From: a virus
Length of the DNA stretch: 30,336 bases
Direction: 5' to 3' (one strand)
Virus record (IMG/VR): IMGVR_UViG_3300014839_000030
Coordinates: 1 to 30,336 of that record
The notes beneath the pieces are model-generated. The model was not told where the DNA came from, ran no database searches, and was given only the letters and a program-made list of their open reading frames with translations. Shown in pieces: positions 1 to 30,336 of this stretch (positions are counted from its first letter, which is position 1; every line of letters starts with the position of its first letter). A program made the position numbers and the translations under genes.

Positions 1-228
1 CCTGTTTGCACATCGGGTGAATCGGAAAACAAGGCGCAACCTTACTGGGCCGTCCGAAAGGGATCGAAAATGGAGACCTCCGTTGTATTGCACGATACAC
101 CAAAGGCGCGGAGGCTGGCGGAGGCGTTGAAGAAATTTCGGAGGGAATGGTTCTTGTCGACCTGGTCGAGAAAACCCGGAAGGTGGATCCCGGCGGCGAA
201 CGCCATCGGGGAGATGTTGCGTGGGTAA
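1..228 (+). CDS. hypothetical protein, 5' end outside window
   Basis: The frame is open from the first base of the window to a TAA at 226-228, giving at least 75 residues. It may start upstream of the window, or at ATG 70, where an AAAGGGA sequence lies about 7 bases upstream and would give a 52-residue basic protein. The C-terminal part is rich in Arg, Lys and Trp. I recognise no domain. The stop overlaps the GTG start of the next gene by 8 bases, which is the coupling style of the rest of the late region and supports it being a real gene. Its position just before the terminase is often held by small unknown or HNH-type proteins, but no HNH motif is visible. Confidence 0.4.
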   Translation, partial: PVCTSGESENKAQPYWAVRKGSKMETSVVLHDTPKARRLAEALKKFRREWFLSTWSRKPGRWIPAANAIGEMLRG

Positions 229-853
229 GGAAGAGCGTGACACACCACAGCGGCCTGACAAGCCCCTTACGATAAAGCAGCGGGCCTTCGTCGAGGCCCT
301 CGTAGCGGACCCGAAGGGGGACATCAAGGTAGCGGCGGTCAGCGCCGGGTTCTCCCCGGTCAGCGCCAAGCAGATCGCGAATGACCTGCTCCACGCCAAG
401 AAGTACGGGCACGTCTCCGCCGAGTATCGCCGCCTGTCCCGCGAGCGTCTGGCCCAATACGGGATCGATGCTCAGGAATGGATGGACCGGGCCGCCGCGG
501 TGCTCAAGGTCGACCGAAGAAAAATCTTCAAGTGGGACGGCAACAACCTGACCGTCAATCCCACCGAGAACATGCGGCCTGAAGAGGTGGCGCTCATCCA
601 GGAGATTTCTGTGGTGGTCGGTGACGACGGCGAGGCGCGCCCTCGCATCAAACTGGCTCCTCTCGCACCGTTCTACCAAATGGTCGGGAAAGCCCTCGGC
701 CTATTCCGCGAGAGGATTGAAATCGACGCCACGATAGAGTATGCAGCCGCTGAAGAATCTCTCACTCGCAAGCTTGCTGAGCTCAGACAGTCGCTTGAAA
801 GAGCGATTCTTGGCGAGCCTAAGCCCCCGGGAGAAGAGGGATCTCCTCTATAG
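221..853 (+). CDS. terS: terminase small subunit
   Basis: Probable small terminase (210 residues), the DNA-recognition half of the packaging motor. The N-terminal segment (about residues 15-60) has the pattern LTIKQRAFVEAL followed by a helix-turn-helix-like stretch with AAVSAGFSPVSAKQIANDLL, typical of the Terminase_2 type of small subunit. The middle carries the usual predicted helix plus beta segment and the C-terminus is charged. The start is GTG, with GGGGAG about 7 bases upstream. It directly precedes the large terminase, and the 3' end overlaps that gene by 113 bases. The family call comes from N-terminal pattern and position; the remainder of the protein is less diagnostic. Confidence 0.8.
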   Translation: MGKEERDTPQRPDKPLTIKQRAFVEALVADPKGDIKVAAVSAGFSPVSAKQIANDLLHAKKYGHVSAEYRRLSRERLAQYGIDAQEWMDRAAAVLKVDRRKIFKWDGNNLTVNPTENMRPEEVALIQEISVVVGDDGEARPRIKLAPLAPFYQMVGKALGLFRERIEIDATIEYAAAEESLTRKLAELRQSLERAILGEPKPPGEEGSPL

Positions 854-2165
854 GTGGGACTTCTGGGGGCGCCCCGACCAGTTCGCCCCGCGATGGCCCT
901 GGTATGTCTGGCTAATCCTGGCTGGCCGCGGGTGGGGCAAGACGCGGACGGGCGCAGAGTGGGTCATCGAGTGCATCAAGGCCGGGTTTGACCGGGTCAA
1001 TCTCTTCGGCAGGACGATCGGTGACGTCCGCTCGATTATGATCGAGGGGGAATCGGGGCTCAAAGCCAAGAGCCCCCCGCACCTGTATCCTCGCTACATA
1101 ACGTCGCAAAAGCTTCTGAGGTGGAAGACGGGCCAAGAGTCCCACATCTTCACCTCAGACGAACCTGATGGCTCGCGCGGCCATCAGCACCAGAAAGTTT
1201 GGGCCGACGAGCTGGCCGCGTGGCACAGCTTCGAGCCCTGGGACAACCTGAAGATGGGCCTGCGGATCGGGACCAATCCTCAGATTTGCGTGACCACAAC
1301 GCCGCGGCGGCTGAAACTGCTGCGGCAAATCCTGGCGAAAGCGAATACGGCGGTCACTAGGGGCCGCACCGTCGACAATGCAGCTAACCTGGCTGCCGAG
1401 GCCCTTGAGGAGCTCCTCGACAGCTACGCGAACACCGAACTGGGCCGTCAAGAACTTGATGGCGAGCTCCTAGACGACTGCGAAGGCGCTTACTGGGACC
1501 AAGAGCTCATCAATGAGTTACGGATCCTTGAGAAGAATCTTCCCCCGCTGGTGCGGGTGGTCATCGGGGTAGACCCGGCGATCACCAACAACTCCCGGTC
1601 GGACCATGTGGGAATCGTGGTCGTGGGCCTGGGAATCGACGGCCATGTCTATGTCCTGGCGGACCTGAGTTGTAAGGCTTCCCCGGGGCAATGGGCCAGC
1701 TTGATTATCAAGGCCTACCGCGAGTTCGGTGCGGACAAGTGTATCGTGGAAACCAACCGCGGCGGTGACCTGCTGGCCCATACGCTCCGGATCATGGATG
1801 CCGACGCCATCCTGAACATTGACGAGATTAACTCTCAGGAGGACAAGCCGGGACGAGCGGAACCGGTGTCCGCCCTCTACTCGCAAAAAGTGCGCCGCGC
1901 CCACCACGTCGGCACGATGAAGCTCTTAGAGGATGAGATGACGGACTGGGATCCTCGCATCTCAAAATATTCGCCCAACAGAATTGACGCTCTGGTCTTT
2001 GCGGTGGTGGAGCTGATTCCCAATCTGCGGCCTTCGCGTCCGATATCACAGCGGGTCGACCCCCGCAAAGAAATTTACCTGCCCGCTCGCAAGAGCGTAT
2101 GGACTCCATCGAAAGGACCCGGACGATTTTGGCAAGCCCTCTCGGCTCTTGGTTTCGCCGCCTAG
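741..2165 (+). CDS. terL: terminase large subunit (ATPase and nuclease)
   Basis: Large terminase of 474 residues, which drives DNA translocation into the prohead and cuts the concatemer. The ATPase domain has Walker A AGRGWGKTR at residues 61-69 and a Walker B with D156-E157 (VWADELAAW). The RNase H-like nuclease domain shows acidic residues D278 (VIGVDPA), E337 (VETNRGGD) and D416 (NRIDALV). This is the Terminase_6/GTA-like layout. The conserved segment LLYRWDFWGRPDQF lies before Walker A and begins inside the overlap with the small subunit, so the overlap is real coding sequence. The exact start is less sure: ATG 741 has only a weak upstream GATAGAG, and TTG codons at 774, 795 and 810 are alternatives. 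Confidence 0.93.
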   Translation: MQPLKNLSLASLLSSDSRLKERFLASLSPREKRDLLYRWDFWGRPDQFAPRWPWYVWLILAGRGWGKTRTGAEWVIECIKAGFDRVNLFGRTIGDVRSIMIEGESGLKAKSPPHLYPRYITSQKLLRWKTGQESHIFTSDEPDGSRGHQHQKVWADELAAWHSFEPWDNLKMGLRIGTNPQICVTTTPRRLKLLRQILAKANTAVTRGRTVDNAANLAAEALEELLDSYANTELGRQELDGELLDDCEGAYWDQELINELRILEKNLPPLVRVVIGVDPAITNNSRSDHVGIVVVGLGIDGHVYVLADLSCKASPGQWASLIIKAYREFGADKCIVETNRGGDLLAHTLRIMDADAILNIDEINSQEDKPGRAEPVSALYSQKVRRAHHVGTMKLLEDEMTDWDPRISKYSPNRIDALVFAVVELIPNLRPSRPISQRVDPRKEIYLPARKSVWTPSKGPGRFWQALSALGFAA

Positions 2166-3739
2166 TCGGCAGCGAACCGGAAAGACCGACCCCGGCTCCT
2201 GCTCGCGTCAAGCCGCATAAGGTGCGCAGGCGAAGAGGTCCGACGGCGGTCCAGGAGGACTTGCGCAAACCTTCCCTGACGGGAGACCCCTGGCAGGGGT
2301 ATCGCCGCCTCACCCGCTCGAGCGAGAAGCGGCGCGACCTGACCCCGGTCCGATGGGACTGGCAGCAGCGGCTCGGGAACTGGCTCTGGGCCAGTCATCC
2401 GGTCTGCAAGAAGGCACTCCAGAATACCAAGAACTTCGTTTGCGGGGACGGCTTCTGGCCACAGTCCTTGTGCCAGACCAAACTGCGAGAAAAGATCCAG
2501 TCTCTCCTGGAGATGCATTGGAAAATCAACGCGTGGGGACCGGAACTGGCCCGCCGTGTTGAGACTCTGAGCGTTGAGGGCGAGTGGGTCTATTGGTGCA
2601 CGCCTCCCCACCACTCCTCAGGCCACATCGAGCTTTGCAAAATCCTGCCCGAGAACGTTGAGGAAGTGCTCCGCTGCCCGCTCAATGCCGAGCGGTTGGA
2701 CGAAGTCCATCTCAAGTTCCCTCTCGAGTTCGTTTCCTGGGGCGGGAAAGACCTGATCCAAAAGTTCAAGCTGGCGCACTGGGACTGGAAGAGCGAGCGG
2801 GTGCGTGGCGACGGCCTGATGCTCGGGGCCAACCGCCTGTCCGGGCAGACCCGCGGATGGTCCGACCTCCTAGCGATCGCCGACTACATCGACCTGTTCG
2901 ACACGGCCATTTTTACGGAGGCCGAGCGAATAGGTATCCAGCGCGCCTTCGTATGGGATGTCCTTATCAAAGGCAAGGGGGACATAGAGAACAAGGTTAC
3001 CCAGCGCCGCGAGGAACTGCAGGCCCTGGGCCCCCCTCGGCCAGGCGCGGTCAACGTGCACAGCGAGGACGAGGAATGGAGCGCCAAGTCCGTTCAGCTC
3101 TATCTCGGGGAGACCATCGAATACCTCAAGTTCATCTTGATGGTATGCCTCGGCGGAACGCACAACCCTGAGCACTGGTTCGCGCAGGGCGGCAACACAA
3201 ATAAGGCGACGGCTTCTGAAATGGGCGGCCCGGCCTTCGCCCACATTCGCGAGCGCAAGCGTGAAATCATGACGTTCATGACCTTGGAACTGGAAATGCA
3301 AATGCAGGCCTGGGTCGACTGCGGCCAGTTGCCGCGAGGGCTCGACCCCAAGGACCTGGCCTTCCAGATTTTGTCCAAAGACCCGGAGCACAACGCCTAC
3401 AACACCATCGGCGCCAACCTCCAGAGTGTAGGGCAGGGGCTGGTAATTGCGTCGAGCCAGGGATGGCTGACCCCCCAGGAATGCGCGATGGCCTACCGAG
3501 GAGCCGCCGCCGATATGGGCCTGGGCGACTTTCCCGGCGTGCCGCCGGACAAGACTTTAGAGGCGGCCCAACAGCGAGTTTCCCAGGCCTTAGACGCCAA
3601 GAAGTCCGAGTTATCGACTCAGAAACCTTTCGACATGGTAGGAGGAAACGATGGCAAAACGTTCAGCCGAGATGGATCAGGACAGCCCGGAAGCCCCGGA
3701 GGAGGAGCGAACCAGCAACCCACCGGAAACGACCCCTGA
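2099..3739 (+). CDS. portal protein
   Basis: Portal protein (546 residues) forming the dodecameric ring at the capsid vertex through which DNA enters. The order terminase-portal-capsid and the sequence pattern support the call: an N-terminal basic region, WASHPVCKKALQNTKNFV near residue 100, then a C-terminal helical half with LGGTHNPEHWFAQGGNTNKA and SEMGGPAFAHIRERKREIM, which resembles the clip/stem and wing region of SPP1/HK97-type portals. The C-terminus is low-complexity, rich in Gly, Pro, Gln and Asn. ATG 2099 lies 67 bases inside the end of the terminase gene with AAGAGC upstream. The last 89 bases overlap the next gene. Confidence 0.85.
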   Translation: MDSIERTRTILASPLGSWFRRLVGSEPERPTPAPARVKPHKVRRRRGPTAVQEDLRKPSLTGDPWQGYRRLTRSSEKRRDLTPVRWDWQQRLGNWLWASHPVCKKALQNTKNFVCGDGFWPQSLCQTKLREKIQSLLEMHWKINAWGPELARRVETLSVEGEWVYWCTPPHHSSGHIELCKILPENVEEVLRCPLNAERLDEVHLKFPLEFVSWGGKDLIQKFKLAHWDWKSERVRGDGLMLGANRLSGQTRGWSDLLAIADYIDLFDTAIFTEAERIGIQRAFVWDVLIKGKGDIENKVTQRREELQALGPPRPGAVNVHSEDEEWSAKSVQLYLGETIEYLKFILMVCLGGTHNPEHWFAQGGNTNKATASEMGGPAFAHIRERKREIMTFMTLELEMQMQAWVDCGQLPRGLDPKDLAFQILSKDPEHNAYNTIGANLQSVGQGLVIASSQGWLTPQECAMAYRGAAADMGLGDFPGVPPDKTLEAAQQRVSQALDAKKSELSTQKPFDMVGGNDGKTFSRDGSGQPGSPGGGANQQPTGNDP

Positions 3740-3986
3740 GGAGATGGATCCCGAACGCCCAGTCTTCTCCTTCCCGGTCTTTACCGAGGAGGATGATGAG
3801 CCGGCGGTGCGTCTCATTGACGGACAGACTGTGAAGGTCCCCCGTTTTTGCTGCAACGCTCTGCATCGGTGGCTGGGTGACCGCCAGTTGGCGTGTTACG
3901 CCCTCGTCAATCACGGAATCGTGCAGACGGCCAGCTTTATCTCCTACCCCGACCATCAAAGATTCGAAGTTTCCGGCCAGGCCTGA
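3651..3986 (+). CDS. hypothetical protein between portal and capsid genes
   Basis: A 111-residue protein of unknown function. The first 45 residues are acidic and Pro/Glu-rich and probably disordered. Residues about 50-111 look folded, with a cysteine pair and a WLGDRQLACYALVNHG segment. The start is well supported by AGGAGG at 3640-3645, five bases before ATG 3651, although this puts the start 89 bases inside the portal gene. Its TGA shares one base with the ATG of the capsid fusion gene (TGATG), so the two are probably translationally coupled. The position suggests a head-assembly accessory role, but nothing in the sequence proves it. Confidence 0.7.
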   Translation: MAKRSAEMDQDSPEAPEEERTSNPPETTPEEMDPERPVFSFPVFTEEDDEPAVRLIDGQTVKVPRFCCNALHRWLGDRQLACYALVNHGIVQTASFISYPDHQRFEVSGQA

Positions 3987-6475
3987 TGAGCAAACGCAAG
4001 TTCTGGATTCCCGGCTACCTGACCGAGGAAGTCTCGGCCACTGACCAGGGATCGATATGGAACGCGACGCTGATCCGGTCAGGTTGGTCTCGCAACGGGC
4101 TTTATTACCCGCGCCCGACGTTGCAGGAGGCCGCTCCTCTCTTTGAGGGGAGTCCGGTGGAGTACTATGCGGCGGGGACCCCGGTAACGCACATTCCCCG
4201 GGCAAAACGGCTGGCTGGCGTCAGTGCACCTGCCGGAAACATCGCGGGGGTCTCGGCTAACTGCGCGGCAATTGAGTCGGGCGGGCGCTTGGAGCTCCAG
4301 GCGCAGATTCATATCACCCAACAGCCGATCCGTGAGGAATTGGCTAATCATTGGAGAGTATTCCAAAAGTATGGCATCCCCATGGCCTTGGGTCTCTCCA
4401 TCGACGGAAACGCGGCGCTACGGATGGGGACCGCCGAGGGCCGGAAGGGCCTCATCGTAGACCGCATTTTTGAAATCTTGGGCACGGCGATCGTGTCACA
4501 ACCAGCAGCTGGAGGCAGATTCTCGCAGTTGGTGGCCGGATTCAGTCAAATCAAGGAGGACCATATGAAACCATTGTTAGCCTGGTTGCGCGCGAAGGGC
4601 CATACCGTAAAGTCTCAGGAGCCGGCGGAGGTCTGCCAGCAGGTCATATCTATCATTCAAGAGGACGTGGGGGACGCCAGCTGGATGCAATTGGCGCTTG
4701 ACCTGCTCAGCGCTGGAAAATTGGAGGAGGTGCAGGGGCTCTTGGAGCTGGCTATCTCCAGCCAGAACTCTTCCACCGTGATGGAAGCGGTTGCGGTCCA
4801 GGCCCCCGCGCCTTCCGCTTCCTCCACCCTCTCACGAGTTGAGGCCGACCTTGCCACCATCCGGCGCCAGGCTCAGAGGGCCACGGAAATCGCCGAGGGC
4901 GTCCAGCTTTCGAGCTCGGCCGCCGAACTGGAACGGCAACTTTCGTCCAGCGACTTGCCCGAGAAGATGGCCCGGTTCGTGCGCAAGCAGTTTGAAGGCA
5001 AGGTCTTCGAGGCGAAGGTCTTAGCGGAGGCCATCAGCGAGATTCAGGAGTCCATCGGCTCTCCTCCTCCCGCCACCGGCGTTTTGCAGGGCCGGGCCGC
5101 CGACATCCGGCTGGGGGTCGGGGAAATCGAGCGGCAGCAGGCCGGCTGGGATATCGTAATGGGTTACGATTATACCAAAGACAAAGAGAGGAAGCTCTCG
5201 GACGAGGAGAAGTCGACCTACCGGGAAATGCGCAACGCCCGCCCTGGGACGCTCTACAGCCGCTATTACGACGACGGCGACATGATGCAGAAAATCGGGC
5301 CTAACGCGATCGTCCAAGAGGCCACCAGCGCCAATTATCCGGACATCCTCAGCACCTCGATAACCCGCCGGGTGGTCCAGGTATACGATGAGGTGCCTGA
5401 CCAATCCGATGACCTGGTCACTGTCGTGGACGACATCCAGACCTTTAAAGACCAGGACCGGATCCTCTATGGCGGTTTCTCGGATGTGGCATTGGTTCCC
5501 GAATCGGACAGCCAGAACTATCCCTACCTGAAGGGGTTTGATGAAAAACAGTCGACCTACCGCCTGAACAAATACGGTGGGCTGTTCGCCATCACCTGGG
5601 AAATGATCCTGAACGATGACCTGGGCGTCTTCCGCAATCTGACGGATGAATTGGGCCGCCTCTGCCGCCACAAGAAGAAGATGTTCATCTATTCTCTGGT
5701 TACCGCATCTTCGGGCGGTGCCGTCAACACCGACCAGACCTACGATGGCCTGGCCCTCTACCACGCCAATCATGCCAACGTAGGCTCGGCCGCCTTGAGT
5801 AAGCTGTCTCTCACCGCCGCTCGGGTGGTGATTCGCAATCAGAGGCGGTTCTCGCGCTCCATCACCCTCGGCGCGGCCTATACCGCGGGCGAGACTGCCC
5901 TGACGGTTTCCGATACCACCGGTATCAATCTTGGGAACTTCATCCAAGTCGATTCCGAGTTCTTCCGGGTAACCGGGGTCACATCGGGAACCGTCTTGGC
6001 GGTCACGGGGGCGAGGATGGGCACAGCCGCGGCCAACCATGCTAACGCCGCCGTCGCCACTCTCATCGCCGATACCATCAGCGTCAACCGGTTCCATGTG
6101 GTGGTGCCCTCCGAGCAGGAGGACAATCTCTACGGGATCCTCAACAGCGAACAGATTCCCGGCACGGCCAACAATGATGCCAACCAGATGGAAGCCCTCG
6201 CCGCCAAGGGTAACCTCGTCCCTCACGTGGTGGACTCGCTCTATCTGGCCGGCGACGTCCGGAGCTGGTATTGCGTGGCTGAACCGACCCAGGTCAAGAC
6301 CTTCGAGTTCGCCTATCTGCGCGGCCAACGCAAGCCCCTGATCGGCGTCCAGGACGCCGAGCTCCTCGGCAACATGTTCATGCGCGACAACGCCACTTAC
6401 AAGGTCCGCTTCCCGCTGGGAGGCAAGGCCATCGACTGGCGTGGCGCCTATAGCAGTCAAGTGGCCGGAGGCTAA
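3986..6475 (+). CDS. fused prohead protease, scaffold and gpT-like major capsid protein
   Basis: One 829-residue frame that reads as three head-assembly parts. Residues ~1-190 look like a phage head-maturation protease: WNATLIRSGWSRNGLYYP at the start, a candidate catalytic His in PVTHIP, a candidate Ser in LGLSIDGNA, and a closing VSQPAAGGRF typical of these proteases. Residues ~194-385 are Gln/Glu/Ala-rich and helical, as expected of a scaffold or delta domain. Residues ~388-829 match the Mu gpT-like major head protein, with SANYPDILSTSITRRV, TYRLNKYGGLFAITWEMILNDD and a conserved C-terminal YKVRFPLGGKAIDWRG. Residues ~625-695 look like an extra beta domain inserted in the capsid part. ATG 3986 is chosen over GTG 3893 because it makes a TGATG junction and starts at a natural N-terminus. 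Confidence 0.85.
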   Translation: MSKRKFWIPGYLTEEVSATDQGSIWNATLIRSGWSRNGLYYPRPTLQEAAPLFEGSPVEYYAAGTPVTHIPRAKRLAGVSAPAGNIAGVSANCAAIESGGRLELQAQIHITQQPIREELANHWRVFQKYGIPMALGLSIDGNAALRMGTAEGRKGLIVDRIFEILGTAIVSQPAAGGRFSQLVAGFSQIKEDHMKPLLAWLRAKGHTVKSQEPAEVCQQVISIIQEDVGDASWMQLALDLLSAGKLEEVQGLLELAISSQNSSTVMEAVAVQAPAPSASSTLSRVEADLATIRRQAQRATEIAEGVQLSSSAAELERQLSSSDLPEKMARFVRKQFEGKVFEAKVLAEAISEIQESIGSPPPATGVLQGRAADIRLGVGEIERQQAGWDIVMGYDYTKDKERKLSDEEKSTYREMRNARPGTLYSRYYDDGDMMQKIGPNAIVQEATSANYPDILSTSITRRVVQVYDEVPDQSDDLVTVVDDIQTFKDQDRILYGGFSDVALVPESDSQNYPYLKGFDEKQSTYRLNKYGGLFAITWEMILNDDLGVFRNLTDELGRLCRHKKKMFIYSLVTASSGGAVNTDQTYDGLALYHANHANVGSAALSKLSLTAARVVIRNQRRFSRSITLGAAYTAGETALTVSDTTGINLGNFIQVDSEFFRVTGVTSGTVLAVTGARMGTAAANHANAAVATLIADTISVNRFHVVVPSEQEDNLYGILNSEQIPGTANNDANQMEALAAKGNLVPHVVDSLYLAGDVRSWYCVAEPTQVKTFEFAYLRGQRKPLIGVQDAELLGNMFMRDNATYKVRFPLGGKAIDWRGAYSSQVAGG
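4553..4567 (+). promoter_or_regulatory. internal ribosome binding site and in-frame start within the capsid fusion gene
   Basis: AAGGAGG at 4553-4559 is followed five bases later by ATG 4565-4567, in frame as codon 194 of the fusion gene, exactly after the end of the protease-like domain. It would give a 636-residue scaffold-plus-capsid protein lacking the protease. The arrangement resembles lambda C/Nu3 and Mu I/Z, where the scaffold starts inside the protease gene. It is the strongest Shine-Dalgarno in the neighbourhood, stronger than that of the upstream start, so I infer that the shorter product is the major one. Confidence 0.7.
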
Positions 6476-6478
6476 GCA

Positions 6479-7315
6479 GTGGCTCTCGCCGCCCTCAAGG
6501 CCAAGGCTCGTCAGTTTGCGCGGGTCCCTGTCGACGTGGTCAGTCAGGTCGACACTGACCACGTGCAATCTGACGAGACCGCGGCCTTGTTTGACGCTCT
6601 CAAGACCTACAGCGCCGCCCGCCCGAGGTTCCTGGTGGCAGATTTCCCCGCCCTGGCGTCAGGGGTGCGGGAGATTTGCCTGCCAGATTTGATCCTCGGG
6701 TGGTCCGGCTCCTGGAGGGTGGAGCGTATCTGGTGGATCATGCAATGGAACGACCCGTATTTTAGCCCGTCGGGCTGGAGCAACGGCGGGGGCCTGGGCG
6801 GCTGGGACGACCCGGCCTTCGACACAGCCTGGCCGATGAATGGGCCGTCCGGACCCCGGGAGCGTCTCTTCGAGCTGCGCCCGGGCGAATGGATGGACCT
6901 GCAGAAGGGAGATGGGAAGCGTTACCTGCGTTTCCTTGGGCGGTTCCCCATCAACGTCGGATACTCGCTCGACTATTTCTCTCCGCATCTCATCGACTCC
7001 ACGCACGACACGGTCAGCGACCAGTATCCTCAAGACGTCGACGCCCTCTGCCATCTGGCGGCGAGCAAGATTCTCCAGATGGCCGCCAACCGTTACGCCG
7101 GGCAGAGTTCCTCGACGCTCAACCTGGATACGGTCGACACCGCCGCGCAGACAATGAGCTATGCCGCCCGTGCCAACGAGCAACGCAAACTATACGAGGA
7201 GTCGATGACCTCCTTGCCGCCCCAGCAGGCCGCCCCCAAACCCATCACGGGAACAAGGGTCGACTGGGGCCGGGCAGACCGAAAACACCGTTTCTGGCCT
7301 CGAGGAAGGGCATAA
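6479..7315 (+). CDS. putative head-tail connector protein
   Basis: A 278-residue protein directly after the capsid gene, with GTG start 6479 and GGAGG at 6468-6472 in the last codons of the capsid gene. Residues ~190-255 form a helical segment (DVDALCHLAASKILQMAANRYAG, then AAQTMSYAARANEQRKLYEESM) like the helical hairpin of gp6/gp15-type adaptor proteins that dock under the portal. The middle is Trp- and Gly-rich (residues ~75-125) and unlike the small adaptors, so it may carry an added surface domain. The C-terminus is basic. The connector role is inferred from position and this helical pattern. Confidence 0.5.
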   Translation: MALAALKAKARQFARVPVDVVSQVDTDHVQSDETAALFDALKTYSAARPRFLVADFPALASGVREICLPDLILGWSGSWRVERIWWIMQWNDPYFSPSGWSNGGGLGGWDDPAFDTAWPMNGPSGPRERLFELRPGEWMDLQKGDGKRYLRFLGRFPINVGYSLDYFSPHLIDSTHDTVSDQYPQDVDALCHLAASKILQMAANRYAGQSSSTLNLDTVDTAAQTMSYAARANEQRKLYEESMTSLPPQQAAPKPITGTRVDWGRADRKHRFWPRGRA

Positions 7316-7789
7316 GTGGACTTTTCCGCCAAATGCAGCCGAAAAGGGCCTCTTTTCGAGTTTTCCGCTCTCAGCGTGGCCGATTCCTTATCCGTTCCCG
7401 CCGTCGAAGCCGCGACTCAGGACCTGGCCGGGGCGATCGCCGAGAACGCTCCCAAGGCCTCGGGGAAACTGGCGGGGTCGGTGGCGGTGATCGGGAGCGG
7501 CTTGAACCGCCGAGTGCAGGTAGGTGAGTGGTATGGCATCCCACTGGAGGCGGGTGTCAGGCCCGGATTCGTCCCTATCCAGTCAATCGCACAGTGGGCT
7601 TCGGTCAAATTGGGGTTGGACGATATCTCGGCGCGCCGGATGGCTTTCGCCTATAGTCGTTCGCGCTCTACCACCGGTCAGCCCCGCAATAGCTTCTTCT
7701 ACCGAACCTTCGACCGCGTCCGGGGACTCCTGATGAGTCGATATCTTGAGCCCATCGCGGCCGGAATTGCGAGCAAACTTGACGGATGA
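7316..7789 (+). CDS. HK97 gp10-like head-tail joining protein
   Basis: A 157-residue protein with the pattern of the HK97 gp10 / minor tail completion family: an N-terminal helix, NAPKASGKLAGSVAV (the usual P..tG.L..S motif), a YGIPLEAGVRPGF segment like the family's 'Y...vE.Gt.p', and a C-terminal helix after NSFFYRTFDRV. Members bridge the head connector and the tail. The GTG start at 7316 follows the upstream stop directly, with GGAAGGG upstream. The gene ends in an ATGA overlap with the next one. Confidence 0.65.
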   Translation: MDFSAKCSRKGPLFEFSALSVADSLSVPAVEAATQDLAGAIAENAPKASGKLAGSVAVIGSGLNRRVQVGEWYGIPLEAGVRPGFVPIQSIAQWASVKLGLDDISARRMAFAYSRSRSTTGQPRNSFFYRTFDRVRGLLMSRYLEPIAAGIASKLDG

Positions 7790-8256
7790 GCTGGGGGACC
7801 ATAGCAGCGGCCCTGCAGGCGAGAATTGCGGCGATTCAGACCGATAGTCAGGTCCATGCGGTCGTTAAGCACCTGAAAGAGGACGAGGAGACCCCCGATT
7901 TCAAGGCCCTTTTTGCCAACAAAGAGGCCACGGATATCAATTTTTGGATGATTTCCAGAGTGTCCGATGAGGAAAAGAAGTCCGAATCGGACGCAAATCG
8001 CTGGCTAAACCACCACACCGCGGAGATCCTGCATGTTCGGGGCCTCCATGGACATGGAGACTCAGAAACGCCTTTTCAGGCTGATTTGGACGCCATTATT
8101 GCCGATTTTCGGACGGGAGACCGAACTTTGGGAAATATTGCAGAGTTTTTCACCGATATTCACTTCCCGCGTATTGATCTGGTCAAGTTTTCCAAAGCGA
8201 CGTGCCATATGGCCCACGGAATTCTCACCGTGGAAGAGGTAATCTCCAATGCTTAG
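7786..8256 (+). CDS. putative tail terminator / tail completion protein
   Basis: A 156-residue protein. The N-terminus (WGTIAAALQARIAAIQ) and C-terminus (CHMAHGILTVEE), separated by mixed alpha-beta sequence, resemble tail terminator proteins, which cap the tail tube and join it to the head. The start ATG overlaps the upstream TGA (ATGA), and the 3' end overlaps the next gene by 8 bases. The base composition is visibly less GC-rich than in the genes before it. The adjacent gene at 8249 is an alternative candidate for the terminator, so the assignment between the two is uncertain. Confidence 0.5.
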   Translation: MSWGTIAAALQARIAAIQTDSQVHAVVKHLKEDEETPDFKALFANKEATDINFWMISRVSDEEKKSESDANRWLNHHTAEILHVRGLHGHGDSETPFQADLDAIIADFRTGDRTLGNIAEFFTDIHFPRIDLVKFSKATCHMAHGILTVEEVISNA

Positions 8257-8731
8257 CCCCTGTCTTGACATAGGCGACGCGTTCTTACGGGTGCTGCAGA
8301 ACTCTTCGGTAGTATCTGCGCTGACCCCGCGGCTCAAGACCATAGACTGGGACCCGGTGCGCACGGAACATCCGCGCTATCCCACCAGCATCAAGGACCT
8401 TCCGGTCTTCTTGCTCTGTGTGGAGGATGAAAAAGACGATGCCGAGGTCACCAACGGGATGAAGTTTGAGCCGGAATGGGATGGCTGGCTCTATCTGCAG
8501 CAAGACCCAGCTCAGAATGCGACCCGCCAGGCCCTTTCCTATGCGCGAAGCTTCCAGTCGGCCTTTTTGGCCAAGCCCAGACTCTTGCAGGGCGCGGGAG
8601 CGGAATATTTTGCGGTGACCCAGGTTATTTTCCATCGCACGATCCAGCATCGGCTGCAGGACCACCCGCTCTACCGGGTGACCCCGATTCAGTTCAAATT
8701 CGAGATTTCGTCGACAATTCTCTATTCATAG
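8249..8731 (+). CDS. hypothetical head-tail region protein
   Basis: A 160-residue protein of unknown function between the joining genes and the tail tube gene. It has a helical N-terminus (DIGDAFLRVLQNSSVVSAL) followed by predicted beta strands (VFLLCVEDEKDD, GWLYLQQDP) and a beta-rich C-terminus (ITPIQFKFEISSTIL-like). The start ATG 8249 has GAAGAGG upstream. Size and position fit a tail completion or terminator role, but I see no diagnostic motif. Confidence 0.6.
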   Translation: MLSPCLDIGDAFLRVLQNSSVVSALTPRLKTIDWDPVRTEHPRYPTSIKDLPVFLLCVEDEKDDAEVTNGMKFEPEWDGWLYLQQDPAQNATRQALSYARSFQSAFLAKPRLLQGAGAEYFAVTQVIFHRTIQHRLQDHPLYRVTPIQFKFEISSTILYS

Positions 8732-8739
8732 GAGGTCAA

Positions 8740-8982
8740 GTGAAGCTAGTTTACCAGCCACGGCGCGGCGAAGGGCCCGAGCCTAAGGAAATCAAGAGTT
8801 TGGGCATCACCATAGTGCCCAATCGGCCTTGGACCGTCACCGACGAAGCTTGGGGGAAGCGCCTTCTGGCCGCCGTCCCTCAAGTCATATGGCTGGATCC
8901 GCCTCCAGTGAATCCAGCGCCCGCCGCGCCGTCTTCCGCTGAGACTGCGCAACCCAATCAACCGGCCGGAGGTGTGAAATGA
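8740..8982 (+). CDS. small hypothetical protein before the tail tube gene
   Basis: An 80-residue protein. The GTG start at 8740 is preceded by AGGAGGT (8730-8736), which overlaps the upstream stop codon, so this start is preferred over any earlier one. Residues 1-55 could form a small beta domain (VKLVYQP and ITIVPNRPWTVTD), and the last 25 residues are a Pro/Ala/Asn tail that is probably disordered. It ends in an ATGA overlap with the tail tube gene. Function unknown; co-translation with the tube suggests a small tail or connector component. Confidence 0.6.
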   Translation: MKLVYQPRRGEGPEPKEIKSLGITIVPNRPWTVTDEAWGKRLLAAVPQVIWLDPPPVNPAPAAPSSAETAQPNQPAGGVK

Positions 8983-10382
8983 GCAAGGCAAGCGTTGGAT
9001 ACGGAACCGGTGCAGCCATAGGAATCGGTCTGGAGGAGCCCGCCGCAGAGGGGACCGGAGTGGTCCCCGACGTCTATATTCCTTTCAAGTCCGAATCTCT
9101 GAAGTGCAAGCGCGCCGTTACGAAGAGCGGTACCATCACCGGCGATCGCAGTGTGCCACAGCGGCTAAAGGGAGTTCGCGAGGCGGACGGCGACATCGTT
9201 TGTGAAATTTCCGGCCCGGAATTCAACTACCTTTTTGACAAGTGGAACGGCAACGCCACGGGAGCCCGTACCGACGAGACCATAGCTGGCTTCGTCACGG
9301 CCGCTCCGACGGCGACCGTGGTAGCCTCCGGGACTCTGGCCATTGCGACCTTCAACTATTGCGTGGAGACCATCTGGAGAGGGCCGGGAGGCCTCCTCTT
9401 CAGCCAGCCGGCCTCGGCGAACTCCGCCAATGCGACGACCGTGACGGGGAACCAGAAGGTCAATCTCGCCTGGGCTGTCAACGGGACGGTTCCCAACTCC
9501 CCGGCCTCCGACTGGGCGATCGCCGGGAGCGCCATCTTCCGCCGCACGGGAGCCGCTCCATATCAATTGCTGGCCGTTCTTTCGGGCAGCGGTACCACCT
9601 ATATTGATGACGGTTCAATCACCGAGTTGCTCAACGTGCTGCCCTATACCCGCGCCGCCGCCGCCCTGCACACCTGGGTCAAAGCCTATGTCGCGGGACA
9701 GAATCCCCTTCCTGCCGTCTCGATCACCCGCTTGACCGATAATGACCAATCCGAGCGCCTGTTGCTGACCCGGTTCAACACATTCGAGGTCGGCGTGAAA
9801 GAGCCGAATTCCCCGGTCGAAGGGAAGTTCGGCGTGATGGCCCGAGACTTCGAACCTGTCGCCAATCCCACCCCAGCCCTGACCAACCTGCAGAAGATGA
9901 TGAACTGGCAATGCCAGGTAGCCATTGACGGAACGTTCTCCGATGCCATCGAGGCTGTCACCATCAGCGGGACCAATGGCTGCGAGAAAATCCCCGGATG
10001 CTCCGGCAAGCCCCGCTATCGCGACATCGGACGCGGCGAGCGCGAGGTTACGGGCACCCTTGGGAAGGGGTTCGAAGACCATGAGTTCTGGGGCAAGATG
10101 CGAGACGGGGTTGCCTTCAATCTGCGCCTGGTCGGTATGGGTCAGCCGATGGCTCTTCCGACCCTTCCCGCGACCTACGACTTCGAGATGGGCGCCGAGG
10201 ACGTCACGCCGTTCCCCTATTGCCTGGTCATCGACGCCTACAATTGCACCCTGTCCGAGGCCGGTGGTAATGTCTCGGGCAAGGGGCGCATCGCGGAGAA
10301 CATCCAGTTCGGGTGCGCCGTGGACGCCACTACGGGGACCGAGCTGCGGGTGCGGGGGTATGATCTGACCCCGACCTATTGA
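8979..10382 (+). CDS. major tail tube protein with inserted Ig/FN3-like domain
   Basis: A 467-residue protein. Residues 1-95 (VYIPFKSESLKCKRAVTKSG, then VREADGDIVCEISGPEFNYLF) and residues ~230-467 (TRLTDNDQSERLLLTRFNTFEVGV, then TISGTNGCEKIPG) have the two-part layout of siphophage tail tube proteins, which polymerise around the tape measure. Between them, about residues 105-230, lies a beta-rich domain with features of a fibronectin type III fold (SAIFRRTG, QLLAVLSGSGTTYIDDGS). Tube proteins without such domains are about 150-350 residues long, so the extra length is explained by the insertion. It sits two genes before the tape measure gene. Confidence 0.75.
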   Translation: MSKASVGYGTGAAIGIGLEEPAAEGTGVVPDVYIPFKSESLKCKRAVTKSGTITGDRSVPQRLKGVREADGDIVCEISGPEFNYLFDKWNGNATGARTDETIAGFVTAAPTATVVASGTLAIATFNYCVETIWRGPGGLLFSQPASANSANATTVTGNQKVNLAWAVNGTVPNSPASDWAIAGSAIFRRTGAAPYQLLAVLSGSGTTYIDDGSITELLNVLPYTRAAAALHTWVKAYVAGQNPLPAVSITRLTDNDQSERLLLTRFNTFEVGVKEPNSPVEGKFGVMARDFEPVANPTPALTNLQKMMNWQCQVAIDGTFSDAIEAVTISGTNGCEKIPGCSGKPRYRDIGRGEREVTGTLGKGFEDHEFWGKMRDGVAFNLRLVGMGQPMALPTLPATYDFEMGAEDVTPFPYCLVIDAYNCTLSEAGGNVSGKGRIAENIQFGCAVDATTGTELRVRGYDLTPTY

Positions 10383-10415
10383 TTTCCTTTCAAAAAAAAC
10401 GCTCTTGGAGGTATG

Positions 10416-10967
10416 ATGACCCGGTTTTTCAAAATCCTGGCCGCTTCGGCGGCCTTCTTCATTTCACTGGCCCTGTTGGACGCCGGATTGGGAAGGGTCA
10501 AGGCGGCCACCGGCGACATCGTGGCTTGGTCCAACGACCAGCAACAGGATGTCGCCCGACTGACTCAGACGCAGTTCCTCCCCGGACTCACGGACAGCTT
10601 CGACTTGGGTAATTCCTCGTTACGCTGGCGCAATCTTACAGTGGCTAACCTGACCGTAGGGTCACAGAGCTCCACCGGGATGACCGGGATGGCCCGCCAG
10701 GTGGCTGCCGCGAATACCACCCTGGCGAACTTCTCGGCTCCCTTCGTCGGCGTCACCAACGCCACCGCGACTATCACCTTGCCGGTGGCTCCCGCCACCG
10801 GTGCAATCTTCGTCGTCAAAGATGAGACAGGCACCGCAGGCGCAGCCGGCAACATCACGGTCAAGGCCTCGACGGGCAATATCGAGGGGGCCGCTTCCCT
10901 GAGCGTCTCTAGCGCTTATGGAACCGCGAAGGTTCTGTATACGGGCAGCGTCTGGGAGACTTGGTAA
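10416..10967 (+). CDS. fibre-like protein with N-terminal signal peptide
   Basis: About 183 residues. The N-terminus (TRFFKILAASAAFFISLALL, then ...GRVKAATG) is a basic-hydrophobic-polar signal peptide with a possible cleavage after an Ala-rich motif near residue 32, which is unusual for a virion gene. The rest looks like phage fibre material: DLGNSSLRWRNLTV resembles the 'DLGs.s.rW..lyv' motif of fibre shafts, and the C-terminal ITLPVAPATGAIFVVKDETG with ITVKAS, IEGAASLSV and VWETW fits a beta domain common at fibre ends. GGAGG at 10407-10411 is correctly spaced for the second ATG (10416) rather than the first (10413). It occupies the place where tail assembly chaperone genes are usually found. 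Confidence 0.7.
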   Translation: MTRFFKILAASAAFFISLALLDAGLGRVKAATGDIVAWSNDQQQDVARLTQTQFLPGLTDSFDLGNSSLRWRNLTVANLTVGSQSSTGMTGMARQVAAANTTLANFSAPFVGVTNATATITLPVAPATGAIFVVKDETGTAGAAGNITVKASTGNIEGAASLSVSSAYGTAKVLYTGSVWETW

Positions 10968-13900
10968 ATGGGCTCCAATCGCCTCGAGGTCACCTTAGCG
11001 GCCAATACGAAACCCCTGAACGATGCTCTGAAGCAGGTCGATAAGACCGTCAAGAGCTCGTTCTCGGCGATCGAGTCCCATGCCAAGATGGCTGCTGGGG
11101 CTCTGGCCGCTTTGGGGGCCGGGGGCGACCTCCTGGGCAAGACTTTCATTGACCAGGCCGCCAGTCTGGAGACGTTGCAGGCCAAGATGGTCGGCGTCAC
11201 CGGATCGGTAGCCAAGGCCCGAGAGGAGATCGAGAAGCTTCAGCAGTTCACCCACGCCAATCACAACCTGTTCTCATTGGAAGAGGTCGAGAAGGCGCAG
11301 ATGACGCTCAAGAATTTGACTCATGACGCCGATACACTTTTGCCCATCGTGGCAGGCCTGGGGGCTCAATTCGGAGACCTCGACGGAAAGGCTACCCTGG
11401 TAGCCCAGGCCTGGAACGGTAATGCCAAGGGCCTCAAGGCATATCAGCGCGAATGCCAGGTCTCGACCGAGACGCTCGTTCAGTTCGGTGCTCACGTCGA
11501 CGAGACGGGAAAGATTACGGTTAAGGGCGCTGCGAATCTCGACGCATTCCGAAAAGCGATGGTCGCCATTGAACAGTCCAAGCACGGCGATGCGGTAGCC
11601 CGTCAGGCCGACACCCTGGCCGGAGCCATGACGGAGCTGTCGAATTCGTTCAAGGAGTTCGAGGCCGAAGCCGGCAAGGCGCTGCTCCCGACCGCTACCG
11701 CGATCGTGAAGTCCATTTCGGGAATGGTAGAGGAGTTCCGCGCCCTTCCGGATGAGACCAAGGGCATGATCGCCTGGGGCGCCATGGCCACTGGAGTGGT
11801 CGGCACTGTGGGCGCGGCAGTGGTAGGATGTGCTGCTACGGTAGGACCTCTCGTGGCAGGCCTGGCCACCGCGGGAGTTACGGCCGCGGGGGCATCCGCG
11901 GCGCTGGCGGCAGTGTGTCCTCCGCTTGCCGGAGTAGCTTTCGCCGCAACCGTCGCCGGACTATCCTTTGCGCCGGTAGTGGCGGGCCTCGTGGCCGTCG
12001 GCGGCGCAGGAATCTACATGGTCCATTCGATGGGCGAGGCCAACAAGGCCGCGGCGCAAACCCTGAAAATGGAAGACCAACAGTTGGGCTTCTATCGTAA
12101 AGAGCGTGACGTCATTGTCTCGGCCACCAAAGCCATCAAAGACCATGGAGATGCGCTGATTGAAGACGCCAGGAGTTCGGCCCAAGCAGACCTCCTCATA
12201 GGAAAGACGGACTTCGATATCACTAAAGCGATTCTTGGACAGCGAGAACTGCAACGCGCCGCGGAAGAATCCAAGAATCAAGCCAAGGTGGCCGAGATAG
12301 AGAAAACGATTAAGTTCCTCGAGCTCGAGCGGGACGAGATGCGCGGAACGGGCGTGGCTGCCATGGAGGCAGCCGAAAAAACCAAGAACGCCGAACAAAT
12401 CAAGGCGGAAGCCGCTGCCTCCGCTCTCGAGGCATTCCAGAAGAACAAACAAGCCGGGGTATTCATCAACAAACGCGAGGAGTTGGCAGCTCTCGATGAG
12501 GTCCTGGCAGGCCTGAAGCAGACCCACAAAACTACCGAGGACAATTACAACAAACTCAAGGCGACCAAGGATGGAGATAAGTCCGAAGAGTCCAAGTCCC
12601 TCCAGTCCACGCTTGAGGAAGAGAAAAGGCTCATTCTAGAGCATGCCAAAATGGCCCGAGAAGCCCGCGAGGAAGAAGCCAAGGAAGCTCTCAAGAAGGT
12701 TGAGGAGGATTCCCAATTAGGTAAGATATCCAAGAGCGAGGAGGCCTCCCGACTCAAGGATCTCGCCGGAAAATATGGCGACCTGGCCGAGTTTAAGCGC
12801 GACGTCAACTTCAAGGCCGAACAGTCTATCAAGTCCGCAATCGAAGACCGATTCGCCGCCGAAGTAAAGACCTCCGAGGCAACGAGGTCCTTGCTCGACG
12901 CTCAGCAGAAGTCCATAGAGGACCGCATCAAACGCGGTGAGGATTTGAAAACGGGGGAAGCCGAGCTTATCGCGCTCATCAAAGAGCGTGCCGACGCGGA
13001 ACAAGACGCCATCGTCACCAAAGCCGCCTTGGAGAAGTCCAAGCAAAGCGATCCTCGGGTGCGGGCCGAGATTGAGAAGCAAGCTCAGCGTGAAATAGCC
13101 AAGGTGTGGTTGGAAACGGATGCGCAGATCGCCGCCTCCCAGGACTTCGTTCGCCGGACGGCGGCGGACCGGATCGAGACTGACATCGACGTTTCGCGCG
13201 GCCAGAAGGCTATCATTGACGCCCAGGTGGAATCTCTGAAGCGAAAGGTCAAGGAGGGAGAGAACGTCGGCCACCAGCTCGACGAAGAACTGAAGAAGCA
13301 GCACCAAATCGAAGACGCGAGCTTCCGTCTGACCCTGGCAAAAAAACTGTCGACAGAAACGGACCCCGCCAAACGCGTGCAGTTGGAGCTGGAGTCCCGA
13401 GAACAGTTGACGGCCAGCCAGAAGCGCTATGCCGAGACGGTCAAGAAGACCCACGAAGAGGAAGCGGCGAGTCGCGCCAAGGATCATCTCGAAGCCCTGG
13501 CCCTATCCAAAAGAGAACACGACGAGAAGCTGGCCCAGATGGCCGAGCATAAGGCCGCCGGCAAGGACACGACCCGAGAGGAGGCCAGCCTGGCCCGCGA
13601 GGCGACAGACCTGAAAATCAAGGAGATTCAGGCAAGGCTGGCATCCAATGAGGTGGGTAAGTCCGCCGCCGAACAGGCCCGTCTGCAGCGCGAAGCGGAA
13701 CTCGATATCCTCCAGGCCCGCCGGGACGGCAAGAAGGCGTTGGAGGCGCTGAACACCACCCTCAAAGCCGGCACGGACGAACTGAACAAGCAGAAGGACG
13801 CGCTCAAGGGCATCGTTGACGAGCTGGCCAAACTCAAAGGCGAGAAGGAAAAGGATGAGCGGGAAAAGGGCCCCCTCATCGGCGGGATCGAGGAGATGGC

Positions 13901-14483
13901 GAAGGCCCAGCAACGAGACAACCGGATCGCCGAGCTGGAGTCAAAAAGGCGGATGGCCGAGTCCGACATCGGGGACCAGGAAGCTTCCCGCAAGAGTGCA
14001 GCGGCCAACCAATCCGAAGGAGACCGGACTGGTAAGACGTTCGGTGGCCAGACCCCGGCGGAGCTCATCCGTCAGGCCGAGGTTGACGCTATTGAATCCG
14101 CCCGCAGGAAAAAGGACCAGGACCGAGCTGACTCCACCCTGGCGGCCGGCCGCTCCGCCGCCGAAGCAAAGCTCCGCGATATGGGCAAGAGTCCTGAGGA
14201 AATCGAACAGATTCTGGGAGTCAACTTCAAGCCCGCTCCCTCCGATGCTAAAAAGGAAGCCGATCCGGCCCGCACCGTCGCGGCTAAGAAGGGGATCATT
14301 CCGGGGGCCTATGACCCGGCCATTCACGCCCCTGCTCCGGGTTCCGAGGATTTGATAGCCGAGCAAAAGACCACAAACGACCTTCTGCGCCAAATCCTCA
14401 ACAAGGAAGCCCGCGTGCGGATAGATGGCGGGCGGCCGGCCACCGAGCAACAACTGTGGCAATATACCACCAATAAGACATGA
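10968..14483 (+). CDS. tail tape measure protein
   Basis: An 1171-residue protein. The N-terminus (LEVTLAANTKPLNDALKQVD) leads into a helical TMP-like domain with phage TP901/TMP-type sequence near residues 60-190. Residues ~255-355 are strongly hydrophobic (several Ala/Gly/Val-rich transmembrane-like segments), and residues ~370-1050 are highly charged coiled coil rich in Lys, Glu, Ala and Gln. By the usual 0.15 nm per residue, the tail would be about 175 nm long. The start ATG 10968 lies directly after the upstream stop with GGGAG 9 bases before. It ends in an ATGA overlap. The N-terminal ~33 residues have a paralogue in the gene at 28829. Confidence 0.93.
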   Translation: MGSNRLEVTLAANTKPLNDALKQVDKTVKSSFSAIESHAKMAAGALAALGAGGDLLGKTFIDQAASLETLQAKMVGVTGSVAKAREEIEKLQQFTHANHNLFSLEEVEKAQMTLKNLTHDADTLLPIVAGLGAQFGDLDGKATLVAQAWNGNAKGLKAYQRECQVSTETLVQFGAHVDETGKITVKGAANLDAFRKAMVAIEQSKHGDAVARQADTLAGAMTELSNSFKEFEAEAGKALLPTATAIVKSISGMVEEFRALPDETKGMIAWGAMATGVVGTVGAAVVGCAATVGPLVAGLATAGVTAAGASAALAAVCPPLAGVAFAATVAGLSFAPVVAGLVAVGGAGIYMVHSMGEANKAAAQTLKMEDQQLGFYRKERDVIVSATKAIKDHGDALIEDARSSAQADLLIGKTDFDITKAILGQRELQRAAEESKNQAKVAEIEKTIKFLELERDEMRGTGVAAMEAAEKTKNAEQIKAEAAASALEAFQKNKQAGVFINKREELAALDEVLAGLKQTHKTTEDNYNKLKATKDGDKSEESKSLQSTLEEEKRLILEHAKMAREAREEEAKEALKKVEEDSQLGKISKSEEASRLKDLAGKYGDLAEFKRDVNFKAEQSIKSAIEDRFAAEVKTSEATRSLLDAQQKSIEDRIKRGEDLKTGEAELIALIKERADAEQDAIVTKAALEKSKQSDPRVRAEIEKQAQREIAKVWLETDAQIAASQDFVRRTAADRIETDIDVSRGQKAIIDAQVESLKRKVKEGENVGHQLDEELKKQHQIEDASFRLTLAKKLSTETDPAKRVQLELESREQLTASQKRYAETVKKTHEEEAASRAKDHLEALALSKREHDEKLAQMAEHKAAGKDTTREEASLAREATDLKIKEIQARLASNEVGKSAAEQARLQREAELDILQARRDGKKALEALNTTLKAGTDELNKQKDALKGIVDELAKLKGEKEKDEREKGPLIGGIEEMAKAQQRDNRIAELESKRRMAESDIGDQEASRKSAAANQSEGDRTGKTFGGQTPAELIRQAEVDAIESARRKKDQDRADSTLAAGRSAAEAKLRDMGKSPEEIEQILGVNFKPAPSDAKKEADPARTVAAKKGIIPGAYDPAIHAPAPGSEDLIAEQKTTNDLLRQILNKEARVRIDGGRPATEQQLWQYTTNKT

Positions 14484-14731
14484 CGACATACACCGTGAGC
14501 CTGGCTCCCCGGCTCCCACACAGCAAAGACTTGTTCTGGGAGATTGTGGACCACTTAGAGTCGTGGAATTGCTTCCCTGACCGTCCGGCGCAGATGGTGG
14601 TCAGGCTCTGCCCCCGGGGGCTCACGATGGCCCGCAAAATCGACAAACGCGGGTTGGGATTGACTCTTTGGTATCTATACCGGTGGAACCCGGCTTGGAG
14701 AATCTATTTCGTAGGGAAGGAGGCTGCATGA
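14480..14731 (+). CDS. small hypothetical tail protein
   Basis: An 83-residue basic protein that starts in an ATGA overlap with the tape measure gene and ends in another with the next gene. It has many Trp, Arg and Leu residues (VVRLCPRGLTMARKIDKRGL, LTLWYLYRWNPAWRIYFVG). No domain is recognised. Its position directly after the tape measure gene is where distal tail or tail-tip initiators often lie, but the protein is much smaller than those. Confidence 0.65.
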   Translation: MTTYTVSLAPRLPHSKDLFWEIVDHLESWNCFPDRPAQMVVRLCPRGLTMARKIDKRGLGLTLWYLYRWNPAWRIYFVGKEAA

Positions 14732-15540
14732 GCATAGGGACCGATGACATCCAGCTCTTTAACTCGGCCACTCCGACGGCCTCGATTTACCCCACTCCCA
14801 CCCCTCTCGTCGGAGGAGGAATAGGAGCGACCAGGCTTCGAGGAAACTCTGTGAGCGAGTTACACCCCACTATGTCTTCGGCAATGGCCGGGGGCGGATC
14901 CCGTACCTCGGTGGCCAAATACTGGATAGTCAACCAGTCTTCCACCGATGACCTGCAGAGCGGCTCGGTCAACCTGGCCAACAGCATGGATGATTCTCCA
15001 GCCGGCCCATTTTATCCGTCCATCACCCCGAGCGCCTCTACCGATGACAATACCTATTTGTTCCGGTTTCTCGGTTGGGATACGCAGCCGGTCCCCCAGC
15101 CTCTTAGCAGCGATGTGAATGGGCAGGGAGCCGTCAAGGTGAGCTCCGGAGACTCTTTCTCCCGGGTGGTGGCCGTGGAGTCAAGGGATGCGACAACTGG
15201 CGTCTTCAAGCCGGTCACGTCGAACTGCACAATCGCGAACGGCCCCATCACGACGGGCATTTTGATGGCCGGCTGCTATTCCATAACCTCCGAGGTGCGC
15301 ACTGCACTTTCCGCCTCTCTTGATGATGCGTCGACTACCGCCGATGCGGCTACCGTCCCCGCCGGGATCGTTCTTTCCAAGCCTCGAACCCTCGCCACCG
15401 CTTTGACCCTCGCCAACAATGGGGTGTTGCCAAAGGGCGGCGGGGCGCAGCCGGGGTGGAGCGTGTGGGTTGTCGACGAGATGCGCAAGCCGAGTCAAGA
15501 CTTGCAGGTGATTATCCAGGTGAATGGAGCCACATTCTGA
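14728..15540 (+). CDS. putative tail structural protein
   Basis: About 270 residues, Ser/Thr/Ala/Gly-rich with predicted beta strands throughout, as in virion surface or tail proteins. The start ATG 14728 has AAGGAGG directly upstream and makes an ATGA overlap, so it is preferred to ATG 14668. Segments such as TSVAKYWIVNQSSTDDLQSG and NTYLFRFLGWDTQPVP suggest a beta-sandwich. I recognise no specific family. It may be a distal tail or decoration protein and immediately precedes the lysis genes. Confidence 0.65.
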   Translation: MSIGTDDIQLFNSATPTASIYPTPTPLVGGGIGATRLRGNSVSELHPTMSSAMAGGGSRTSVAKYWIVNQSSTDDLQSGSVNLANSMDDSPAGPFYPSITPSASTDDNTYLFRFLGWDTQPVPQPLSSDVNGQGAVKVSSGDSFSRVVAVESRDATTGVFKPVTSNCTIANGPITTGILMAGCYSITSEVRTALSASLDDASTTADAATVPAGIVLSKPRTLATALTLANNGVLPKGGGAQPGWSVWVVDEMRKPSQDLQVIIQVNGATF

Positions 15541-16058
15541 TGCACAGTTTGCTCGCCCCCTTTCTGGCGCTTATCCCGTGCAATGGAGAGCGTCGTACCC
15601 AATGGCCCAAATTCTTGCTCGAGTCCGCCGGAGGCCTCTGCTGGGCCGCCTGGCTGGAGACGATGGCCGTTTATCGGGAGGTAGCCCTGCTTGTCCCCCT
15701 GACATTTGTAGCCATCCTGTGGATCGTCAATATGTTGAGCGGGACCCTGGCGGCGACGTTGCGAGGCGCAGATGGCGGCGGAGTGACCGGAATCCGAGCC
15801 TTCAAATGGTCTCGCTCGCGCGAGGGGATGACTAACCTGGTCGTCTATGCATGCGTCTTGGGCGTCAGCTATATCTTACGCCGGTGGGCGCCCTATGGCT
15901 CCATACCGGCCGGGGTTATCGAGGCCTATGTCATCTTCCACCTATGCGGTTCGTGCCTCAGTAACCTGGGCCGGATTTTTGGAAACCGAGCGATGCAAAA
16001 CCTTGGCGGTATGTTGGAGAACCGAGGAGACCAACTCCTGGAGAAGAGGAAGTCATGA
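15540..16058 (+). CDS. phage holin
   Basis: A 172-residue membrane protein that starts in a TGATG overlap and ends in an overlap with the endolysin gene. Hydrophobic segments lie near residues 28-45, 48-72 (VALLVPLTFVAILWIVNMLS), 97-113 (NLVVYACVLGVSYIL) and 118-141. The motif NMLSGTLAATLRGADGG..GI resembles the 'D...G..aA......SS..G..G' segment of the Phage_holin_4 (toxin secretion / phage lysis) family, and the C-terminus is highly charged as usual for holins. It would form the membrane lesion that lets the endolysin out. Confidence 0.8.
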   Translation: MHSLLAPFLALIPCNGERRTQWPKFLLESAGGLCWAAWLETMAVYREVALLVPLTFVAILWIVNMLSGTLAATLRGADGGGVTGIRAFKWSRSREGMTNLVVYACVLGVSYILRRWAPYGSIPAGVIEAYVIFHLCGSCLSNLGRIFGNRAMQNLGGMLENRGDQLLEKRKS

Positions 16059-17122
16059 CTATCAATCAAGAGGGCCTTGAGCTCATCAAGAAGTCGGAAG
16101 GCCTGCGCCTAGAGACCTACTTGGATTCGCGGGGAATCCCCACGATCGGCTATGGTCATACCGCCGGGGTCCTCGTAGGGGACAAAATCTCTCAGGATCA
16201 GGCCGACGCCTTCCTTCACCTCGACCTGGCCGGCGCGGAAGCGGATGTGGCCCGCCTGGTCAAAGTCCCTCTGAGTTCGAATCAATTTTCCGCCTTGGTC
16301 AGTTTCGTCTATAATGTCGGGTCCGGCCAATTCAAGGCCTCAACCTTGTTGGCCAAGCTCAACGCCGGGGACTTCCAGGGGGCGGCGGAACAATTCCCGC
16401 AATGGATTCATGCCGGCGACCACATCGACCCCGGCTTGGTCATTCGCCGAGCTGCAGAGCAGCGGCTTTTCCTCAAGGAGACCGCGCCTGTTTTCGATCC
16501 TAAGGCCAGCTCTGTCTGGAGGCTGTTCGCGCCCCCGGAGCGCTGGCAGGTAGCCCTTACCGTGACGGATGAGCAGCGTAAGGCTTTGTCTTGGGCCGCC
16601 ACCCAGTTGGGGCTCATATACCGAGAGGATGCGCAGGCATGCAAGGCTTTCCTCGGTCTCCAGCGCTCCGGTCCTGTGGCCATCAAGGTCGTGCCACAAT
16701 CCCAGCACACGCCTGATAGCTGTGGACAGACGAGCGTGGCTATGGCCATTGATGCACTCATGGCGAAGAGCCTTACGGATTCTGACATCAATTCTCGCTA
16801 TGGGTATGAATTGCTTACGGCGCTGAATCAGGAATGCGCTCCGAAGTTCGCTTGGGAAGACAAGGATTTTCAGACGACTGATTGGCCCCGCTTGGAATCT
16901 CAAACGGCCAAGGGCCTTCCGGCGGTCATTGGCCTTAACGGACCGGCGTTCAGCCCCGACGGCCGCGGGCACATTGTGCTTATCGCGGCGGTCAATGGGA
17001 CTCAAGTCACGTTCGCCGATCCTGCCCGGGGGAGCTTTAGGACCTGCACCAAGGCGGACATAGAGACCGCCCCACCTCACCCCGATGGGAAGTTCCTTTT
17101 TATCCCTCGCGTTCAAATCTGA
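16055..17122 (+). CDS. endolysin: GH24 lysozyme fused to C39-like cysteine peptidase domain
   Basis: A 355-residue protein without a signal peptide. Residues ~1-145 are a T4-type lysozyme (GH24): the E-8aa-D-5aa-T triad is E15, D24 and T30, with GIPTIGYGHT following, and FSALVSFVYNVGSG and RRAAEQRLFL complete the domain. It cleaves the glycan strand of peptidoglycan. After a linker, residues ~210-355 look like a papain/C39-type cysteine peptidase: C223 in TPDSCGQTSVAMAID, H306 in GRGHIVLIAAV and D322 in FADPARG. I infer that this half cuts peptide cross-links or serves as a processing or binding domain. The start overlaps the holin stop by 4 bases. Confidence 0.9.
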   Translation: MTINQEGLELIKKSEGLRLETYLDSRGIPTIGYGHTAGVLVGDKISQDQADAFLHLDLAGAEADVARLVKVPLSSNQFSALVSFVYNVGSGQFKASTLLAKLNAGDFQGAAEQFPQWIHAGDHIDPGLVIRRAAEQRLFLKETAPVFDPKASSVWRLFAPPERWQVALTVTDEQRKALSWAATQLGLIYREDAQACKAFLGLQRSGPVAIKVVPQSQHTPDSCGQTSVAMAIDALMAKSLTDSDINSRYGYELLTALNQECAPKFAWEDKDFQTTDWPRLESQTAKGLPAVIGLNGPAFSPDGRGHIVLIAAVNGTQVTFADPARGSFRTCTKADIETAPPHPDGKFLFIPRVQI

Positions 17123-17189
17123 AACTAAGCGCGCCCCCGGTGGGCGTTAGAGAATTTGTCAAAGCTGTGGCTTTGCGGAAAGGAGAGCA

Positions 17190-17393
17190 ATGAACCAGAA
17201 CATCGACAACACAGTGCAGAGTATCGACGAAATCTTGGTGGCGGCCTTGCAGAGAAGCAACCATCCGAAGGCGGCGGTGTATGCGTCTCTCATTCCTGGG
17301 CTGTTTCAGATCGGGGAGCAAGTCCACGGTCATCCGAACGCCGAGAACATCCTCGCCACCTTGGCGGGAATGGCCAAGGCCTTCAAACTGTAA
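17190..17393 (+). CDS. small hypothetical protein after the lysis genes
   Basis: A 67-residue protein, probably all helical (TVQSIDEILVAALQR, ENILATLAGMAKAFKL). A good AAGGAG lies about 8 bases upstream of ATG 17190. It is not overlapping its neighbours, and a strong terminator follows 11 bases after its stop. Function unknown; size and place resemble small spanin- or lysis-associated genes, but there is no signal peptide, lipobox or transmembrane segment. Confidence 0.65.
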   Translation: MNQNIDNTVQSIDEILVAALQRSNHPKAAVYASLIPGLFQIGEQVHGHPNAENILATLAGMAKAFKL

Positions 17394-17403
17394 CATGCCC
17401 GTA

Positions 17404-17441
17404 AAGCATGGGGGCCCTCGCAGTGAGGGCCCCATGCTTTT
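17404..17441 (+). terminator. strong intrinsic terminator
   Basis: Left arm 17404-17419 and right arm 17425-17439 form a 15-bp GC-rich stem with a single bulged G and the five-base loop GCAGT, followed by TTTTGTT. It ends the packaging-to-lysis transcript after the small gene at 17190. No clear promoter is seen for the downstream fibre genes, so some read-through or antitermination is inferred. Confidence 0.9.
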
Positions 17442-17465
17442 GTTCCAGGACATCTTAGGAGTGAC

Positions 17466-17873
17466 ATGCTTCAATTCTCCATCCCCCTCAGAAATGCGCG
17501 AGCAGCGCAATTCCTAGCTGTCATAGGTCCCGATCCGTTGCTAAAATTGTATTCGGACTCGGAACCGGCCGATTGCGCTGCGGTAGCCCCCCCTGGCCTA
17601 TTGGCCACCCTAACGCTGCCAGCCACGTGGCTGGGGTCCCCTTCCGAGGGAGTGGTGTCTCTAGCCGGGACGTGGGAGGGGACGGCGAGCGCAGCGGGTA
17701 GAGCGGCCAGCTGGCGGCTCTATGACAGCACCGGCACGACCTGCCATAAACAGGGGACGGTCTCAGCTCCTGGGGCCGACCCGCTTGGCGATCTGGTGCT
17801 CATCAACCCTGCCCTGACCATTGGCGAACCCATTTCCGTCACCAACTTTGCTTTAACTGAGGCCAATGCCTGA
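17466..17873 (+). CDS. minor virion structural protein
   Basis: A 135-residue beta-rich protein. The pattern LLKLYSDSEPADCAAVAPPG, LLATLTLP, GTWEGTASAAG, TTCHKQGTVS and LVLINPALTIGEPISVTNF is one I recognise from small phage virion proteins next to fibre genes; its biochemical role is not known. The start ATG 17466 has AGGAG 17457-17461 upstream. It is the first gene after the terminator and overlaps the next gene by 8 bases. Confidence 0.6.
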   Translation: MLQFSIPLRNARAAQFLAVIGPDPLLKLYSDSEPADCAAVAPPGLLATLTLPATWLGSPSEGVVSLAGTWEGTASAAGRAASWRLYDSTGTTCHKQGTVSAPGADPLGDLVLINPALTIGEPISVTNFALTEANA

Positions 17874-18537
17874 TATGCTCCCTGTCGATTGGGTCGATGG
17901 CAACACGATCCACGCGAGCTGGGCCAACGCCGTGGACGCGGCGATCACGGCTATGGGCGGGAGTATTGCCGGCACCTGGTCGCCTGGAGATCCAATTACG
18001 GCTGATTGGGCAAACTCCGTCGATGCGGCCATCAACGGCTTGGCCGGGAGGGGATTCGCAATTGTTCCATTCTCCGCCGGGGACCCAATCACGAGCGACT
18101 GGGCTAATGCGGTGGGAGTGGCGCTCAATTTGCTCTCCGGGTCCGGTGAAGAGTCGGGGAATATCTATCGAACCAACAACGAGAGCTTTACCGTGCATCC
18201 CGGACAGCCGCTAAAGTTTGATGGGGATGCCGGAGCCAGGCTCGCCCAGGCGGACGCTCTGACACATGCGGCGGTGGGGATCGCGATAGCCGCTACCGAG
18301 TCGGGTGGGCAGATCCCGATCCTCCTGGCAGGGCTCCACTCTCAGCCAGATTGGACTACCGCAACAGGTGGATCGGCATTATTGACGCCAGGGGCGGCTT
18401 ATTTTCTGGCGGTCGGGGCTCCTGGGAGCTTGAGCCTGATCGCCGCGACCTCAACGGGGCAGATCTTCCAATATCTGGCACTCGCAGTTTCCGAAACGGA
18501 ACTCTTCTTGCAAGTCGGCCAACCAATACCAGCATAG
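17866..18537 (+). CDS. tail fibre-related protein with three WAN repeats
   Basis: A 223-residue protein. Residues ~13-95 hold three ~28-residue repeats: NTIHASWANAVDAAI, DPITADWANSVDAAI and DPITSDWANAVGVAL. The C-terminal ~115 residues form a beta-rich module (GQPLKFDGDAGARLAQADAL, then VGIAIA, ILLAGL, LTPGAAYFL and LALAVSETELFL) that is also present in divergent form at the end of the next gene. I infer a tail-tip or fibre-attachment role. The gene overlaps its upstream neighbour by 8 bases and its stop lies within the ribosome binding region of the next gene. Confidence 0.6.
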   Translation: MPDMLPVDWVDGNTIHASWANAVDAAITAMGGSIAGTWSPGDPITADWANSVDAAINGLAGRGFAIVPFSAGDPITSDWANAVGVALNLLSGSGEESGNIYRTNNESFTVHPGQPLKFDGDAGARLAQADALTHAAVGIAIAATESGGQIPILLAGLHSQPDWTTATGGSALLTPGAAYFLAVGAPGSLSLIAATSTGQIFQYLALAVSETELFLQVGQPIPA

Positions 18538-18550
18538 GAGCATAAAATGG
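18534..18550 (+). repeat. copy 1 of a 17-bp gene-junction repeat
   Basis: ATAGGAGCATAAAATGG occurs here and, identical, at 20083-20099. It contains the Shine-Dalgarno GGAG and the start codon of both fibre genes. The start codons are followed by related N-termini, so this looks like the boundary of a duplicated or exchanged gene start. Confidence 0.85.
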
Positions 18551-20094
18551 CAGTAACCGGAGCAATTCCCTTAATTTTGACGTCCACTGGCCCCGCGAGG
18601 ATGGCGGCCGGCACCAATGCCACTGACGTAAGCGTAGGTGGCACCGGCGCGACCCTGGCCGCGACGGGCGGAGCACACCAGGTCCTAAAGCAGAGCACCG
18701 TGGGAGGGGCGGTGACGGTCGGTCAGCTCGCTATGACTGACATCTCTGGCTCAGTATCCTCGGCGCAGGCGGGTAGTGGATCTGCGGCAGGTAGCACCTA
18801 CGTGGACGGGGGCACGATGGCGTGGACTGCGTTGCCCGGGTCAACGGTTGCCGGGATATCCGCGGCCCTCTATGGAGGCACCACGGCCGGCACGGCCGGC
18901 GCACAGACCGCCTCCTGCCCGACCGCACCAACCCTGGTGGCGGGGCTGACTGTCAACGTGTTGATCGGCGCGGGCCTCACCAACACAGGGGCGACTACCC
19001 TAGCTCTCAATGGTCTAGCCGCCAAAGCAATCCAGTACAATGGGGCGGCGCTCCCGGCCGGCAAATTAGTCGCTGGCCAAATGTATGACCTGATCTACGA
19101 TGGGACGCAGTGGGAGATGGGAGCTATTCCCTTGGTAGCGGCCGACATCCCCAACCTGGATGCCGCCAAAATTACTACGGGCACCTTGGGAACCGCCAGG
19201 ATTGGCAGCGGCGCACCAGCTACAGGCATGTATGTGGACGGGGCGGCCGGCGCCTGGACATCCCTTCCCGGGCCTACGGCGGCCAACTCCTCGGCGGCAG
19301 TCTACGCCGGCACAACCACCGGGACTGACACCTATGTTGCGGCCTGCACGGTGGCCCCTACCCTGGTATCGGGGCTCGGAGTGACCGTGGTTATCGGGAC
19401 CACCAACACCGGGGCCGCGACCCTCAACCTCAACAGTCTCGGCGCCAAGGCGATCCAATTCTGTGGCGGGGCCTTGGTGGCGGGACGCCTAGTGTCAGGC
19501 GGGGCCTACAGTTTGGTCTACGATGGCACGCAGTGGGAACTGCTGTCGGTCACCGCCCTAGTCGCTGCCGACATCCCCAACCTTGATGCGGCTAAAATCA
19601 CGACCGGCGCCCTGGCTACGGCTCGCATCGGTAGCGGTTCGCCGGCGGCTGGGATGTATGTGGACGGGGCGGCCGGCGCCTGGACATCCCTTCCTTGTGG
19701 CGCCGCCCTCACCCTGACCAACAACGAGTCCTCTCAGGGCTTGGTGCCAGGCAACGCAGTCTACTGCAACGCCGCTGGGGGGTGCAAGCGCGCGCAGGCG
19801 AATGCGTCCTCAACCTCTAGTCTGGTCGGACTGTCAATTACGACTACGGCGGCAGCTGGGACCGCTACTATCCAGACCCTCGGAAATGTGACGTTGACCA
19901 CGGGGCACTGGGATGCAGTGACCGGGCAGACCGGCGGACTGACCGCCGGGTCCGCCTATTACGTGGATCCCGCCAACCCCGGCAAACTCACGACTACTGG
20001 ACCTACCACCTCTGGGCAATTCTGGGCCCAGGCAGGATTGGCCGTGAGCACCACGACCATCCGCCTGGCTATCCAAGGACCGATAGGAGCATAA
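18547..20094 (+). CDS. modular tail fibre protein
   Basis: A 515-residue fibre protein built from repeats. The N-terminus (AVTGAIPLILTSTG) matches that of the next gene (GLTPAIPQYLTATG). Two copies of an ~80-residue fibre domain follow (NTGATTLALNGLAAKAIQYN...LIYDGTQWEM and NTGAATLNLNSLGAKAIQFC...LVYDGTQWEL), a repeat common in phage side fibres. Between them lie copies of a GSG-x-YVDG-AWT-LP unit, and VAADIPNLDAAKITTG occurs twice. The C-terminal module is shared with the preceding gene. A 41-bp exact DNA repeat shows that one unit was duplicated recently. Start ATG 18547 has GGAG 8 bases upstream. Confidence 0.8.
   Translation: MAVTGAIPLILTSTGPARMAAGTNATDVSVGGTGATLAATGGAHQVLKQSTVGGAVTVGQLAMTDISGSVSSAQAGSGSAAGSTYVDGGTMAWTALPGSTVAGISAALYGGTTAGTAGAQTASCPTAPTLVAGLTVNVLIGAGLTNTGATTLALNGLAAKAIQYNGAALPAGKLVAGQMYDLIYDGTQWEMGAIPLVAADIPNLDAAKITTGTLGTARIGSGAPATGMYVDGAAGAWTSLPGPTAANSSAAVYAGTTTGTDTYVAACTVAPTLVSGLGVTVVIGTTNTGAATLNLNSLGAKAIQFCGGALVAGRLVSGGAYSLVYDGTQWELLSVTALVAADIPNLDAAKITTGALATARIGSGSPAAGMYVDGAAGAWTSLPCGAALTLTNNESSQGLVPGNAVYCNAAGGCKRAQANASSTSSLVGLSITTTAAAGTATIQTLGNVTLTTGHWDAVTGQTGGLTAGSAYYVDPANPGKLTTTGPTTSGQFWAQAGLAVSTTTIRLAIQGPIGA
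19228..19268 (+). repeat. 41-bp direct repeat, copy 1
   Basis: Identical over 41 bases to 19654-19694, 426 bases (142 codons) downstream in the same frame. It encodes the MYVDGAAGAWTSLP unit of the fibre. Perfect identity at silent sites points to recent duplication or gene conversion. Confidence 0.9.
19654..19694 (+). repeat. 41-bp direct repeat, copy 2
   Basis: Second copy of the repeat at 19228-19268, in the same frame and encoding the same residues. Recombination between the copies would delete or duplicate exactly one 142-codon fibre module without a frameshift. Confidence 0.9.
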
Positions 20095-20099
20095 AATGG
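20083..20099 (+). repeat. copy 2 of the 17-bp gene-junction repeat
   Basis: Identical to 18534-18550. Here it spans the stop of the fibre gene at 18547 and the start of the glycine-rich gene at 20096, and carries the GGAG ribosome binding site. Confidence 0.85.
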
Positions 20100-21166
20100 G
20101 ATTAACTCCAGCCATTCCTCAGTATTTAACGGCCACGGGATGCGTGGCAATACCTGCTGGATCCGGGATTCCCCCAAGTCGGGGCGGCACCGGGCTCGAC
20201 ACCTCGGCCGCCAACGGGATCCCGTCGATCCTATCCGGGTCCTGGTCGGTGGCACCTTTGACTGCGGCACAATTGGGTAGTGGCACGCCCGGGGCCGGAA
20301 AATACGTCGACGGCGCGACTGGAGCCTGGACTACTCTTCCCTCGGGCGGCGGTTCTGGCTCTAACGCATGGCTCTACGGCGACGGCTCCGATGGTGCGGT
20401 CCATTGGACCACCAATCAGACGCTGACGCGCCCTTGGTTCTGCGCGTCGCTGACGGTGGACTCTGGCGTAGTTGTAGATATGGGCAACAATCCCATTTAC
20501 GTGCAAGGGACGGCATCGGTTGACGGTGCGATCTTCCGGTGCAACGGGAACAATGCCTCTGGGGTAACAGCAGGTACCGTTGTCGGCTCTGGTGGCACGG
20601 TAACAGGACGAGGTGGCCCCGGCGGAGTTGGCGGAGCCGCTGGAGTAAACGGAGGCTCCCCCTCATTTGGTGCGTCTTTAGGAGTGGGAGGGGCTGGAGG
20701 AAACGGGTCAGTATCGTCTGGAGGAATTCCCGTCTATACGGCTCTTTGGTCTTTCAGAGTGCATTCAATTATGCAAGTGTTGAGCATGGCTGCATTGATA
20801 CCATCGTTTGGGGCCTCTAATACTATCCCCGTCGCAGGGATAGGTGGAGGAGGAGGCGGTGGTGCTCCTACAACCTATGCCGGCGGCGGTGGTGGCGGCG
20901 GTGCCGGGACGGTGATGCTGTTCTTCGCTGTCTGTTCTGGCTCGTTTACGATGCTGGCTATTGGCGGCAATGGAGCGGCAGGGTTGGGCGCAAATGCTGG
21001 CGGAGGCGGCGCGGGGTCGGGTGGATTCTGCTGCCTCGTCACGGCGACGAGCAGCCCCTCGGTCACTCAAACCGTAACTCCCGGGTCGCCAGGCGCGTCC
21101 GGCGGCGGTACGGCAACGGCAGGCGGAGCGGGAGCTTCAGGCCTTGCGCTGATCCTGGCAGGCTAG
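20096..21166 (+). CDS. glycine-rich fibre tip / adhesin-like protein
   Basis: A 356-residue protein. The N-terminal ~90 residues copy fibre elements of the preceding gene (AIP..LTATG anchor, SRGGTGLD linker and one GSGTPGAGKYVDG-AWTTLP unit). From residue ~150 on it is dominated by glycine runs (GGTVTGRGGPGGVGGAAG, IGGGGGGGAPTTYAGGGG, GGNGAAGLGANAGGGG). Such sequence can fold as packed polyglycine helices, as in the gp38 adhesins of T-even-like phages. I infer a receptor-binding tip. Hydrophobic VMLFFAVCSGSF between glycine runs is unusual for a soluble adhesin but may fill the core. The DNA at ~20680-20820 is less GC-rich than its surroundings. Confidence 0.65.
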   Translation: MGLTPAIPQYLTATGCVAIPAGSGIPPSRGGTGLDTSAANGIPSILSGSWSVAPLTAAQLGSGTPGAGKYVDGATGAWTTLPSGGGSGSNAWLYGDGSDGAVHWTTNQTLTRPWFCASLTVDSGVVVDMGNNPIYVQGTASVDGAIFRCNGNNASGVTAGTVVGSGGTVTGRGGPGGVGGAAGVNGGSPSFGASLGVGGAGGNGSVSSGGIPVYTALWSFRVHSIMQVLSMAALIPSFGASNTIPVAGIGGGGGGGAPTTYAGGGGGGGAGTVMLFFAVCSGSFTMLAIGGNGAAGLGANAGGGGAGSGGFCCLVTATSSPSVTQTVTPGSPGASGGGTATAGGAGASGLALILAG

Positions 21167-21176
21167 GAAGGTCTGA

Positions 21177-23294
21177 ATGGCGATCCCGAGCGGCGTATTC
21201 GGAGCAGGTCGGTTCGACCAAAGCGAGTTCGACACGCTCTCCACCTCCGGATGTGCCAGCTTCGTTCTGGCTCCCGCCGTAATCTCTGCGGCGGGAACGG
21301 GGCTGGCCACCGGGGCGGCCGACCTTGCACTTGCGCCGGCGACTCTGGCCGCCGAAGGGCTAGCGGAATTCCCTGGAGGGCATGCCAGTCTGCAGCCGGG
21401 GCCCGCCGCTTTGCAGGCTTCGGGGACGGTGACGGCCGTAGGATGGGCCGCCCTTACCACTGGGTCGGCCACCCAGACCAGGGGTCCCGTTCAGGTAAAC
21501 CTCCTCCACCGTCTGGCCTGCCCTCGGGCCACCCAGGCTAACCTTCTCCACCGCCTGGCCGCCTCGATGTCCTGCAGGGCCAATCTCCTCCACCGGCTTA
21601 GCAATAACCGTGTAACGGTAAATCTGCGGCATCGCTTGGCATGCGCCAATCATATCCAGGTCAATCTACTCCACCGCCTGCGGGCTGGCCCCGGCGAGAT
21701 ATCCATTCCCAAGAGCGTGTGGGGCCCTGGTCCCGATTCTAATGGAGATCCCAGTTCTACCCCCGCCTCCCCATACGAGCTCGCCTACAAACTGGGCATT
21801 GGGGACATGACCACTTCTTTTCAAATTTGGAGTGCAAGTCGCACCTGGGACCTCGGAGAGGCTCCCGCGATCCTACAGGTCACGCATAATGAGTCCGCCC
21901 CTCTTCGCTGGCAAATTTATGTGGACGACCCAGAAGGGAAATACCATCCGCGCAAATCAGGCGGCGAATTCGCCGGCGCGATGGACAACCGAGCCTATGA
22001 TTCCGCCGGGGGCTTCGCAAAAAAATTCCTGGCGACCGTCTATTGGGGCGGTTCCCCATATCATTTGATTGGCATCCCTAACCAGATTGCATCCGAGCGC
22101 AACAATGGATCAGGAGGCAGGTTCCGCCTCACCTGGGGCGGTATCGATTGCACCGAGGGTTTCTTCCGCCGCGCCAACACCGCCAAGACCCTGAGGACCG
22201 TCCGGGGTGGAACCACCTGGTTCAATGTCGATGCCTTGCGCGACATTTGCGAGCAACTCAACGTTTCATGCGACTTTCGCATACGGCGGGAGAAGATCCG
22301 GGTCCAGCATCGCCAGAATGGGCGATGGGGGGACTGGTTTCAGTCATTGCTCGATGCCACCCGCGCCAAGTGGCGCTCCGAAGGAGAGCGCATAGTCGCA
22401 TATCAACCCACCCTTACTGGCCCGGCCCTCTGGAACTACGATTCTAAGGCCCTCATTCTCGAGGAGAATTTAGACGCCCCAACCCCGGATATCGTGAACA
22501 AAGTGACCGCCAGGCGCGCGAACGAAGGGGGCGGCTCCAGAGCTGAAGTCAACCTCCTCAAATTTGGCTCAGGCTATAAAGCCGTGTTCAATCCGCCCAT
22601 CGACAACCCGCAGTTCAAGGTGTCGGGCGGCAACCTGGCCGCGGTTTCAAATGTCGTCTATCGCGACCCATCGGGAGCCATCGTAGGGGTGAGCAACTGG
22701 CGTACCGATGGCATGGGGACCGCCGCGAATATCGGGACGGTGGCTGCCCAGGACCCAATGGGTAGAGCATATGGGAACGGTGGGCAAGCCAAGAACGTGA
22801 ACTCCGCAGAGTTCACGTGGGGCATCACCGTCGCAGGGTTCCCCACCATTCTAGAATCCGCCGGTAACGTTACCTTCTTTGCCGCCCCCAGCGACCCCAC
22901 CTCTGACCCCGTCTTGGAATTGACCGGGAAAGCTCCCGCTTCTATCGGAGGCGGGAATCTCGGATGGGGAGAGAAGGCTCTGGAACTCCCCCCAAATCCG
23001 CTGTTTTACGACTCCGCGCAACTCAAACGCTATCTTTATGATTACCTGCTTGAATTTGCTTTCGATACGCTTCCCACGACCTACAAAGTATTTTTGAACC
23101 ATGAAATGAGACCAGGGGACCTAGTGGCTATCCACGACGATCGGTTGGGCCTGGTCGACGTTCGCTATGTCTACCAGTGCACTCACTCTTTTTCCGACTT
23201 CCCAGAGCAGCGCTTCACGCGAATGTCCACGCGGCTTTACCCGACAGAAATCATGGTGGAGTATTCCGATGGATCAACATCAGTTCGGTCATGA
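21177..23294 (+). CDS. tail hub-like protein with N-terminal repeats
   Basis: A 705-residue protein. Residues ~25-95 hold about three loose ~21-25-residue units of the form 'A.L.LAPATL.A.G'. Residues ~108-168 hold five 14-residue repeats with core NLLHRL. The remainder (residues ~200-705) looks like a baseplate hub or tail-associated protein: RTWDLGEAPAILQVTHNES, then VYWGGSPYHLIGIPNQIASE, RLTWGGIDCTEGFF, DIVNKVTARRANEGGG and a C-terminal PGDLVAIHDDRLGLVDVRYV, which fits the beta domains of gp27-like hubs where the surface is rotated or tilted. The start ATG 21177 has GGAAGG upstream. Confidence 0.55.
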   Translation: MAIPSGVFGAGRFDQSEFDTLSTSGCASFVLAPAVISAAGTGLATGAADLALAPATLAAEGLAEFPGGHASLQPGPAALQASGTVTAVGWAALTTGSATQTRGPVQVNLLHRLACPRATQANLLHRLAASMSCRANLLHRLSNNRVTVNLRHRLACANHIQVNLLHRLRAGPGEISIPKSVWGPGPDSNGDPSSTPASPYELAYKLGIGDMTTSFQIWSASRTWDLGEAPAILQVTHNESAPLRWQIYVDDPEGKYHPRKSGGEFAGAMDNRAYDSAGGFAKKFLATVYWGGSPYHLIGIPNQIASERNNGSGGRFRLTWGGIDCTEGFFRRANTAKTLRTVRGGTTWFNVDALRDICEQLNVSCDFRIRREKIRVQHRQNGRWGDWFQSLLDATRAKWRSEGERIVAYQPTLTGPALWNYDSKALILEENLDAPTPDIVNKVTARRANEGGGSRAEVNLLKFGSGYKAVFNPPIDNPQFKVSGGNLAAVSNVVYRDPSGAIVGVSNWRTDGMGTAANIGTVAAQDPMGRAYGNGGQAKNVNSAEFTWGITVAGFPTILESAGNVTFFAAPSDPTSDPVLELTGKAPASIGGGNLGWGEKALELPPNPLFYDSAQLKRYLYDYLLEFAFDTLPTTYKVFLNHEMRPGDLVAIHDDRLGLVDVRYVYQCTHSFSDFPEQRFTRMSTRLYPTEIMVEYSDGSTSVRS
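21498..21680 (+). repeat. five tandem NLLHRL-coding repeats
   Basis: Five units of about 42 bases, each coding for NLLHRL (one is NLRHRL) followed by seven or eight variable residues. The DNA of the units differs at most third positions, so the motif is kept by protein-level selection and is not a fresh DNA duplication. Confidence 0.85.
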
Positions 23295-23511
23295 ATTCGA
23301 GCGCCTCCCGAAATTCGAGGGCAGCGTCGTGTCATCCATCAACCGAGATGGCACTCCCAATCTCAACAGCTATAACCGCTCTGACGACAGGACTGAAGTG
23401 GGGCTGGCTTCCTCTCTCACGCCCCTGCCGGGAGACAGGCTGTTAACAGTGGCTGGTGGAGATAACGAGATCCCCAAAGCGATCGGCTGGGACCCTTGGA
23501 TAACCCAATAA
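23269..23511 (+). CDS. small hypothetical tail-region protein
   Basis: An 80-residue protein. ATG 23269 has GGAG 7 bases upstream and is preferred to an earlier ATG at 23167, because that extension only reads the preceding gene out of frame. It overlaps the end of the preceding gene by 26 bases, and its stop is followed directly by the next start. The sequence is polar (MDQHQFGHEFERLPKFEGSV, SYNRSDDRTEVGLASS), with a hydrophobic LTPLPGDRLLTVAG segment. Function unknown. Confidence 0.55.
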   Translation: MDQHQFGHEFERLPKFEGSVVSSINRDGTPNLNSYNRSDDRTEVGLASSLTPLPGDRLLTVAGGDNEIPKAIGWDPWITQ

Positions 23512-26391
23512 ATGCGCCCTCTAGCTCTTGTCGTTGACCATGAGGCCTGGGCCAAGGCGCGGCGCGCAGACACCGAGCCGGCTTTGCGTTTTCACGGCGA
23601 GCTCATCACGCGTGTGGATCATGCGGTTATCACGGCCGATTTGGGAGACGGAACGTATAAAGTCCAATGCGGCAACCGAGCTTTCCCTTATGATTCGGTG
23701 GCCCCCATAGACCCACTTTCACGCTTTTCAGTGGGCGATCCCGTCTTGATTGGGTTTAAAGCGAATCAGCCTGGTCTGCCGGTCATCATTTCCCCCGGGC
23801 ACAAGGTCATTCAGGGCAGTCCGGATGCTTCCCCGGCGGAACTGCTAGACGGCCTCTGGGTACAAGGCGCGGCGGACGAGGCTGCCGACTTCTCGAATTT
23901 TTCCTATTGGAAGTCGGGCGGGAAGTGGATTCCATACTCGTCCGGCGGGAGTCAACCCCAGGTGATTTCCGGAAGCGGACTATTTCAGCCCACCGGGGAA
24001 CAGCCAAATGGAGTCATCGTATTCCACGCCGCGGACAAATCTGTATTTGCGGCATGGTTGACCCGAGAGCGCATAGAGGGTGATAGCGCACACAGCACTT
24101 TAACCCTTCAACTGTTGCCAAATCTAGTCTGGACTCATACGAATATCGCCGTGGACGTCGTTTCCACGAAGGCCAGCGATGACTCTGGCCTAAATTGCGG
24201 TTTCCTTTTCGCAGACAGGTCCAGTGGCTATGTATGGGTCCTGAATGACACCACGGTCTACATCGTGGACCCTCTGGCGCAGCTGGTGCTCTGCAAAGCC
24301 AACCTTGGCTACTCGCTCCATCAATGCTCGGTCGGCTTCGGATATCTAGCCAAAATGTCGCAGGTTCCCTCGGGCCGAGATCCCGCGGCCTACCCCAACG
24401 ACAGGAGCCAGCAAGACAACCTCTGGAGATTTTGGAAGTATGATGCTCTTAACCAAAACGGACCCACTCTGAAGGCCCTTGCGGCGCTCGACCCGCAGAC
24501 TCTGCTCCCCGACTATCAATTGGCCTACACGCAGGCCCGCCGCGCGGATCTCTATCTCGGAGACGCAGAGGAGGGCAGGTGTCCAATAATCGCTTCCACG
24601 ACCGATCCCCGAGTGGTAACCTGGCTAAGCGGATGGGAAATCCCCACAGGAAACCTGAGGGATCGCTGGATGAATCTGGGATTCGGAGAGGGTGCTTATG
24701 CGATATCGCAAGCATCTTTGACTTCTCGACCCCCAGATTTGACGGGGGGACATCGGGTAAATGATGCCCTGATAGCGTGGGTTAGCCTGTCGGACCCAAG
24801 CAAATATGACATCACAAGACTCCCAACAAACACCCCGTCTCCGGTGCGCGATAATGCTTCCATTGATGCCTATCGGAACTGGTATGCTGGGATGTCTTAT
24901 TCAGACCTAACAACCGAAATAGGCCTAAATAGTGCTAGTGGGGTAGTGGGTCAATCGAGGGTCATAACGGATACCTCTGACGTTTTTACTCCAGGGACGC
25001 GTACCGACTCCTCACAAAATAATACTTTTGCTGGCATTGCTGAGGATGGAGCCCTAAACTTGGGGGTGACATATAGTATAGTTCCGGGAGGAATTCATTC
25101 TTATGGAGTTGATTCAGAGGGAGTCCCCTTTGACAATATTGAGGTAAACGCCGTAAGGGAAATGACATATCCTGCAATAGCTACTCCTGACAGTTTACTC
25201 GCTACTACAGCTCTAACCGCTGTCGATGGAGTATGGCATACAGTAGCGCTTCGGTATCCCGATTATTATAATTTTATCGGCGGCCACCAAATGCTACTTC
25301 CTAATTCCCAGGCAGATCCAACGGGAGAAACCAGCGGGGATGAAAATAATTTGGTTATCTGGCCAGTCAATGCCTCTGATGCTTTCCTGTGCGCCGATCC
25401 TATTGACGGGATTGCAGTCGATAGTAAAGGGACTGCCTGGGCTGCTTACATGGAGCCTTGGGTCTCCCTAGAAGGCGATGGGGACCTGATTGGTGTCGTT
25501 CAGGGAGTCTGGGATTACGACACAGCAACCTATTTGTCAACCGCTGGTGGCGGAACATACCATGAAGACGTAACTCTCCGTTCGCCTTTCTATAGTATCT
25601 ATCAATGCCTACGCCCGAGGCAATATGGGCACACTTGGTTAACCTCTGTAACTCGACCCAAGAAGGATCCTGTCACAGGGATAGTAACGCCCGGAGAAAC
25701 AACCCGAATGGATATCAGCAACTATTTGGATCACTTTTCGCCGGCCCCAGGTGGCACGGTGCGGTCGAGCCTGCAAAAAGCGCCCCTCGATAGCACGCTA
25801 TGGAAACCAATCCTGATCGAGTTCGACGGCTCATCCGCAGGACTGACAAATTTGAACCTCGTGTTACTGATCCGCAAAATGCGCGATGCCCTGTACCCCG
25901 GCGACTTGGGGACCGAGAATCAGGCCTATGTCAGTGTAGAGGTCCGATCCATGGATGATCTGTCATCGCTGCAAGTCATCAAAATGCCCCAAAACCTGGC
26001 CACCGTGGCCCTGGCTGCAGACGAAGAGCATGACGTCCCCGCTTCCACCGTCCGGAAGTGGGACTTCTTCCAGGGCTATCCGGTCCTGGTCAAATCCTCG
26101 GCTGACTCCAGCGGGTCAGGGCTACCAGTCCTAAATATCTTTTTGAAGGGCATCCAGAACCTTCCCGACCGGACCACCGTCGAAGTGCACAGGCTCTGGC
26201 AGTTCTGCTGGGATGGCATCGACCCATTACCGACGGCCAGCATCACCGATTACCCGGCGGACGGAAACCATCCCGCCGAATTCGAAGAAATTGGCTCGGT
26301 CGCTTTTTATGGCTCCAGTATGCTTTGGTCCTCGAAAACCGGCACCCCTTGGGGATATCCATTCGGGCTCATGCGCCAAGAATTGGCCTAA
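23512..26391 (+). CDS. large tail protein with baseplate-like N-terminal domain
   Basis: A 959-residue protein. Residues ~25-95 have a compact beta pattern (GELITRVDHAVITADLGDGT, VAPIDPLSRFSVGDPVLIGF, then GLPVIISPGHK) like the OB-fold domain of tail-spike or baseplate proteins. The long middle is beta-rich and Trp/Tyr/Asp-rich, with stretches such as GFLFADRSSGYVWVLNDTTV and DGIAVDSKGTAWAAYMEPW that suggest propeller-like blades. Bases ~24,640-25,700 (residues ~377-730) are clearly lower in GC and use more A/T-ending codons, as though this part had a different source. The gene ends the late region, and a truncated minus-strand recombinase frame overlaps its last 165 bases. A receptor-binding or tail-tip role is inferred. 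Confidence 0.55.
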   Translation: MRPLALVVDHEAWAKARRADTEPALRFHGELITRVDHAVITADLGDGTYKVQCGNRAFPYDSVAPIDPLSRFSVGDPVLIGFKANQPGLPVIISPGHKVIQGSPDASPAELLDGLWVQGAADEAADFSNFSYWKSGGKWIPYSSGGSQPQVISGSGLFQPTGEQPNGVIVFHAADKSVFAAWLTRERIEGDSAHSTLTLQLLPNLVWTHTNIAVDVVSTKASDDSGLNCGFLFADRSSGYVWVLNDTTVYIVDPLAQLVLCKANLGYSLHQCSVGFGYLAKMSQVPSGRDPAAYPNDRSQQDNLWRFWKYDALNQNGPTLKALAALDPQTLLPDYQLAYTQARRADLYLGDAEEGRCPIIASTTDPRVVTWLSGWEIPTGNLRDRWMNLGFGEGAYAISQASLTSRPPDLTGGHRVNDALIAWVSLSDPSKYDITRLPTNTPSPVRDNASIDAYRNWYAGMSYSDLTTEIGLNSASGVVGQSRVITDTSDVFTPGTRTDSSQNNTFAGIAEDGALNLGVTYSIVPGGIHSYGVDSEGVPFDNIEVNAVREMTYPAIATPDSLLATTALTAVDGVWHTVALRYPDYYNFIGGHQMLLPNSQADPTGETSGDENNLVIWPVNASDAFLCADPIDGIAVDSKGTAWAAYMEPWVSLEGDGDLIGVVQGVWDYDTATYLSTAGGGTYHEDVTLRSPFYSIYQCLRPRQYGHTWLTSVTRPKKDPVTGIVTPGETTRMDISNYLDHFSPAPGGTVRSSLQKAPLDSTLWKPILIEFDGSSAGLTNLNLVLLIRKMRDALYPGDLGTENQAYVSVEVRSMDDLSSLQVIKMPQNLATVALAADEEHDVPASTVRKWDFFQGYPVLVKSSADSSGSGLPVLNIFLKGIQNLPDRTTVEVHRLWQFCWDGIDPLPTASITDYPADGNHPAEFEEIGSVAFYGSSMLWSSKTGTPWGYPFGLMRQELA

Positions 26392-27108
26392 AATCAGGCC
26401 GCCAGCTGGCCCAGTTCTATCAGGTGATATGCACATGCCTGGGTTCTCCAGCCGGTCCCTTAGGGTGTTGTAAGCCCAGCGCTCCCCGGTCTGCGATTCG
26501 ATCCAATCCAACACCTCGCAGGGCCTCTTTCCCACCCCGGCCAAGCGGAATGCCTCTCTGAGCAGTGGGCCCTCCTCGGGATGCACCTGAAAACCCGTTT
26601 GGCGCCTTTCTCCCGTCTCCCTCACCACCCCCGTCAGTCCAAAAGGCATGTGGCCACCTTTGAACAGGCCACGCCGCACCGTCTGGCGCTGGCCTTTGCG
26701 GGTTTCCTCTCCGAGATTCAGCGAATAAAACTCGGCCACGACCTCGAGGACACCCTCGATCATCCGGTCATAGATGCTGTCTCCCAGGTTTTCGACCACC
26801 GAGACGACCCTCACGCCGGCGCGGCGCAGCATGGCCTTATAGGTCACCGACGTCTCCCGAGAACGCCCGAACCGGTCTAGCTTGTGAATCAGCAAGACGC
26901 CGAACGCCTTCTTCTTAGCCGCCGAGACCATCGCCTGGAACTGTTCAGCCCGTTCGATGTCCATCGAACGAGTTTCCGGCAGCAGGTAACGATGGGTGAT
27001 GTCCCAGCCCTGGTTCTCACAATACCGCTCCATCTCGACCACCTGGGCGTCGAGCGACATCTCGTCTTGGAGGCGCGAGGAATAGCGGGCGAAGATGGCG
27101 ACTTTCAT
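26227..27108 (-). CDS. serine recombinase, C-terminally truncated
   Basis: The N-terminal resolvase domain (KVAIFARYSSRLQDEMSLDAQ, nucleophile probably S10) has LLIHKLDRFGRSRE and ENLGDSIYDRMIEGVLEVVAEFYS, and is followed by the Recombinase domain (RKGQRQTVRRGLFKGGHMPFG, then WIESQTGERWAYNTLRDRLENPG). This is the layout of large serine recombinases, which integrate and excise phages and usually run to 450-600 residues with a zinc-ribbon domain. Here recognisable sequence ends near base 26,430, and the last ~65 residues are only the antisense of the tail gene, so about 240 residues of real protein remain. ATG 27108 is chosen over TTG 27162 as the natural family N-terminus. It follows hicB by 40 bases, probably in one transcript. 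Activity is doubtful. Confidence 0.85.
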   Translation of the reverse strand: MKVAIFARYSSRLQDEMSLDAQVVEMERYCENQGWDITHRYLLPETRSMDIERAEQFQAMVSAAKKKAFGVLLIHKLDRFGRSRETSVTYKAMLRRAGVRVVSVVENLGDSIYDRMIEGVLEVVAEFYSLNLGEETRKGQRQTVRRGLFKGGHMPFGLTGVVRETGERRQTGFQVHPEEGPLLREAFRLAGVGKRPCEVLDWIESQTGERWAYNTLRDRLENPGMCISPDRTGPAGGLILGQFLAHEPEWISPRGAGFRGPKHTGAIKSDRANFFEFGGMVSVRRVIGDAGRR

Positions 27109-27121
27109 CTGGCGGAGTTCT

Positions 27122-27141
27122 GGGCCGGCATACGCCGGCCC
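27122..27141. repeat. GC-rich hairpin between hicB and the recombinase gene
   Basis: GGGCCGGC at 27122-27129 and GCCGGCCC at 27134-27141 form a perfect 8-bp stem with a four-base loop, in the 40-base gap between hicB and the recombinase start. There is no T run, so it is not a standard terminator. It would lie in the leader of the recombinase message and could reduce its translation or act as a processing site. Confidence 0.7.
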
Positions 27142-27148
27142 TGCCGGG

Positions 27149-27574
27149 TCACCTGATGGCAATCTCCAGTTGGCGCCCGAACGCGTGGGCCACCTTCTCC
27201 AACGTCTTGATGGTGGCGTTGCTCTTGTAGGGGTCTTCCCAGCGGATGTAGGTCGGACCGGCCACCTTGCAAGCAGCGGCAGCCTGGGCGATGGTAAAGC
27301 CCTTCGCCTTGCGCGCGGCTCGCACTTGCAACGCCGTCCACGCGCTCTGGAAGGGATAGACCCACTCCCATCCTTCGAGCAGGGCTTCAGGAGACGGATT
27401 TGGATCCATGTCCATATCGAACCGCGCCAGCAGGACCTCAGTCACGGCGTCCCGAGCCATCTCTCGGCATTCGTCTAGAGTGTCACCCTGAGTCATAACG
27501 CCCCCGCCACCAACGTCAGCAATCTCAGCCAACCATCCGTCGTCTTCCTCGTAAAACCTTGCCGCGTATCTCAT
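27149..27574 (-). CDS. hicB: HicB antitoxin with C-terminal helix-turn-helix
   Basis: A 141-residue HicB-type antitoxin. The N-terminal domain has the degenerate RNase H-like fold pattern (YAARFYEEDDGWLAEIADV, then GDTLDECREMARDAV). The C-terminal half carries a helix-turn-helix (RKAKGFTIAQAAAACKVAGP, YIRWEDPYKSN, IKTLEKVAHAFG) for DNA binding. It binds and blocks HicA and represses its own promoter. Its start overlaps the hicA stop by 4 bases (ATGA), the usual hicA-hicB order. A palindrome within the hicA promoter is the likely operator. Confidence 0.9.
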   Translation of the reverse strand: MRYAARFYEEDDGWLAEIADVGGGGVMTQGDTLDECREMARDAVTEVLLARFDMDMDPNPSPEALLEGWEWVYPFQSAWTALQVRAARKAKGFTIAQAAAACKVAGPTYIRWEDPYKSNATIKTLEKVAHAFGRQLEIAIR

Positions 27575-27753
27575 TTGGCGTCAATCTCCTTATTCAGCTT
27601 CTTCCACCCAGCCACGATTCCGGACTTAACTTCCGAATGCCGGGGAACCGGATATTGATGGTTGCCTTTTTGATACACGGAGTGGCCTCCGCCTTCTCGT
27701 AGCAAGCACCAGCCAGATTTTTCAATCATCCGGATAAAGTCGCGTCTTTTCAT
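27571..27753 (-). CDS. hicA: HicA toxin (mRNA interferase)
   Basis: A 60-residue HicA-type toxin with the double-stranded RNA-binding-like fold pattern: KRRDFIRMIEKSGWCLLREG, then GGHSVYQKGNHQYPVPRHSE. The catalytic His is H24 in GGGHSVY. It cleaves translated mRNA when free of HicB. Length and motif are normal, so the toxin is probably functional. The start lies only about 6 bases after the predicted -10 box, so the message may be leaderless. Confidence 0.9.
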   Translation of the reverse strand: MKRRDFIRMIEKSGWCLLREGGGHSVYQKGNHQYPVPRHSEVKSGIVAGWKKLNKEIDAK

Positions 27754-27759
27754 ACGCTC

Positions 27760-27788
27760 ATCTTAGCATAAATGCTAACGAAAGACAA
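27760..27788 (-). promoter_or_regulatory. hicAB promoter with embedded palindromic operator
   Basis: On the minus strand TTGTCT (-35, at 27783-27788) and TAAGAT (-10, at 27760-27765) are separated by 17 bases. A perfect palindrome, TTAGCAT-AA-ATGCTAA on the plus strand (27763-27778), overlaps the -10 box and spacer. Position and symmetry fit an operator for HicB autoregulation. Confidence 0.65.
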
Positions 27789-27846
27789 GCGCACCAGAAG
27801 GCAATTTCGGGATTGTTCTTCCGCCGTTTAGCCTCTTAAGATTGCA

Positions 27847-28506
27847 TCATACGATACACTCCCAGGAGGAGCAATGACAACCAATCCGACGACCCTGACC
27901 TACACACACCTCCGAGACGCTTACGACTTTTTCAACGCTGAGCTGTTCGACAACAAACTTCCTCCCTGCCTCGTGACCCTTCAGCGCCATAGGGGGACCT
28001 ACGGATATTTCTGCTATGAGCGATTCAAGGAGTTCGGGGCCGAGAATAAGACCGATGAGATTGCGTTGAACCCGGCCCACTTTGACCGTGGCGCCGAACG
28101 GGTCCTGTCGACCCTGGTCCATGAAATGGTTCATCTCGCAATACCGTTCGGCTTGGGCCTCATAGCTCTGCCGTTGTTTCTCGGTTTGCTCGATGAAGTC
28201 CGTGTGCTGAAGATTCAGAAGGGCCTGCTGGCTTCCAAGTAGGTCCAATAGTCTGGGCATGGGGACTTCTTCGCTCGCAGAAGATATGGGATCACTAGGC
28301 GCTTCGACGGTGCCATCACCAAAGAACCATGAGACCGGCCTTCCAAGGGCTTCAGCTATCCTTTGGAGATTATCGATCGTCAAGGATTGCTGCCCGGTTT
28401 CATAACGCGCGATGGAGATTCGGGCCATCCCGACCCGCTCAGCGAGCTCATCCTGGGTCAGCCCGAGCGCCTTCCTGGCTTCGGATATTTTCTCAAGATA
28501 TTTCAT
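27847..28506 (-). CDS. XRE-family repressor, C-terminal part probably not native
   Basis: The N-terminal ~65 residues are a clear XRE helix-turn-helix (ISEARKALGLTQDELAERVG, ISIARYETGQQSLTIDNLQ, RIAEALGRPVSWFFGDG). Then follows a linker and a helical stretch (LLDLLGSQQALLNL, EQTEKQRQSYEAQAERY). From about base 28,140 down to the stop at 27847 the frame only reads antisense to the SprT-like gene, so the last ~97 residues are unlikely to be ancestral. ATG 28506 is chosen because it begins the HTH domain; upstream extension runs through the promoter. It lacks the LexA/cI-type autocleavage domain. It follows a second XRE gene on the same strand and probably controls the promoter at 28509-28538. 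Confidence 0.75.
   Translation of the reverse strand: MKYLEKISEARKALGLTQDELAERVGMARISIARYETGQQSLTIDNLQRIAEALGRPVSWFFGDGTVEAPSDPISSASEEVPMPRLLDLLGSQQALLNLQHTDFIEQTEKQRQSYEAQAERYCEMNHFMDQGRQDPFGATVKVGRVQRNLIGLILGPELLESLIAEISVGPPMALKGHEAGRKFVVEQLSVEKVVSVSEVCVGQGRRIGCHCSSWECIV
27874..28242 (+). pseudogene. SprT-like zinc metalloprotease, truncated after HExxH
   Basis: AGGAGG stands five bases before ATG 27874, a strong start. Residues ~10-92 match the SprT-like family as found in phages: AYDFFNAELFDNKLPPCLVT, RHRGTYGYFCYERF, DEIALNPAHFDRGAERV and then the zinc-binding LVHEMVHL. The family normally continues with a WQHHFGKP-like segment and a zinc-ribbon half. Here the frame instead runs into AIPFGLGLIALPLFLGLLDE, which is the antisense of the XRE repressor gene. 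The third zinc ligand is therefore missing and the product is probably inactive. It is the only plus-strand gene in this region and points tail-to-tail at the repressor. Confidence 0.75.
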
Positions 28507-28508
28507 GC

Positions 28509-28538
28509 TTGACACATCGTATCTTGAGGTGATAGGAT
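28509..28538 (+). promoter_or_regulatory. rightward promoter with embedded operator dyad
   Basis: TTGACA (28509-28514) and TAGGAT (28533-28538) are separated by 18 bases, a good sigma-70 promoter reading right. The spacer and -10 hold a dyad: ATCGTATC (28516-28523), seven bases, then GATAGGAT (28531-28538), symmetric except for one base. The -35 box is adjacent to the repressor start at 28506, as in a phage immunity switch. A repressor bound here would block RNA polymerase. The transcript would run antisense to the second XRE gene and on into the early operon at 28829. Confidence 0.65.
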
Positions 28539-28550
28539 GCTCATGTCGGA

Positions 28551-28751
28551 TCAGGAGCCACTTTCCGGAAAAAGCTCTCGAACTGCAACCCCGAGACATT
28601 CAGCAATTCTGCTTAAGGTGGCGGCGGTGGGGGAGACTTTCCCCGTTTCCCATCTAGCCACCGTTATCCGTGCTACTCCCAGCTTATCCGCAAGTTTGCT
28701 TTGGCTTCGAATCCCTGCCAATTTCCTTGCTTGGGCAATAAGTATCTTCAC
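28551..28751 (-). CDS. small XRE-family regulator (Cro-sized)
   Basis: A 66-residue protein that is almost entirely an XRE helix-turn-helix (ILIAQARKLAGIRSQSKLAD, LGVARITVARWETGKVSP, TLSRIAECLGVAVRELF). The size is that of a Cro-type regulator, but it is oriented like the repressor downstream and not divergently from it. The GTG start at 28751 is preceded on the minus strand by TATAAAAT (28757-28764) so close that the message may be leaderless. The start codon lies in the centre of a TATCTT/AAGATA dyad. It is probably autoregulated. Confidence 0.85.
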   Translation of the reverse strand: MKILIAQARKLAGIRSQSKLADKLGVARITVARWETGKVSPTAATLSRIAECLGVAVRELFPESGS

Positions 28752-28764
28752 AAGATATTTTATA
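28743..28764 (-). promoter_or_regulatory. -10 box and operator-like dyad over the small XRE start
   Basis: TATCTT (28743-28748) and AAGATA (28752-28757) are perfect inverted repeats around the three bases that are the GTG start codon. TATAAAAT on the minus strand (28757-28764) is a likely -10 element; I see no convincing -35. A related half-site CAAGATATTT occurs at 28494-28503, over the start of the other XRE gene. A binding site for one of the two XRE proteins is inferred. Confidence 0.5.
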
Positions 28765-28828
28765 GCCGCGATTCACCATCGAGCGACCCCTGACCTGTTG
28801 AATCAAATTCACGAGGAGGCCCTCTGAC

Positions 28829-29275
28829 ATGCCTACCCCTCCGGAGCTTGAGGTCCTATTGGCTTCCGATATGGCACCCTTGAACGATGCTTTGAAAGCC
28901 GTCGACAAATCCGTCCGCGAATCCTTTCTTGTGATTGCGAGCGGGATGCCAGGCCCAGCGAACGGATACTCGTTCCGCGGAACACCCCTTCCAATCGACC
29001 TGCAAGACTCGCTGGCTCGATACATCGAGCACGGCATCCTCCCCGGCGGATTCCTTCATGCTTGTCTAGAGAACGACTTGACAAAGGCCGTCAACTGCGC
29101 GACTGAAGAGGGTTTGAACCTCTTGCCGGTTGTGGTCGGGTATCTATACCACCGGGCACCGATGATCTGCTGGGGTAGCGACCGCGCGGTTTCAGCCTGG
29201 GGGCGCTCCCGGCGCCGAGCCTGGGGGCTCGGCGGCGGGAGCGCCGAGCCCCCAGGGCTCGGCGCTCCCGGATAG
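28829..29275 (+). CDS. chimeric early protein with tape-measure-like N-terminus
   Basis: A 148-residue protein. Residues ~5-37 (ELEVLLASDMAPLNDALKAV, then DKSVRESFLVIAS) match the N-terminus of the tape measure protein at 10968 (LEVTLAANTKPLNDALKQVD, DKTVKSSFSAIES). The following ~85 residues (TPLPIDLQDSLARYIEHGIL, PGGFLHACLENDLTKAV, LLPVVVGYLYHRAP, CWGS) form a separate small domain that I recall from small phage and prophage proteins of unknown function. The Ala/Gly/Arg-rich end is encoded by a large inverted repeat. GAGGAGG lies 9 bases before ATG 28829. It is the first gene of the rightward early operon. Confidence 0.7.
   Translation: MPTPPELEVLLASDMAPLNDALKAVDKSVRESFLVIASGMPGPANGYSFRGTPLPIDLQDSLARYIEHGILPGGFLHACLENDLTKAVNCATEEGLNLLPVVVGYLYHRAPMICWGSDRAVSAWGRSRRRAWGLGGGSAEPPGLGAPG
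29202..29270 (+). repeat. three-arm inverted repeat forming alternative hairpins
   Basis: Arms at 29202-29221 and 29226-29245 pair over 20 bp with one mismatch and a four-base loop. Arms at 29236-29251 and 29255-29270 form a perfect 16-bp stem with loop CCA. The two hairpins share 29236-29245 and exclude each other. There is no T run afterwards. The structure lies in the 3' coding end of the gene at 28829 and ends 5 bases before its stop codon region, 18 bases before the start of the next gene. Confidence 0.9.
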
Positions 29276-29287
29276 GGGAGCACGTAA

Positions 29288-29653
29288 ATGCGTGAGTGCT
29301 CCTTTTGTCCCGCGAACGACCTGGAATACAGCGACGACATCGCCGCCTGCGAAAGCTGCGGGATCCCTTTCTGTGGTAACTGCGGAGACATCGACCTCGA
29401 GCTGTGCCAAGAGTGCCTGCCTGACCACGTCGGCAGTGATAGCGGATTCAGTGAAGACGAACAGGCCTCGTTCTTTGCCGATCCAAGCAACCTGGTGGAA
29501 GGCGACCTCATTGCCTTCTGCCATCACTGCGGCGACCCCATGCCTCTTCCACCCCCGGCCCGACTCATAGACGGAAACCTTTACTGCTCCGTCTGCACGG
29601 CCGACGAAAAAGCCAACAAGAAGGAGCCTCAGTATGCCCTCGCATCAGTCTAA
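29288..29653 (+). CDS. small protein with six CxxC pairs (zinc-binding)
   Basis: A 121-residue acidic protein with CxxC pairs at C4/C7, C21/C24, C29/C32, C40/C43, C78/C81 and C100/C103. The first four pairs could form two interleaved zinc sites and the last two a zinc ribbon (FCHHCGDPMP, then LYCSVC). Such proteins commonly bind DNA, RNA or other proteins. I cannot name a family. Start ATG 29288 has GGGGAG 7 bases upstream, directly after the large hairpin. The 3' end overlaps the next gene by 20 bases. Confidence 0.75.
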   Translation: MRECSFCPANDLEYSDDIAACESCGIPFCGNCGDIDLELCQECLPDHVGSDSGFSEDEQASFFADPSNLVEGDLIAFCHHCGDPMPLPPPARLIDGNLYCSVCTADEKANKKEPQYALASV

Positions 29654-30116
29654 TGACGCCCACGCTTATTACGAGAGAGCCGCCAGGGCTCTGGTGGCGT
29701 TGAGTGGGTCGGTTGATTCCGACGAAGTGCTGACGCTCTGGCGGGCTGCCTACAAGAGCCTAAACGAGCTGGCCATAGCGGTATTCGCCGCGACTACGAA
29801 GGCGGAGGCTGAGAACGACCTCCTGAACAAATACGGATCTCCTGTGGTCATAGGGACTTGCCGCCAAGGCAAGTCCAAGCTGGCCTTAGCCGAAGAGTTT
29901 CTGGCTTCGTTCCGATCCCCTCACCTGGAAACCCGCGGAACGACGATTTTTAAGCTGGCGACGGTTCTCCGTGAAACCTTTGGCCTATCCTCCGGCCAGG
30001 TCGAGGAGCTGCTGTATGGCTACACCCTGACGACACCCCACCCCGTGAGCATTCAAACGGTGTCGTGCATAGTCTGCGCTTCGGAGCTCGGCCTGCGAGG
30101 TGAAGCGTGCGGATAG
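29634..30116 (+). CDS. hypothetical early protein
   Basis: A 160-residue, mainly helical protein (ARALVALSGSVDSDEVLTLW, RAAYKSLNELAIAVFAATTK) with a SPVVIGTCRQGKSKLALAEE segment that superficially looks like a nucleotide-binding loop but lacks a Walker A GxxxxGK[ST] in the right spacing. AAGGAG lies about 9 bases upstream of ATG 29634. The C-terminus has a CIVC pair. Function unknown; part of the rightward early operon. Confidence 0.65.
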   Translation: MPSHQSNDAHAYYERAARALVALSGSVDSDEVLTLWRAAYKSLNELAIAVFAATTKAEAENDLLNKYGSPVVIGTCRQGKSKLALAEEFLASFRSPHLETRGTTIFKLATVLRETFGLSSGQVEELLYGYTLTTPHPVSIQTVSCIVCASELGLRGEACG

Positions 30117-30205
30117 AATGGTGCAAAACGTGCAAGATGGTTCTCTGGGACCACGACGCGGAGGCTCACCGCATGCATCATGCATGCGGTGAGCGCACCC
30201 ACTGA
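30107..30205 (+). CDS. 32-residue zinc-finger-like mini-protein
   Basis: GTG 30107 to TGA 30203-30205, with GAGG 6 bases upstream and a 10-base overlap with the preceding gene. The peptide has C6-x-x-C9 (EWCKTCKMVLWDH) and, after 11 residues, H21, H24/H25 and C27 (EAHRMHHACGERTH), the ligand pattern of a small zinc finger. The His/Cys half is encoded inside a perfect DNA palindrome. It is too short for a standard gene call, but its RBS, overlap and ligand pattern support it. Confidence 0.55.
   Translation: MRIEWCKTCKMVLWDHDAEAHRMHHACGERTH
30164..30194. repeat. perfect 15-bp palindrome with one-base centre
   Basis: GCTCACCGCATGCAT at 30164-30178 and its exact reverse complement at 30180-30194, around a single C. 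It lies within the mini zinc-finger gene. Candidate roles are a protein-binding site, a replication-linked element, or an mRNA hairpin before the next gene, whose start is 34 bases downstream. Confidence 0.9.
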
Positions 30206-30227
30206 CGCCCTGGAGACCTGGAGCAGG

Positions 30228-30336
30228 ATGGACACTCCCCGCCTACTGGTCAATGCCCGAGAGCTCGCTTTTGCTCTGGGCGACCCTGCCGCGGAAGGCG
30301 AGTATCTCGACCTTTCTCCCTTTGCGAGAGCCTGTA
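30228..30336 (+). CDS. hypothetical protein, cut by the window end
   Basis: Open from ATG 30228 to the end of the window (36 complete codons, beginning DTPRLLVNARELAFALGDPA). GGAG lies at 30220-30223. It continues the early operon after the palindrome. Too little is visible to suggest a function. Confidence 0.5.
   Translation, partial: MDTPRLLVNARELAFALGDPAAEGEYLDLSPFARAC

Follow-up and report, generated by a model that had tools for sequence, protein, structure and literature searches.

Phages lambda (C/Nu3) and Mu (I/Z) carry an in-frame start codon inside the protease-scaffold gene, from which a protease-free product is made. In both, the nested product comprises nothing but scaffold, and the capsid protein has its own gene. 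Herpesviruses likewise nest the scaffold with the protease, though the capsid protein is not part of that arrangement. In HK97 and D3, the scaffold (delta domain) is fused one to one to the N terminus of the capsid protein, and the protease is a separate gene (PMC10275583, PMC12749128). HK97 proheads contain about 60 proteases per 415 capsid subunits (PMC12749128). Genes joining these parts have also been described. In MD8, protease, scaffold and capsid protein come from a single gene, for which no internal start is mentioned (PMC8508860), and a 'tripartite capsid gene' of Gifsy-2 is named in the title of a work (Effantin 2010) cited in PMC8814770. A protease-capsid fusion was reported for Arthrobacter phages and RRH1 (PMC5513430). 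BPP-1, another possible precedent, was set aside because it has a 36-kDa capsid protein that is separate and uncleaved.

Genomic context and reading frame

The window, i.e. the whole stretch of DNA that was analysed, is a complete viral record of 30,336 bases. Its genes are arranged in the usual order: terminase small and large subunits, portal, fused capsid gene, neck, tail tube, tape measure and endolysin. Neither of two large ORFs (705 and 959 aa) located at 21177–26391, in the late region, matched a PHROG.

The fused gene occupies positions 3986–6475 of the plus strand, on which all of its features described below are located. It forms an uninterrupted ORF of 829 aa (90.3 kDa calculated) when read from the ATG at 3986, and the stop-to-stop frame spans 864 codons. 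The original prediction placed a protease-like, a scaffold-like and a capsid part in this single frame, and both the ORF and the same fusion in relatives bore it out.

The start codon of this long form (protease-scaffold-capsid) and the stop codon of an upstream ORF (3651–3986) share the sequence TGATG at 3984–3988. Because of this overlap and the weak Shine-Dalgarno sequence (−3.8 kcal/mol), the long form is probably initiated through translational coupling to the upstream ORF. The upstream ORF (111 aa), directly 5′ of the long form, has a strong Shine-Dalgarno sequence of its own (−10.2 kcal/mol) and no PHROG match. It is a candidate for setting long-form synthesis through coupling.

Distribution of the fusion

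A single-protein search of viral contigs yielded no relatives, and an alignment was needed as the query. With the alignment, at least 566 relatives were detected in viral contigs, and a scan of genomes gave at least 476. The single-frame fusion was present in nearly all viral loci kept and in 80 of 80 genomic (prophage) loci. Since the relatives share the fused frame, a stop codon hidden by a sequencing error was ruled out, as was the possibility that related phages always have separate genes. Separate genes do occur: in the archaeal Methanoculleus virus L4768 (L005:1349–4011), the related capsid part is a gene of its own, located 3′ of two smaller genes. This gene is possibly an unfused counterpart.

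The fusion had been thought unusual, a view that did not hold given Gifsy-2, MD8, many actinophages and two NCBIfam models. These models, NF045541 and NF045540 (prohead protease/major capsid protein fusion), and PHROG 4523 have the same architecture as the window gene. The window protein matched NF045541 with an E-value of 7.5e-49 (166.9 bits, cut-off 525) and NF045540 with an E-value of 9e-32 (111 bits, cut-off 475), most of the matched region falling within scaffold and capsid. It is thus a divergent relative of NF045541, below the curated cut-off and not filed as a member.

Protease domain

The AlphaFold model of residues 1–193 (3986–4564), built with 25 relatives, had a pLDDT of 81. Its best structural match was T4 gp21 (5jbl_C; Z 9.5, 129 residues, rmsd 3.4), and the next 23 matches listed were mostly herpesvirus proteases (Z up to 7.9). 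This likeness was visible only in structural re-alignment: Foldseek alone gave no significant match for the protease model, and a profile search of the domain against PDB sequences gave no match. The PHROG family of head maturation proteases, phrog_15531, was matched by 24 of the 26 aligned relatives, but not by the window protein itself. On the basis of the model, the domain is assigned a T4-gp21/herpes-type protease fold; this predicted fold is shared with T4 gp21 and herpesvirus assemblin at approximately 15% identity. The predicted protease-like N terminus was thereby supported. Neither the window protein nor its 25 aligned relatives matched Pfam S78 (PF04586) at the gathering score. PF04586 was matched by the RcKemmy, Paracoccus and CapnMurica fusions.

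His69 and Ser138 (in GLSID) were invariant across the 26 sequences and are the putative catalytic residues. Asp168, in an SVD motif, was present in >90% of relatives. The window differs from its own protease family at this near-invariant position and has Ala (codon 168, 4487–4489). The protease of this phage may therefore be impaired, or have a substitute for its third catalytic residue.

Scaffold-like segment and capsid domain

The full-length model was of modest confidence (pLDDT 66), and the domain borders are therefore approximate. In this model, residues 194 to approximately 360 were helical, with a long helix at 285–321. The segment between protease and capsid domain (4565–5305) would act as the scaffold. 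Residues from approximately 445 to 829 (5318–6472) matched encapsulins and phage capsids of the HK97 fold in structure comparison (Z 12–14), and Pfam Phage_capsid_4 was matched with 104 bits (cut-off 27). A capsid protein of the Mu gpT type starting at residue 388 had been proposed. The capsid assignment stood; the gpT-like family (PF10124) remained below its gathering score (16.7 vs 20.1 bits), and the border between helical segment and capsid domain was closer to residue 440.

The capsid domain contains an insertion of approximately 70 residues (5864–6076), which the closest cultured relative lacked; the Microcystis phage protein and other aligned fusions did not have it. It weakly resembled segments of tail, tail-fibre and virion structural proteins and is possibly a surface decoration.

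Internal start codon in the window

An ATG at codon 194 (4565–4567) directly follows residues 1–193 and is preceded, with a spacing of five bases, by the Shine-Dalgarno sequence AAGGAGG (4553–4559). An in-frame AAGGAGG-N5-ATG exactly at the protease/scaffold boundary, as predicted, is therefore present. The complete motif (4553–4567) occurred once in the 30.3-kb window on both strands combined, against 0.07 expected from dinucleotide shuffles. Its Shine-Dalgarno sequence (−11.4 kcal/mol) was far stronger than that of the long form; among the 29 candidate sites for which the window was scored, only that of the tail tube gene (−13.4 kcal/mol) exceeded it. The predicted short form (4565–6475), consisting of scaffold-like segment and capsid protein, has 636 aa (69.5 kDa calculated).

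Conservation of the internal start in relatives

The main set for comparison consisted of 47 non-redundant fused genes (<80% identical), in which the end of the protease domain was anchored by alignment. A site qualified if an in-frame start codon with a Shine-Dalgarno core 4–11 bases upstream was located ≤70 codons past the anchor. A qualifying start was found after the protease end in 44 of the 47 genes, whereas control intervals within these genes gave an expectation of 8.6; the sequences are related by ancestry, and such site counts are not independent events. When only ATG was allowed, 39 genes retained a site (3.5 expected from control intervals). The core preceded 30 of 47 ATGs located 10–29 codons past the anchor, and 35 of 575 ATGs elsewhere. 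In a held-out set of prophages, drawn later from bacterial genomes and analysed with the same rule and a motif anchor, 16 of 17 representatives (<70% identical) had a qualifying start (2.9 expected).

In some relatives, the start codon was GTG or TTG instead of ATG. The residue at these sites is Val or Leu, so that the codon would still serve as a start although methionine has been lost from the protein sequence. The GGA of the core was found in all three codon phases, chiefly in one (34, 8 and 2 genes). At the scaffold/capsid junction, a start was detected in 5 of 46 genes, not above background, and the scaffold would thus remain attached to the capsid part in every translation product.

The site was also found in fusions with other proteases or capsid families. 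Among actinophage fusions of other capsid families, RRH1, GMA5, Coeur, Schiebs and BlueFeather had a clear border site and Whytu, Noely and CapnMurica a weaker one. The protease-capsid fusion of Gordonia phage SallySpecial (L095:553–2460) had no internal ATG at the border. No qualifying site was detected in L031, L038, L039 and L103, although L031 had a GTG site further downstream. Few fusions with ClpP-type proteases were examined, and those of Gifsy-2, D14L and mEp043 had a weaker site with a spacing of 9–10; in Gifsy-2 this was AGGAG-N9-ATG at codon 221, directly after its protease. The retention of the start in fused genes supports the original prediction that a nested start would feed scaffold and capsid together.

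Discussion

We propose that the gene has two products made from two ribosome binding sites, an abundant 636-aa scaffold-capsid protein and a scarce 829-aa protease-scaffold-capsid protein, and consider this highly probable. The weak, probably coupled upstream start would give the 829-aa form, in which the protease is joined to scaffold and capsid, and the strong internal site at codon 194 would give the 636-aa form without protease. Through their common scaffold and capsid parts, the two forms would co-assemble into a procapsid of mostly short and few long subunits. The protease, incorporated in a suitable copy number in this way, would next excise both itself and the scaffold, and the capsid domain would be left. 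The analysis shows the open frame, the domains, the nested start and its conservation; that both forms are made, in which ratio, and that they co-assemble and are cleaved is inferred. That the long form is expected to be scarce follows from the ratio of proteases to capsid subunits in HK97.

The main alternative is a gene from which only the long form is made, with protease, scaffold and capsid in a one-to-one ratio. Cutting before or after assembly would then yield the capsid protein, and the Shine-Dalgarno-like stretch would be a by-product of a Lys/Glu-rich linker between the domains. Linker amino acids by themselves do often yield such a sequence: in a synonymous-codon shuffle, in which the linker amino acids favoured the motif, the boundary sites were not separated from chance (combined p 0.06). 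Since the signal lies largely in K/Q-E amino acids just before the Met, this shuffle neither supports nor refutes a start, and control windows, an ATG-by-ATG comparison, and codon-phase and in-frame tests were used instead. In every record examined, moreover, the fused gene is annotated as a single product. However, a correctly spaced in-frame start was found far above the level of the control windows, its codon can be GTG or TTG, the core is found in more than one codon phase, and the same site is found in unrelated fusions. The weak long-form start in the window also argues against the long form as sole product. We therefore regard exclusive synthesis of the long form as unlikely, and the comparison with relatives makes an accidental origin of the boundary start very unlikely.

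The internal start could also be used while there is little translation of the upstream frame or the protease is inactive, the long form being minor or vestigial in this phage. Such a state would be consistent with the weak long-form start and with Ala in place of the near-invariant Asp168. Still, His69, Ser138, the protease fold and the open frame have all been kept, and the third residue of the triad differs between families of herpes-type proteases. A vestigial long form appears a little less likely again than a gene without a short product. In a further reading, ribosomes would pause on the Shine-Dalgarno-like sequence, giving the protease time to fold ahead of scaffold synthesis, and would not initiate there. 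This would fit the location of the site at a domain border and the density of strong cores there (2.46 vs 0.85 per 100 codons elsewhere), but is very improbable. Pausing alone would not require an in-frame start codon, yet such a codon followed 4–12 bases after 49% of strong cores at the border compared to 13% elsewhere, with no enrichment of out-of-frame starts (4% vs 10%).

The two-product gene would combine features of several described systems. In Gifsy-2 and MD8, as in the window, a single frame encodes a protease, a scaffold-like region and a capsid protein of the HK97 fold, but their protease is ClpP-type whereas that of the window is of the T4-gp21/herpes type. With lambda C/Nu3 and Mu I/Z, the window gene shares an in-frame nested start at the protease/scaffold border, led by a Shine-Dalgarno sequence in the window. 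Its mode of action would resemble that of C/Nu3, yet it does not belong to this type: its capsid domain lies in the same frame, and the nested product is predicted to comprise scaffold and capsid rather than the scaffold alone. The predicted short form has the same layout as the capsid proteins of HK97 and D3, in which, unlike in the window, the protease is encoded by a gene of its own. The shell would thus follow the logic of HK97, with scaffold fused to capsid one to one, and the protease dose would be set as in lambda C/Nu3, by a nested start.

The fusion itself is already known and common; the nested start as a near-constant feature of it may be new. No report of a nested start in fused genes was found in the literature searched, which did not extend to the main Gifsy-2 study (Effantin 2010), and its novelty is accordingly provisional. 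It is fairly likely that fused protease-scaffold-capsid genes in general give rise, from a nested start, to a second capsid product that lacks the protease, a property unannotated so far, which has been kept or reinvented across proteases (ClpP, S78 and gp21/herpes type) and capsid families and sets the protease copies per procapsid.

If both products are made, the protease-dose problem would be solved by translation alone, with one gene and two starts whose ribosome binding sites set the ratio. The capsid protein in use by hundreds of such phages would then start 170–300 codons past the annotated start, with consequences for structural studies, for searches of mass-spectrometry data and for models of protein families. 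The number of proteases needed per procapsid would also become a testable quantity, tunable via a single Shine-Dalgarno sequence.
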